A stretch of DNA of 64,000 nt from Xanthobacteraceae bacterium (GTDB lineage Bacteria; Pseudomonadota; Alphaproteobacteria; Rhizobiales; Xanthobacteraceae), in assembly GCA_030041005.1 (NCBI GenBank), contig JASHOR010000131.1, forward strand, positions 62,001-126,000, written 5' to 3'. A program made the translations under genes and the position numbers. The stretch's first letter is position 1. Each line of letters opens with the position of its first letter. The notes under the pieces are model-generated. The model was not told where the DNA came from and ran no database searches. It saw only the letters and a program-made list of their open reading frames with translations. Below are positions 1-64,000 of this stretch, one piece after another.

Positions 1-1064
1 TCGACGTCGCTGCCGCGACATGACGGACGCAGCCAAGCCGGCTGCGGCGGTCTTGTCGAGCGCACCTTGACGTAAATCTCGGCGGGACGGCACGCTGCCG
101 CCTCTTCGATCGAGCCATCGCCAAGCCAATTGATTTCGCGCAGCTTGATCCGACTCGTGCGCAGCGTCTCGCGTGGTCCGACGACGACGCGGCGAGCCGC
201 CGCGTCAAGCCGCACCACGTAGAGCGGCGAGCCGGTGGCGATGCCAAGCCCGCGGCGCTGGCCGACGGTGAAATGAATGATGCCATGGTGATGGCCCAGA
301 ACGTGTCCATCGAGGTCAATGATTTCACCTGGCCCTGAAGCGCCGGGCCGCAGCCGCTCGATCACTTGCGCGTAATGGCCGGTCGGCACGAAGCAGATAT
401 CCTGGCTGTCCTGCTTGTCGGCGACGGGAAGGCCGAAGTGGCGGGCAAGCTCGCGCGTTTCCGCCTTGGTGCGGTCGCCGAGCGGAAAGCGCAGCAGCTC
501 AAGTTGAGCGCGCGTCGTGGCGAACAAAAAATAGCTCTGATCGCGTTCGGCTTCGCGAGCCCGAAACAGCCCGCGGCTGCCATCCGGCAGTGACCGCGAA
601 GCGACATAGTGGCCAGTCGCCAAAAACTTTGCCCCGAGCTCGCGCGCGGTCTCCAGCAGATCGCGGAACTTGATCGATTGATTGCATTCCACGCATGGAA
701 CCGGCGTTTCGCCGGACACGTAGCTGTCGACAAAGCGGTCGATGACCGCTTCCCTGAAACGGCTCTCGTAGTTGAGAACATAGTGCGGGATACCGATGCG
801 CTCGGCGACCGCCCGGGCATCATGGATGTCGCGTCCGGCGCAGCAGGCGCCCTTGCGGTGGGTGGCCGCACCGTGATCGTAGAGCTGCAGGGTGATGCCG
901 ATGACGTCGTAGCCGGCATCGGCAAGAAGCGCCGCGGTGACCGACGAATCGACGCCTCCCGACATGGCGACGACAACGCGCGTATCGGATGGCCGCCCGC
1001 CAATGTCGAGATCATGCAGCATCATACCGCGGACATGCTCCTGGACGCTCCGTCGCGACCACAT
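1..1064 (-). CDS. mnmA: tRNA-specific 2-thiouridylase MnmA (C-terminus beyond window)
   Basis: Reverse-strand translation gives ...[34 protein letters not shown]...[15 protein letters not shown]...ATGHYV...[10 protein letters not shown]...[11 protein letters not shown]; start ATG at 1064. Reading frame open to the window edge, so not in the ORF list. Confidence 0.93.
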
Positions 1065-1339
1065 GGCACCAAGCCTAAGCCACAAGGAAGGCATCCAACC
1101 ATACTACATACTATAAGTGGGGTCGGTTGGCTCCGCCATGGTTGCGGTCCTCCGGCAGCAATAGCCGTCGGCTGCTTCGGTCGCGGGCAAATTTTGCCCG
1201 GTTGCAGGCGATGGGAGGCGCTTTATGCCGCGCGCAGACGAGGCCAAGTTATTGTGTTGTCGCAACTTCTCGCCGCTGGATGCGTGGCCCGCGGGTTGCA
1301 AGCGAAGTTGGGCTTGTCGCCCTCTCCGGGAGCGCCGCA

Positions 1340-2995
1340 GTGCCGAGTTCTCCGAGTATCACGTCAGACCCCGGCGCCACACCCCCGCTTGCGTCGCCGC
1401 GATCACAGGTCGGTGCGGCCACCGTGCAGGTGGACATGCCGTTTGCCGACCTGCTTGAGACCAACGGCGCGCCGCCCCTTACGACCAATGGGTCTGCCGC
1501 ATCGTCGCCGTCAGAGTCCCAGACGCCGCAGCCTACGGTGGCGGATGGAAACGGTCGCGCGTCGGCCAGCCTTGCGGCCGATAGCGTGAGTGCGGCCGGC
1601 GGTACGCAACAAAATGCCCGAATGGGCACCGCACTTGCCGGAACATCGCGTGCGAATGGGGCAGCCGCCAATTCGGCCGCGCGCTCGGCCCAGTTTCATA
1701 GCGCGAGATGGAGTCGGTCGCGTGCCGCGTCGGCGAATTCGAACGCCGCTGATGCAAACACCACCGCCACCGCCGCCGACTCTGCGTCCGACTCGTCGGG
1801 CGGCGGAAGCGACGCGCAAATCGCTGCGAAAGCGAGTGATGGGTCAACAAACCCCTCAAACGATTCGGCGGCGCAAACTGACGCGCGCGATTCTCTGGCA
1901 GCGAGCGTCAGCGCCGCGGCGGCAGCCGCCATGGCAGCAAACGCTGCCAACGTTTCCGCCGGCTCCGGCGCAATAGCGGCGCCGAAGGTAACCTCCGCCC
2001 GCTCGGGAAAGGGCAATGGCAGGGACGGCGTAGGCAAAGACGGTCCGGCGTCGGGCAATACAGGCTCGCCCGCGGCGGCCGTCGTCGTCAATGCGGATAT
2101 CGGTGGGACAGTGTCGGCGGCTGCAGGATTGGCGATCGGCGACGGCAAAAGTCGCGGCACGGCTTCCCTGACGTTCGGCAGTCAACAGAATTCGCAAAAT
2201 TCGCAGGACGCGCGGGCCGCACATTCAACGGCGGCAACATCGCAGGCAGGGAATGCAACTGCAGCGAGCGCCGCCAACAACAGCGATTCCGGATCGGTTG
2301 CTCAGTCGGCCAGTACGCCAACCACGGCTGATTTGCTGCAGCAAGCGCAAACGCAAGCGACTGTAGCCGCATCTTCCGCGAAAGACCCCACCTCCACAGG
2401 TGGGTCGGTGCGCGCCACGTCGATCATTGGGGTCACCATGGCGGCTGCGCAGTCCGCATCGCTTGCGCAGGCTGCAACGGGGGCGAAAGCGACCGAAATC
2501 CCCAATTTCGGCCTCACGGCAGCAGGCGGGTCGGGAACGGCTTCGGGAACGGCCGCAACCGCTTCGGGCGGCGTGCCCCTTTCCGGTCTCGCCGTCGCCA
2601 TCGCCGCGCGCGGTCGCGCCGGCTCCAAGCAGTTCGATATCCGGCTGGATCCACCGGAACTTGGCGCCATCAACGTGCGACTCGGTATTGATCGCAGCGG
2701 ACAGGTGACCTCGCATGTGACCGTCGAGCGCGCCGATACCCTGCAACTGCTGCAGAGCCACCAGCCGCAGCTCGAGCAAGCGCTCCAGCAGGCCGGATTG
2801 AAGACCGCCGCCAACGGGATGCAGTTCACGCTGCAGAATCAATCCTTCGCCGGCCAGAACGGCGGCGGGAACAATAGCGCCAACCAACAGAATTCGCCTC
2901 GGCCCGTGATAGCGGACCCGGAGGTTGCCCCGATCGGCAAGGCCCAGGCCTATTCCCGCGTGAGCGTAAGAAGCGGCATCGATATCCGCGTTTAA
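1340..2995 (+). CDS. fliK: Flagellar hook-length control protein FliK (start uncertain; candidate GTG at 1340)
   Basis: Low-complexity Ala/Ser-rich N-terminus; C-terminal FliK-like LDPPELGAINVRLGIDRSGQVTSHVTVERADTLQLLQSHQPQLEQALQQAGL; directly upstream of flgD. Confidence 0.85.
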   Translation: MPSSPSITSDPGATPPLASPRSQVGAATVQVDMPFADLLETNGAPPLTTNGSAASSPSESQTPQPTVADGNGRASASLAADSVSAAGGTQQNARMGTALAGTSRANGAAANSAARSAQFHSARWSRSRAASANSNAADANTTATAADSASDSSGGGSDAQIAAKASDGSTNPSNDSAAQTDARDSLAASVSAAAAAAMAANAANVSAGSGAIAAPKVTSARSGKGNGRDGVGKDGPASGNTGSPAAAVVVNADIGGTVSAAAGLAIGDGKSRGTASLTFGSQQNSQNSQDARAAHSTAATSQAGNATAASAANNSDSGSVAQSASTPTTADLLQQAQTQATVAASSAKDPTSTGGSVRATSIIGVTMAAAQSASLAQAATGAKATEIPNFGLTAAGGSGTASGTAATASGGVPLSGLAVAIAARGRAGSKQFDIRLDPPELGAINVRLGIDRSGQVTSHVTVERADTLQLLQSHQPQLEQALQQAGLKTAANGMQFTLQNQSFAGQNGGGNNSANQQNSPRPVIADPEVAPIGKAQAYSRVSVRSGIDIRV

Positions 2996-3018
2996 GTGCA
3001 ATCGTGTGAGGGCGAACA

Positions 3019-3801
3019 ATGACGACGACCAATCCCACCACCTCGACGAGCACCAGTGCGGCCACCACTGCCGCGCAGGCTGCCGGTACGGCCGGTTCGC
3101 AAGAGCTTGCCGGCAACTTCGACACGTTTTTGCAGCTTTTGACCACGCAACTGCAGAACCAGGATCCGTTGAATCCGCTCGACACGAACCAGTTCACTCA
3201 GCAGCTCGTCGAGTTTGCCTCTGTCGAACAGCAGATCAATACCAACAGCAATCTGCAGACGTTGATCTCGCTTCAACAGGTATCGGAGGCGACTTCGGCG
3301 ATGCAGTTGCTTGGCGCCAACGTGACTATAAGCAGCGCAACCGCGGCGCTATCGAGCGGAACGCCGGCGACGTGGAATTTCTCCGTTCCTTCGCCGGCAA
3401 CCGGCACGGTCACCATCACCAATTCGTCCGGGGAGACGGCGTACACCGGAACGGTCTCGCTCAATGCCGGAAACCAGAGCTACACCTGGAACGGCACGGG
3501 GACGAACGGCGTGACCTGGCCCGCCGGCAATTACACGCTGTCGATCAACGCGACCGGCGCCAATGGCCAGGCGGTGACTGTCTCGACGCAAGTGCAAGGC
3601 GTCGTTACCGGGGTCAACGTCACCCAGAGTCCGCCGCAGGTCACGGTGGGGGGCGAGAGCTATCCAATCAGCTCGATCCAATCGCTCAACAATGGCAGTT
3701 CGAGCAGCATCACCGGCGGTACGAGCAGCGCCATCAGCAATCTCAACACGAGTATCGGCAATCTCAACACCACGATCAGCAATCTCATCCAATCGCTCTA
3801 G
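3019..3801 (+). CDS. flgD: Flagellar hook assembly/basal-body rod modification protein FlgD
   Basis: NFDTFLQLLTTQLQNQDPLNPLDTNQFTQQLVEFASVEQQI motif. Confidence 0.95.
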   Translation: MTTTNPTTSTSTSAATTAAQAAGTAGSQELAGNFDTFLQLLTTQLQNQDPLNPLDTNQFTQQLVEFASVEQQINTNSNLQTLISLQQVSEATSAMQLLGANVTISSATAALSSGTPATWNFSVPSPATGTVTITNSSGETAYTGTVSLNAGNQSYTWNGTGTNGVTWPAGNYTLSINATGANGQAVTVSTQVQGVVTGVNVTQSPPQVTVGGESYPISSIQSLNNGSSSSITGGTSSAISNLNTSIGNLNTTISNLIQSL

Positions 3802-3865
3802 TGTGGCGGTCCGCACGACGGGTTTGTCGCAAGAATGATGCAGACTTCAGAATCGCCACGCCGGC
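3799..3865 (+). repeat. Degenerate/short copy of the TAGTGTSSCG palindromic element (right boundary approximate)
   Basis: TAGTGTGGCGGT at 3799 equals the left end of the 58147 copy; AATGATGCAGACTTCAGAATCGCCACG resembles the inverted terminal AATGATGCGGACTTCTGAACCGCGACACTA of the 32957 copy. Confidence 0.55.
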
Positions 3866-3998
3866 GATCATTGCCCTGCAAATAGCGCGCAGGACCGCCG
3901 GCAGCGTCCGGCCCGGCCCTTTCCGGCGACTTTTTGCATAGCGAAAAGCCCGCACGCTGTACGGCGGCGCGCCGAAAAAGGCCAATTGGCCCCCGCGC

Positions 3999-4014
3999 TT
4001 AGGCAAATCTTAAG
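3999..4014 (+). promoter_or_regulatory. Candidate CtrA-like box upstream of sciP (TTAG-N7-TTAAG)
   Basis: TTAGGCAAATCTTAAG; close to TTAA-N7-TTAA. Confidence 0.4.
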
Positions 4015-4069
4015 CCGCCATGCGTAATCTCAGAACTGTTCGCGTTGTCGAGTTCGTGAGAGTGAGATT

Positions 4070-4345
4070 ATGACTGAACCCCATCGCCCGAGGGTCAAGT
4101 ACGTCATCGGGCCGGACGGTTCCCCCCTGACGATTGCGGATTTGCCGGCGCCCGGCACGAAGCGTTGGGTCATCCGACGCAAAGCGGAGGTGGTGGCGGC
4201 GGTCCGTGGCGGGTTGCTGTCGCTTGAGGAGGCGTGCAGCCGCTATACCCTCACGGTCGAGGAATTCCTCTCTTGGCAATACTCGATAGACCAGCATGGC
4301 CTTGCCGGTCTGCGCACGACTCGCATTCAGCAATACCGCCAGTAG
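4070..4345 (+). CDS. sciP: DUF1153 protein, SciP-type CtrA inhibitor
   Basis: MTEPHRPRVKYVIGPDGSPLTIADLPAPGTKRWVIRRKAEVVAAVRGGLLSLEEACSRYTLTVEEFLSWQ, characteristic DUF1153/SciP sequence. Confidence 0.88.
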   Translation: MTEPHRPRVKYVIGPDGSPLTIADLPAPGTKRWVIRRKAEVVAAVRGGLLSLEEACSRYTLTVEEFLSWQYSIDQHGLAGLRTTRIQQYRQ

Positions 4346-4378
4346 CAGCCTCCGTCTTCGACCCGGAGGGATCGTCAA

Positions 4379-4404
4379 CGCCGGGCGATCGGGCCGGCGT
4401 TTTC
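4379..4404 (+). terminator. Rho-independent terminator after sciP
   Basis: CGCCGG-gcgatcggg-CCGGCG followed by TTTTCG. Confidence 0.55.
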
Positions 4405-4545
4405 GTGTGACGACTCGCCGTCGGGCGGCTGCGGATCGCGAATAAGAAGCCGCCGACGCTGCGGCGACGTCTCCAATTCCCTGCCAAGCAGACGATTGAT
4501 GCCGCCGGGCGGGCGGCGACAGTTTTGCCAACGAATGGCCCTGCA

Positions 4546-4561
4546 TTAACCGGGCGCTAAC
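4546..4561 (+). promoter_or_regulatory. Candidate CtrA box upstream of fliF (TTAA-N7-CTAAC)
   Basis: TTAACCGGGCGCTAAC about 45 bp upstream of the fliF start. Confidence 0.45.
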
Positions 4562-4605
4562 CATCCGGCAGGCAAATCTTGCCGGTCGCGCAGCGATGCC
4601 TGGGG

Positions 4606-6276
4606 ATGATGCTGGTGCAGAATCTGGTGGAGTTTGTCAAAACGCTTGGCGTCCCGCGCATTGCCGCGATGGGCGTTGTCGCGCTGGCGCTCATTGGGTT
4701 CTTTGCCTTTCTCATTCTGCGCGTCACTGCACCCGAGATGACCCCCTTGTTCACCAACCTGACGTTGGACGATTCCGCTGCGATCGCCAAGGAGCTCGAC
4801 CACGAGGGCGTGTCGTACCAACTGCGCGGACGAGGCGACGCCATTCTTGTGCCCAGGGACCGCGTCGCCCGGCTGCGGATGACGCTCGCTGAAATCGGCC
4901 TGCCCAAGGGCGGAGGCGTAGGCTACGAGATTTTCGACAAGTCGAATGTGCTCGGCACCACCAGCTTCGTGCAGAATATCGATGCAGTGCGCGCGCTGGA
5001 GGGCGAACTCGAACGCACCATCCGCACTCTTGACAGCGTCGAAGACGCCCGCGTGCATCTGGTGATGCCTCAGCGGCCGCTGTTCTCCCGCGACAAGGTC
5101 GAACCCTCCGCCTCGATCGTGCTGCGGGTGCGTGGGACGCTTGAGCCCGGGCAGGTGCGGGCGATTCGCCACTTGGTCGCCACGGCCGTCAACGGCCTGC
5201 GCCCGCAACGCATCTCGATCGTTGACGAGGCCGGCCATTTGCTGGCGGACGGCGCCGACGACGATCCGAACGGCGGGGTCGCCGCCGACGAGCGGCAAAC
5301 CGCCTATGAGCAACGGCTGCGCAATCAGGTTGAGGCGATCGTCAGCTCGGTGGTCGGGCCCGGTCATGCGCGGGTCCAGGTCAACGCCGATTTTGATTTC
5401 GACCGCATAACCGAAACGTCGGACACCTACGATCCCGACAGCCGCGTCGTGCGCTCCAGTCAGACCCGCGAGGAGACCTCCGCCACCACCCAAGGCAACA
5501 ACGAGGTCACGGTTGGCAACGAGATACCGCAAGGAGCGCAGGCGCAAAATTCGGGGACGGGAGATTCCACCCCGGCACCGCGCGACCAGGCGAAAAAATC
5601 CGAAGAAATCGTCAACTACGAGATATCAAAGACCACCAAGACGGAAGTGACCGAGGGCGGCCGCCTCAAGCGCGTCTCGGTTGCCGTGCTGGTCGACGGC
5701 ACCTACGTCAAAAACGACAAGGGCGAGTTCGTTTACAAGCCCCGCAGCAAGGAAGAGATCGATCAGATCGCGGCGGTTGTGCGCTCTGCCATCGGCTTCG
5801 ACAAGAAGCGCGGCGATCAGGTCGATGTGGTCAACCTGCCCTTCGCCGAACCGCCGCCCGAACCAGCCGCGCCGCCGCGCAGTTGGCTCTCCGCCCTGCA
5901 TTTCTCCAAAGACGACATCATGCAGGCGATCGAAATGGTGGTGATGGGACTCCTCGGGCTCGCGGTGTTGTTCCTGGTCGTGCGGCCTCTCGTGCGGCGC
6001 ATCCTCGCCCCCGTCGAGAATGCTCTGCCGGCGCTGCCGGCCGGCGCATTGCCCGCCGGCCCGCTGGCGGCGGAACCAGTCGCCGGGGTTGTCGCCGAAA
6101 GCGGCCCGCAATTCAAAGGGGAGCGCAGCGAGGCCTCGAAAATGATCGATATCGCGCAAATCCAGGGCCAAGTGCACGCTCAATCAGTGCAAAAAGTCGG
6201 CGAAATCGCCGACCGCAATCCCCGCGAAACAGTTTCCATCATCCGCCAGTGGCTGCATGAGACCGCCGCGGCCTGA
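4606..6276 (+). CDS. fliF: Flagellar MS-ring protein FliF
   Basis: [56 protein letters not shown]-terminal TM and FliG-binding tail. Confidence 0.96.
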
Positions 6277-6287
6277 TCGAGCGCCCA

Positions 6288-7385
6288 ATGCCGTCCGCCT
6301 ACGACGACAAATCCGAGAACGCCGCGCAACGCGAGATTTCAAGCGCGCTCGCCAGCTTGGCCGGAAATCCCAGCGCGCCGCCGGGCAAACGCAAGCTGAC
6401 CGGGCCGCAGCGCGTCGCGGTGCTCATGCTCGCGCTCGGTGAACAGCACGGCTCCAAGATCTGGAGCATGCTTGACGACGATGAACTGCGGCAGATCTCG
6501 ATCGTGATGTCGACCATTGGCACAGTCGAAGCCGAGCTGGTCGAAAACCTGCTGCTCGAATTCGTCTCGCGCATGTCCGCGTCGGGCGCGCTTATGGGCA
6601 ATTACGATGCGACCGAGCGCCTGCTGCAGCAATATCTGCCGCCTGAGCGGGTCGGCAACATCATGGACGAGATCCGCGGCCCGGCCGGGCGCAACATGTG
6701 GGAGAAGCTCTCCAACGTTCAGGAGGAGGTGCTCGCCAACTACCTGAAGAACGAGTACCCGCAGACCGTCGCCGTCGTGCTTTCCAAAATCGGACCCGAG
6801 CACGCCGCACGCGTACTGGCGATCCTGCCGGAAGAGTTGGCGCTGGACGTCATCAATCGCATGTTGCGCATGGAGGCCGTGCAGAAGGAGGTCCTCGAGC
6901 GGGTCGAGCAGACGCTGCGCACGGAATTCATGTCCAACCTCTCGCAAACCCGGCGCCGCGACGCCCACGAGGTCATGGCGGAAATCTTCAATAATTTCGA
7001 TCGACAGACCGAAACGCGGTTTCTCACCGCGCTCGAGGAGGAGAACCGCGAGAGCGCCGAGCGCATCAAGACTCTGATGTTTACGTTCGACGACCTCACC
7101 AAGTTGGACGCCGCGTCGTCGCAAACGCTGATGCGGCATGTGGAAAAGGACAAGCTCGCCGTTGCACTCAAGGGCGCGGCCGAGCCGGTACGCCAGTTCT
7201 TCCTTTCCAACATGTCGACTCGCGCCGCCAAGATGCTGATGGACGACATGCAGGCCATGGGGCCGGTGCGCTTGCGCGAGGTCGACGAAGCGCAGGCGCT
7301 CTTGGTCAATCTCGCCAAGGACCTTGCCGCCAAGGGCGAGATCGTCATCTCCAAGAGCCGCGGCGAAGAAGAGCTGGTTTATTGA
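6288..7385 (+). CDS. fliG: Flagellar motor switch protein FliG
   Basis: [29 protein letters not shown]-like [14 protein letters not shown]-terminal [12 protein letters not shown]. Confidence 0.96.
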
Positions 7386-7551
7386 GGGCGGGGATGAGAC
7401 AGGATTCAACGTCGGGGCAGTCGGCTTCTTGCAGGCGGGAAAAGGTCTCCGCGCGACGAGTTGCATGCTGCCGGCCCGGTATCGAATCGCCTCGGGCCGC
7501 CTCGCGGTCGATCTTTCCGCAGACGACCCCGGCGAATGCGGGAGCGCATGC

Positions 7552-8205
7552 ATGAGCGCGCCGACCAAATTCCTGTTCGACGTCGATTTCGCCGGCGGCG
7601 GCGAGCGCAAGCAGACGATCGCGCTCGCCGAACACGCGCGCAAGCTTGCCGACGCGGAAGCGGCCGCGCACCGCCGCGGCTATGCCGCCGCGCAGGCCGA
7701 CGCCAAGCTGCAAACCGATCGCCGCATGGTTGCGGCGCTTGAACGCCTCGCCGCGGGCGTCGCCGAAACGAGTGCGGCGCTCGGTGCGATCGAGGCGCGC
7801 CTCGAGCGCGATGCGGTCGAGGTCGCGATCGCGGTGGCGCGAAAACTCGCCCCGGCGCTGATCGCGCGCCAGCCGCTGGAGGAGATCATTGCATTGGCGG
7901 GTGATTGTTTCCGCCAATTGGTGTCGTCGCCCCATATTGCCGTGCGCGTGAACGATAATCTTTACGCCGCCACCCGGGAAAAGCTGGACGAAATCGCGCG
8001 GGCGCGCGGATTTGAGGGTCGCTTGGTCGTGCTCGCCGAGCAGGATATGGCGGCCGGCGATTGTCGTATCGAATGGGCCGACGGCGGCATCAACCGCAGC
8101 CAGGCGTCGGTCGAGGCGGCGATCGGCGAGGCGGTGGTCAACTACCTCGGTGCACGGCGTAACTCTGTCGAAGCCCATGCAAAGGTGCAGGAGACGCGGG
8201 AATGA
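7552..8205 (+). CDS. fliH: FliH-like flagellar assembly protein
   Basis: ATG at 7552; FliH-type coiled coil and ADGGINRSQASVEAAIGEAV; between fliG and fliN. Confidence 0.75.
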   Translation: MSAPTKFLFDVDFAGGGERKQTIALAEHARKLADAEAAAHRRGYAAAQADAKLQTDRRMVAALERLAAGVAETSAALGAIEARLERDAVEVAIAVARKLAPALIARQPLEEIIALAGDCFRQLVSSPHIAVRVNDNLYAATREKLDEIARARGFEGRLVVLAEQDMAAGDCRIEWADGGINRSQASVEAAIGEAVVNYLGARRNSVEAHAKVQETRE

Positions 8206-8549
8206 GTGACGATGGCAAGGTCTCGCTTCCCGATCTGAACGAAGACGCCACGGGGCCGGAAATGGCCGTCGCCTCCGAGCCCGAAGGACCGACATCGCGG
8301 ATAGCCGGCGACCTGGAAGCGGTGTTCGACGTGCCCGTTCAGGTCTCGGCAGTGCTTGGCCGCGCGCGTATGGAAATCGGCGACCTGCTCAAGCTCGGCC
8401 CCGGCGCCGTGCTCGAACTCGATCGCAAGGTCGGCGAGGCGATCGACATCTACGTCAACAACCGGCTGGTTGCGCGCGGCGAAGTGGTGTTGGTCGAGGA
8501 AAAACTCGGCGTGACAATGACGGAAATCATCAGGGCCGAGCGCACATGA
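8202..8549 (+). CDS. fliN: Flagellar motor switch protein FliN
   Basis: VFDVPVQVSAVLGRARMEIGDLLKLGPGAVLELDRKVGEAIDIYVNNRLVARGEVVLVEEKLGVTMTEII. Confidence 0.95.
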   Translation: MSDDGKVSLPDLNEDATGPEMAVASEPEGPTSRIAGDLEAVFDVPVQVSAVLGRARMEIGDLLKLGPGAVLELDRKVGEAIDIYVNNRLVARGEVVLVEEKLGVTMTEIIRAERT

Positions 8550-8668
8550 CACGCGGATGGCAGATAGCGAAGTGGCGTTTGGCGAAGAAGACAAGTCCCG
8601 ACCTGTCGGCTGTTCGCTGCTCCCGCTTTCCGCTTGCTCGTCGTCCGCGGTGAAAAAGGAATAGACCC

Positions 8669-10048
8669 ATGCGGCTTCTCATCATCGGTACGCTCAAGGG
8701 CCAGCTCACGACTGCGACCAAGTTGGCGATGGATAAGGGGGCGACCGTAACCCACGCGGCGGACAACGCTCAGGCGCTCGCGGTCCTGCGCGCGGGCCGC
8801 GGCGCCGACCTGTTGATGGTCGATGTCGCCATCGACATTCGAGCCTTGGTGCGCGGGCTCGAAGCCGAACACATCCATGCCCCGATCGTGGCCTGCGGCA
8901 CCGCCACCGATGCGCGCGCCGCGGTCGCCGCCATACAGGCCGGCGCCAAGGAATACATCCCGCTGCCGCCCGATCCGGAATTGATCGCCGCCGTGCTCGC
9001 CGCCGTGGCCGACGACCAACGCGAGTTGATTTACCGCGACGAGGCTATGGCGCGCGTAGTCAAGCTCGCCCAACAGGTTGCGCCTAGCGATGCTTCCGTA
9101 CTGATCACCGGCGATTCGGGAACTGGCAAGGAAGTTCTGGCCCGCTATGTGCACGCCCGTTCAAGCCGCGCCAAGAAGCCTTTGATCTGCGTGAATTGCG
9201 CGGCGGTGCCGGAAGCGCTGCTCGAATCGGAATTGTTCGGCCATGAGAAGGGCGCGTTCACCGGCGCCGTCGCGCGCCGGGTCGGCAAATTCGAAGAGGC
9301 CAACGGCTCGACGCTCCTGCTCGATGAGATCTCCGAGATGGACGTGCGGCTGCAGGCCAAACTGTTGCGCGCCATCCAGGAGCGGGTGATCGATCGGGTC
9401 GGCGGCACCCGGCCGGTGCCGATCGACATCCGCATCATCGCCACATCCAATCGTAATCTCGCTCAGGCCGTGCGTGAAGGCGCGTTCCGCGAGGATTTGC
9501 TGTTTCGGCTGAACGTCGTCAATCTGAAAATCCCGCCGCTGCGCGAGCGACCAGCCGACGTACTCGAACTCGCCGAGTATTTCATAAAGAAATACTCGGC
9601 CGTGAATGGCGTACCGGCGCGACCGCTGTCCGCGGAGGCACGGCGCACGCTGGCGATCAACCCGTGGCCGGGCAACGTGCGCGAGCTGGAAAATACCATG
9701 CATCGTGCCGTGCTGATGGCGAGCGGCGCCGAGATCGGGTCTGAGGCGATACTCGCGCCCGACGGCGCGCGGCTCGACCAGCAGCGCGGTCCGGCGGCTG
9801 TCGCGCATGCGGCATTTGCCGCCGAGCAAGTCTCGCGGGCCTTGGTCGGCCGCACCGTCGCCGAGGTTGAGCGCGACCTCATCCTGGAAACGCTCAAGCA
9901 TTGTCTCGGCAACCGGACGCATGCCGCAAACGTGCTCGGCATCTCCATCCGCACGTTGCGCAACAAGCTCAACGAATATTCCGCCGATGGCATACCGGTG
10001 CCTCCGCCAGGCGGCGGCTCGGGCGGGGAACGTTTCGCTGCGGCGTAG
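8669..10048 (+). CDS. flbD: Sigma-54-dependent regulator, FlbD-type
   Basis: AAA+ motifs [36 protein letters not shown]-terminal Fis-type HTH; degenerate receiver-like N-terminus; flagellar context. Confidence 0.88.
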
Positions 10049-10051
10049 GCG

Positions 10052-10170
10052 GCATTCCGGGGCGCGCCAAGCGCGAGCCCGGAATCCATAATCACTATCG
10101 GAGCCAGTCCCCCGCGGCGTCAGCGGATGTCGATTCCAGGCCCGCGGGCTGCGCCCGCGTCCCGGGATGA
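10052..10170. repeat. Extragenic palindromic repeat (GGAATCCATAAT family), copy R1
   Basis: CATTCCGGGGCGCGCC...GAGCCCGGAATCCATAATCAC...CCCGCGGGCTGCGCCCGCGTCCCGGGATGAC. Confidence 0.6.
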
Positions 10171-10173
10171 CGA

Positions 10174-10479
10174 TCACTTGGTCGCGTCGCCGCCATCGAC
10201 CATGATGGTTTCGACCTCGCCGGCGCCGTTCCTGCGGCGGAAGGCGGCGGCCTTGTCGTATTCATCGGATTGGAAGCAGGCGACGCCCTGCTCGAAGGTC
10301 GGAAATTCGATCACCACGAAGCGGGAAAACTTGTGCGGGCCCTCCATGATCTGAAAGCGTCCGCCGCGCGCCAGAACTTTGCCGCCGTATTTGGCGATGA
10401 TCGCCGGCACCAGGTCGGTGTATTTCTTGTACTCGACTGGGTCGTTGATCTTCGAACGCGCAACCCAATAGGCCGGCAT
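10174..10479 (-). CDS. DUF1330 domain-containing protein
   Basis: MPAYWVARSKINDPVEYKKYTDLVPAIIAKYGGKVLARGGRFQIMEGPHKFSRFVVIEFPTFEQGVACFQSDEY. Confidence 0.88.
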   Translation of the reverse strand: MPAYWVARSKINDPVEYKKYTDLVPAIIAKYGGKVLARGGRFQIMEGPHKFSRFVVIEFPTFEQGVACFQSDEYDKAAAFRRRNGAGEVETIMVDGGDATK

Positions 10480-10493
10480 AGGAGTCCTCCACA

Positions 10494-10600
10494 TTGTCAT
10501 TCCGGGACACGGCCGTAGGCCGCGGGTCCGGAATCCATAATCACAAACGCCGGGGCTATGGATTCCGGATTGCCGCTCCGCGGCAATCCGGAATGAGGCG
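10494..10600. repeat. Extragenic palindromic repeat (GGAATCCATAAT family), copy R2
   Basis: TGTCATTCCGGGACACGG...GTCCGGAATCCATAATCAC...CTATGGATTCCGGATTGCCGCTCCGCGGCAATCCGGAATGA. Confidence 0.65.
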
Positions 10601-10615
10601 CCGGAGAATGCGCGC

Positions 10616-11500
10616 CTACGTCTCTGCGAACAGGCCACGCAGCGCCGCTGCGGCAGTGCGCCGCGGCTTCTGGGCGGGCCGCTTGGCGCCCACCATGCGG
10701 CGGCCGAGCAGGCTGACGAATTGGTCCTTGGCCATGGGCTTGGCGAACAGGTAACCCTGGCCGATGTCACAACCAATGCCTTGCAGCTTGTGGCTCTCGT
10801 GGGGGGTCTCGATGCCTTCGGCTACCGTCTTCAGTTCAAAGCGCTTGGCGAGTTCGATGATGGTTTCGCACAATCCGGCGTTGGTGCGGTCGACGTGGCA
10901 ATCGGTGACGTAGCTCTTGTCGATTTTCAGCTCGCTGAATGGCAATTGCCGCAGCCGCGCGAGCGACGAATAGCCAGCGCCAAAATCGTCGAGCGCCAGC
11001 GAGCAATGAAGCGCGCGCAGCTCATCGGCAATCTCCTGCGCGATTTTCAGATCATGCATCGCCTCGTCCTCGGTGACTTCAAGGATGAGGCCAGGCCAAT
11101 TGGCGGCCGTCGGCCGCTCCTCGCGCAGCATTCGCGCGATCGGCAATTTGATGAAGGCCGAAGCCGGAACATTGACCGAAAGCTTGATACTGGCGCCGAG
11201 CGCCGCGCAATCCTCGTAATCGCGGAGCGACGTAAGAATGACGCGTTCGGTCAGCGCCAGCATGTCGGCTTCGCTGGCGCCCGGCAGGAAGGAGCCGGGG
11301 CTGAGCATGGTTCCGTCGGGGCGTCGGGCACGCACCAGCGCCTCCGCGCCGACCAGACGTTTCGCGCGCAAATCAATTTTCGGCTGGTACCACAGCTCAA
11401 ACCAGTCTCGCCGCAGCACGTCGCCGAGAGTCACCCTGCCATTAGGCGGTTCGGGCTCGGCTGGCCTCGGTGGGAATAGCCTTTGCAGCCTTTGCAGCAT
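10616..11500 (-). CDS. EAL-domain protein (predicted c-di-GMP phosphodiesterase)
   Basis: ELWYQPKIDL, GAEALVR, LILEVTEDEA, ALDDFGAGYSSL, LKIDKSYV, VAEGIET, GQGYLFAKPM; start uncertain. Confidence 0.88.
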   Translation of the reverse strand: MLQRLQRLFPPRPAEPEPPNGRVTLGDVLRRDWFELWYQPKIDLRAKRLVGAEALVRARRPDGTMLSPGSFLPGASEADMLALTERVILTSLRDYEDCAALGASIKLSVNVPASAFIKLPIARMLREERPTAANWPGLILEVTEDEAMHDLKIAQEIADELRALHCSLALDDFGAGYSSLARLRQLPFSELKIDKSYVTDCHVDRTNAGLCETIIELAKRFELKTVAEGIETPHESHKLQGIGCDIGQGYLFAKPMAKDQFVSLLGRRMVGAKRPAQKPRRTAAAALRGLFAET

Positions 11501-11692
11501 AACGACCCGTGATCGTCGATATACGCTGGATATGGCCCACAATACCGGCCGCTCCGTTAATGCGGGCGTGCTCGGACGCAATATGCTTTCCCGTGAGTAA
11601 CGCCGGCCAGATTCTCGCGCGGCGCGGTAAGGAATCATTAATAAGCGCGTAGCCGCGCAATGCGCACGTGAGCGCGAAAATTGTTGCTGCGC

Positions 11693-13750
11693 CTACTCCG
11701 CCGCACGCCGCGCGGCGATGATCTGGTCGGCGGTCCGGCCGGTCAATTCCGCCATGTGGTCGAACTTGAACGTGAACGTGCCGGCGCCCGCGGTTGCCGA
11801 GCGAATCTCCACGATGAGATCGCCAATCTCGGACTCCGGCATCATCGCCCGCACCGCGTCCCAGCCTTCCCAGCCTTCGCGCGTATCAAAGCCGAGGATC
11901 TGCCCGCGTCGGCCGGAGAGCAGCGCATTGATCTTTGCCGTTGCTTCCGAGGGGCAGACGATCTCGACTTGCCCGATCGGCTCGAGCAGCACCGGCTGGC
12001 ACTGCGGCAAGCCTTCGGTAATGCCGATGCGGCCGGCGGTGCGGAACGCCATGTCGGAGGAATCGACCGTGTGGTAGGAGCCGTCGATCAGCGCCACGGC
12101 CAGATCGACCACCGGAAAGCCGAGCGGTCCGTGCTTGAGCGCGTCGATGACGCCTTCCTCGACCGAGGGAATGTAGTTGCGCGGCACGACGCCGCCGGTG
12201 ATTTTTTCTTCAAAGGTAAAGCCGCTACCGCGCGGCAATGGCTTGATATCGAGTACGACATCCCCGTACTGGCCGTGGCCGCCCGACTGCTTCTTGTGCC
12301 GACCGCGCTGCACGATGCCCTTGCGGATGGTTTCGCGGTAGCCGACGCTTGGCTGGCGCCGGTCGATGGCGACGCCGTAGCGGTCGCTCAATCGTTCGGT
12401 GGCAACGCGCAGGTGCATCTCGCCCTGGCCCCACAGCACCACCTCGTGCGTCTCCGGATTGTGCTGAATGGTGATCGAGGGGTCTTCCTCGGCCAGCTTG
12501 GCCAGCGCCTGGCCGAGCTTGACATCATCCTTGCGCTCCTTTGCCGAAATGGCGATGGCGAGCACGGGCGAATACGGAACGACCTTGGCAAGCGCCGGAT
12601 GCGGCTGTTTGCCCACAGTCAAGGTGTCGCCGGTCTTGGCCTTTTCCAGCTTGGCAAACGCCACCGTTTCGCCGACGCTCGCCGGTCCGCGCTTCTCGCT
12701 GTTCTGTCCGACGAGCTTGAACACGCCGGCAACCCGGCCGGCTTCGTCGCCGCCGGCGAGAAACGTCGCGCCGTCGCCTGCTTGGCCGGCAAGCATACGC
12801 ACAATCGACAGGCGCCCGCCGTGGGGGGTGTTGACCGTCTTGAGTACGTAGGCGACGGCATCGCCGTCGGCTTTCACGCCCAGGCGTTTGGCGGTTTCCG
12901 CAATCCCCGGCGATTCGTGGCGCAGCGCTTTCAAGAGCCGCAAAACGCCGTTGGCGCGCGTGGCGGTCCCCATCAGCACCGGGCACACCAGCCCTTCGCG
13001 CAATTCTCGCGTCAGATCGTCGAACACCTTGTCGCGCGGCGGCTGTATATCCTCGAGCAACTGCTCCATCAGTTCGTCGTCGTGGTCGGCGAGCGATTCC
13101 AGCATCGAAAATCGCGCGGTCTTTTCGCGATCCGCCAGTTCGCCTTCCAGTTCGACAACCTGCGAGGCGGCATGTTCCTTGTAGACGAAGGCTCGTTCGA
13201 GGGCGAGGTCGACAAATCCGCTGATCAAATCGCCGGAGAATGTCGGAATCTGTCGCAGGATGAGCTTGGTGCGCGAAGCCGGCTGCAGAAGCTTGAGCGC
13301 GTCGTGAACGCCGGCGTCCGCCTTGTCGATCTTGTTGAGAAACAGCACGCGCGGTATCTTGCGATCTTCCAGCTCGCGTAAGATTAGCTGTAGCTGCGGA
13401 ATCTTTTTCTCATCCATTTCGCAGACGACGACCGCCGCGTCGATTGCGGGGAGCACCGCGCGCATATCGTGGACGAATTCGACCGAGCCAGGGCAATCGA
13501 GGAACGTGTAGGCATCGCCCATGAAACTCGTGGTGGCCGCGGTCAGTTCGACGCTCATGCGGTGATCGCGGGCTTCCTTGCTGGCGTCGCCGAGCGTGTT
13601 GCCGGCCTCGATCGTACCTTGGCGCGCAATAACACCTGTGCGCGCAAGGATTGCCTCGAGCAATGTGGTTTTCCCGCTTTGGAAGGGACCGACCAGCGCA
13701 ACGGCGCGGGGACCCGTCGCGCGCCCGCTATGGTTGCCGTTTGTCGCCAT
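11693..13750 (-). CDS. Elongation factor G-like translational GTPase (FusA paralogue)
   Basis: Full-length EF-G-like: GPFQSGKTTLLEAIL, FLDCPGSVEF, FLNKIDKAD, EDPSITIQHNPETHEVVLWGQGEMHLRV, domain IV GRRGQILGFDTREGWEGWDAVRAMMP. Confidence 0.88.
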   Translation of the reverse strand: MATNGNHSGRATGPRAVALVGPFQSGKTTLLEAILARTGVIARQGTIEAGNTLGDASKEARDHRMSVELTAATTSFMGDAYTFLDCPGSVEFVHDMRAVLPAIDAAVVVCEMDEKKIPQLQLILRELEDRKIPRVLFLNKIDKADAGVHDALKLLQPASRTKLILRQIPTFSGDLISGFVDLALERAFVYKEHAASQVVELEGELADREKTARFSMLESLADHDDELMEQLLEDIQPPRDKVFDDLTRELREGLVCPVLMGTATRANGVLRLLKALRHESPGIAETAKRLGVKADGDAVAYVLKTVNTPHGGRLSIVRMLAGQAGDGATFLAGGDEAGRVAGVFKLVGQNSEKRGPASVGETVAFAKLEKAKTGDTLTVGKQPHPALAKVVPYSPVLAIAISAKERKDDVKLGQALAKLAEEDPSITIQHNPETHEVVLWGQGEMHLRVATERLSDRYGVAIDRRQPSVGYRETIRKGIVQRGRHKKQSGGHGQYGDVVLDIKPLPRGSGFTFEEKITGGVVPRNYIPSVEEGVIDALKHGPLGFPVVDLAVALIDGSYHTVDSSDMAFRTAGRIGITEGLPQCQPVLLEPIGQVEIVCPSEATAKINALLSGRRGQILGFDTREGWEGWDAVRAMMPESEIGDLIVEIRSATAGAGTFTFKFDHMAELTGRTADQIIAARRAAE

Positions 13751-13847
13751 AACTTCCTCCCGCTGTTGGCCGTTGGCTGTGGCCGTGCCGCCGATGGGAG
13801 CGGCCGGACAAATGCCAATCTATGCTTTCAGGCCTGGGCCGGGGAGG

Positions 13848-14351
13848 TCAAGGGGCGGGACAATGTGTGCCCGGTTCGCAAAGATAAAGCTTGGCTGCGC
13901 CGGCTGCGATGCTCAGGCCGACTTGCCCTTGAAACGAAACCGGCTGCAACGCCACCGAACCGTTGGAACCGCCGACGAGAACGTTGGCGCCGAGGCCGAC
14001 TGCGATGGATGCTTCCGCGGTCGCGCCGACATAAGTTCCATCGAGCATTCCGGCAAATCGATTCGTGCCGGCAAAGACCGCCCATACGATTTTGCCTCCG
14101 GAGGTCGCCCCGAGATCGACGCCCACTCGCGTCATCGTCCCCGAATAGTTCTCGTCCGGCGCGTTATCCGAATGAAGAATGCAATTCACATTGCGCTCTG
14201 AACCCAACACGAGACCGACATTGGCCGACAGCGAACAATTGAGACTGCCCACTTGGATCCGGGCTGATTGCGCATTGGCGGGCAACGCGGTTATCACGAG
14301 CGCTGCGGCAGCCGTGCAAGCGGCCGCAAAGGCAGTGCGAAACATATGCAT
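13848..14351 (-). CDS. DUF992 domain-containing secreted protein
   Basis: Signal peptide; RIQVGSLNCSLSANVGLVLGSERNVNCILHS...YSGTMTRVGVDLGATSGGKIVWAVFA. Confidence 0.82.
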   Translation of the reverse strand: MHMFRTAFAAACTAAAALVITALPANAQSARIQVGSLNCSLSANVGLVLGSERNVNCILHSDNAPDENYSGTMTRVGVDLGATSGGKIVWAVFAGTNRFAGMLDGTYVGATAEASIAVGLGANVLVGGSNGSVALQPVSFQGQVGLSIAAGAAKLYLCEPGTHCPAP

Positions 14352-14571
14352 TCTCCCTCACGGGCCCGTCTTATGGGCCTTATCATTGATTGTAAGCGAG
14401 AATCAGGCAGGCGTCGCCTGCCATTGATATCCGGTTCGTTCGCGCCTGCCGTCGTTTTCGCCGCACGGTCTATCGGAAGCGCTCCTCGGGACCTTGTCGG
14501 CCCGACCGGAACCATCGGGCGGTGGATGCCCGGCCGCCTACCTGCTCAGCCGCCGGGACCGCCGGCAAAAG

Positions 14572-15876
<1,305 letters not shown>

Positions 15877-15931
15877 CTACGATCTCCAAAACCGGTCGAA
15901 CGCAACGCTCCGTTAAGGCTCGACGGGCCTA

Positions 15932-17365
15932 ATGTCCCGATCAGGGTTTCGAGCAGGGAACCGCATGTGCCGGGCGTTCGAGGTCTTGCGGAGCGGTGGT
16001 TGGCTCACCGGCGAGCGCATCCGCATCATTGCCCTCACGCTGTTGGTGGCCTCTGCCGCCGGCTTTCTGTTTCTGGTCTTGACCGCCCATGGCGGCATCG
16101 ATCGCCAGGGTCGGCCACTTGGAACCGATTTCTCCGACGTCTACTCGGCGGGCACCTACGTGCGACAAGGCCAGCCCGCATTGCCGTTCGATCCGCCACG
16201 ACAATACGCCCGCGAGCAGGCGATATTCGGACCGGCAACGCCGTTCTACGGCTGGCATTATCCGCCGTACTTTCTTTTCATCGCGGGCGCCTTGGCGGAA
16301 ATGCCTTACGGGATCGCCCTTGCCGTGTGGCAGGCGGGTTCGCTCGCACTTTATCTGTTGGTGATCTGGGCAATCGTCGCGCCGCTGTCGTCCTCCCCCT
16401 TGCGGGGAGGGCCGAACGGCCAAAGGCCGTTCGGGTTGGGGGTCGCTGGGCAGAAATTTGAATCTATCCCCCCGCCTGCGGCGGCGACCTCCTCCATAAG
16501 GGGGCAGGCCAGTCCTCTTTGGCTCCTTCTCGCGCTCGCATTCCCGGCGGTGCTGATCAATATCGGGCACGGCCAGAACGGCTTTCTCACCGCCGGACTC
16601 CTCGGGGGTGCTCTCCTCGCCCTCGATCGCCGGCCGCTTCTCGCCGGCACCCTGATCGGTCTTCTGGTCTACAAGCCGCAATTCGGGCTGATGATCCCGC
16701 TCGCGCTCGCTGCCGGCGGATACTGGCGGAGTTTTGTCGCGGCCGTCGTAACGGTCGCGCTGCTCACAGTGTTGACCGTCGTCGTCTTCGGGCCACAGGT
16801 ATGGCAAGCGTTTCTGATCTCGACCGAATTTTCGCGCACCGTGGTGCTCGAACAGGGCGCGACCGGCTGGCAAAAGATACAAAGCCTGTTCTCGTGGGCG
16901 CGCATGTGGGGGGCGCCAATTCCGCTCGCCTATGCCTTGCAGGCCGCGCTGACCGTGGCTCTCGGCGCCTCGATCGTTTGGCTGTGGCGGAGTCCTGCGT
17001 CCGCGGCGCTTAGGAACGCTGCGCTCTGCCTCGCGGCGATCCTCGCCACGCCCTATTCGCTGGATTACGACATGATGGTTCTGGCGCCGGCAATCGCCTT
17101 CTTCGCGCTCGACGGCTTCGAGCGCGGCTTCCGTCCGTGGGAGAAGACCGGGCTCGCCGTGCTTTGGCTTGCGCCCCTGGTCAGCCGGAGCGTCGCGCAG
17201 GCGACGCTGATACCGCTTGGGGTTCCGGCCATGCTGGCCGCGTTTGTTCTGGTCCTGCGGCGTGCAGAGCTGGCACGACGATTTCCGGTAGCTTTGCCCG
17301 CGCAACCCTCTACAATCATGACAGCAGTCCCGCCGGATGGTCATGACATCGCCGCGTTCGAATAA
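15932..17365 (+). CDS. Glycosyltransferase family 87 / DUF2029 membrane protein (contains in-frame palindromic insert)
   Basis: Multi-TM; GTDFSDVYSAGTYVRQGQPALPFDP; PFYGWHYPPYFLF; VYKPQFGLMIPLALAAG; YDMMVLAPAI. Confidence 0.8.
   Translation: MSRSGFRAGNRMCRAFEVLRSGGWLTGERIRIIALTLLVASAAGFLFLVLTAHGGIDRQGRPLGTDFSDVYSAGTYVRQGQPALPFDPPRQYAREQAIFGPATPFYGWHYPPYFLFIAGALAEMPYGIALAVWQAGSLALYLLVIWAIVAPLSSSPLRGGPNGQRPFGLGVAGQKFESIPPPAAATSSIRGQASPLWLLLALAFPAVLINIGHGQNGFLTAGLLGGALLALDRRPLLAGTLIGLLVYKPQFGLMIPLALAAGGYWRSFVAAVVTVALLTVLTVVVFGPQVWQAFLISTEFSRTVVLEQGATGWQKIQSLFSWARMWGAPIPLAYALQAALTVALGASIVWLWRSPASAALRNAALCLAAILATPYSLDYDMMVLAPAIAFFALDGFERGFRPWEKTGLAVLWLAPLVSRSVAQATLIPLGVPAMLAAFVLVLRRAELARRFPVALPAQPSTIMTAVPPDGHDIAAFE
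16393..16510 (+). repeat. GC-rich palindromic repeat inside the GT87 CDS
   Basis: CCTCCCCCTTGCGGGGAGGG then perfect 10-bp inverted repeat CCGAACGGCC-AAA-GGCCGTTCGG (16412-16434), ends ...CCCCCCGCCTGCGGCGGCGACCTCCTCCATAAGGGGGC. Confidence 0.7.
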
Positions 17366-17415
17366 TACTGGCGACATCGCAAAGCGGTCGTGCCGGCGGG
17401 ATAACTGGAGCGGCG

Positions 17416-18048
17416 ATGTTCACGCTCTATTCAATGCAGCGGTCAGGCAACAGCTACAAGACGCGGCTCGCCTTGGCTCAGCTCGGCATTCCCTATCGCC
17501 TGGTCGAAATCGACATCCTCAAGGGGGAGAGTCACACGCCCGAATTCCTGGCGAAGAATCCAAGCGGCCAGGTGCCGCTGCTCGAAGTCGCGCCCGCGCG
17601 CTATCTCGCTGAATCGAACGCCATTCTCTGTTACCTCGCCGGCGGTACGCCGCTGGCGCCGGCAGACCGGATCGAGCACGCCGGCGCCTTGCAGTGGATG
17701 TTCTTCGAACAGCATAGCCTGGAGCCGAATCTGGGTGCGGCCTATTTCTGGCTCACCCTGGTCAAAGGTGGTCGCGAGTTGCAGAGCCACGCCATCGAAG
17801 ACTGGATGGAGGAAGGCTATCGCGCGCTCGGTCTCATGGAAAAACATCTTGCGCTGCACGACTATTTTGCGGCCGACCGTTACACCATCGCCGACATCGC
17901 CCTCTATGCCTATACCCACATCGGGCATCAGTGCGGTTTCGATCTGGCCCAATTTCCGGCGTTACGGGCATGGTTGGCGCGCGTGGCCGCCCAGCCCGGG
18001 CATGTGACGATGGAATTCAATCCGGCGGAGGCCGTTGCGGCTGTCTAG
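17416..18048 (+). CDS. Glutathione S-transferase family protein
   Basis: MFTLYSMQRSGNSYKTRLALAQLGIPYRLVEIDILKGESHTPEFLAKNPSGQVPLLEV.. AESNAILCYLA. Confidence 0.92.
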   Translation: MFTLYSMQRSGNSYKTRLALAQLGIPYRLVEIDILKGESHTPEFLAKNPSGQVPLLEVAPARYLAESNAILCYLAGGTPLAPADRIEHAGALQWMFFEQHSLEPNLGAAYFWLTLVKGGRELQSHAIEDWMEEGYRALGLMEKHLALHDYFAADRYTIADIALYAYTHIGHQCGFDLAQFPALRAWLARVAAQPGHVTMEFNPAEAVAAV

Positions 18049-18384
18049 GGGGACGACTGGCGGTGCGCTCCGCCCGGACCCGCTGGGGTTATACGCTTCA
18101 CAAAAAGCCTCGCCGTCGGGCGAGTGCTGTCTCACCAGAGACGGCGTGCAATTTTGCTCGAAGTGAACGGTTGTTGCGGCGCGAGAGTTCTCGCTTCGCA
18201 TGCGAATGGAGCCGACCGCGAGCCTGATTGCGCAAGCGCCGACGGAAATATATCTGCCCTGGAAACGTGCTAGGATGCCGCCTTGGATGTTGCTTCAGGT
18301 TGTTGCCGCAGAGAGTAACAATCGGACAACGGCCCGGACCGTAACAGCATGGACCGCAATTCTGCGGCGACGTGAATTCAGGCG

Positions 18385-19302
18385 ATGAACTGGATTTCCC
18401 AGGTACGACCGAAGATCCGCAGCTTCCTCAGGCGGGAAGTGCCGGAAAATCTTTGGATCAAGTGCCCGGAGACGGGCCAGCTCGTGTTCTACAAGGACGT
18501 TGAGGCCAATCAGTTCGTCATTCCGGTCTCGAACTATCATATGCGCATGAGCGCGATGGCGCGGCTCAAATCGATGTTCGACAACGAGACCTGGTTCGAC
18601 GTTGCGGTTCCAGACGTGCCTGCGGACCCGCTGAAATTCCGCGATGAACGTCGCTACGCGGATCGACTGAGAGACGCGCGAAGCAAGACTGGACTTCAGG
18701 ACGCTGTGAAAATCGGCTACGGCAAGCTCGATGGACTTGCCGTCGTCATCGCCGTGCAGGATTTCGATTTCATGGGAGGCTCGCTGGGAATGGCGGCGGG
18801 CGAGGCGATTATCAAGGGTCTCGGCACGGCAGAGCAAAAGAACTGCCCGTTCGTGCTCTTCGCGGCCTCGGGCGGCGCGCGCATGCAGGAGGGGATCCTC
18901 TCGCTGATGCAGATGCCGCGTACCACCATTGCGGTGCAGCGGTTGCGCGAAGCGCGTAAGCCATACATCGTCGTTCTCACCAATCCGACGACCGGCGGCG
19001 TGACCGCATCCTACGCCATGCTCGGCGATGTCCACATCGCCGAGCCCGGTGCGCTCATCGGTTTCGCCGGACCTCGGGTGATCGAGCAGACGATTCGCGA
19101 AAAGCTGCCTGAGGGTTTTCAGAAGGCCGAGTACCTGCGCGATCACGGCATGGTCGATATGGTGGTGCACCGGCACGATTTGCGTGCCACCATCGGCCGC
19201 CTCTGTCGGCTGTTGATGAAGGCGCCCGCCAGTCCCGGACAACAACCTCGCTTGCCGCTTTCGATGGCGGGAGCGGCGGCCACATCGTCGGCGGCCACGT
19301 GA
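18385..19302 (+). CDS. accD: Acetyl-CoA carboxylase carboxyltransferase subunit beta
   Basis: [93 protein letters not shown]. Confidence 0.95.
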
Positions 19303-20633
19303 ACGTTCCGCGTCCCAAAGCGGCGGATTTGGCCTCGGTTGCCGCGCGCCTTCTGGCGCTGCATCCCAAGCGCATCGATCTCTCGCTCGGCCGCATCGAA
19401 CGTCTGCTTGCTGCGCTCGGTCATCCCGAGCGGCGTCTGCCGCCGGTCGTTCATGTCGCCGGCACCAACGGCAAGGGCTCTACCGTCGCCTTCGCGCGCG
19501 CCATTCTCGAAGCCGCCGGCAAGATCGTTCACGTCTATACCTCCCCCCACCTGGTTCGTATCAACGAGCGTTTCCGCCTCGGCCGGACCGGCGGTGGCGT
19601 CTTGGTCGATGATGAGGAACTCGCTGAAGCGCTTGCCGAATGCGAAGCCAAGAACAACAACGCACCGATTACTGTCTTCGAGATGGAGACGGCGGCAGCC
19701 TTTCTGCTTTTCTCTCGTTATACGGCCGACGTTCTTCTTCTCGAAGTGGGTCTTGGTGGCCGGCTGGATGCGACAAATGTCGTCGAACGGCCGTTGGCGA
19801 GTGCGATCACTCGCGTCTCGATCGACCACCGTGAGTTCCTCGGCGACACGCTCGAACGCATCGCGGCGGAAAAGGCCGGCATCCTCAAGCCGAACGTACC
19901 AGCGGTGATTGCGAGTCAGGCGCGCGAGGCGCTCGGCGTCATCGAGCGGCAAGCCGCGCGCGTGCGGGCGCCGCTTTCCATAGCCGGCGAGAATTGGACA
20001 GCGACCGAAGAGCATGGCCGGCTTGTCTACCAGGACGGCGACGGACTCCTCGACTTGCCGGCACCCAAGCTGTACGGGCGGCACCAGTTTGAGAACGCCG
20101 GCGCGGCGATTGCCGCCTTGCGGGTTAGCGGCCTGAAACTTCCGGCCGCCGCTTTCGAAGACGGCATGACCCGCGTCGAGTGGCCGGCCCGCATGCAACG
20201 GCTGTCGCAGGGTGCGCTGGTATCGCGGCTTCCGCCCGAATGCGAATTATGGCTCGACGGCGGCCACAATCCCGACGGCGGGCGCGCCATCGCCGCCGCG
20301 CTGGCCGATCTGGAGGAGCGTGTTTCGCGGCCGCTCGTGCTCATCGTGGGCATGCTGACGACCAAGGACGCCGCCGGATTCCTGAAGAATTTCTCCGGCC
20401 TCGCCAGCCGCGTGATCGCCGTGTCCATTCATCAGGAGAAAGCGGTTTCGGCGTCCGCGCTTGTCAACGTCGCGCGCGACATAGGCATTCCGGCGATGGC
20501 GCGCGATGACGTGGGAAGCGCCGTTGAAGTGGCGGGCCGGCTCGACCTTCATCCGGCGCCGCGCATCCTCATAACCGGCTCCCTCTACCTGGCCGGCGAG
20601 GTGCTTGCCGCCAACGGAACGCCGCCGCAGTGA
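19299..20633 (+). CDS. folC: Bifunctional folylpolyglutamate synthase/dihydrofolate synthase
   Basis: [45 protein letters not shown] start overlaps the accD stop by 4 bp. Confidence 0.94.
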
Positions 20634-20741
20634 GCGTTTTGGGCTGTTGTGGAGCCGCCCATCATCCGCTAGGTTCCGCGCAAATTTCGGCTGCGGCGCC
20701 GGTCATCCCAGCGGTCGGACCGCGGCAACTTCGGATAGCGA

Positions 20742-20960
20742 ATGGCGAAAGAAGAACTCTTGGAATTTCCCGGTGTCGTGACGGAGTTGCTTCCAAACGC
20801 CACCTTTCGCGTCAAGCTCGAGAACGAGCATGAGATCATCGCCCACACCGCAGGCCGCATGCGCAAGAACCGCATCCGCGTGCTCGCCGGCGACAAGGTG
20901 CTCGTCGAAATGACGCCTTACGATCTGACCAAGGGCCGGATTACCTACCGGTTCAAATGA
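20742..20960 (+). CDS. infA: Translation initiation factor IF-1
   Basis: [72 protein letters not shown]. Confidence 0.98.
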
Positions 20961-21586
20961 TCGGCCGCCCAAAATTCGTGCTGGCTTCGGGTTCGCCGCG
21001 GCGCCTGGCGCTGATCAACCAGGGCGGCATCGACCCCGACGCGCTACGCCCGGCCGATATCGACGAGACACCCAAACGTGGTGAACTGCCGCGCGCCTGC
21101 GCGGTGCGGCTCGCCCGGATGAAGGCGGAAGCGGCGCTTGCCGCGGTGCGCCTCGACGACGAGCTTAAAGGCGCCTACATCCTTGCCGCCGACACCGTAG
21201 TCGCAGTGGGTCGCCGCATCCTGCCCAAAGCGGAAATGCTCGACGAAGCGGCCCAGTGCTTGCGGCTTTTGTCCGGCCGCAATCATCGCGTCCATTCCGG
21301 GGTCTGTCTGGTGACGCCGAAAGAGACGTTTCGCCAGCGGCACGTCGAAACCCGCGTGCGGTTCAAACGGCTCTCCGACGAGGATATCGAGGCCTATCTC
21401 GCCTCAGGCGAATGGCGCGGCAAGGCCGGCGGCTACGCCGCGCAGGGGATTGCCGGAGCGTTTCTGGTCAAGATCGTCGGGTCCTATTCCAACATAGTCG
21501 GCCTGCCGCTGTACGAGACGATGGCGCTTCTCGGCGGCGAGGGCTACCCGATCCATTTCGGCTGGCTCAACGCCACGGCCTATTAG
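20957..21586 (+). CDS. Maf-family nucleoside triphosphate pyrophosphatase
   Basis: [44 protein letters not shown]. Confidence 0.93.
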
Positions 21587-21636
21587 CCGCTGCGTGGGCT
21601 GTTGGCGCGGCGGCGCGCCCGCCCCATATTCGGTTC

Positions 21637-21825
21637 ATGCCGGATCCTACCAGGCGCCGATGTCCGATCTGCGGAAATCCCGCCGATGCGCGGTTTCGTC
21701 CGTTCTGCTCTCGCCGCTGCGCGGACGTCGATTTGCACCGATGGCTGTCGGGTATTTATGCGGTACCGGGGGCGGCGGACGGGCAAGAAGACGAGCAGCC
21801 ACCGACCGACAAAGAAAAGCAATAG
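21637..21825 (+). CDS. yacG: DNA gyrase inhibitor YacG
   Basis: MPDPTRRRCPICGNPADARFRPFCSRRCADVDLHRWLSGIYAVPG; four-Cys zinc site. Confidence 0.92.
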   Translation: MPDPTRRRCPICGNPADARFRPFCSRRCADVDLHRWLSGIYAVPGAADGQEDEQPPTDKEKQ

Positions 21826-21934
21826 AGGCCGACGCGATCCTTGATTTGTTGAAACCGGGCAATTCTGGACAGTCGGAACATGAACCTCTATAAGCACGCT
21901 CGCTCGGTCGGCTTGGCGCAAAGCGGCCAAGAGA

Positions 21935-22010
21935 GCCCAGGTAGCTCAGTTGGTAGAGCACTGCACTGAAAATGCAGGTGTCGGTGGTTCAATTCCGCCC
22001 CTGGGCACCA
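21935..22010 (+). tRNA. tRNA-Phe (GAA)
   Basis: GCCCAGGTAGCTCAGTTGGTAGAGCACTGCACTGAAAATGCAGGTGTCGGTGGTTCAATTCCGCCCCTGGGCACCA: cloverleaf, anticodon GAA, encoded CCA. Confidence 0.97.
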
Positions 22011-22095
22011 TCCGTTCAATTTCACCATCGATCGAACTACGGTTCGCGCTTTGCGGTATCTGCATCGCGCGAATTTTTGTTAGCTGAATTCGGTC

Positions 22096-23136
22096 ATGAG
22101 GCCTTTCCGCATCATCGTGACGGTCGGCGCGATCATCGGTGCGACTGCGCCCGCTGCCGCCGCGGAGATCACCGGCGCTGGTTCGACATTTGTCGATCCG
22201 TTGCTGGCCCAGTGGTCCGCCGCGGCAAGGGCTGTCATCCACGCGACCCTCGATTACCAAGCGGTAGGCTCGGGCGCCGGCATCCGGCGGATCGTCAACA
22301 AGACGGTCACGTTTGGCGCCACCGACATGCCGCTCATGCCGGCGGACATCAGGGCAAATCAACTCGTTCAGTTTCCGCTCGTCAGCGGAGCGATTGTTCC
22401 CGTTTTCAATTTACCGGGCATTGCACCGGGTGCGCTCACTCTCGACGGCCCGACCATCGCCAAGATTTTCCTGAGCGAGATCACCCGCTGGGACGATCCG
22501 GCCATCAGGCGCCTCAATGCGCGCATCGCGTTGCCTCACTCCGCCATTGCCGTTATCCACCGCTCCGACGCATCCGGCACGACTTTCATCTGGACCGACT
22601 ATCTCGCGAAGGTCAGCCCGCAATGGCGAAAACAAATCGGCGAGAGCATGGTCGTCGATTGGCCGGTCGGCGTTGGCGCCAAAGGCAACGAAGGGGTTTC
22701 ATCCGTGGTGGAGCGGACCATTGGCGCGTTCGGTTACGTCGAATACGCCTACGCGCGGCAAAAGGACCTGAATTTTGCCAAGGTGGTCAACAGAACCGGA
22801 AATGCCGTGTCTCCTACGCTTGCGGCATTCCAGGCGGCTGCCGCCGGCTCCGATTGGAGCGGCGTTCCGGATTTCAGCGTAGTCATGACGGACGCGCCCG
22901 GCGTCGCCTCATGGCCGATCGCCGGTTCAACGTTCATTTTGATGCCATCCGTTCCGCACGATCCAGCCGGTTCAGCGGCTGCACTTGAATTCTTCGATTG
23001 GGGCTATCGCCATGGAAGCGAGCAGGCAGCCGCTCTCGGCTACGTTCCAATGCCCGAGGCGGTGGTGACGTTGATCGAGAAGATTTGGCAACAGAAATTC
23101 AAAACCATCCGCGGCGGCCCGGTCTTCCCGCCTTGA
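22096..23136 (+). CDS. pstS: Phosphate ABC transporter substrate-binding protein PstS
   Basis: EITGAGSTFVDPLLAQWS; DYQAVGSGAGIRRI; FGATDMPL; HRSDASGTTFIWTDYL. Confidence 0.93.
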   Translation: MRPFRIIVTVGAIIGATAPAAAAEITGAGSTFVDPLLAQWSAAARAVIHATLDYQAVGSGAGIRRIVNKTVTFGATDMPLMPADIRANQLVQFPLVSGAIVPVFNLPGIAPGALTLDGPTIAKIFLSEITRWDDPAIRRLNARIALPHSAIAVIHRSDASGTTFIWTDYLAKVSPQWRKQIGESMVVDWPVGVGAKGNEGVSSVVERTIGAFGYVEYAYARQKDLNFAKVVNRTGNAVSPTLAAFQAAAAGSDWSGVPDFSVVMTDAPGVASWPIAGSTFILMPSVPHDPAGSAAALEFFDWGYRHGSEQAAALGYVPMPEAVVTLIEKIWQQKFKTIRGGPVFPP

Positions 23137-23263
23137 TCGGTCGCTAGAGGCCATCAAACAGTTTCTTCGCCGAATCGGTCGATGCGCTGGAATTCACTGC
23201 GGACCGGGTCTATTTACCGGACCGGCGGCTGTTTCCAAACTGAGAATAGGCCGTGAGCCCTCC

Positions 23264-25006
23264 ATGGCCGACGTTAACTTGAAGGCTGGCGACGCGATGG
23301 GAAGCATCGTACTCCTCGATCTGATGGGCGGCGTGGCGCTCCTGCTCTGGGGGCTGCACATGGTGCTCACCGGCGTGCTGCGCGCGTTTGGTCCGGACTT
23401 GCGCCGCGTCCTCGGCAAGGCACTGCGCAATCGCTTCACCGCTTTCGTCGCCGGCCTTGGCCTGACCGCGCTGCTGCAGAGCAGTACGGCGACCGGACTG
23501 ATGACTGCCTCGCTTGCTGCCGAGGGCATCGTCAGCCTTGTTCCCGCGCTTGCGATCATGCTCGGCGCCAACGTCGGCACCACGTTGATTGTCCAGGTGC
23601 TGTCCTTCGACATATCCGCGGTCGCCCCGGTGCTGCTGATCATCGGGGTGGTCACGTTCCGCGTCGGCAACGGCAGCGTCACGCGCGCAGTCGGCCGCAT
23701 TGGGATCGGGCTTGGATTGATTCTGTTGGCGCTTCACATCCTGCTCGACACGCTGGTCCCGGCAGAACAGGCGCCGGCAGCGCGCGCGCTTCTGGCGGCG
23801 ATCACCAACGATCCGGTCCTCTGCATCGTGATCGCCGCGGCGCTGACCTGGGCGGCCCATTCGAGCGTTGCCGTCGTGCTGCTGGTGATGTCGCTTGCCT
23901 ATTCGCAATTCGTCTCGCCCGAGGCGGCGCTGGCGCTGGTGCTCGGCGCCAATCTCGGCAGCGCCATCAATCCCTTGATCGAAGGGGGCGTTCGCGGCGA
24001 TCCAGCAAGTCGTCGGCTGCCGCTCGGCAACCTGATCAATCGGCTGATCGGTATCCTTATCGTGCTGCCGTTCCTGGGGCCTCTTGCGCGAGACATGACA
24101 GCGCTGCAGTCCGACGCCGCCAAGATGACGGCCGAGTTCCATATGCTGTTCAATGTGGCGCTGGCCGCGGTGTTCATCGGCCCGCTCGATGTTGTCGCGC
24201 GGGTCCTGGAGCGCATCCTGCCCGAGAAGGCGAAGTCGACCGACCCCGCAGCGCCGCGTCACCTGGACGAAGCCGCGCTGCAAACCCCCTCGCTTGCGCT
24301 GGCCAACGCGGCGCGCGAGACGCTGCGCATGGGCGATGTGGTCGAAACCATGCTGCACAACGTCATGACGGCGATTCTCAACAACGATCGCAAGCTCGTC
24401 GGCGATGTATCGCGCATGGACAACATCGTGGATCGGCTGAACGAAGCGATCAAGCTCTACGTGACCAAGCTGACGCGCGACAGCCTCGACGAGCGCGAAG
24501 GCCGGCGCGCGATGGAAATCATATCGTTCACCATTAACCTCGAACACATCGGCGATATCATCGACAAGAACCTGTGCGAACTGGCAGCCAAGAAAATCAA
24601 GAAGCGCTATCAGTTCTCAGCCGAAGGAGCCGCCGAACTGAGTGCTTTCCACAAACGAGTGGTGGACTGCCTGCTGGCCGCGTTCGGCATATTCATGACC
24701 GGCGATATCGAAGCGGCTCGCAAGCTGCTGCGCGAAAAATCCGAGCTGCGCCAGGCGGAGCTGGAAGCAGCCGATCGGCATCTTGAACGGTTGCGCGAGG
24801 GCCGACCTGAAACTTTGGAGACCACCTCGCTGCATCTCGACATCCTGAGCGACCTCAAGCGGATCCATTCCCACATCTGCTCGGTCGCGTATCCGGTGCT
24901 TGAAGCCGCAGGTGAACTCAGACCGAGCCGCTGGGAGGCCCCCAGTATGGGGTCGGCCGCCGCCGGAACCTCACACTTCCTGCCGGAGCCGCCCCGTTCG
25001 TCTTGA
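23264..25006 (+). CDS. Na/Pi cotransporter family protein with PhoU-like C-terminal domain
   Basis: LLWGLHMVLTGVLRAFG; LLQSSTATGLMTASL; GANVGTTL; second repeat HSSVAVVLLVMSLA, GANLGSAI; C-terminal PhoU-like helices. Confidence 0.93.
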   Translation: MADVNLKAGDAMGSIVLLDLMGGVALLLWGLHMVLTGVLRAFGPDLRRVLGKALRNRFTAFVAGLGLTALLQSSTATGLMTASLAAEGIVSLVPALAIMLGANVGTTLIVQVLSFDISAVAPVLLIIGVVTFRVGNGSVTRAVGRIGIGLGLILLALHILLDTLVPAEQAPAARALLAAITNDPVLCIVIAAALTWAAHSSVAVVLLVMSLAYSQFVSPEAALALVLGANLGSAINPLIEGGVRGDPASRRLPLGNLINRLIGILIVLPFLGPLARDMTALQSDAAKMTAEFHMLFNVALAAVFIGPLDVVARVLERILPEKAKSTDPAAPRHLDEAALQTPSLALANAARETLRMGDVVETMLHNVMTAILNNDRKLVGDVSRMDNIVDRLNEAIKLYVTKLTRDSLDEREGRRAMEIISFTINLEHIGDIIDKNLCELAAKKIKKRYQFSAEGAAELSAFHKRVVDCLLAAFGIFMTGDIEAARKLLREKSELRQAELEAADRHLERLREGRPETLETTSLHLDILSDLKRIHSHICSVAYPVLEAAGELRPSRWEAPSMGSAAAGTSHFLPEPPRSS

Positions 25007-25257
25007 TTTCGTTTGTGGGTGCAAGGCAGGCTTGCGGCAGCGGAACTCGACAGCTCTGCATTTGCGCGTGATTGCTGCAGCGCCTGATCCATTCGGGCTC
25101 TCCCGTCACCGGTGTCGGCTCACGATGGAGGGATCAGGTAGGCCGGCCGTCCCTCCGCCGACCACGCCCTTTGCCCTTTGCTCGACGTGCCCTTCGGTCG
25201 CTGCGCCATCGCCCGGCGTCCTTCGGCTTCTGGCAGTGATTTACGCAACGTAAATGG

Positions 25258-26691
25258 ATGTTGAGTATGCAGCCGACGGACAACCATTCGCTCCGTCGCG
25301 AGGCCTTGATGTCCGCAACCGCCATTCATTTTCTGACGGAGAACCTGTGGTGGTTCGCTTCCGGGGGCTTGGCCTGCTTCTTGGCCGGCATTGGTGCGGC
25401 GATCGCGCTCCGCCATATGCTGTCCACGGTCGACGCGATCCACGGCAACGCGCCGCTGCTTGCGCTGGCACTGAACAACATGACACAGGGTGTCGTGATG
25501 TTCGACGCCGCCAACCGGCTGGTCGCTTTCAACAAGCGATATCTGGAAATCTATGGACTGTCACCCGACGTTGTAAAACCCGGCGCCACTCTCACCGACA
25601 TCATCCGTCATCGATTCGCGAAGGGCAATTTCGGCCGCGATTCGGTGCAGTACGCCGATGAACTCAAGAATCTCATGAGCTCGGGCAAGGTGTTGAGCTT
25701 CGTCTCGGAACTGGCCGACGGGCGCTCCATCGCCGTTGTCAATCGGGCGATCCCCGGCGGCGCCTACTGGCTGGGTACGCACCATGACATCACGGCGCGG
25801 CGCGCGGCCGAGAAGAAAAGCGCGTTATTGAACGAGCAGGAGGCGCGCCGTGCCATCGTCGAGGATGCCATTGCCTGGTTTCGGCAAAGCGTCGAGGCCG
25901 CTTTGCAGACCGTGGCCGAGGGCGTCGCGGTGATGAAATCGACAGCGAGCGCACTGTCGGCATGCTCGAACGACACGACCGCGCATACCACGGCGGTGGT
26001 GCAGACCTCGAATGACGCGTCCGGCCGCGTCGACAGTGCTTCTACTGCGGCGGAGGAATTGTCGAAATCGATCTCGGAGATAAACCATCAGCTGATGCGC
26101 GCAAGCGATGTGGTGCGGGCCGCTGCCGTGGAAGCGCAATCAACCAACGCCGAGATCGCCGGGCTGGCGCAGGCGACCCAGAAAATCGACGACGTGGTCA
26201 AACTCATTCAGAGCGTCGCGGGGCAGACGAACTTGCTGGCCCTCAATGCCACCATCGAGGCGGCGCGCGCGGGAAACGCCGGCAAGGGCTTTGCCGTCGT
26301 CGCCTCCGAAGTGAAGGCACTGGCGGTACAGACGGCAAAGGCGACCGAAATCATTGCCGGCCAGATCGCCGCCGTGCAATCGTCCACGCAGAGCACGGTG
26401 CGTGCGATCGCCAGCATCACCAGCCGCATGCAGGAAATTCAGAAGTTTACGGCGGCCATTGCGGCGGCGGTCGAACAGCAGCACACGGCCACCGCCGACA
26501 TTTCAAACAACGTCGCCGCGGCCGCCTCGGGAACGAAATCAGTCGCCGGTGACCTGCAGCGCGTCTCCACCGCCATCGGCGAGATGGGCAATGCGGCCGG
26601 GACTGTGGCGTCGGCGTCGGCCGCAGTCGAGCGCGCCGCGGACAGTCTGCGCGGCAATATCGAGGACTTCTTGCGCAAGGTCGCGGTGTGA
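25258..26691 (+). CDS. PAS-domain methyl-accepting chemotaxis protein
   Basis: One N-terminal TM, PAS ([29 protein letters not shown]), MCP hairpin [37 protein letters not shown]; start could be 25267 or 25309. Confidence 0.92.
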
Positions 26692-26708
26692 GGCCGCTCG
26701 CCCGGCGC

Positions 26709-27593
26709 TCACATCGATTCCTGACCGAATGATGTGCGTTCGACGGTGTGCGGGGACAGGATCCAGCGCTCCAAGAGCCCGATCAGCAGGAACAGCACGA
26801 CGCCCAATATCGTCAGCGCCACGATTCCGGCGAACAGCAGCGCCGTGTCCATGTTGCCGTTGGCAATCAGAAGCAGATAGCCGAGTCCACCCTGGCCGCC
26901 GACGAATTCACCGACGACGGCGCCTACCACGGCGAAGGTGATGGAAATTTTCAATCCGGCGAAGATCGACGGCAGCGCATTGGGCAATTGAATCTTGAAG
27001 AAGGTGGAGAAGGGCCCAAGCCCCATGGACCGCGCCAGGTAGACCTTCTCGCGTTCGAGCGAGGCCAGTCCCATGGCGGTGTTGATGACGACCGGGAAAA
27101 AGGCGATGAGAAACGCGATCAGCACTTTCGGCATCAAGCCGAAGCCGAACCAGACAAGAAACAGCGGCGCTACCGCTACTTTCGGCACCGCCTGCGAGGA
27201 CACCAGGACCGGATAGACGGCGCGGGCAAACGGTCGCCACAGGTAGATGGCAAGCGCCAACGGCATTCCGACGGCGACGCTGAGCGCAAAGCCGAGGAGG
27301 ATTTCGACGGTTGTTCCCAGGCTCTGTTTGATCAGAACCGCCGAGTTGGCGATCATCGAACGCACGATCTCGCTTGGGGCCGGAAGCAGGTACGGAGGAA
27401 TCGAAAATAGGCGGGCGGTCGCCTCCCAGACCACGAGCACCCCCACCATCATACCGATCGGATAGAGCAGCCCGTCAATGCGCTCGCGCCGGACGCGCCG
27501 AAGCCGGCGCTGGCGAACGCCGGCCTCAAGCTCACCGTTGGCCGCGGCGGCAGGCGCGGACACGGGGTCCGGCGAGTTCACTGTTTCGGCCAT
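26709..27593 (-). CDS. ABC transporter permease (nitrate/sulfonate/taurine type)
   Basis: BPD_transp_1 permease; SSQAVPKVAVAPLFLVWFGFG; FAGLKISITFAVVGAVVGEFVGGQGGLGYLL. Confidence 0.92.
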   Translation of the reverse strand: MAETVNSPDPVSAPAAAANGELEAGVRQRRLRRVRRERIDGLLYPIGMMVGVLVVWEATARLFSIPPYLLPAPSEIVRSMIANSAVLIKQSLGTTVEILLGFALSVAVGMPLALAIYLWRPFARAVYPVLVSSQAVPKVAVAPLFLVWFGFGLMPKVLIAFLIAFFPVVINTAMGLASLEREKVYLARSMGLGPFSTFFKIQLPNALPSIFAGLKISITFAVVGAVVGEFVGGQGGLGYLLLIANGNMDTALLFAGIVALTILGVVLFLLIGLLERWILSPHTVERTSFGQESM

Positions 27594-28417
27594 GGTCGTG
27601 ACTCCTCGTCGGCGCCGGCTCGGTGCTCGCGCAAAACGCCGCGCGCCAGGAACAAGTCCAGTATCTGCCGGCTATATTCGGCAAACTGCCGCGTTTCGCG
27701 CATCGCCAAGGTCCGCGGTCGCGGCAGCTCGATATCGATGATGCGGTCGATGCAACCCGGCCGCGGCGTCATGACGATGACGCGGTCGGACAGGAATACG
27801 GCCTCGGCAATGCTGTGAGTGATGAACAAAACCGTCATCCGCCGCTCGCTCACCAGCGCCTGCAAATCCAGGACGAGCTGATCGCGGGTCAAGGCATCGA
27901 GCGCGCCGAACGGTTCATCCATGAGCAAATGATCCGGATTATGGATCAGCGCCCGGCAAATCGAAACCCGCTGGCGCATTCCGCCGGAAAGTTCGTGCGG
28001 ATATCTGTCCTCGAAGCCCGAGAGCCCCACCGTCGCCAAGAGCTGCCGCGCGCGAATTCCGGCTTCCTTGCGGTTCATCTTGCGGGCTTCCGCCTGCAAC
28101 ATGACGTTGCCGAGCGCGGTGCGCCAATCGAGCAGCACCGGACTCTGAAACACGATGCCGATGTCGGTACGCGGCCGGTCAACGACGCGCCCGTTGACCT
28201 CCACCGTTCCGCTCGACGATGGGATGAGCCCGGCCGCAATCATCAACAGCGTGCTTTTGCCACAGCCGCTCGGCCCGACATGGGAAATGAACTCGCCGCG
28301 CCGCTGCGTGAAGGAAACGTTGTTCAGGGCGCGTACTTCGCCGTCGCGCGTGCCGTAAACCTTGCACAGATTCTCGATGCGCAGATATGCGGGGTCGTGT
28401 TCGGGGGCTTCGTTCAC
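27578..28417 (-). CDS. ABC transporter ATP-binding protein (nitrate/sulfonate type)
   Basis: Walker A GPSGCGKSTLLM, LSGGMRQRVSICRAL signature, MDEPFGALDALTR. Confidence 0.95.
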   Translation of the reverse strand: MNEAPEHDPAYLRIENLCKVYGTRDGEVRALNNVSFTQRRGEFISHVGPSGCGKSTLLMIAAGLIPSSSGTVEVNGRVVDRPRTDIGIVFQSPVLLDWRTALGNVMLQAEARKMNRKEAGIRARQLLATVGLSGFEDRYPHELSGGMRQRVSICRALIHNPDHLLMDEPFGALDALTRDQLVLDLQALVSERRMTVLFITHSIAEAVFLSDRVIVMTPRPGCIDRIIDIELPRPRTLAMRETRQFAEYSRQILDLFLARGVLREHRAGADEESRPWPKQ

Positions 28418-28569
28418 TATGTCACAGCCGCGTGGAATTTCTGCGCTGGCATATGTTCGGGATCGTCAGCGCGGTCGCAAACAGCATAAGGCCAAGTTGC
28501 CGCGGCTGTCATGAGCCGTCGTATCGCCCCTTCGATTGCCCGGCCGATGTCGTTTGAACTGACGATCGG

Positions 28570-29631
28570 CTAGGCCGGCTGCGGCGGTACATAGGCGGCG
28601 CCGCTCGGAATGAATGCGTTGGTATACAGATCGCTCGTGGTGAGCGGCGTGGTGACGCCGCCGTACTGCTTGAGTACCGAGACGGTCGCCCGCCAGTCGA
28701 CATCGGAACCCCAACCGAGCGGCTTAGCCCTGGTGTTGGGCGTCACCCAGGTCTCCCACGATAATTCGAACTCGCGCTTGATGATCGCGACGTCGACCGT
28801 CGGCGAATACTTCTTTACGGTGGCTGCCGCCTCGTCGGGATGTTGACGGCCGTAGAGGAATCCCTTGATCGCGGCGGGTACGAAAGCCCGCAGGAGCGCA
28901 GGGTCGCTTTTGATCAGGTCGTTGTGGGTGATGATGCCGTTCGAGACGACCCTGACATTGTAATCGGAAAACCAGAAATAGCGCGCCTTTTTATTGCCGC
29001 GGATCTCGATGGCGGGCACGTAGCTCTGTACGTAAGCACCGATCGCATCCACCTTGCCGCTGATCAGGGCCGGTCCAAGGCTCGGCGGCGTCAGATTGAC
29101 GATCTGGATTTTCGAGGCGTCGAGGCCGGCGCCCTTGATGAAGGCCGGCCACTCCTGGAATTGGCCGCTGCCGGCGATCATCGCCAGGGTCCTGCCCTCC
29201 AGGTCCTTCGGCGATTTGATCGGTGAATCCGCGAGCACGATGATGGCCGACGGGTTGCGGCGGTAGATGCTGCCGATCGTCTTGATGTTCATGCCCTTCG
29301 AGATGCCCCTGGCGACGGCATAGCCGTCGGAAAAGCCGACCTGGGCCGCCTTGTTGGCGATCAACTGAGCCGTATTGCCAGAGCCTGTCCCGGCCGTGAT
29401 GGAGACATCAAGTCCGGCGTCGCGAAAATAACCCTGATCGTGCGCGATCAGGAATCCGACATTGGGTCCCTCATAGACCCAATCGAGCGTCATGCTCACG
29501 GGCTTGAGCGCGGTTGCGGCGCGGCCCGGGAAAGGCGCCAGCGGCAGGGCGAGGCCAGCAGCCGCGCCGGCCGTTCTACTGAGGAGCCGGCGCCGCGAAA
29601 GCGGCATGCGCTGAGAAGCAGGTTTATTCAT
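28570..29631 (-). CDS. NMT1/THI5-like ABC substrate-binding protein (paralogue 1)
   Basis: TAT-like SRRRLLSRTAG; MTLDWVYEGPNVGFLIAHDQGYFRDAGLDVSITAGTGSGNTAQLIANKAAQVGFSDG. Confidence 0.92.
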   Translation of the reverse strand: MNKPASQRMPLSRRRLLSRTAGAAAGLALPLAPFPGRAATALKPVSMTLDWVYEGPNVGFLIAHDQGYFRDAGLDVSITAGTGSGNTAQLIANKAAQVGFSDGYAVARGISKGMNIKTIGSIYRRNPSAIIVLADSPIKSPKDLEGRTLAMIAGSGQFQEWPAFIKGAGLDASKIQIVNLTPPSLGPALISGKVDAIGAYVQSYVPAIEIRGNKKARYFWFSDYNVRVVSNGIITHNDLIKSDPALLRAFVPAAIKGFLYGRQHPDEAAATVKKYSPTVDVAIIKREFELSWETWVTPNTRAKPLGWGSDVDWRATVSVLKQYGGVTTPLTTSDLYTNAFIPSGAAYVPPQPA

Positions 29632-29817
29632 GAGGTCCTCCCCGGAGAGTGCTGGACGGCTCCGCAGCATACAAGCAAGCCGCCGGTGCTGTCATCAAGC
29701 GCCCGCCGCCGCCCGCAGGCATGACGGACGAGGCACGCGGACCTTCAAATTTGCGGTTGCCTTGCGGCGGAAATTCAGGACCATGGCGGCGCGCAGGACG
29801 CAGAGGCAGAGGAACTT

Positions 29818-31251
29818 ATGGCCAACAAGGACCTTCGCGATTGGATCGGCGCCATCGAAACCGCCGGACAACTCAAGCACATCAAGGGAGCCGAACCCAA
29901 AGAGGATATCGGCGGCATTGTCGACATCTATCAGCGGAAAATGGGCAATCCAGCCCTGATGTTCGATGACGTGCCGGGATTTCCCAAAGGATATCGCGTG
30001 GTCGCCAACATGATCACCTCGGTGCCGCGGATCAATGTCGCGCTCGGGCTGCCGCCGCAGGCGTCGGAAATGGAGCTGATCCAATGGTGGCGAAACTACA
30101 TGAAACGCGCGCCATCGCATTTGCCGAAGCCGGTCAACGGCGGTCCACTCCTGGAAAACGTGCTCGAGGGAAAGGACGTGAATATCAAAAAAATCCCGAC
30201 GCCGGTGTGGCATGAGCGCGACGGCGGGCCCTATATCGGCACCGGCTGCATGGTGGTGATGAAGGATCCCGATTCGGGCTGGCTCAACTACGGATGTTAC
30301 CGCGTTCAGAGCATAGAGCCGAACGTGGCGGCGATCATGATGTCGCCGGGCAAGCACGGACGCATCATCATGAGCAAATATCACGACCGCGGCCAGCCCT
30401 GCCCCGTCGCCGTCATTGCCGGGATGCATCCGGCGCTGCTGATGCTGGCGGGGCTCGAAATTCCGTACGGCAAAAATGAGATGGAGGCCGCCGGCGGAAT
30501 TTTCGACGAGCCGATCGAGGTATTCAACATGCCGCGCACCGGTCTGCCGGTGCCGGCCAACGCCGAGATCGCATTCGAAGGGTTCATCCACCCGAAGGAC
30601 ACGGTGCAGGAAGGACCGCTCGGCGAGTGGACCGGCTACTATGCTTCCGGCAGCGCGCTTGAGCCGGCCATCCGCATTGAGACGATGATGCATCGGAACG
30701 ACCCGATTCTCACCGGCGCGATTCCGGCCGTCCCGCCCAACGACAACACGTTTTACCTCGGCACCTATCGCTGCGGCGCGGTCTGGAATCAGCTTGAGGC
30801 CGCCGGCATCCCGGAGGTGAAAGGCGTGTGGGCGCACGAAGCCGGCGGCAGCCGATTCATGCTCACGGTCTCGATCAAGCAGCTTTACGGCGGGCACGCC
30901 AAGCAGGCCGGTATGGTCGCCTCGCATTGTCATGCCGGGGCCTATTGCAACCGCTGGACCATCGTGGTGGACGAAGACATCGATCCGACCAACATCAACG
31001 ACGTCATTTGGGCGATGTGCACGCGCTGCGATCCGCGCCTGCAGGTCGACATCATCCACGGCGGCTGGAGCTCGGCGCTCGATCCGATGTGCTACGACAC
31101 GGAAAAGGATCGGCGTAATTCCCGCGTCGTGATCGACGCCTGCATACCATTCAATCGGCAAAAGACATTTCCCGCGATTGCGCGATCCAGCAAAGAACTG
31201 GATGCCCGCATCCGGGCGAAATGGGCGCATGAACTGCCCCAGGACTCCTGA
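29818..31251 (+). CDS. UbiD family decarboxylase
   Basis: NPALMFDDVPGFPKGYRVVANM; EFPLGEWTGYY-like GPLGEWTGYYA; HEAGGSRFMLTVSIKQLYGGHAKQAG; DEDIDPTNINDVIWAMCTRCDP. Confidence 0.93.
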   Translation: MANKDLRDWIGAIETAGQLKHIKGAEPKEDIGGIVDIYQRKMGNPALMFDDVPGFPKGYRVVANMITSVPRINVALGLPPQASEMELIQWWRNYMKRAPSHLPKPVNGGPLLENVLEGKDVNIKKIPTPVWHERDGGPYIGTGCMVVMKDPDSGWLNYGCYRVQSIEPNVAAIMMSPGKHGRIIMSKYHDRGQPCPVAVIAGMHPALLMLAGLEIPYGKNEMEAAGGIFDEPIEVFNMPRTGLPVPANAEIAFEGFIHPKDTVQEGPLGEWTGYYASGSALEPAIRIETMMHRNDPILTGAIPAVPPNDNTFYLGTYRCGAVWNQLEAAGIPEVKGVWAHEAGGSRFMLTVSIKQLYGGHAKQAGMVASHCHAGAYCNRWTIVVDEDIDPTNINDVIWAMCTRCDPRLQVDIIHGGWSSALDPMCYDTEKDRRNSRVVIDACIPFNRQKTFPAIARSSKELDARIRAKWAHELPQDS

Positions 31252-31290
31252 GCGCCGCGGAGGCGCCGCGTCGCGGCTTTGCCGCCGATG

Positions 31291-32934
31291 TCATGCACCA
31301 GGCGCTTGCAGGGATTGGCGCCGGATAGTTTCGGCGCTGTCATTTTCTTCGGCGAGTAAGCGATGAACGTCTTCCAGGCGCGGAAGCCGGACTCGCTCAA
31401 GCTCCTTCGGCTCGAATTTCACCAAGCCGCCCGCATAGACCCGGCCACCGGCTGTGCCGGTGTGCCGCCGCAGATAGGCGAGGATCGCTGCCAAATCGCG
31501 GTCGGAGAAGGGTTCGCGGGGGTAAAGGCCGTGGGCAATATTGAGGTGGCGGGCGCCAGCGCGGTTGAGCACGAACGCGGGGGCTCGGCGGGCCATGTAG
31601 GTGCACAGGATGACCGCCGGCTGTTTGAGGCCAACCGACCACCACGCGCGGCGGTGCGTGGCGATGAAGCTCTGATGGGCTTTGAGGCGCTTGGCCCACA
31701 CTAGAAACTCCTCGACCTGAACGCGCTCGCGCGCAGTCAATTCGTCGAGGTCGACGGGAAGGTCGATGACGGCTTTGAGATGCGCGGCGCTGATAAGCGC
31801 GTCGCCGGCGGCGAGCAGCTCGCGCGCCTTGGTGATCGAGGGAAACAGAAAGCGCGCCGGCACGCTCGGCGCATTGGGTCCGACAATCCAGACGGCGTTG
31901 CAGCCCGTCACCTGGCCGCGATGCACCCGGAAGAACTCGCCAAGCTCGATATCGTTGTGGCGTGCCGGGGCCGCGCGGCGGAGAAAGGCAGACCAGCGCG
32001 GGGCGGATTCCACGTCGTTCCAGTCGACGGTCGCGCCCTGCGAAAGCGGGGCGAGCTGGTCGAGCGTGCCGATGTTGCGAAACGTAAACCGATCGGGGCG
32101 ACGACCGACGCGGAAACACGTGATGGCGCCGGTGGTGAAGGTGCCGGAGAACGGCAAGGCCTTCGGATCGATAACGTGCAAGGCGGTGCCGCCAAGCTCG
32201 TCGGCGAGCATCCGGCGAAGCACGGAGCCGTAATTCACGTCGAGCCATTCGGCGGCGGTGATGAAGGCGCCGAAATCGCCCGGCCGGGCGAGTTGGCGCG
32301 TCTTGACAAAAAAATGGACGTGAAGGCCGGCGAGGCCGCTTGCGGCGAAGCCGAACGATCGCGCGGCGTCGGTAAACCAGGCTTTCCACGTTGGCGCGAT
32401 GTCGTGATGGCGGACGTAAGGCGGGTTGCCGACAAAAAGGGTGGGGCCGTCAATCGCCGGCAAGGCGAAATCGCGATAGTCACCGAGTTGAACCGTCAGG
32501 CGCCTGGCGAAGCCGAGTACGGCCGCGTTGGCGCGCGCCAGCAAGGACGCGAGCGGATCAATTTCGACCGCGATGAGATCCGCCCTTGGAAACGCCCTTG
32601 CGGCGGCACAAAGGAAGCGCGCGCTGCCGGCGCCCGGGTCGACGATGCGTTGCGGCGTGCCGGTCGCAGCCGCCCATGCGATCATGGCATCGACGATCGG
32701 CTTCGGCGTGTAGGTGGCGCCCTGACTGCGCCGTTCCCCGGGTGTGCGGATGCGGCAGAAGGCTTCGCCGAGCGGATCGTCGCCGGCGCGGATCGCTGCA
32801 CGGATAGCTTTGAGCGTTCGCGTCGGGACTGCGGACCTTCGCGGCACAAGGTGCCGCTCGGCCGCCGAAAGTCGGATCGCCTTGCCGATAAGCACACCGG
32901 CAACGCTTGCAAGATCGCGTTCGGTCGCGATCAT
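31291..32934 (-). CDS. N6-adenine DNA methyltransferase, Eco57I-like, no partner nuclease in window
   Basis: GATYTPKPIVDAMIAWA; SAM motif VDPGAGSARFL; catalytic FVGNPPYVRHHD; downstream TRD-like region. Confidence 0.82.
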   Translation of the reverse strand: MIATERDLASVAGVLIGKAIRLSAAERHLVPRRSAVPTRTLKAIRAAIRAGDDPLGEAFCRIRTPGERRSQGATYTPKPIVDAMIAWAAATGTPQRIVDPGAGSARFLCAAARAFPRADLIAVEIDPLASLLARANAAVLGFARRLTVQLGDYRDFALPAIDGPTLFVGNPPYVRHHDIAPTWKAWFTDAARSFGFAASGLAGLHVHFFVKTRQLARPGDFGAFITAAEWLDVNYGSVLRRMLADELGGTALHVIDPKALPFSGTFTTGAITCFRVGRRPDRFTFRNIGTLDQLAPLSQGATVDWNDVESAPRWSAFLRRAAPARHNDIELGEFFRVHRGQVTGCNAVWIVGPNAPSVPARFLFPSITKARELLAAGDALISAAHLKAVIDLPVDLDELTARERVQVEEFLVWAKRLKAHQSFIATHRRAWWSVGLKQPAVILCTYMARRAPAFVLNRAGARHLNIAHGLYPREPFSDRDLAAILAYLRRHTGTAGGRVYAGGLVKFEPKELERVRLPRLEDVHRLLAEENDSAETIRRQSLQAPGA

Positions 32935-32956
32935 GGCCGCGCCTCGGCGTTGGGTC

Positions 32957-33121
32957 CTAGTGTCCCGATTCCGAAGTTCGCATCATTATGCGGCACCCTC
33001 GTTTGCGAACTTCGGAATCGAAGGACACTCGCAACTTATTGATCTCGTGTGGCTTTGGTTCAGAAATCCGCATGACGAGGTCGCGGCAGAAATGATGCGG
33101 ACTTCTGAACCGCGACACTAG
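32957..33121 (-). repeat. 165-bp two-hairpin palindromic element, copy A (CTAG to CTAG)
   Basis: CTAGTGTCCCGATTCCGAAGTTCGCATCATTATG...TGATGCGGACTTCTGAACCGCGACACTAG; reverse complement is near-identical to 58147-58311. Confidence 0.93.
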
Positions 33122-34179
33122 GCTTGCTGGGGCGGCACGTATTGCGCGCCGGTTGGGACGAATTCGTTGGTGTAGAGTTGGCTGGTCTGCAGCGGGGCCG
33201 TCACGCCGCCGTATTGCCTGAGCACTTCGATGGTGCCGGCCCAGTCGGTCTCGGACGCCCAGCCGAGCGGCTTGCCCTTGGTGTTGGGGCTCACCCAGGT
33301 CTTCCACCCAAGCTCGCATTCGAGCCGGGTCACTTCCGGATTGGCGGTGGGCTGGTATTTCTTCACGGTGGCGATCGCTTCGTCGATGTGCTGGCGGCCG
33401 TAGAGAAAGCCTTTGATCGTAGCCGGGACAAAGCCGCGAAGGATGTCGGGGCTGCTCTTGAGCGTGTCCAGATGCACGATGATGCCGTTGCTCACCACGG
33501 TCACGCCGTAATCCGCGAACCAGAACATTCGCAGCTTTTTCTTGCCGCGAATTTCGATGCTCGGCGCATAGCTGAAGACATAGCCACCGATGGCATCGAC
33601 TTTGCCGCTGACCAAGGCCGGGCCGACGCCGGCTGGATCGATGTTGATGATCCGGATTTTGGAAGGATCGATGCCGGCGCCTTTTGCGAAAGCCGGCCAT
33701 TGCTGAAACTGCGCGCTGCCCGCCGTCATGGCGACGGTCTTGCCTTCGAGATCCTTCGGCGTCTTGATCGGCGAATCATCCAACACCATCAGCGCGGCGG
33801 GGTCGCGCCGATAGATGCTGCCGACGGTCTTGATCTTCATGCCTTTGGCGATGCTGTTACCGACGACATATCCGTCGGAAAAGCCGATCTGTGTCGCCTT
33901 GCTCGCTACAAGTTGAGCAGTCGTTGCCGAACCGTTTCCCGGGCTGATCGATACGTCGAGCCCGGCATCGCGGTAATAGCCCTTCTCCTTTGCCACCAAA
34001 AATCCGACGCTGGCGCCCTGGTAGAGCCAGTCGAGCGTGAACGTTACGGATTTGAGAGGTGCTGCCGCGCGAGCACGTAACGGCGCCGCCTGCGCAGCGA
34101 TCGTTCCCGCCGCCAGTGCCGAATTTTTGAGAAAGCGACGGCGCGACAGTGGTGCGCGGGGAAAAAGCTGCGAATTCAT
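33118..34179 (-). CDS. NMT1/THI5-like ABC substrate-binding protein (paralogue 2)
   Basis: LSRRRFLKNSALAAG; FTLDWLYQGASVGFLVAKEKGYYRDAGLDVSISPGNGSATTAQLVASKATQIGFSDG; stop TAG lies in the repeat terminus. Confidence 0.92.
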   Translation of the reverse strand: MNSQLFPRAPLSRRRFLKNSALAAGTIAAQAAPLRARAAAPLKSVTFTLDWLYQGASVGFLVAKEKGYYRDAGLDVSISPGNGSATTAQLVASKATQIGFSDGYVVGNSIAKGMKIKTVGSIYRRDPAALMVLDDSPIKTPKDLEGKTVAMTAGSAQFQQWPAFAKGAGIDPSKIRIINIDPAGVGPALVSGKVDAIGGYVFSYAPSIEIRGKKKLRMFWFADYGVTVVSNGIIVHLDTLKSSPDILRGFVPATIKGFLYGRQHIDEAIATVKKYQPTANPEVTRLECELGWKTWVSPNTKGKPLGWASETDWAGTIEVLRQYGGVTAPLQTSQLYTNEFVPTGAQYVPPQQA

Positions 34180-34331
34180 GAAAGTACCTCCCGGCGGATG
34201 TCGTTGCGGCACGGAGACAACATACAGGCAGGCGAAAGGGCGTGTCATGCCTCGCCTCGGTTAGCTCCTCAGCAGCAGCCACGCGCCGCCGCGCGGTTAG
34301 CGTAATTCTTCTGCCGCGGGATCGCGATCCA

Positions 34332-35390
34332 TCACGCCTCCTGCGGCGGGACGTATTCGGCTCCGCTTGGCACGAACTCGTTCGTATAGAGCTCGCTCGG
34401 TGCAAGCGCGGCGGTGACCCCGCCATATCGCTTAAGCACTTGAATGGTTGAAGCCCAATCGGCATCCGAACCCCAGCCGAGCGGCTTGCCCTTGGTGTTC
34501 GGCGTCACCCAGGTTTTCCATGAGAGCTCCAGCTCGCGCCGGGTGATCGCCGGTGTGATGGTCGGCAGATACGCCCTGACCGCAGCCACTGCCTCGGCGG
34601 GGTGTTGCCGCCCATACAGGAAGCCTTTGATTGTCGGCGGCACGAAAGTGCGCAACAGGTCGGGATCGCTCTTGATCAGGTCCTGGTGCACGATGATGCC
34701 GTTTGAGACGACGGTGACGCCGTAATCGGCAAACCAGAAGATGCGCACCTTTTTCTTGCTGCGGATTTCGATCGCCGGCACGTAACCCTGGGCAAAGCCG
34801 CAGATTGCATCGACCTTGCCGCTCACCAGCGCCGGTCCGACCCCGGCCGGATCGACATTGATGATCCGGATCTTGGAATCGTCGACTCCGGCGCCTTTGA
34901 CGAAGGCCGGCCACTGCTGAAATTGCGCACTGCCCGCGGTCATGGCGACACTCTTGCCCGCGAGATCCTTCGGCGTCTCGATGCCGGAATCGGCCAGCGT
35001 TACGACGGCGGCTGGATTGCGCCTGAATATGCTGCCGACGGTTCTGATCGCGATGCCTCTGGCAACGCTGTTGCCGACGACATAACCGTCGGCAAACCCG
35101 ATCTGAGTTGCCTTGCTGCCGACCAATTGGGCCGTGGTGCCCGAGCCCTTTCCGGAGTTGATGGTGACATCAAGCCCCGCATCGCGATAAAAGCCCTTCT
35201 GCTGGGCCACCATGAAGCCGACATTTGGACCCTGATAAATCCAGTCGAGCGTCATCTCCACCTTCTTCAGCGTGGCCGCGCCCACCCGGCGTGAGATCGC
35301 CGGCAGGACCAACGCACCGGCGGCCAGCGTGGACTTTTTCAACACGCGGCGGCGGGACAGCACTGAGACCTTTGCATCACCAACGGCCAT
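34332..35390 (-). CDS. NMT1/THI5-like ABC substrate-binding protein (paralogue 3)
   Basis: LSRRRVLKKSTLAAG; MTLDWIYQGPNVGFMVAQQKGFYRDAGLDVTINSGKGSGTTAQLVGSKATQIGFADG. Confidence 0.92.
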   Translation of the reverse strand: MAVGDAKVSVLSRRRVLKKSTLAAGALVLPAISRRVGAATLKKVEMTLDWIYQGPNVGFMVAQQKGFYRDAGLDVTINSGKGSGTTAQLVGSKATQIGFADGYVVGNSVARGIAIRTVGSIFRRNPAAVVTLADSGIETPKDLAGKSVAMTAGSAQFQQWPAFVKGAGVDDSKIRIINVDPAGVGPALVSGKVDAICGFAQGYVPAIEIRSKKKVRIFWFADYGVTVVSNGIIVHQDLIKSDPDLLRTFVPPTIKGFLYGRQHPAEAVAAVRAYLPTITPAITRRELELSWKTWVTPNTKGKPLGWGSDADWASTIQVLKRYGGVTAALAPSELYTNEFVPSGAEYVPPQEA

Positions 35391-35554
35391 GGAGTCACCT
35401 CGGGAGACCGACCTGACGGTTTATCGAAGCATACAGGGGAGCTCGCTTCGATGTCACGCCGTACTGCCGCGCTCCACCTCGCGGATAGCGAACAGCGATG
35501 AGCTGCTCTTGACAGCGGGACAGCAGATCGGTCGTCGGGATGTGTGGCGGATGA

Positions 35555-35782
35555 TCAGTCGTCGGAGCTAGGTGCGCTCTCCGACTTGGTGACGATGTCG
35601 GTCCAACGTTCGACCGCCTGCCGCGCCTGGCGTACCGCTTCGGCAAACGTGTCTTCCTTATAGAGAAGGCGCCATTGACCGCTGTCATAGAGTTCGACGA
35701 GATGGTTCAATGCCCGTCGGGCGCCGAACAGTTGCCGTTCGGCATTTTTGCGCTGGACCTCGGCGGTCAGGGTCTTGGTCAT
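35555..35782 (-). CDS. Small conserved hypothetical protein adjacent to gshA
   Basis: MTKTLTAEVQRKNAERQLFGARRALNHLVELYDSGQWRLLYKEDTFAEAVRQARQAVERWTDIV; credible composition and helical pattern. Confidence 0.6.
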   Translation of the reverse strand: MTKTLTAEVQRKNAERQLFGARRALNHLVELYDSGQWRLLYKEDTFAEAVRQARQAVERWTDIVTKSESAPSSDD

Positions 35783-35935
35783 GTGTCCATTCTGGTCGGA
35801 AGTCGTAAAAATAAGATCAAAACAGCGGTATCATTCTGTCTCTTGACGGGCGACGAGTTGCGGGCGTGTCGCTATTTCGGTTACACGAGATGGCATATCG
35901 CCAACGAGACGGTCACCTGGGCGCGGGTCGCGCGC

Positions 35936-37306
35936 TCAAAATGCGCCTTCGGCAAAGACCGGATCGACCGAGCCGTTCCAGGTTCCGTTGAATTTCTCCA
36001 ACAGCTCCTGTGCGGGGGTGGTGCCACGCACGACAAAATCATCGAGGATATCGAGGTAGCGCGTCTCGTCCCGTCCTGAGGCATCGATCCGTTTGCGGCG
36101 AGCCAGTCCGGCGCGGGCGAATTGGAGAATTTCGCTGGCCACGGCGAAGACCGTCCGACCGTGGATCGTCGCGGCAAGTCCAAGCCTCGGCACGTCATCG
36201 CGCAGTCGCTGCCGCTCTTCGGCGCTCCAGCTCTTGACCAGGTCCCAGGCGGCGTCGAGCGAGGCGTCGTCATAAAGGAGGCCGACCCAGAGGGCCGGCA
36301 ACGCCAGGAGGTTCGCCAGCGGGCCCGAGTCGGCACCGCGCATTTCCAGATAGCGCTTCAGCCGCACCTCCGGGAAGATCGAGCTGAGATGATTGGCCCA
36401 ATCGGAGATCGTGGCGCGGGCGCCGGGCATTGCGGACAGCTTGCCGGCCATTAGGTCACGAAATGATTGCCCGCTTGCATCGACATACTCGTCGCCGTGC
36501 TTGACGAAGTACATCGGCACATCAAGCGCGTAGTCGACCCAGCGCTCGAAGCCCATTCCAGGCTCAAATGCCCACGGCAGCATTCCGGTGCGGTCGCTGT
36601 CGGTGTGCCGCCAGATTTCCGCGCGGAACGACAGGAAGCCGTTGGGCTTTCCCTCGGTGAACGGCGAATTGACGAATAACGCGGTGGCAATCGGCTGCAG
36701 CGCCAGCGAAACGCGCAGCTTCTTCACCATGTCGGCTTCGGATGAGAAGTCGAGATTGGTCTGCACCGTGCAAGTCCGATACATCATATCGAGACCGAGT
36801 GTGCCGACCTTCGGCATGTAGCCGGTCATGATCTTGTAGCGACCCTTCGGCATTTTCGGCATTTCCGCGCGCGTCCATGTCGGCGCCATGCCGATGCCGA
36901 GGAAGCCGATGCGCAAAGGGCGCGCCACCTCGCCCACTTGCGCCAGATGCGCCACGATTTCGCGCGACGTCTGATGCACGGTCTCCAGTTGCGCGCCCGA
37001 TAATTCGAACTGGCCGCCGGGTTCGAGGGTGATGGCGCCGCCGCCGGTGACGTCGTAAAGGCCGATGACGTCCGCGCCTTCCAGGATGGGATCCCAGCCC
37101 AGGATGTGCTGCATGCCTTCGAGCAATTTGCGAATGCCGCGCGGTCCCTCGTAAGGCACCGGGTGATGCCCTTCGAGAGTGAAGGCGAACTTTTCGTGCT
37201 CAGTGCCGATGCGGAACTGCGACTTCGGCTTGGCACCATGCTCAAGCCACGCGACGAGTTCGTCCCGCCGCTCGATAGGCGTCAGGTCGACTTGATCACG
37301 CGCCAT
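35936..37306 (-). CDS. gshA: Glutamate--cysteine ligase (GCS2/plant type)
   Basis: FRIGTEHEKFAF; EPGGQFELSGAQLETVHQT; MFRTCTVQ-like MYRTCTVQTNLDFSSEADMVKK; MRGADSGP. Confidence 0.95.
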   Translation of the reverse strand: MARDQVDLTPIERRDELVAWLEHGAKPKSQFRIGTEHEKFAFTLEGHHPVPYEGPRGIRKLLEGMQHILGWDPILEGADVIGLYDVTGGGAITLEPGGQFELSGAQLETVHQTSREIVAHLAQVGEVARPLRIGFLGIGMAPTWTRAEMPKMPKGRYKIMTGYMPKVGTLGLDMMYRTCTVQTNLDFSSEADMVKKLRVSLALQPIATALFVNSPFTEGKPNGFLSFRAEIWRHTDSDRTGMLPWAFEPGMGFERWVDYALDVPMYFVKHGDEYVDASGQSFRDLMAGKLSAMPGARATISDWANHLSSIFPEVRLKRYLEMRGADSGPLANLLALPALWVGLLYDDASLDAAWDLVKSWSAEERQRLRDDVPRLGLAATIHGRTVFAVASEILQFARAGLARRKRIDASGRDETRYLDILDDFVVRGTTPAQELLEKFNGTWNGSVDPVFAEGAF

Positions 37307-37380
37307 GCCTTATCCCGGAGAAAATAGGCCGCGACCTTACACGCGGCGCGCGGCGAAGGCCAATGCGGGCTGTGCGTCGC

Positions 37381-39594
37381 TCATGCCGCTGCCTCGCGTG
37401 CTTTCGGCGGGAAACGAAGATAGAAGGTTTGACCGTTTTTCGCCATGTCGACCAAGAGTTTGCAAGGCTTGAAGCGATCACCGTAGCGCGTCGCGAAACC
37501 GTTGCACAGCGTGACGAACGCTTTTGCGCCCATGCCGTCGATATAGGAAATCGTGCCGCCGGTAAAAGGCGCGAAGCCGAATCCGAGAATGGATCCGACA
37601 TCGGCCTCGCGCATGTCGGTCACAACGCCTTCCTCCACGCAGCGGGCGGATTCAAGCGCCTGGATGGCGAGAAGTCTCTGCTTGAGCTGCGCCACGTCGA
37701 TCGTATCCGGATCAAGCTGCTTCGGCTGCAGGTTGATCAACCCTGGCCACAGCCGTTTTGGGGCGGCTTGCGGATAGTCGTAAAAGCCCTTGCCGTTCTT
37801 GCGCCCGAGGCGGCCGTATTTTTCCACCATATCCCTAAGCAGCGACTTTTGCCGCGGATCGACCGCTTCGGGACCAAGGTCGGTTTCGGCGGCCTTGAGA
37901 ATCTTCCAGGCCAGATCGACTGCCACTTCGTCGTTGAGCGCGAGCGGCCCCACCGGCATGCCGGCCATGCGTCCGACATTCTCGATCATCGCCGGCGGCA
38001 CGCCCTCGCTCACCATTAGATGGCCTTCGCGCAGGTAGGTGCCGACCACGCGCGAGGTATAGAAACCGCGCGAATCGTTGACCACGATCGGGGTCTTGCG
38101 GATTGCCCGCACGAAATCGATCGTGCCGGCAAGCGCCTCGTCGCCGGTGTCCCTGCCCAGGATGATTTCAACCAGATTCATCCGTTCGACCGGCGAGAAG
38201 AAATGAATGCCGATGAAGCGCTTGCGATCCTTCGCCGCGGCGGCGAGCGACGTGATCGGCAGGGTCGAGGTATTCGAGCCGAAAATCGCCTGGTTGCTGA
38301 TCACATTGCGCGCCCGCCCGATCGCTTCTTCCTTGACCTTGCGGTCTTCGAAAACCGCCTCGATGAGGAGATCGCAACCCTGCAGCGCCACATAGTCGGC
38401 GGTCGGCTCGATTCGCGCGAGCAAGGCATCGCGGTCGGCGGAGCTGGCGCGGCCGCGCTCGACCTGTTCGTTCATCAGCGCTTCGGAATGCGCTTTTCCC
38501 TTTGCAGCCGTTTCCGGATCGCGGTCGACGAGCACCACGTCGAGACCCGCAAGCGCGCTAACATAGGCAATGCCGGCGCCCATGAAGCCGGCGCCAAGCA
38601 CGCCGATCTTCTTCATCGGCCGTTTTGGTATCGCCGCGGGACGGCGCACGCCTTTGTTGATCTCCTGCAACGACACGAACAGCGAGCGGATCATCGCCGC
38701 CGCTTCGGGCGAGCGCAGTATTTTCGCAAAATACCGCGATTCGACCCGCAGCGCCTGGTCCATCGGCAGTTGAAGACCCTCATAGACGACCTGCATGATG
38801 GCGCGCGCCGCCGGATAATTGTCGTATGTCTCGCGCCGGTAGAGCGCGTTGGCCGGCGTGAACACCATCATGCCCGCTTTCGAGTAGACCGGCCCGCCCG
38901 GCAGCCTGAAACCTTCACGGTCCCAGGGCGCCTTGGGGTCGCCGCCTGCGGTGATCCACTCCTTCGCCGCCTTGATAAGATCGCCGAGCGGCACCACCGC
39001 ATCGACGAGCCTCATCGCCTTGGCGCGCTCGACGTTGATCTGGTCGCCCTTGAGCAGAAATTGCAGCGCATCGGCCGGCTGCAGCATGCGCGCGATCCGT
39101 TGCGTGCCGCCGGCGCCGGGAAACAGGCCTACTTTGATCTCAGGCAAACCGAGCCGGGTCTTGTCGCTTTGCGCGGCGATGCGACGATGACAGGCGAGCG
39201 CCAGCTCGAATCCGCCGCCGAGCGCGGTGCCGTTGATCGCCGCGACCCAGGGCTTGCCGCAGGTCTCGATGCGGCGGCAAAGCTGCGACCACTTGCGGCT
39301 GTCCGCGAAAAGGCGCTCATTCGCCGTCTCCTCGCCTGCCGAGGCCGCCAATTCGGTGAAGCTGCGGCTCAAAGTCTCCAGCACCGCGAGATCGGCACCC
39401 GCGCAGAACGTATCCTTGCCTGAGGTGATGACGGCGCCCTTAACCGCAGGATCGCCTGCGAGCTTCTCGACGATGGCCGACAGTTCTTCGGTCGCGTCCG
39501 CATCGATGAGGTTCATCGAGCGCGCGGGCGCGTTCCAGGTGACCAGAGCGATGCCGTCGCTGCCAATGTCGAGGATGAAATCATTGCCGCTCAT
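37381..39594 (-). CDS. 3-hydroxyacyl-CoA dehydrogenase/enoyl-CoA hydratase (FadJ/FadB-like)
   Basis: Crotonase [20 protein letters not shown]...[16 protein letters not shown]; Rossmann [29 protein letters not shown]. Confidence 0.95.
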
Positions 39595-40052
39595 CGATAA
39601 AGGTCGCCGTTCTTGTGTGTGTAGCGCATGCCTTGCTCGTCGCGGACGACCGCGAGATCGACGTCGGAATACTCGACGCGTTCGTGTTTCGAGCGTGTGC
39701 CCACTTCGAGATAAACGACGTCGCGATCGGACTTGTTGAGAAGCTGATGACCGTTGCCGCTGTTGGCCTGAAAGCCGGCGGCGTCACCTGCTCTCAGCAG
39801 CGTCTCGCCGTCGTCTTCAACAAGCACGACCTCGCCTTCGAGAATGAAGACCAACTCGTCTTCCCGTTGGTGCCAGTGGCGCAGCGCGGAAGCGGCGCCG
39901 GGCCGAAGCCTCGTCAGATTGACTCCGAACTGGTCGAGGCCGGCAGCATTGCCGAGCCGCTTGCGTTCGCGACCGAAAACGACACGATCGAACGGCGGCG
40001 GATAGCCGGTGCGGGTGTCCACCGGAACATTGGCGATGTCGATCTTGGGCAT
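39591..40052 (-). CDS. Cupin domain-containing protein
   Basis: [63 protein letters not shown]; 4-bp overlap with the fadJ-like start. Confidence 0.9.
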
Positions 40053-40057
40053 GAGCT

Positions 40058-41266
40058 TCACACCCGCTCGATAATCGTGGCAGTGCCCATGCCGGCACCG
40101 ATGCACAGCGTCACCAGAGCGGTCGCGGCACCGCGCCGCTCGATCTCGTCGAGCACGGTGCCGAGAATCATCGCGCCGGTGGCTCCAAGCGGATGTCCCA
40201 TGGCGATCGCGCCGCCGTTGACGTTCACCTTGGCCGGATCGAGATCGAACGCCTGCAAGTAACGCAGAACCACCGAAGCAAACGCCTCGTTGATCTCGAC
40301 GAGATCGATATCGGCAAGGCGCATATGTGCTTTCCTGAGGACCTTTTCAGTGACGTCGACCGGCCCGGTGAGCATCAGCGCCGGCTCCGAGCCGATATTG
40401 GCGAAGGCCTTGATTTTCGCGCGCGGCTTAAGCCCCGAACGCTTGCCGGCGCGCGCGCTGCCAACCAGCACAGCGGCAGCTCCGTCGACGATGCCCGAGG
40501 AATTACCGGCGTGATGCACGTGCCTGACGGACTCGACCTCCGGATGCGCCTGAACGGCGACGGCATCGAATCCGCCCTGGTCTCCGATCTGCGCGAACGA
40601 TGGCTTCAAGGCGGCGAGCGATTGCATGGTCGTGCCCGGCCGCATGTGCTCGTCCTTGGCCAGAACGGTCAATCCGTTGACATCCCTTACCGGCATGACC
40701 GAGCGCGAAAAGCGGCCCTCGTCCCAGGCCGTCGCCGCGCGTTTTTGGCTCTCTACTGCGTAGGCATCGACGTCGTCGCGCGAGAAGCCGTACTTCGTGG
40801 CGATCAGGTCGGCGGAAACCCCCTGCGGCAGAAAGTAGTGTGCTACCGCGATCGAGGGGTCGACCGACCAGGCCCCGCCGGCCGCCCCGATGCCGACCCG
40901 GCTCATCGATTCGACGCCGCCGCCCACGGCCAAGTCCTGCTGCCCGGCCATGATCTGCGCCGCCGCAAAGTTGACGGCGTCGAGGCCGGAGGCACAGAAG
41001 CGGTTGATTTGCACCCCGGCGACGCTGTCGCCGTAGCCGGCGACCAGCGCAGCCGTGCGAGCGATATTGGCGCCAGCCTCGCCGACCGGATCGACCACGC
41101 CCATCACCACGTCGTCGACCAGGGCGGTGTCGATCTCATTGCGGTTTTTGATCGCGCCAAGAACCTGGCTCGCCAAGCTGAGCGCAGTCACTTCGTGCAA
41201 CGCGCCGTCGGCCTTGCCGCGGCCGCGCGGCGTGCGGACGTGATCGTAGATGAAGGCGTCAGGCAT
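40058..41266 (-). CDS. Acetyl-CoA C-acyltransferase (thiolase)
   Basis: [73 protein letters not shown]. Confidence 0.95.
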
Positions 41267-41582
41267 GGCCTCTCCTTGCGCGAGGGCTGCAGCGCGGTTC
41301 CCAACCCTCGATCGACAGATTTCCATTCATACCAGCTATTGCCCGAGCTGTGGACCAGCCGAACGCCTCGCTGGGAACAGCCGCGATGCCGCGCCGGTGC
41401 AAGGCGGGTGCCGGGAAGCGATTCTCGCTGCAGAAATTGCTCGCGGATCAAGGCGGCGATTTCGACGATTCGGCTTGGCGGCGATTTGGCTGCAGCTTGG
41501 GAGGCGCGGCTTGCGCGATGACCGCAGTCTGCCGCATTCGGGCAACGATACCTGCGCCGCATTCGGGCCGATCGTCGCCGCG

Positions 41583-42035
41583 CTAACCCCGGCCAAGCTT
41601 TCTATAGAACGAGCTGTAGATATGGCGCAATTCGTCCAGCGCCCGCTCGATACCGCGCTTCTGTCGTTCCAACATGTTGATCTGCTCAACGCAAGTCTGG
41701 CGGGTCAAACGCAGCTTGCTGCCGTCCGGTCCGTCGACGAGACGCTTGATTTCCGCAAGCGTGAAGCCAAGCCGGCGGCCGGTGAGGATAAGCGCAATGC
41801 GCTCGCGATCGCGGCGGCAGTACAGGCGAAGCGCTCCTTCGCGCTGTGGCGCGACTAGGCGCTTGGATTCGTAGAACCGCAATGCGCGCGGCGTTATTCC
41901 GAATTCGCCCGCAACTTCGCCGATGGTCATGGGCAGGTCGCGTTCGCCCGCCCCGCCGGGGCTGCCGAAGCGATGACGCGGGGCATCCCGGATTGTCACC
42001 GGATCAGGCATTGGGGCAATCGTGCTCTGCGCCAT
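41583..42035 (-). CDS. MerR family transcriptional regulator
   Basis: MTIGEVAGEFGITPRALRFYESKRLVAPQREGALRLYCRRDRERIALILTGRRLGFTLAEIKRLV. Confidence 0.9.
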   Translation of the reverse strand: MAQSTIAPMPDPVTIRDAPRHRFGSPGGAGERDLPMTIGEVAGEFGITPRALRFYESKRLVAPQREGALRLYCRRDRERIALILTGRRLGFTLAEIKRLVDGPDGSKLRLTRQTCVEQINMLERQKRGIERALDELRHIYSSFYRKLGRG

Positions 42036-42415
42036 GAGCTATTCCGCGGATTCATGAGCCATTCCGCGGATTGATGGTGTCGGTTGGCCGACCGTTGCAT
42101 GAGCGGCGTTGTGTCGGGAATGATTAACAGGTAACCGTAACGGTTACGCGCAAGCGATTCGTCGTCCGTCGGGAGACTTGACGGGTTGCAGTCCTGCGTA
42201 GCGCGGCCTGCGTACACGGATTGCGACAAGTCCGCGCGCGAGAAGCGCGCGCCGAGTAGCGGTGCCGAGTAGCAGTGTGTGGATTAATCAGTTGTTTACC
42301 CTAATCCGGAAAAGTCCCCGTGGGGACAGAGGATCGTGCCGTGCATCCGCATCTTACGGGTGCCGGCTTGAGGCAGGGCAAGTTCTGCCTCCTTCGATTT
42401 GGCCTGGGCGCGAGG

Positions 42416-45400
42416 ATGAAATCTGGCGGTCCATGGAGCTTGTTTGGTCTTCGCCCGAAAACGCGCGAGGTCGGGCGCGAGCCTGCGCGACCATCAGATG
42501 TGTCTGTCGGCCAATGGCTGAACGGCGTCATTCAAACAACCGAGAGCGAGGATTCGATGGATGGCCGAGCGCGCCAGCCGCTCCCTCGCGAAGGCAGCGG
42601 GCGCAATCGCGACGGCAAGTACGCCGGCCGCCCCTATCGCGGCGATCGAGGCCATGGAGAATCGGCGCGTGTCGATGCGGCGCTGCCCGTAAGGTCCAAT
42701 GGCCTACCTGACAGCGGCCAACAGTCCCGGAAGCCCGAACCGGAAGCGACGGCGCGCGCGCGGGAAAAGCTGGGCGACTTCCACGCACGTCTCGACGATC
42801 TGACGCGCCAGCTCGACCGGATGTCGCTCGCCCAAATTGCGCGGCGAAGCTCCGCGTCGGCGAGGTCCGAACCGCCCAATGAACAGCCCCAGCGACAGGA
42901 CGGTGGCGAGGCGACTGGCAATCCGGCGGAGCCGCAGCGCACGCACGAACAGGTGCTACTGATCGATCAGGCCGTCGCCGAGATCACGGCACGGCAGCGC
43001 GCGTTGGACGGCGAGGCCACGATGCCGTCGCCGCCAGTGGCGCACATTGCCGAGACGGATGAGACGGCCGTTGTCACATCCCCTCCCGCCGACGCGGGCG
43101 GTCCTCCTGCGATGGATTTTTCGGGGTTGGAGGAGCAGTTGCGTCGCATCACGGCGCAGATCGATGCTTTGGCGCCGGCACGTGACCTTGAAAAAGCCAT
43201 GGCGGCGATCCGGGCAGATCTCGCGGAGATCGGCCACCAACTCAATGAAGCCTTGCCGCGGCGCGCGCTGGAGTCGATCGAAACGGAGATCAAGGCTCTC
43301 GGCGAACGGATCGATCATAGCCGCCAGTCCGGCGTCGATCCGAGCGCACTGTCAGGCCTCGAGCGCGGACTTTCCGAAGCCCACCATGCCTTGCACGCGC
43401 TGACGCCGGCCGAGAGCCTGGTCGGTTTCGAGGAGGCGGTGGATTCGCTGACGCAAAAGCTCGATCTCATTCTCGCCAGGGACGACCCATCGGCCCTGCA
43501 ACAGCTCGAAGCGGCGATCGGCGGTTTACGCGGAATCGTTGCGCATGTGGCGTCCAACGACACGCTGACGAAAGTCGCGGAAGACGTGCGGACGTTGGCG
43601 GCGCAGGTTGACAGCCTCGCCGATAACGCTGCGACCGGTTACGCCGTATCGGCCCTCGAACAACGCATCGACACGCTGGGAAGCGCGCTTGCCGCTCAAG
43701 TCGACGGCATCGCCAATCATGCGGCATCCGGCCAAGCCATCTCGGGGCTCGAACACCGCCTCGACACCCTCGCCGCCGGGCTCTCGGAGCGGGTTGACGC
43801 CATCGCCAACAATGCGGCCACCGGGCAGGCCGTTTCGGCGCTCGATCAACGTCTCGACACGCTCGTTGGCGCACTCACCGCATCGAGCGAGGCCGGCCAC
43901 GCAGTGCCGCGCGACCTGGAAACGCTGCTGGCGGGGCTGATCGAAAAGCTTGAATGGGTGCAGTTAACGCATACCGATCACGCCGCTCTCGCGCATCTGG
44001 AGGACCGGATTGCCACCTTGGTGCAACGGTTCGATGCATCCGACGCGCGGCTTGGCCATTTGGAAGCTATCGAGCGCGGCCTCGCCGATCTCCTGGTGCA
44101 CATCGAACAGATGCGCGACATTCACGGTCTGATGCCCGCGGCAGCACAAATCGTCGGGCAAGGTGGCGCCGGAGCGAGCGAATTTGAGCGGCGGACGCAG
44201 GATTCGCTTGAAGTCATCCAGGGCACCGTGGAGCGCGTGATTGAGCGCCTGGCCGTAATTGAAGGCGGCTTGCGCGGAGAGCCGACACGCCGCTCGGGTG
44301 CGGCCAACCTGCCGGTGCCGGCTCAGTTGCAGTCGCCGGAGTCGACTCCAACCGTTTCCGAAGCCACTCCGATTGTGCCGGAACCGCCGTCGTCGAAGAC
44401 TGCGGATGCCAACAACGCGGCGGCGCCACGTCACCCGCTCGATCCGACGCTTCCTCCCGACCACCCGCTCGAACCCCGTTCCGACGCAGGCCGCTCGCGA
44501 AGCAGTTTGACCTCCGAAACCGCAGTCGCCGCGGGAAAGCCACCCGTCATTGCGGATGCCGAGCGGCCCGATTTCATTGCCGCCGCGCGGCGCGCGGCTC
44601 AGGCCACGGCTTGGGAGGGCTCGGGGCAAAAAGTCGGTGCGGGAGTGGTTGCGCAGCCGGCCGGAGGGACGGGGCGGCTGTCGCAGCGTCTGCGCAAGTT
44701 GCTCGCCGCAGGCGGCGCCATTCTCATCCTGATCGGCGGCGCCAGCATCGCCACGAGGTTGTTCAACGGATTCGGTCCCGTCTCTTCCCCGCAGACTCGT
44801 GCGGAACAAACGCCGTCGTCTGCCGGTGCGCCACCAACCGCAGTCCCGGCCAAGCCGGCGTCGGTGCACGGCTCAGCGGCACCGCTATCCAATCCGGCGC
44901 AAGCGGCGCCGGCGGACGGCACGCCCGCCGCCGTAAAGTCAAAGCTGGAACGGCAATCGATGGCGCCGGTAGAAGGCGCGGCGCCGAAGACCGCATCGGT
45001 GCCGGTCGCGGCCCCGGTCAGCGGGCCAGCCGCGGCCGCGATGCCGTCGTGGGCGACGCCTGACATCACCGGTGCGTTGCCGCAGCAGGACTCTGTTGCG
45101 GCGGTCACACCATCGACGGATTCCACGTCTGCTTCATTCGAGGAGAAGCTCCCCGACACAATCGGCAATCCGGCGCTGCGCAAGGCGGCCCTGGGCGGCA
45201 ATCCTGCCGCCGCTTATGTGGTGGCAATACGCTTTGCTGACGGTCGCGGCGTGCTGCAAGACGACGAAGCGGCCGCGTACTGGCTGGAGCGCGCGTCCAA
45301 GGCAGGCTTGGCGCCGGCGCAATTCCGTCTGGGCGGATTCTACGAAAGGGGTATCGGCGTCACCAAGAACCTCGCCGTCGCCCGCGACCTCTATCTTTCG

Positions 45401-45841
45401 GCTGCGCAGAAGGGCAACGGCAACGCCATGCATAATCTGGCCGTGCTTTACGCCGAGGGTGTCGACGGCCAGCCCGATTACGGCAAGGCCGCGGGTTGGT
45501 TCCGCAAGGCTGCCGATCACGGCATCAAGGACAGCCAATACAATCTTGGTATCCTCTACGCGCGCGGCGTCGGCGTCGAGAAAAGCGACACGGAATCCTA
45601 CAAGTGGTTCGCACTCGCGGCCAATCAGGGCGACAAGGATGCCGCCAAGAAGCGCGACGAGATCGCGTCGCATCTCGACCCGACATCGCTCGCCGCGGCA
45701 CGCCTCGCGGTCAAAAACTGGTCACTCGAACCGCAGCCGGAGGATGCCGTCAACGTCAAGGTTGAAAAGGCCTGGACCCAAACGGCAAACACTTCCCGCA
45801 AGCAGAAGCCGAAACCGCCTCCGGTCTCGATTCCAGGGTAG
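42416..45841 (+). CDS. PodJ/PodJL-like localization factor: coiled coil, TM, SEL1 repeats
   Basis: N-terminus MKSGGPWSLFGLRPKTREVGREPARPSDVSVGQWLNGVI; long coiled coil; TM LLAAGGAILILIGGASIATRL; SEL1 repeats PAAAYVVAIRFADGRGV..AAYWLERASKAGLAPAQFRLGGFYERGIGV. Confidence 0.82.
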   Translation: MKSGGPWSLFGLRPKTREVGREPARPSDVSVGQWLNGVIQTTESEDSMDGRARQPLPREGSGRNRDGKYAGRPYRGDRGHGESARVDAALPVRSNGLPDSGQQSRKPEPEATARAREKLGDFHARLDDLTRQLDRMSLAQIARRSSASARSEPPNEQPQRQDGGEATGNPAEPQRTHEQVLLIDQAVAEITARQRALDGEATMPSPPVAHIAETDETAVVTSPPADAGGPPAMDFSGLEEQLRRITAQIDALAPARDLEKAMAAIRADLAEIGHQLNEALPRRALESIETEIKALGERIDHSRQSGVDPSALSGLERGLSEAHHALHALTPAESLVGFEEAVDSLTQKLDLILARDDPSALQQLEAAIGGLRGIVAHVASNDTLTKVAEDVRTLAAQVDSLADNAATGYAVSALEQRIDTLGSALAAQVDGIANHAASGQAISGLEHRLDTLAAGLSERVDAIANNAATGQAVSALDQRLDTLVGALTASSEAGHAVPRDLETLLAGLIEKLEWVQLTHTDHAALAHLEDRIATLVQRFDASDARLGHLEAIERGLADLLVHIEQMRDIHGLMPAAAQIVGQGGAGASEFERRTQDSLEVIQGTVERVIERLAVIEGGLRGEPTRRSGAANLPVPAQLQSPESTPTVSEATPIVPEPPSSKTADANNAAAPRHPLDPTLPPDHPLEPRSDAGRSRSSLTSETAVAAGKPPVIADAERPDFIAAARRAAQATAWEGSGQKVGAGVVAQPAGGTGRLSQRLRKLLAAGGAILILIGGASIATRLFNGFGPVSSPQTRAEQTPSSAGAPPTAVPAKPASVHGSAAPLSNPAQAAPADGTPAAVKSKLERQSMAPVEGAAPKTASVPVAAPVSGPAAAAMPSWATPDITGALPQQDSVAAVTPSTDSTSASFEEKLPDTIGNPALRKAALGGNPAAAYVVAIRFADGRGVLQDDEAAAYWLERASKAGLAPAQFRLGGFYERGIGVTKNLAVARDLYLSAAQKGNGNAMHNLAVLYAEGVDGQPDYGKAAGWFRKAADHGIKDSQYNLGILYARGVGVEKSDTESYKWFALAANQGDKDAAKKRDEIASHLDPTSLAAARLAVKNWSLEPQPEDAVNVKVEKAWTQTANTSRKQKPKPPPVSIPG
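43607..43885 (+). repeat. Three tandem 93-bp (31-codon) repeats inside the PodJ-like CDS
   Basis: VDSLADNAATGYAVSALEQRIDTLGSALAAQ / VDGIANHAASGQAISGLEHRLDTLAAGLSER / VDAIANNAATGQAVSALDQRLDTLVGALTAS. Confidence 0.85.
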
Positions 45842-45870
45842 GAACCGGCATTGCAGCGGCAGCGCGTCGA

Positions 45871-46617
45871 TCAATCCGGCAGGCAGCGGACGGCGGCAAC
45901 CGCATAGAGGCGACGTTCGCCGAGCAAATGCGCGGTGATGGGCCGACTGCCGAACAACATCGCCACCGCTCGATCACGAACATTGAGACCGCCGGCGTAA
46001 GCGCCGAACGCGGGCATCACCAGACGTCGTCCGTCACCGACGAAGCAGCGCCGGCTCACCGCGTGACCGCGCCGCGCCACGCGCGCGAGCGGATGCAGGT
46101 GACCGGCGATTTCGCCATCGCAGGCAGCGGGCGAGGGCTTATGGCGGAAGGTGATCGGCCCGAGTACCAGTGTCTCGGCGAAGCGTCCGCCGACGTTCAC
46201 GGCGGGATTGGGATCGTGATTGCCGGCGATCCATAGCCAATCGCGGCCCCGTTGCAAGGCCTGGAGCGCGATGCGGTCAACCATGGACATGCGGGCGGCC
46301 CCCTCGCCGTCGTGAAAGCTGTCGCCGAGCGCGACCAGGCACTGAGGGGCATATCGCCCAACAAGGCGAGCAAGTCGCGCCAGCGTCGCTGCGGTATCGT
46401 AAGGGGGCAGCAGCACCCCGCGCGCCGCGAACGCGGAGCCCTTCTCCAGGTGCAGATCGGCAACCACCAGGAGCTTCTCCTCCGGCCAGTACAGCGCTCC
46501 GGCCGGATCGGCGTGGAGGGTCGTCTCAGAAATGACAATCGCGTGTTCTTTGCTTCCTTCACCCTTGCGGGAAAGGTCCCCCGAAGTTCGCGACACGCGC
46601 GATGCCTGGGCGCTCAT
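45871..46617 (-). CDS. pdeM: Ligase-associated DNA damage response endonuclease PdeM
   Basis: LLVVADLHLEKGSAFAARGVLLPPYDTAATLARL; LGDSFHDG; IAGNHDP; GEIAGHLHP. Confidence 0.93.
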   Translation of the reverse strand: MSAQASRVSRTSGDLSRKGEGSKEHAIVISETTLHADPAGALYWPEEKLLVVADLHLEKGSAFAARGVLLPPYDTAATLARLARLVGRYAPQCLVALGDSFHDGEGAARMSMVDRIALQALQRGRDWLWIAGNHDPNPAVNVGGRFAETLVLGPITFRHKPSPAACDGEIAGHLHPLARVARRGHAVSRRCFVGDGRRLVMPAFGAYAGGLNVRDRAVAMLFGSRPITAHLLGERRLYAVAAVRCLPD

Positions 46618-49316
46618 TGCATCGCTTCCCGCGCCAGTTCGTCCGCCGCTTCGGCGAGCAACGACTCGGCTGCCTCGCCGTAAACGGCCTCGCGCCCGAT
46701 TTCCAGCATCACCGGCACCGCGAGTGGAGAAACATGGTCGAGCGGCTTATGGACGATTCGCCCCTTGATGCGCGAGAGCATTTCGCCGAGGCGGCGCACG
46801 TCGAGCAGCCCGGTCGCCGCGTCGGCGCGCGCCGCGCGGAGCAATACGTGATCGGGTTGATGGCTGCGCAGCACATCGTAAACAAGGTCGGTCGAGATCG
46901 TGAGCTGCCGCCGCGACTTTTCCTGGCCGGGGAAGCGGCGCTCGATCAGGCCGGCGATGATCGCGCAATTGCGAAAGGTACGCTTCATCATCGCCGACTC
47001 GGCAAGCCAAGCGTCGAGATCGTCGCCGAGCATGTCCTCGTCGAAAAGGGCGGCAAGGGAAGGCTCACCGCGCTGCAGACACATCGCGACGTCACCCAGC
47101 CCCCACACCGCGAGAGCATATTCGTTGGCGACAAAGCCCAGCGGCCTTAAGCGCGCGCGCTCGAGTCGACGCGTCAGCAGCATGCCGAGCGTCTGATGCG
47201 CAAGCCGTCCTTCGAACGGATAGCAGACGAGATAATGCTTGTCGGCGCGGGGGAAGGTTTCGACCAGAAGCTCACGCCGGCCCGGCAGCCGCGACCGCCA
47301 TTTTTGTATTTCGAGCCATTCGCGCACTTGCGCCGGCAGTCCGCGCCATTGCTGCGGGTCGGAGAGGATGCCGCGCACCCGTTCCGCCAGATAGGTCGAA
47401 AGTGGAAATTTGCCGCCTTCATAGGCCGGCACTTTCGGGTCAGTGGACGCCGAGCGCGAAACGTAGACTTCCTCCTCGACGAGAGCCTCGTATTTGAGGA
47501 CCTCGCCGGCAAACACGAACGTGTCGCCGGGCACCATCGTCTCGACGAAATATTCTTCGACCTGGCCGAGCAATCGACCGCCGCGCGGGATCAATTTCGA
47601 CGCACGCGAGCGCACGAGGCGCACCTTGAGCATGTCGGCTTCGACAATGGTGCCGACATTGAGCCGATAACGCTGGGCAACGCCGGGATGAGCGATCCGC
47701 CAGCGTCCGTCCTTGCCCTGGCGAATGCGGGCGAAACGGTCGTAGGCCCTGAGCGCATATCCCCCGGTGGCGACGAAATCGACCACGGCGTCGAAGTCCC
47801 TACGCGTCAGTCCCCGATAGGGCGCGGCCGTCTTAACCTCGGCGTATAGATCGTCGGCAAGAAACGTCCCGGCGCAGGCACAGCCGAGGATGTGCTGGGC
47901 CAACACGTCGAGGGCGCCAAGCCGCAGGGGCGGCGTGTCTTGCGCGTTCTCGGCGATAGCATCCAGGGCGGCGCGGCATTCCAGCACTTCGAAGCGGTTG
48001 GCGGGAACGAGCACGCCCTTCGACGGCTCGTCCATGCGGTGATTGGCGCGGCCGATACGCTGCAGCAGCCGCGAGGCGCCTTTCGGCGCGCCGACATTGA
48101 TGACAAGATCGACGTCCCCCCAATCCACGCCAAGGTCAAGCGACGATGTGCACACGACCGCGCGCAGCCGGCCGCTCGCCATCGCGCCTTCGACCCGGCG
48201 CCGCTGCGCTACATCCAGCGAGCCGTGATGAAGCGCAATCGTCAGATTGTCGTCGTTGAGGTGCCACAGGTCCTGAAAAATTCCTTCGGCCTGGCTGCGG
48301 GTATTGACGAAGATCAGCGTGGTGCGGTGGGCCTTGACGAGCTGGTAGATCTCGCCGAGCGCGTAGCGCGCCGAATGGCTCGACCATGGCAGTGGTTCGC
48401 GCGTGTCGAGTATCGATACGTCAGGCGCCGCACCGCCCTGGGCGATGACGAGGTCTGCGCGTGCTTCACCCTGCTGCTGCGGCACCATGAAACGGCACAG
48501 CTCGTCGGGTTCGGCCACTGTCGCCGACAGCCCGATGCTGGTGAGGCACGGCGCCAGGCGAAACAGGCGCGCGAGATCGAGCGAGAGAAGATCGCCGCGC
48601 TTGGAGGTGACCAGCGCATGCAGCTCGTCGAGAACGACGCGCCTGAGCGATCCGAACAGATAAGGCGCGTCGGCGGACGCGAGCAGGAGCGCGATCTGCT
48701 CGGGCGTGGTGAGCAGAATATGCGGCGGGTCGCGACGCTGGCGCGCACGCTTGGAGGGTGGCGTATCGCCGGTGCGCGTCTCGATCCGGATCGGAAGTTC
48801 CATTTCCGCCAGCGGGGTTTCAAGGTTCCGGGCAATGTCAACCGCCAGCGCCTTGAGCGGGGAGATGTAGAGGGTGTGCAGCCCGCCCTCGCGCCGAACG
48901 CCGCGGCCGGTGGAGAGGAGGCGCCGAGGAGTTTGCTCAATAGAGACGCTGGCACTACCTGCTCCTTCCCCCCTTGAGGGGGAGCGTTGGGGAGGGGTGT
49001 CAGCAGCATCTGGCCGATCAGTCCCCTCCCGACTCGCTTCGCTCGGCGACCGCCCCTGCAAGGGGGGAGGGAGCAGCGGGCTGCGGGTGGTCGGCAAATC
49101 TTGGCGTGACTCGGCAGCTCCACTTAACTCCACCAGGCTCGGCAAAAATCCGGCGAGCGTCTTGCCGCCGCCGGTGGGGGCGATCAGCAGCACCGAGCGG
49201 CCGGCGCGCGCCTTGCCCAGGAGTTCAAGCTGGTGCGCGCGCGGTGTCCAGCCGCGGCTCTCAAACCAGCGCGCGAACCGTTCCGGCAGGACGGCGGGGC
49301 GTTCGATGACGGTCAC
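46614..49316 (-). CDS. Ligase-associated DNA damage response DEXH box helicase (Lhr-like; contains in-frame insert)
   Basis: LIAPTGGGKTLAGFLPSL; YISPLKALAVDIARNL; VVLDELHAL; SLDLGVDWGDVDLVINVGAPKGASRLLQRIGRANHR. Confidence 0.94.
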   Translation of the reverse strand: MTVIERPAVLPERFARWFESRGWTPRAHQLELLGKARAGRSVLLIAPTGGGKTLAGFLPSLVELSGAAESRQDLPTTRSPLLPPPLQGRSPSEASREGTDRPDAADTPPQRSPSRGEGAGSASVSIEQTPRRLLSTGRGVRREGGLHTLYISPLKALAVDIARNLETPLAEMELPIRIETRTGDTPPSKRARQRRDPPHILLTTPEQIALLLASADAPYLFGSLRRVVLDELHALVTSKRGDLLSLDLARLFRLAPCLTSIGLSATVAEPDELCRFMVPQQQGEARADLVIAQGGAAPDVSILDTREPLPWSSHSARYALGEIYQLVKAHRTTLIFVNTRSQAEGIFQDLWHLNDDNLTIALHHGSLDVAQRRRVEGAMASGRLRAVVCTSSLDLGVDWGDVDLVINVGAPKGASRLLQRIGRANHRMDEPSKGVLVPANRFEVLECRAALDAIAENAQDTPPLRLGALDVLAQHILGCACAGTFLADDLYAEVKTAAPYRGLTRRDFDAVVDFVATGGYALRAYDRFARIRQGKDGRWRIAHPGVAQRYRLNVGTIVEADMLKVRLVRSRASKLIPRGGRLLGQVEEYFVETMVPGDTFVFAGEVLKYEALVEEEVYVSRSASTDPKVPAYEGGKFPLSTYLAERVRGILSDPQQWRGLPAQVREWLEIQKWRSRLPGRRELLVETFPRADKHYLVCYPFEGRLAHQTLGMLLTRRLERARLRPLGFVANEYALAVWGLGDVAMCLQRGEPSLAALFDEDMLGDDLDAWLAESAMMKRTFRNCAIIAGLIERRFPGQEKSRRQLTISTDLVYDVLRSHQPDHVLLRAARADAATGLLDVRRLGEMLSRIKGRIVHKPLDHVSPLAVPVMLEIGREAVYGEAAESLLAEAADELAREAMQ
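48895..49110 (-). repeat. GC-rich palindromic repeat apparently inserted in the helicase CDS (limits approximate)
   Basis: CTGCTCCTTCCCCCCTTGAGGGGGAGCGTTGGGGAGGGGTG...CCCCTCCCGACTCGCTTCGCTCGGCGACCGCCCCTGCAAGGGGGGAGGGAGCAG; encodes ...TRSPLLPPPLQGRSPSEASREGTDRPDAADTPPQRSPSRGEGAG... between the Walker A region and YISPLKALAVD. Confidence 0.7.
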
Positions 49317-50296
49317 GGGCGAGACGTAACCGGCGAGCGTGGTGCGGTCGAGGCCTGGGCGACCACCACGAGACTGTCCACCGGCACCCCTCGCTCGCTG
49401 CGCACGGCCGCCCGGACGAGAGAGACGACCGTCAGTCCGCGCGTGGCGAGCAGGTCGCGAACGTGCGATTCGCTGTGGGCGTAGCGCAGCGTCGGCAACA
49501 GCTTGACGCCGTCGCTGGAAAACGTCTCGACGGTGAAGGCGAACAAGCCGCCGGGCGCCAGCACGGTCGCAACGCCGGACACGATCGGGGCGAGATCGTT
49601 CACATAGACGAAGACGTCGGCGGCAAGCACGAGCTGATATGTTCGCGGCGCAGCCGCTTCTTCCTGCAGCGCCTCGACAAGATCGGACACGATCAGTCGG
49701 TCGTAGATGTGCTTTGCCGCCGCCTGATCGATCATCGCCGGCGAAAGATCGACGCCGGCAAGCTGTTCGGCGAATGGCCGAAAGACGGCGCCGGCGAGCC
49801 CGGTGCCGCAGCCGAGATCGAGCACGGAGCCGTAACGCATCGGCTGTCCCGCTTGGCGCATCACCACGCCGACTGCGTCGCCGAGCAGCGCCGGTGCGCG
49901 ATAGCAGAGGCGCGCGGTGAGCGCCGCGTCATACCGTTCGGCGTATTGATCGAACAGCCGGCGGACATAGGTCGGCGTCATGGCCGGCGTGGCATCGCCG
50001 GCTCCGAGCCGCGCGAGTTGCAGCCGCGCGCCGTGGTAATCCTCAGGGTCGGCCGCGCACACTTTCTCGAAGGCGGCGACGGCGCCGGCGCAATCGCCGA
50101 GGCGGTCGCGAATGGCGCCGAGCGCAAACCATGCGGTGGCGAAGCCCGGTGCGAGTTGGACGGTCTGCACGAGGATGTCGGCGGCAGCGGCAAAATCGCC
50201 GCGCGCGGCATGATCCAGCGCCCATTTGTAGCGCCGGTCGAGGATAAGATCGCCGGAGGAAACGAAGAGCGGCCCGGTATCAGTCATGGCTGGCAT
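49313..50296 (-). CDS. TPR-containing class I SAM methyltransferase
   Basis: TPR-like N-terminus; VLDLGCGTGLAGAVFRPFAEQLAGVDLSPAMIDQAA; overlaps helicase start by 4 bp. Confidence 0.85.
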   Translation of the reverse strand: MPAMTDTGPLFVSSGDLILDRRYKWALDHAARGDFAAAADILVQTVQLAPGFATAWFALGAIRDRLGDCAGAVAAFEKVCAADPEDYHGARLQLARLGAGDATPAMTPTYVRRLFDQYAERYDAALTARLCYRAPALLGDAVGVVMRQAGQPMRYGSVLDLGCGTGLAGAVFRPFAEQLAGVDLSPAMIDQAAAKHIYDRLIVSDLVEALQEEAAAPRTYQLVLAADVFVYVNDLAPIVSGVATVLAPGGLFAFTVETFSSDGVKLLPTLRYAHSESHVRDLLATRGLTVVSLVRAAVRSERGVPVDSLVVVAQASTAPRSPVTSRP

Positions 50297-50409
50297 TCCG
50301 CGGGCGCGCGTTGCGCGAGCCCGGAATCCATAACCACTGACTGCGAAGACATTGCAAGGACACGGATTATGGATTCCGGACAGCCGCTTCGCGGCTTCCG
50401 GAATGACGC
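50287..50409. repeat. Extragenic palindromic repeat (GGAATCCATAAT family), copy R3
   Basis: GGCATTCCGCGGGCGCGCGTTGCGCGAGCCCGGAATCCATAACCAC...CGGATTATGGATTCCGGACAGCCGCTTCGCGGCTTCCGGAATGACGC. Confidence 0.65.
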
Positions 50410-50429
50410 GCAGCGTTTATGTATCTCCC

Positions 50430-51452
50430 ATGCGTCCTGAAAATATTCTCGCGCTGACGCTGGCCGGCATCTGCTGCAAACGCGGGTCATTTCACATCGA
50501 TCCGACACGGCCGGTCGAGCGCGCACTCATCACGCATGCGCACTCCGACCATGCGCGCGCCGGCCACGGTGCGGTGCTGGCGACACAGGAGACGCTTGAT
50601 CTCATGCGGCTGCGTTACGGCGAGAATTTCGCCGGCTCAACGCAGGCGGTCCGCTATGGCGAGGCTCTGGCGCTCGACGGCGTAACGGTGACGTTTCATC
50701 CCGCCGGTCACGTGCTCGGCTCGGCACAGATCGCAGTCGAAGCCGACGGTCTGCGCATCGTCGCTTCCGGCGATTACAAGAACGTCGCCGACCCGACCTG
50801 CGCGCCGTTTGCGCTTGTACGCTGCGACGTATTCATCACCGAGGCAACCTTCGCGCTCCCGGTGTTTCGGCACGGCGACCCGGGTGGCGAAATCGCAAAG
50901 CTGCTGCACTCGCTCGCCGTGTTTCCCGAGCGGGCGCATCTTGTCGGCGCCTATTCGCTCGGCAAGGCGCAGCGGTTGATCGCGCTCCTTCGCCAATCCG
51001 GCTACACCAACCCAATCTATCTGCATGGCGCGATGGAGAGTATCACCCGTTACTACGAAAGCCGCGGCATCGCGCTCGGCGCATTGCGCGCGGTCCGCGG
51101 CGCCGACAAGGCCGAGCTTGCCGGCACGATCACCATCTGTCCGCCATCGGCGCTCAACGAGCCTTGGGCACGGCGCTTCCCAGATCCCGTCAATGCGTTC
51201 GCATCGGGGTGGATGCGCGTGCGCGCGCGTGCGCGCCAGCAGGGCGTGGCGCTGCCGCTGGTCATTTCCGATCACGCCGATTGGGACGGCCTGACGGCAA
51301 CGGTTGCGGCGACCGGCGCCAACGAAATCTGGGTTACGCACGGCCAGGAGGATGCTCTGGTGCACTGGTGTGGGACGCGCGGGCTGAAGGCTTGTCCGCT
51401 CGATATTGCCGGTTACGGCGAGGAGGAAGACAACGGCGAGGCGACGGAATGA
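50430..51452 (+). CDS. Ligase-associated DNA damage response exonuclease (metallo-beta-lactamase fold)
   Basis: ALITHAHSDHARAGHGAVLATQETLDLM; FHPAGHVLGSAQIAVE; ASGDYKNVADPTCAPF; VISDHADWDGL. Confidence 0.94.
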   Translation: MRPENILALTLAGICCKRGSFHIDPTRPVERALITHAHSDHARAGHGAVLATQETLDLMRLRYGENFAGSTQAVRYGEALALDGVTVTFHPAGHVLGSAQIAVEADGLRIVASGDYKNVADPTCAPFALVRCDVFITEATFALPVFRHGDPGGEIAKLLHSLAVFPERAHLVGAYSLGKAQRLIALLRQSGYTNPIYLHGAMESITRYYESRGIALGALRAVRGADKAELAGTITICPPSALNEPWARRFPDPVNAFASGWMRVRARARQQGVALPLVISDHADWDGLTATVAATGANEIWVTHGQEDALVHWCGTRGLKACPLDIAGYGEEEDNGEATE

Positions 51453-53224
51453 ACCGCTTCGCCGAACTTCTGGACCGTCTCGCCTACGAGCCGGCGCGCA
51501 ACAACAAGCTGCGGCTGATGACGGACTACCTCCGCTCGACGGCCGACCCGGAGCGCGGCTGGGCCCTGGCGGCGCTCACCGGTTCGCTCAGCTTCCAGCA
51601 CGCCAAGCCCGGCTTGATCCGCCAGCTTATTGCCGAGCGCACCGATCCGGTCCTGTTCGAATTGTCCTACGACTATCTCGGCGACCTTTCGGAGACCGTT
51701 GCCCTGATGTGGCCGGCACAGCATTCGCCTCTCCCCTCGGAAGGGAGGTCGGCAAGCCGCGACGGCGGCAAGCCGGGTGAGGGGGGACATGATGGCGAGG
51801 TGGGCAACCCCTCACCCGACCTGGCTGATGCTCGGTCGACCTCTCCCTCCGTGGTGGATGTGCAAGAACTCACGCTCACCTCGGTGGTCGAAACGCTGAC
51901 CACCCTTGGCAAGGCGCAGTTGCCGCAGCAACTGGCACGCTGGCTCGATTCGCTCGATGAAACCGGACGCTGGGCGCTCATCAAGCTCGTGACCGGCGGT
52001 CTGCGCGTCGGCGTATCGGCGCGCCTTGCCAAGACGGCGGTGGCGGCGCTCGGAACGGCCGATGCCCAGGAGGTCGAGTTGCTGTGGCCCGGGCTGGTAC
52101 CACCCTATGTCAATCTGTTTGCCTGGCTGGAAGGCCGCGCGGGCCGGCCGACGAATGCCGACCCGGCGCCGTTCCGGCCGCCGATGCTTGCGCACGCGCT
52201 TGACGATTCGGATCTGGCCACGCTCGATCCGGCCGATTTCCTGGCCGAATGGAAGTGGGACGGCATCCGCGTTCAGGCGGTAGCCGCGGCGCGTGACGGG
52301 AGACAAATTGCGAGGCTCTATTCCCGTACCGGCGAAGACATTTCCGCGAGCTTTCCCGATCTGATCGACGCGTTGCACCTGCCGGGAGCGATCGACGGCG
52401 AGCTTCTGATCCGCCGCGCCGGCCGGGTTCAGCCTTTCAACGTGCTGCAGCAGCGGCTTAACCGCAAAACCGTCACTCCCAAGCTTTTGTCCGAATTTCC
52501 CGCGCATCTGCGGGCGTATGATCTTCTCGCCGACGGCGACCAAGACTTGCGCGGGCTGGCGTTCGCTGAGCGCCGGCCGCGGCTTGAGGATTTCGTCGCC
52601 CGGCTTGGCGAGGAACGGGTCGATCTCTCGCCTCTGGTGGCGTTCGCGAACTGGCAAGACCTTGCCGCTGCGCGCGCAGACCCGACGGCTGCGGGAGCAG
52701 GCGCGGATGCGCCGGCAGTCGAAGGCCTCATGCTCAAGCGGCGCGAGACGCAATATCTGCCGGGCCGGCCGAAAGGCCCCTGGTGGAAGTGGAAACGCAA
52801 CCCATTGATCATCGATGCCGTGTTGATGTACGCGCAGCGCGGCCACGGCAAGCGCTCCTCGTATTATTCGGACTACACCTTCGGGGTGTGGGCTCAAGGG
52901 GACAGCGGCGACGAACTCGTGCCCGTCGGCAAAGCCTATTTCGGCTTTACCGATGAGGAGCTGGTGCAGATCGACCGCTACGTCCGGCGCAATACGACCG
53001 AACGGTTTGGCCCGGTGCGGGAGGTGGTGCATAAGCCGGATCAGGGACTTGTCCTGGAGGTCGCATTCGAAGGATTGCAGCATTCGACGCGTCACAAATC
53101 CGGCCTGGCGATGCGATTCCCCCGGATCAACCGGCTGCGCTGGGACAAGCCGCCCGCCGAGGCCGATCGGCTGGAGCGCTTGCAATCTATGATCGCGCAG
53201 ATCGAACGGGGCTTGGCAACGTGA
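51449..53224 (+). CDS. ATP-dependent DNA ligase, cisplatin/ligase-associated module type (contains in-frame insert)
   Basis: Catalytic EWKWDGIRVQAV; IDGELLIRRAGRVQPFNVLQQRLNRK; EGLMLKRRETQYLPGRPKGPWWKWKRNP. Confidence 0.95.
   Translation: MNRFAELLDRLAYEPARNNKLRLMTDYLRSTADPERGWALAALTGSLSFQHAKPGLIRQLIAERTDPVLFELSYDYLGDLSETVALMWPAQHSPLPSEGRSASRDGGKPGEGGHDGEVGNPSPDLADARSTSPSVVDVQELTLTSVVETLTTLGKAQLPQQLARWLDSLDETGRWALIKLVTGGLRVGVSARLAKTAVAALGTADAQEVELLWPGLVPPYVNLFAWLEGRAGRPTNADPAPFRPPMLAHALDDSDLATLDPADFLAEWKWDGIRVQAVAAARDGRQIARLYSRTGEDISASFPDLIDALHLPGAIDGELLIRRAGRVQPFNVLQQRLNRKTVTPKLLSEFPAHLRAYDLLADGDQDLRGLAFAERRPRLEDFVARLGEERVDLSPLVAFANWQDLAAARADPTAAGAGADAPAVEGLMLKRRETQYLPGRPKGPWWKWKRNPLIIDAVLMYAQRGHGKRSSYYSDYTFGVWAQGDSGDELVPVGKAYFGFTDEELVQIDRYVRRNTTERFGPVREVVHKPDQGLVLEVAFEGLQHSTRHKSGLAMRFPRINRLRWDKPPAEADRLERLQSMIAQIERGLAT
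51724..51862 (+). repeat. GC-rich palindromic repeat inside the ligase CDS
   Basis: CCTCTCCCCTCGGAAGGGAGG...; perfect 11-bp inverted repeat CGGGTGAGGGG (51774-51784)/CCCCTCACCCG (51808-51818); encodes HSPLPSEGRSASRDGGKPGEGGHDGEVGNPSPDLADARSTSPSV. Confidence 0.75.
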
Positions 53225-53715
53225 CGGAGGAAGCGAGCCGATCGTTGCCGCCGGCGAGGCTGCGGCCGGGGCGGATGGCCGATCTCGACGCTCTGCTTGC
53301 GCTCGAACGCGAATTCTTTACGTCGGATCACGTCATTTCGCGGCGCGGCTTCCGCCATTTCATGTCGTCGCCGAAATCAACGCTGATCGTCGCCGATATC
53401 GGTGGCAAGGTCGCCGGCTGCGCGCTGGTGAATTATCGGCGCGGCTCGAAGCGGGCGCGGCTGTACACGATCGCCGTTGCCACCGCGTTCCAGCGTCGCG
53501 GCATCGCCCGCCGGCTCCTGGCAGCGGTGGAGAAAAGCGCAAGCGAACGCGGCTGCCGGTTCATGCGGCTTGAGGTCCGGGCTGACGACGCCGGCGCCAT
53601 CGCGCTTTACGAGTCGTCGGGCTATGCGCTATTTGGCAGGCGCAGCCGCTATTATGACAACCGTATTGATGCGCTGCGGTTTGAAAAATCGCTCAGCCGC
53701 CCAAATCCCGCCTGA
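53221..53715 (+). CDS. GNAT family N-acetyltransferase
   Basis: LRPGRMADLDALLALEREFFTSDHVISRRGFRHFM..RLYTIAVATAFQRRGIARRLLAAVE..LEVRADDAGAIALYESSGYALFGRRSRYY. Confidence 0.93.
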   Translation: MTEEASRSLPPARLRPGRMADLDALLALEREFFTSDHVISRRGFRHFMSSPKSTLIVADIGGKVAGCALVNYRRGSKRARLYTIAVATAFQRRGIARRLLAAVEKSASERGCRFMRLEVRADDAGAIALYESSGYALFGRRSRYYDNRIDALRFEKSLSRPNPA

Positions 53716-53870
53716 CTCGCAAGCCCGAATCGGTTTTGATGGTGGACATCGCGGACGGCGCAGTCGCCAATCGTGGCCCTTCAGGTTATGACAATTCGTG
53801 CGGTGCCTGATTTCGAATGCATGATCGGCCGAATACGACATTCCGCCCCGGATAGGAAAGGGACCCGCCC

Positions 53871-55331
53871 ATGACCGGCTGGGTCATCCTTGTCGACCAG
53901 CCCCGCGATCTGCCCAACGCCGAGACTCCGCACAAGGTCATCACCACGAGCGAATACCTGGCTCGGCCTCGCCTGTTTGACATGGGCCGGCCCAAGCTCG
54001 TCAACCTCGCCCGCTCCTACGCCTACCAGTCGAAGGGCTATTACGCCTCGCTGCTTGCCGAGGCGCGAGGCCATCGCGTGGTGCCGACGGTCGAGACCAT
54101 GCTGGAACTGCGCGAGCAAAAGCTCTACGAGCACGCGCTGCCGGAACTCGAGGATGAGCTGAATCGCTGCGCGCGCCGCGCGGATTTCCAGCCCGATGGC
54201 GAGTTCAAGGTCCTGGTCTGCTTCGGCATCGCCCGTGACAGCCGCTTCGAGCCGTTTGGCCGGCTGCTGTTCGATTGGTTTCGCTGCCCGGCGCTGGAAG
54301 TGATCGTCGACGCCGGGGAGTGGCACTCGATCGACCGCATCCGCCCGCGCAACATCACCCGGCTCGCCAACGGCGAGGCCGAGTTCTTCCGCGAGTCGCT
54401 GCACAATCACACCAAGCGGGAATGGCGCGATCCGAAGGCGCGCACGGTCGCCAAGTACGACCTTGCCGTGCTGTACGATCCCAACGAAAAAATGGCGCCG
54501 TCCTCGCCGAACTCGATCAAGCACTTTGCGCGCATCGCCGAGAAACTGTCGGTCGACGTCGAGCCGATCACCAAGCGCCAACTCGCCGAACTGGCCGAAT
54601 ACGACGGATTGTTTGTTCGCGAAACCACCTCGATCGACAACCACACCTACCGGTTTGCCCGGCGCGCCTGGCAGGAGGGCATGCCGGTCATCGATGATCC
54701 GATTTCGATGATCCGATGCACCAACAAGGTGTTCCTGATGGAACTGTTGCAGCAGAACCAGGTGCCGACGCCGCCGACGGTGATCATCGCCGAAGATTCC
54801 GACCTCACCAAAGCGATCGACGAGTTGGGCCTGCCGCTGGTGGTGAAAATTCCGGACGGCTCATTCTCGCGCGGCGTGCACAAGATCGAATCGGCCGCCG
54901 AATTCAAGCGCATTTGCGACGAACTGTTCGAGGAAACGGACCTGCTGCTGGCGCAAAAGTTCCTGCCCACCGAATTCGACTGGCGCGTCGGCGTGCTTGC
55001 CGGCGAGCCGCTATTCACCTGCCAGTACCGCATGGCGCGCGGCCACTGGCAGGTCGTGAAGTACCGGCCCGACGGCTCCTCGCGCGAGGGCGGCTTCCGC
55101 GCCTTCGAGCTTGATCAGGCGCCGCGCGAGGTGATCGATGTCGCGGTGCGCGCGGCACGGCCGATCGGCGAAGGATTCTACGGAGTCGACCTCAAGCAGA
55201 CCGACAACGGCGTCGTGGTGATGGAAGTCAACGACAACCCGAACCTTGAGCACGGTATCGAGGATGCAGTCGGCAAGGACGAGATTTGGACCCGTCTGCT
55301 GCGCTGGTTCATCGAACGGTTCGAGCAGTAG
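53871..55331 (+). CDS. RimK-like ATP-grasp ligase with RLAN-type N-terminal domain
   Basis: N-terminal RPRLFDMGRPKLVNLARSYAYQSKGYYASLLAEARGHRVVPTVETMLEL; ATP-grasp PLVVKIPDGSFSRGVHKIES; VVMEVNDNPNLEHGIEDAVGKD. Confidence 0.92.
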   Translation: MTGWVILVDQPRDLPNAETPHKVITTSEYLARPRLFDMGRPKLVNLARSYAYQSKGYYASLLAEARGHRVVPTVETMLELREQKLYEHALPELEDELNRCARRADFQPDGEFKVLVCFGIARDSRFEPFGRLLFDWFRCPALEVIVDAGEWHSIDRIRPRNITRLANGEAEFFRESLHNHTKREWRDPKARTVAKYDLAVLYDPNEKMAPSSPNSIKHFARIAEKLSVDVEPITKRQLAELAEYDGLFVRETTSIDNHTYRFARRAWQEGMPVIDDPISMIRCTNKVFLMELLQQNQVPTPPTVIIAEDSDLTKAIDELGLPLVVKIPDGSFSRGVHKIESAAEFKRICDELFEETDLLLAQKFLPTEFDWRVGVLAGEPLFTCQYRMARGHWQVVKYRPDGSSREGGFRAFELDQAPREVIDVAVRAARPIGEGFYGVDLKQTDNGVVVMEVNDNPNLEHGIEDAVGKDEIWTRLLRWFIERFEQ

Positions 55332-55387
55332 CCACCGTAGCCCTGGTGTTCCGGGCGAACAGCCGGCAGATAGCCGCCGGCGACGAT

Positions 55388-56452
55388 CTACCCTGATGCC
55401 ATGGTCGTTGTTTTCGCCTTCGCCGCCTCCTCCAGAGGCCAGCGCGGGCGCGGAGCGAAATCGAGCGAATCGACGCGCCCGAGCGCCAGCCGTTCGGCGC
55501 CCGCCCACGCGACCATCGCCCCGTTATCGGTACACAGTGCCGGCGGTGGCGCGACGAGCTGGGTGCCGGCCTCGAAGGCGACCCGATGCAGGATTTTCCG
55601 GATCGCCTGGTTGGCCGCCACGCCGCCGGCGCAGACCAAAGCATTGGGGGTGCCGATGCGCTCGCGGAACATGCGCAGCCCCATCCGCAACCGGTCCATG
55701 ACCACATCCACTACGGCCTGCTGGAACGACGCGCACAAGTCGGCAACGTCCTGATCGCTAAGCGGAGCAACCTTCTCGGCCTCCAGGCGAAGCGCGGTCT
55801 TCAGCCCGGAAAGGGAGAAATCGGCATCGTGCCGGCCACTCATCGGCCGCGGCAGGGAAAAGCGCGCCGGATCGCCGCTTATCGCCTCCTTCTCCACCAA
55901 TGGCCCGCCGGGATAGCCCAACCCGAGCAGTTTCGCGGTCTTGTCGAATGCCTCGCCGATGGCATCATCGAGCGTTCCGCCCAGCCGCACGCAGTCGCCG
56001 ACCCCACGCACGCCAAGGATTTGCGTGTGGCCGCCGGAGGCAAGAAACAGGCAGAAAGGAAAGTCCGTTGCGTCGGTCAGCCGCGCAGTGAGCGCGTGGG
56101 CTTCGAGGTGGTTGACCGCGATCAGCGGTTTGCCGTGGACCAGCGCGATCGCCTTGGCGGTAGTCAGCCCGACAATGAGCCCGCCGATGAGGCCGGGGCC
56201 GGCCGAAACGGCCACGCCGTCGAGCGCGGCATAGGTGCATTTCGCTTCGGCCAAGGCCTTGGCGATGATGTGGTCGAGAGCCTCCACATGGGCGCGGGCC
56301 GCGATTTCAGGTACGACGCCGCCGAACGCCGCGTGCTCGCTGATTTGCGACAGCACCACATTGGATAAGATGCGTCCGCGGCCGCTTTCTGCCCGTTCGA
56401 CCACGGCCGCGGCCGTTTCGTCGCAGGTTGTCTCAATGCCGAGGATCATCAT
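55388..56452 (-). CDS. tsaD: tRNA N6-adenosine threonylcarbamoyltransferase TsaD
   Basis: [56 protein letters not shown]. Confidence 0.96.
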
Positions 56453-56488
56453 GGGTGTATTATATGCGCCGAGGCGCCTGAACGCGTA

Positions 56489-57430
56489 ATGTCCCAATCC
56501 TCCTCAACAGCGACCGCGTTGCGCATCGGTTCGCGTGGATCGCCGCTGGCACTGGCGCAAGCGCGCGAAGTGCAACGTCGGCTCGCCGACGGCTGCGGCC
56601 TTGCCGCCGACGCCATCGAGATTATCACTATCCGCACCACCGGCGATGCGATCGTGAACCGGTCGTTGGCCGAGGCCGGGGGCAAGGGGCTGTTCACCAA
56701 GGAAATCGAGGAGGCGCTCCTCCGCAAGACGATCGATCTCGCCGTGCACTCGTCCAAGGACATGCCGACAGTTCTGCCGCCGGGGCTCGTTCTGTCAGCC
56801 TTCCTGCCACGCGAGGACCCACGCGATGCATTCATCAGCCAATGCGCCGCAGGCCCGCGGACGCTGCCCCAAGGGGCCAAGGTGGGCACCGCCTCGGTGC
56901 GTCGGCAAGCGCTGCTCAAACGGCTGCGACCGGATCTGCAGGTCGTTACGTTGCGCGGCAACGTCGAGACGCGGCTTCGCAAACTAGCCGCCGGCGAGGT
57001 CGACGCCACCTTGCTGGCTGTCGCGGGCCTCAAGCGTTTGGGGCTGCTGCCGGCCGCGACCGCCGTGCTCGACATCGAGGAGTTCGTGCCCGCAGTCGGC
57101 CAAGGCGCGATTGCAATTGAGAGCCGTGCCGATGAGGCCGCCACAGCCGCGCTCCTGGCCAGGGTCAATGATGGCGATACCGCAACCGCGCTTGCCGCCG
57201 AGCGCGCCTTCCTCGCCGCGCTCGACGGTTCCTGCCGGACGCCCATCGGCGGCTACGCGCGCGTGACCGGTGGCAGCGTTCGCTTCCACGGCATCATCAT
57301 CAAGCCGGACGGAAGCGAGGCCTACGAGGTTTTCCGAGAAGGTCGCCGCGAGGAGGCGCCATTGCTCGGTGCAGATGCCGGTCGCGAGCTGAAAGGTCGC
57401 GCAGGCGTCGGCTTCTTCGCGCAGGATTGA
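56489..57430 (+). CDS. hemC: Hydroxymethylbilane synthase (porphobilinogen deaminase)
   Basis: [37 protein letters not shown]; cofactor Cys in [13 protein letters not shown]. Confidence 0.97.
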
Positions 57431-57433
57431 GCC

Positions 57434-58150
57434 GTGCGACTCCTCGTCACGCGTCCGCAACCCGACGCCCAGCGCACAGCCGAAGCGTTACGAACGTCCG
57501 GGCACAGCGCCATCGTCGCTCCGCTTCTGCATATCGAAGCCGTGGCGAACGTCCAGTTTGGCGCCGGGCCGTGGGCGGCAATCGTAGTCACCAGCGCCAA
57601 CGCCGCGGCCGCAATCGCCGCGCACGAACGTCGTGCTTCGCTGCTCCACCTGCCGGCCTTCGCAGTCGGCGACCGCAGCGCCGAAGCCATGCGCGCCGCA
57701 GGCTTTGCCGATGTAATCTCCGCCGGCGGCGCGGTCGACGATCTCGTGCGCCTCGTGGCTGCGCACACGAAACCGGGCTCGCGGCTTCTCTATCTCGCCG
57801 GCGAGGACCGCTCCGGCGATCTTGCCGGCAACGTCGGCAGGCATGGATTGACGCTGGAGACAGTCGTGCTCTATCGCGCGGTCATGGTGGAGACGTTGCC
57901 GCAAGCTGCGCTTGATGCATTGAGCGTCGGCTTGGACGGCGTGCTGCACTTCTCGCGCCGCAGCGCCGAGGCTTATCTGCGGGCGGCACAGGCCGGGAGC
58001 ATCCTTGAAGCGGCGCTGACGCCTGCACATTTCTGTCTGTCACCACGCACCGCGCAGCCGCTGCAGCGGGCCGGCGCCCGACGCGTGCACGTGGCGCGCC
58101 AGCCGGACGAGGCGGCGCTGATCGCCATCGTCGAGTCACATTCGCGATAG
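57434..58150 (+). CDS. hemD: Uroporphyrinogen-III synthase
   Basis: MRLLVTRPQPDAQRTAEALRTSGHSAIVAPLLHIEAV; follows hemC. Confidence 0.93.
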   Translation: MRLLVTRPQPDAQRTAEALRTSGHSAIVAPLLHIEAVANVQFGAGPWAAIVVTSANAAAAIAAHERRASLLHLPAFAVGDRSAEAMRAAGFADVISAGGAVDDLVRLVAAHTKPGSRLLYLAGEDRSGDLAGNVGRHGLTLETVVLYRAVMVETLPQAALDALSVGLDGVLHFSRRSAEAYLRAAQAGSILEAALTPAHFCLSPRTAQPLQRAGARRVHVARQPDEAALIAIVESHSR

Positions 58151-58311
58151 TGTGGCGGTTCTGAAATCCGCATCATTTCTGCCGCGACCTCGTCATGCGG
58201 ATTTCTGAACCAAAGCCACACTAGATCAATAAGTTGCGAGTGTCCTTCGATTCCGAAGTTTGCAAATGAGGGTGCCGCATAATGATGCGAATTTCGGAAT
58301 CGGGACACTAG
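58147..58311 (+). repeat. 165-bp two-hairpin palindromic element, copy B
   Basis: ATAGTGTGGCGGTTCTGAAATCCGCATCATTTCTGCC...GATGCGAATTTCGGAATCGGGACACTAG; reverse complement of copy A with only a handful of mismatches. Confidence 0.93.
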
Positions 58312-58428
58312 GTGCGCCGCTTTGACCCGTGACGGAGGTTCGATCTGTTGCCGCAATCATGGACGCGTACTATGGCGTGGCGGCGAGTGGGACCGCTGGA
58401 CCATTCGCCGCGGCGCCTTGGAGACAGC

Positions 58429-59694
58429 ATGAGCGAGCCTGACAGCACCCGCCGCCGACGGCCCCCGACTATCGATCTGACGGCGACCGAAATCGGCACC
58501 GAGAGCCCGGCGTCTGCGACGGGGTCCTCGCAAACGGCGGACGGCGGCACTCGGCAGGGTCGGAGCGGACCAGCGGCGGGCAACCCTGCTGCCGGCGCAA
58601 ACACTGGCGCGCGGCTATGGGTCCCTGCTCTGGCGGCGGCAGCGGGCGTCATTCTTGGCGCGGCCGTCATTTTTGCCCTATCGGTTTCGGGCGTGCTCTT
58701 CCCGCAAGGCTCAACGCCGGCGCCGGCAAACAGCGCGATGGGCGCCATCGCGACGCAGCTCGACAAAATTCAAACCCAATTGCAATCGCGGCCGGCTGAC
58801 GCGGCTGCGGCGGCTCGCCTGGCGAATGTCGAAACGCAGACGAAGGCGCTAAGCGACTCGCTTGCCGCCATCAATCGGCGGCTCGATGAGATCGCGAGCG
58901 CGGCGCAGAAGGCGGGCCGGCGCGCCGACGCCGCGGCCGCTACGGCGAACGGTGCAGCGCAGAACGCCACTACCGCGTCAGCGGCGGCAAAGACCGCAAC
59001 GCAAGACGCCAATGCCGCATCGCAGGCGGTGAAGGGCGCAGTGCAGAATTCAATTGAGCGCAGCGATCTCGATGCGCTTGCGGCTCGTATCGCGACACTC
59101 GAGGATTCGATCAAGGCACTCTCGGCCAAGACTGCGAACTCGTTGGCCGGCGCCGAGGACCACGCGGCGCGAGCGGCCGTTGCCGCGTCGGCACTGCGCG
59201 CAGCCGTCGAACGCGGTGCGCCCTATCAAGTTGAACTGGCGGGCATGAAATCGCTCGGTGCGGATCAATCCGTCATCGCCGCGCTGCAACCGTTTGCTGC
59301 CGGCGGAATCCCGACTGACCGCGCGCTGGCGCGCCAGCTTGGGCAACTGACTGGATCGCTGCAATCGACGCATCAGCCATCAAGCGCGCCTGACAGCGGC
59401 GGCGGTTTCCTTGGCCGCCTCGAAAGCAATGCCAGAAATCTCGTCCAAATCACGCCGGTCGGTGCGCCGGCCGCCGCCAACCCGTCTTCGTCGCCGATGT
59501 CCCGAGTCGACGCCGATGCCGCCAACGCCGATATTGCCGCCGCGCTGGCCGACATCGCCCAACTCCCGCAATCCGCTAAAACGCGGCTCGAACCGTGGGT
59601 GCAGAAGGTGACCGCGCGCAATGCCGCCGTAGCGGCGAGCCGGCGCATCGCCGCCGATGCGCTCGCCGCGCTGACCAGCGTCAAGACCCAATGA
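58429..59694 (+). CDS. Mitofilin/Mic60-like inner membrane protein
   Basis: TM VPALAAAAGVILGAAVIFALSVSGVLF, long coiled coil, C-terminal RGAPYQVELAGMKSLGADQSVIAALQPFAAGGIPT; between hemD and hemY. Confidence 0.82.
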   Translation: MSEPDSTRRRRPPTIDLTATEIGTESPASATGSSQTADGGTRQGRSGPAAGNPAAGANTGARLWVPALAAAAGVILGAAVIFALSVSGVLFPQGSTPAPANSAMGAIATQLDKIQTQLQSRPADAAAAARLANVETQTKALSDSLAAINRRLDEIASAAQKAGRRADAAAATANGAAQNATTASAAAKTATQDANAASQAVKGAVQNSIERSDLDALAARIATLEDSIKALSAKTANSLAGAEDHAARAAVAASALRAAVERGAPYQVELAGMKSLGADQSVIAALQPFAAGGIPTDRALARQLGQLTGSLQSTHQPSSAPDSGGGFLGRLESNARNLVQITPVGAPAAANPSSSPMSRVDADAANADIAAALADIAQLPQSAKTRLEPWVQKVTARNAAVAASRRIAADALAALTSVKTQ

Positions 59695-61304
59695 TTCGCG
59701 TCGTCGTATTCCTCATCGTCGTTGGCGCGCTGTCGTTCGGCGTGTCTTGGCTCGCGGATCGACCGGGCGACGTTGTCATCACCTGGCAGGGTTTGCGCAT
59801 CGAAACCTCATTGATGGTTCTGGTCGGAGTGGTCGCGGTGCTCGTGGCGCTTGTTGTCGCGATCTGGAGCGTGATCCGCGCCTTGCTCCGCTCGCCGTTC
59901 GCGTTCGCCAATTATCGGCGCAATCGTCGCGGCTCGCGCGCCTATGAAGTGATCTCGAACGGGCTCATTGCCATCGGCGCCGGCGATACCGCCGCTGCGC
60001 GCAAGCACTCGGCCGCGGTCAATCGCATCGCCTCCGATGAGCCGCTGGCGCTTCTGCTCAGCGCGCAATCGGCCCAGCTTTCCGGCGACCGCGAAAGCGC
60101 CGAGCGCGTGTTCCGCGCCATGGCGAGCCGCACCGACACCAAAACGCTTGGCCTGCGCGGCCTGTTCATCGAGGCGCAGCGGCGCGATGACGTCGCCGGC
60201 GCCCGCGCTTATGCCGAAGAAGCAGCGCGCACTTCGCCCTCGCTTGGCTGGGCCGGCCGCGCGGTGCTCGAATTTCGCTGCGCGGCTGGCGATTGGGCAG
60301 GGGCGCTGGCGCTGCTCGAACGCGGCAAAGCTGCGCTCGACAAGGCGATCTATCGCCGGCAACGCGCGGTCATGCTGACGGCCTGGGCGACCGACATCGA
60401 GGAAACCGACCGTGACATGGCCAAAGCCCATGCGCTTGAGGCGGTGAAGCTGGCGCCGACCTTGGTGCCGGCGGCGGCGCTGGCGGGGCGCATGCTGGCC
60501 GAGGGCGGCGAGTTGCGCAAAGCCTCGCGCGTCGTCGTCAAGGCTTGGCGCGCCAATCCGCATCCGGATCTGGCGCAAGCCTATGCCGAATTGCGCTTCG
60601 GCGACGCCGCGCGCGATCATCTGGCGCGTGTCGAAGCGCTGATCCGAAAAACGCCGGCTCAGATCGAAGGAGCGCTGACGGTGGCGCGTGCCGCGCTCGA
60701 CGCGCGCGAGTTCGGCAAGGCGCGTGCCGCGCTCGCCCGCTACCTCGCCGCGCCGACGAAGCGGGTCGCACTGCTGATGGCAGACCTGGAACGGGCCGAA
60801 CACAACGACGAAGGCCGCGCCCGCGAATGGCTGGCTCGCGCTCTCAACGCCGCGCCCGACCCGCAATGGACCGCCGACGGACATGTTTCCGATCGCTGGC
60901 TGCCGATATCGCCGGTCACCGGCCGTCTCGACGCGTTCGAATGGCGCGTGCCGTTCACCGGTACGGTGACCACGCCCGTGATCGAATCCATGCCGCAGCC
61001 TGCATCTTCGGCTGCGGCTGAAACGGAGCAACAGCCGCCCGCGGAGCGCGAGGCAGCCCGGCATGAGCCAGAACCGCATGAGCCGGCGCGCGATCAGCCC
61101 GAGCCGGCGGCGCACGAGAGCAAGGCGTCCGCGCCATCACCTGAAGCTGCCGCTCCTTCCGCAAACGCTGCTGGCAAATGGCGGGCGCCGGCGAGTTCGC
61201 CAGTCATTCCGCTGGTCCACGCGCCGGACGATCCCGGGCCGGACAACGTCGAGGATAGTGAGTCGCCGCCGCAAGCCTCCGGCTGGCGGAAGGCCGTCGA
61301 GTGA
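59691..61304 (+). CDS. hemY: HemY-like TPR membrane protein
   Basis: MIRVVVFLIVVGALSFGVSWLADRPGDVVITWQGLRIETSLMVLVGV; TPR-rich middle; DGHVSDRWLPISPVTGRLDAFEWRVP. Confidence 0.88.
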   Translation: MIRVVVFLIVVGALSFGVSWLADRPGDVVITWQGLRIETSLMVLVGVVAVLVALVVAIWSVIRALLRSPFAFANYRRNRRGSRAYEVISNGLIAIGAGDTAAARKHSAAVNRIASDEPLALLLSAQSAQLSGDRESAERVFRAMASRTDTKTLGLRGLFIEAQRRDDVAGARAYAEEAARTSPSLGWAGRAVLEFRCAAGDWAGALALLERGKAALDKAIYRRQRAVMLTAWATDIEETDRDMAKAHALEAVKLAPTLVPAAALAGRMLAEGGELRKASRVVVKAWRANPHPDLAQAYAELRFGDAARDHLARVEALIRKTPAQIEGALTVARAALDAREFGKARAALARYLAAPTKRVALLMADLERAEHNDEGRAREWLARALNAAPDPQWTADGHVSDRWLPISPVTGRLDAFEWRVPFTGTVTTPVIESMPQPASSAAAETEQQPPAEREAARHEPEPHEPARDQPEPAAHESKASAPSPEAAAPSANAAGKWRAPASSPVIPLVHAPDDPGPDNVEDSESPPQASGWRKAVE

Positions 61305-61414
61305 GACGTGGCTGTAGAGAAGACCGAGTGCTGCTTTGAGTGAAGCCGGCCCGGGCACCAATTGTTGTCAAGTCGCCCGTTGTAATTGAAATATAGTGCA
61401 GGACAGAGCCGTGC

Positions 61415-62356
61415 ATGGCTGAAGGCGTCGCCGACGATGTGAACGAGAAGGCTCGCTCCCTGCCGCAACGCGGCAGCGCGGTGAGCACCGCTGCGGCGTT
61501 TCTCGCCAGCATCGGGCGCGAGGTGCGGCGCAACCGCGCCAAACGCGGGATGACGCGACGGCAATTGGCTCACGCCTCGGCCACGTCCGAGCGCTATCTG
61601 GCCCAGATCGAGAGCGGTGTCGGCAATCCTTCGGTCAGCGTGCTGCGCGCGATCGCGCATGCACTCGGCGTCGAGGCATCCGCGCTGTTGACGGAACCCG
61701 GCACGCGGCCGGCGGTGCTGGCGAACATCCTCGGCCTGTTGGCGCAAGTCCCGGAGCGCGAATTGACGGCGCTCGCCAAAGAGATCGAGGTTCGCGTGGC
61801 GGGCTTGGATGGTGCTGACCGCGCCCGGCGCATCGCGCTCGTTGGCCTGCGCGGCGCCGGCAAGTCAACGCTGGGGCGATTGCTCGCCCAGCATTTCGGC
61901 TGGCCGTTCATCGAGCTGGATCGCCTGGTCGAGGAGGATTACGGCGCCAGCATCCCCGACCTCATCGAAATGGCCGGCACCGCGACGTTCCGCCGGCTGG
62001 AACGGGCCGCGCTCGAACGGGTGATTGCGCAGCACGCCGCCGCCGTCATCACCACGGCCGGCGGCATCGTCGCCGATCCGGAAACTTATGCGCTGCTGCT
62101 TCGGCGCACCCACACGGTCTGGATCAAGGCGCGTCCAGAGGATCACATGAGCCGGGTGATGGCACAGGGCGACTTCCGGCCCATGGCGCAAAACCGCGAA
62201 GCCATGGCCGACCTGATGGCGATCCTCGAAGCCCGCCGTGCCGATTATGCTCGCGCCGAGGCCGAAATGGATACGTCGGGCGACGGCGTGGAGCGGAGTT
62301 TTGCGAAGCTGCTTGGCATCGTCACGTCGTGGCTTGGGTCGGACCAAGCGGTGTGA
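61415..62356 (+). CDS. BoxR/BzdR-type regulator (XRE HTH fused to shikimate kinase-like domain)
   Basis: HTH GREVRRNRAKRGMTRRQLAHASATSERYLAQIESGVGNPSVSVLRAIAHAL; P-loop IALVGLRGAGKSTLGRLLAQHFGWPFIELDRLVEEDYGASIPDL. Confidence 0.88.
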   Translation: MAEGVADDVNEKARSLPQRGSAVSTAAAFLASIGREVRRNRAKRGMTRRQLAHASATSERYLAQIESGVGNPSVSVLRAIAHALGVEASALLTEPGTRPAVLANILGLLAQVPERELTALAKEIEVRVAGLDGADRARRIALVGLRGAGKSTLGRLLAQHFGWPFIELDRLVEEDYGASIPDLIEMAGTATFRRLERAALERVIAQHAAAVITTAGGIVADPETYALLLRRTHTVWIKARPEDHMSRVMAQGDFRPMAQNREAMADLMAILEARRADYARAEAEMDTSGDGVERSFAKLLGIVTSWLGSDQAV

Positions 62357-62389
62357 CACTGCCGCCGACGTATCGACAGAGTTTTGATC

Positions 62390-63223
62390 ATGAGTCTTGC
62401 AGACACCGGCTTTCTCGATCTTGCGCCGATGCGGCTCGAATACCGCATGATCGGGCCGCGACCCGAGTCGGCGCCGACCGTGGTCATGCTGCACGAGGGG
62501 CTCGGTTCGGTGGCGCTGTGGGGCAGTTTTCCGGAAAAACTCGCAGCGGCCACCGGGCTCGGAGTTTTTCTCTACTCGCGCGCCGGTTACGGCCGATCGA
62601 GCCCGGGGCGATTGCCGCGCTCGGTCTCATTCATGCATGAAGAGGCGATGGACGTGCTGCCGCGCGTGCTGGCGGCGATCGGCTTCCAGCGCGGCCTCCT
62701 GTTCGGCCACAGCGACGGCGCCTCGATCGCAGCCATCTACGCCGGCTCGGTTCAGGATCACCGCGTGCGCGGTCTGGTGCTGATTGCGCCGCACTTTTTC
62801 ACCGAGGACATGGGGATCACCGAGATTCGCCGCGCCCGCGAGGCCTTCGATTCTGGGGTGTTGCGCGAGAAGCTGAGCCGCTGGCACAGCGATGTCGATT
62901 GCGCTTTCCGCTCCTGGAGCGAACCCTGGCTCGATCCGCAATTTCGCAGGTGGGACATCACCGAAGCGCTCGGCTACATCCGCGTGCCAATCCTGATCGT
63001 GCAGGGCGAGCAAGACCAGTACGGCACCCTCAAGCAGATCGAGACCGCGAAGGAGGAGTGCTTCTGTCCGGTCGATGCCGCGGTGCTGCCGGGTATCCGC
63101 CACGACCCCTGCCGCGAAGCGCCCGAACTCACGCTCACGGCGGTGGTGGATTTCATCAATCGGCTCTTGCACGATCATCGCGAAGGTCTGAGCCGCTCGG
63201 GGGCGAGGATTGCAATCATGTGA
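62390..63223 (+). CDS. Alpha/beta hydrolase
   Basis: VVMLHEGLGSVALWGSFPEKL; LFGHSDGASIAAIYAG; VPILIVQGEQDQYG; GIRHDPCREAPE. Confidence 0.9.
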   Translation: MSLADTGFLDLAPMRLEYRMIGPRPESAPTVVMLHEGLGSVALWGSFPEKLAAATGLGVFLYSRAGYGRSSPGRLPRSVSFMHEEAMDVLPRVLAAIGFQRGLLFGHSDGASIAAIYAGSVQDHRVRGLVLIAPHFFTEDMGITEIRRAREAFDSGVLREKLSRWHSDVDCAFRSWSEPWLDPQFRRWDITEALGYIRVPILIVQGEQDQYGTLKQIETAKEECFCPVDAAVLPGIRHDPCREAPELTLTAVVDFINRLLHDHREGLSRSGARIAIM

Positions 63224-63296
63224 ATTATAATCACGATATGTGACTTGCCGTACCCACCACAAAATAGGGCGCGACGCGCGGCACGTTTTTTAGAAG

Positions 63297-63467
63297 CTAA
63301 TCGCCTTTTGGGTTGCGCTGTTGGCGCGCCATTTCGCGGACGATCCGATCAAAGGCGTCGGATCGTTCGTCGGCGCCGACTTCCCGAGCGGCTTCCTTGA
63401 ACCGCTCGGATTGGCGCTTGTCACTGATCTTCGGCTTTCGCTTTTGTTTCTCGCCGCGTTTTCCCAT
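63297..63467 (-). CDS. Small basic protein adjacent to IS1595-type transposase
   Basis: Reverse strand MGKRGEKQKRKPKISDKRQSERFKEAAREVGADERSDAFDRIVREMARQQRNPKGD*, 9 bp downstream of the transposase; below the ORF-track size cut-off. Confidence 0.65.
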   Translation of the reverse strand: MGKRGEKQKRKPKISDKRQSERFKEAAREVGADERSDAFDRIVREMARQQRNPKGD

Positions 63468-63475
63468 AGGGCCTC

Positions 63476-64000
63476 TCAGTGATGAGGCGTTCGATATGTC
63501 AGGCGCTTGCCGACGATGCCCTTGAGTGCGCGGTCTGCCCGCGCCACGTCGTTAACGCCCAACCCGATTCGGTTGCTGTAGCGAAAATCAAATTCTGCCA
63601 GATAGCGATGCAAATGCTTTTCCTTGCAGTGCTGATACACGCCCTTCATGCCGCGCTTGAAGACAGAGTAGTAATTTTCGACCGTGTTGCTGTGGATGTT
63701 CCCGTCGCGGACGTATTCGCCGATGCTGTGGCGGACGGCATCATGCGCCGCGAAGTCCTTGCCGATTGCGTTGTAGTGCCGCGCCTCATCGGTCATCAGG
63801 TGAGTCTCACGTAACACGTTCGCGCGCACGATGGGTGCGATGTCGTCCATCTTCATGCCGTCGATATGGAAACTGCGGGCCGATCCGCCACGTTCCACCA
63901 GAGTCAGCACAGCGTTTTTGTGGTGTGCGCCACCGCGCTTCACCGGCTTACCTTCAATCCGGCCAATGTAGGTTTCGTCAGATTCGACGATCTTGCCCGC
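63476..64000 (-). mobile_element. IS1595-family (ISXO2-like) transposase, 5' part beyond window
   Basis: GKIVESDETYIGRIEGKPVKRGGAHHKNAVLTLVERGGSARSFHID...HLMTDEARHYNAIGKDFAAHDAVRHSIGEYVRDGNIHSNTVENYYSVFKRGMKGVYQHC. Confidence 0.9.

Follow-up and report, generated by a model that had tools for sequence, protein, structure and literature searches.

Two palindromic units of 165 bp and a shorter relic lie exactly at the ends of three genes in an alphaproteobacterial draft assembly of 4.9 Mb in 188 contigs, which raises the question of what kind of element they are and why their first TAG coincides with the stop codon of the neighbouring gene. They were found in the window, that is, the whole stretch of 64,000 nucleotides that was analysed, which is part of contig C180. 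The original prediction was correct with regard to the layout of these copies (Table 1): the CTAG-to-CTAG unit recurs in inverted orientation with a 96% match in the sequence comparison within the window, the degenerate copy is present, and the first TAG is the stop codon of the upstream gene in all three cases. The identities of these genes (NMT1-type binding protein, HemD and FlgD) were checked in Pfam.

Table 1. Copies of the element in the window, with their parts and the adjoining stop codons
Feature	Position	Strand	Details
Copy A (probable MITE), CTAG to CTAG	32957-33121	-	L-to-R orientation on the minus strand
159-bp core of copy A	32960-33118		TA flanks at 32958-32959 and 33119-33120
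L hairpin of copy A	33047-33118	-	outer arm GTGTCGCGGTTCAGAAGTCCGCAT; extra bases in the inner arm
Inter-hairpin spacer of copy A	33029-33046	-	minus-strand sequence GAGATCAATAAGTTGCGA
R hairpin of copy A	32960-33028	-	outer arm, read inward, GTGTCCCGATTCCGAAGTTCGCAT
TAG stop of NMT1/THI5-like binding protein	33118-33120	-	flanking TA and the first G of the element
Copy B (probable MITE)	58147-58311	+	core 58150-58308; TA at 58148-58149 and 58309-58310
TAG stop of hemD	58148-58150	+	restored where copy B begins on the left
Degenerate single-hairpin relic, same family as copies A and B	3798-3859	-	its TAG is the flgD stop (3799-3801)

Architecture, target site and relatives

The element reads C-TA-(G...159 bp...C)-TA-G and comprises two hairpins, L and R, separated by a spacer of 18 bp. 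The two tandem hairpins described in the original prediction were confirmed by a fold whose stability is far beyond chance (MFE -80.8, z = -8.6). Full-length copies were searched for with a profile in a 1.75-Mb sample of the host genome, taken as loci and enriched for copy-bearing contigs, in which genes were predicted with a codon-usage model. This sample contained 72 full-length copies, of which 59 belong to family A and 13 to family B, a sister family that shares its two-hairpin architecture; the element is thus short, non-coding and present in high copy number. Family B elements (TAGTGGAGCGGATTTGACATTCGC ... GAATGTTGGAATCGGACCACTA), which have the same layout and type of spacer, occur at L166:127-454, L126:15612-15850 and L158:4260-4425, among others, and they also serve as an insertion site for family A.

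The inner arm of a hairpin differs from the outer arm by 2-3 extra bases located close to its CTAG, a few positions away; GTGTGGCTTTGG and GTGTGGCGG are an example. Family A shows this insertion in each of its two hairpins, and it recurs in family B and in related sequences. We infer that the shift would prevent use of the inner ends, so that the pair of hairpins would move as one unit. In tandem head-to-tail arrays, adjacent units share a single four-base junction, giving a period of 161 bp; the junction is CTAG or a variant of it, often CTCG.

In the alignment of the copies, the TA is enclosed by a conserved C and a conserved G, and the bases further out are random. Approximately 40% of the ends read other than CTAG, and copy B itself is flanked by A-TA-G on the left and by C-TA-G on the right. 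The duplication of the TA target is apparent from a nested insertion: copy C114:201-365 lies within a family B element between two TAs, where uninterrupted family B copies have a single TA. Base-exact empty sites were obtained from nested sites only; the orthologous hemD locus yielded none because the congeners are only about 70% identical. At L164 (about 16290-16525), another insertion nested in family B has an additional TACTC next to the TA; these five bases may be the footprint of an earlier excision.

With regard to the ends, IS630-type elements of related genera encode DDE_3 transposases, have CTAG on both sides and carry ends such as TAGTGTCCTGAACCAGAAGTTCGCAACATC and TAGTGTCCCGAGTCATAAGTTCGCAACATT. 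The outer 30 bases of the element matched these autonomous ends at up to 26 of 30 positions for R and up to 23 of 30 for L; the terminal inverted repeats are thus shared with autonomous ISs of related genera. At 14 distinct related IS loci, which end in ...CAC-TAG, the transposase frame extends across the terminal repeat to a TAG that is completed by the target; it is the transposase of these related ISs, and not the MITE, for which the CTAG target supplies a stop codon. IS870 is known from the literature to behave in this way (cited in PMC6471742), and the CTAG preference of IS630 is consistent with it (cited in PMC2170065). One such transposase ends in ...MLRTSGSGH*, and the two ends of the MITE, read outward, give MMRTSESGH* and MMRTSEPPH*, with variants in copy A. 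The only complete IS630 with CTAG ends found in the host genome matches the MITE more weakly (16-20 of 30 positions); the actual driver may have been lost, or may be missing from the 188-contig assembly. This resident IS630 (L192:1369-2531, G000:C183) is intact, measures 1162 bp and lies within the CTAG that terminates a related MITE, and the stop codon of its transposase is completed by the target site.

The sequences point to a non-autonomous two-hairpin MITE of the IS630 (Tc1/mariner) family, probably moved in trans by the transposase of an IS630 that targets CTAG, and we give this reading a probability of about 0.93. What weighs against it is the weaker match of the resident IS630, the restriction of base-exact empty sites to nested copies, and the share of ends without CTAG. 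The ends, the target, the TA flanks, the uninterrupted nested site, the distribution and the related autonomous ISs are direct observations, whereas mobilisation in trans is inferred. According to this model, the 159-bp core, consisting of two imperfect hairpins and the spacer, would insert at the TA of CTAG and leave a TA on both sides. As the core begins with G, an insertion into a TAG stop codon would restore TAG and keep the protein intact. Insertions within genes would be removed by selection, and the surviving copies would therefore be divided between stop codons and CTAG sites in intergenic DNA, approximately in proportion to the occurrence of such sites. A non-autonomous IS630/Tc1-mariner element targeting CTAG/TA and tolerated at TAG stops was one of the two options initially put forward, and it is well supported by the TA flanks, the nested site and the IS630-like ends.

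Position of the copies relative to genes and stop codons

Judging from the protein ends and from the congeners, the insertions at hemD and at the binding protein gene rebuilt the stop codon, and the proteins were evidently not shortened. The binding protein upstream of copy A ends in YVPPQEA and its paralogue at 34332-35390 in YVPPQQA, a shared C-terminus which argues against shortening. At the hemD locus, the element is absent in 15 congeners, and three element-free congeners have TGA at the exact codon position where the host has TAG. The genes at 28570-29607, 33118-34248 and 34332-35390 are repeated genes, 68-71% alike over 300-nt blocks; in Pfam the second is the NMT1/THI5-like binding protein, of which the third is a close paralogue. 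The window also contains a short inverted/direct repeat of a different kind, GAGCCCGGAATCCATAATCAC, which has no sequence relationship to the element and is present at 10049-10093, 10509-10545 and 50302-50409.

None of the 72 full copies in the 1.75-Mb sample lies within a predicted gene. The description of the element as stop-anchored holds for all three copies in the window but not genome-wide, where the element TAG is used as a stop codon by only 19 of the 72 full copies (26%). These anchored copies use the L end in eight cases and the R end in 11, and the consistent orientation that had been taken as an argument against random insertion is therefore lost, together with the argument. Read inward, either end of the element begins with TAGTGTSSCG, and this motif beside a stop codon therefore carries no information on orientation; the apparently fixed orientation in the window results from this symmetry and from small numbers.

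The other option initially put forward was a mobile terminator or attenuator, or an RNA-stability element, recruited to operon junctions. That such a functional element, or one stabilising the 3'-UTR, is held at gene ends by selection on RNA structure is very improbable. The very stable fold would be expected of such an element, and the hairpins are retained in family B despite different arms; nevertheless, the arms would be symmetrical in any case, since each of them is a terminal repeat, and the 20-56 arm pair is disrupted in 26 of the 72 copies. The genomic context does not suit a role at gene ends either. Ten of the 72 copies are flanked on either side by a gene transcribed away from the copy, genes face either end about equally often, and the share of copies at stop codons equals the CTAG background (see below). 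No terminator-like site was found in the copy A region, to which the scan was confined, and the only Rfam match in the window was a tRNA.

A specific targeting of stop codons, or of translation or transcription ends, was likewise judged very improbable. When positions were tabulated relative to stop codons, 50 gene ends were found to face a full copy, and 19 of them fall exactly on the element TAG while the other distances are scattered, a pattern that does suggest targeting. The majority of copies, however, lie away from stop codons, and CTAG targeting outside genes predicts a similar share: of the 230 CTAG sites located outside genes and elements, 45 (20%) are stop codons, compared with 26% of the copies (Fisher p = 0.25; for family A alone, 17 of 59, p = 0.15). 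Given this agreement, target choice and purifying selection explain the anchoring, and no special targeting is needed.

Comparison with known mobile elements and distribution

An 18-mer end pattern gave 273 matches in the host genome and none in a reversed control, which places the repeat far above chance across the genome. Among the 61 genomes searched, congeners had between 0 and 60 matches and other genera of the family between 0 and 63; outside the family the pattern was essentially absent from these genomes, with one single-mismatch match. The copy number is patchy across the genus. The same L end is carried by records named as Hyphomicrobiales, Xanthobacteraceae, Pseudolabrys and Bradyrhizobium metagenome genomes. 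A text search of open papers with the end sequences of the element returned no description of it.

The closest parallels are drawn here from published descriptions. RUP of Streptococcus pneumoniae, a MITE for which mobilisation by IS630-Spn1 has been proposed, is likewise short, non-coding and high-copy, with TA termini and IS630-like ends (PMC2229807); as described there, it measures 107 bp, whereas the present element has a CTAG target and two tandem hairpins with inner arms unlike the outer ones. Correia/NEMIS elements of Neisseria are also TA-flanked MITEs, of 100-160 bp, with hairpin transcripts, but they are described as single units bearing 24-bp terminal repeats of their own, and the available description of them mentions no two-hairpin units with an internal CTAG (PMC2229807). 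The preference of IS630 for the TA in CTAG is attributed to Tenzen and Ohtsubo (cited in PMC2170065), and the requirement of IS870 for CTAG, which makes the stop codon of its own gene, to Fournier et al. (cited in PMC6471742). In contrast to these two elements, which are autonomous, the present element gives the TAG to a flanking host gene and not to a transposase.

A palindromic repeat of the REP/BIME type, propagated by a Y1 (RAYT) transposase, inserting beside a tetranucleotide and able to supply TAG stops, would share with the present element its two-hairpin palindromic form, its high copy number and the fact that the termini of GTAG REPs often give neighbouring ORFs their TAG stops (PMC3733652), but GTAG REPs are tied to tyrosine transposases and are 20-40 bp long with GTAG at one end, whereas the hairpins here are 69-72 bp long, have CTAG at both ends and resemble the terminal repeats of IS630 at their ends. 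No intact Y1 transposase flanked by repeats was found in the genome, where the sole trace of Y1_Tnp is a remnant of 36 positions that scores under the family cut-off; such an origin is hardly credible.

The IS630-family MITE reading thus provides a simple, tested rule for repeats that appear glued to stop codons: a CTAG-targeting transposase, an element starting with G, and selection against intragenic insertions. The same rule ties the stops of host genes to the published behaviour of IS870.

Instability of the CTAG sites

While the element belongs to a known kind, the instability of its CTAG sites is the part most worth following. At the four CTAG sites, the TA is substituted far more rapidly than other positions of the element, as estimated by parsimony on a tree built from all remaining alignment columns. 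The numbers of steps at the four TA sites were 4 and 21, 18 and 4, 21 and 8, and 7 and 7; the remaining positions of the element needed a median of 1 step and never more than 7. In family A, the changes go to C or G and the flanking C and G are stable. Both the target-derived outer sites and the inherited inner sites are affected. The scope of this observation comprises loci L001-L190 of the host genome and three other species (G013, G012 and G026), in all of which variant ends are common; in G013, 14 of 34 ends read CTAG by our own count.

CTAG was also depleted in the 1.75-Mb sample as a whole, with 548 observed occurrences, 199 of them within elements, against 1335 expected from a Markov estimate. 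Many bacteria are strongly depleted in CTAG, for reasons that are still called open in the literature.

Three explanations of the TA variation were rejected. Repair by Vsr would leave the A-to-C changes unexplained, and no Vsr gene was found in the host genome. Hairpin-templated conversion would make outer and inner sites complementary, which they are not significantly (p about 0.12 per hairpin). Finally, the variants do not represent a duplicated non-TA target, as the left and right ends are mostly discordant. Selection against CTAG, a mutational process directed at CTAG and damage by the transposase are possible causes of the loss of TA.

It is conceivable, although on balance rather unlikely, that the four CTAG sites of each copy record an active CTAG-destroying process, which would act on ends and inner junctions alike and in several species. 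If this were true, the repeat family would constitute a natural reporter for the mechanism of CTAG loss, be it mutation, repair, restriction or nicking by the transposase. The fast loss of TA offers dozens of parallel copies within one genome for the study of CTAG avoidance.
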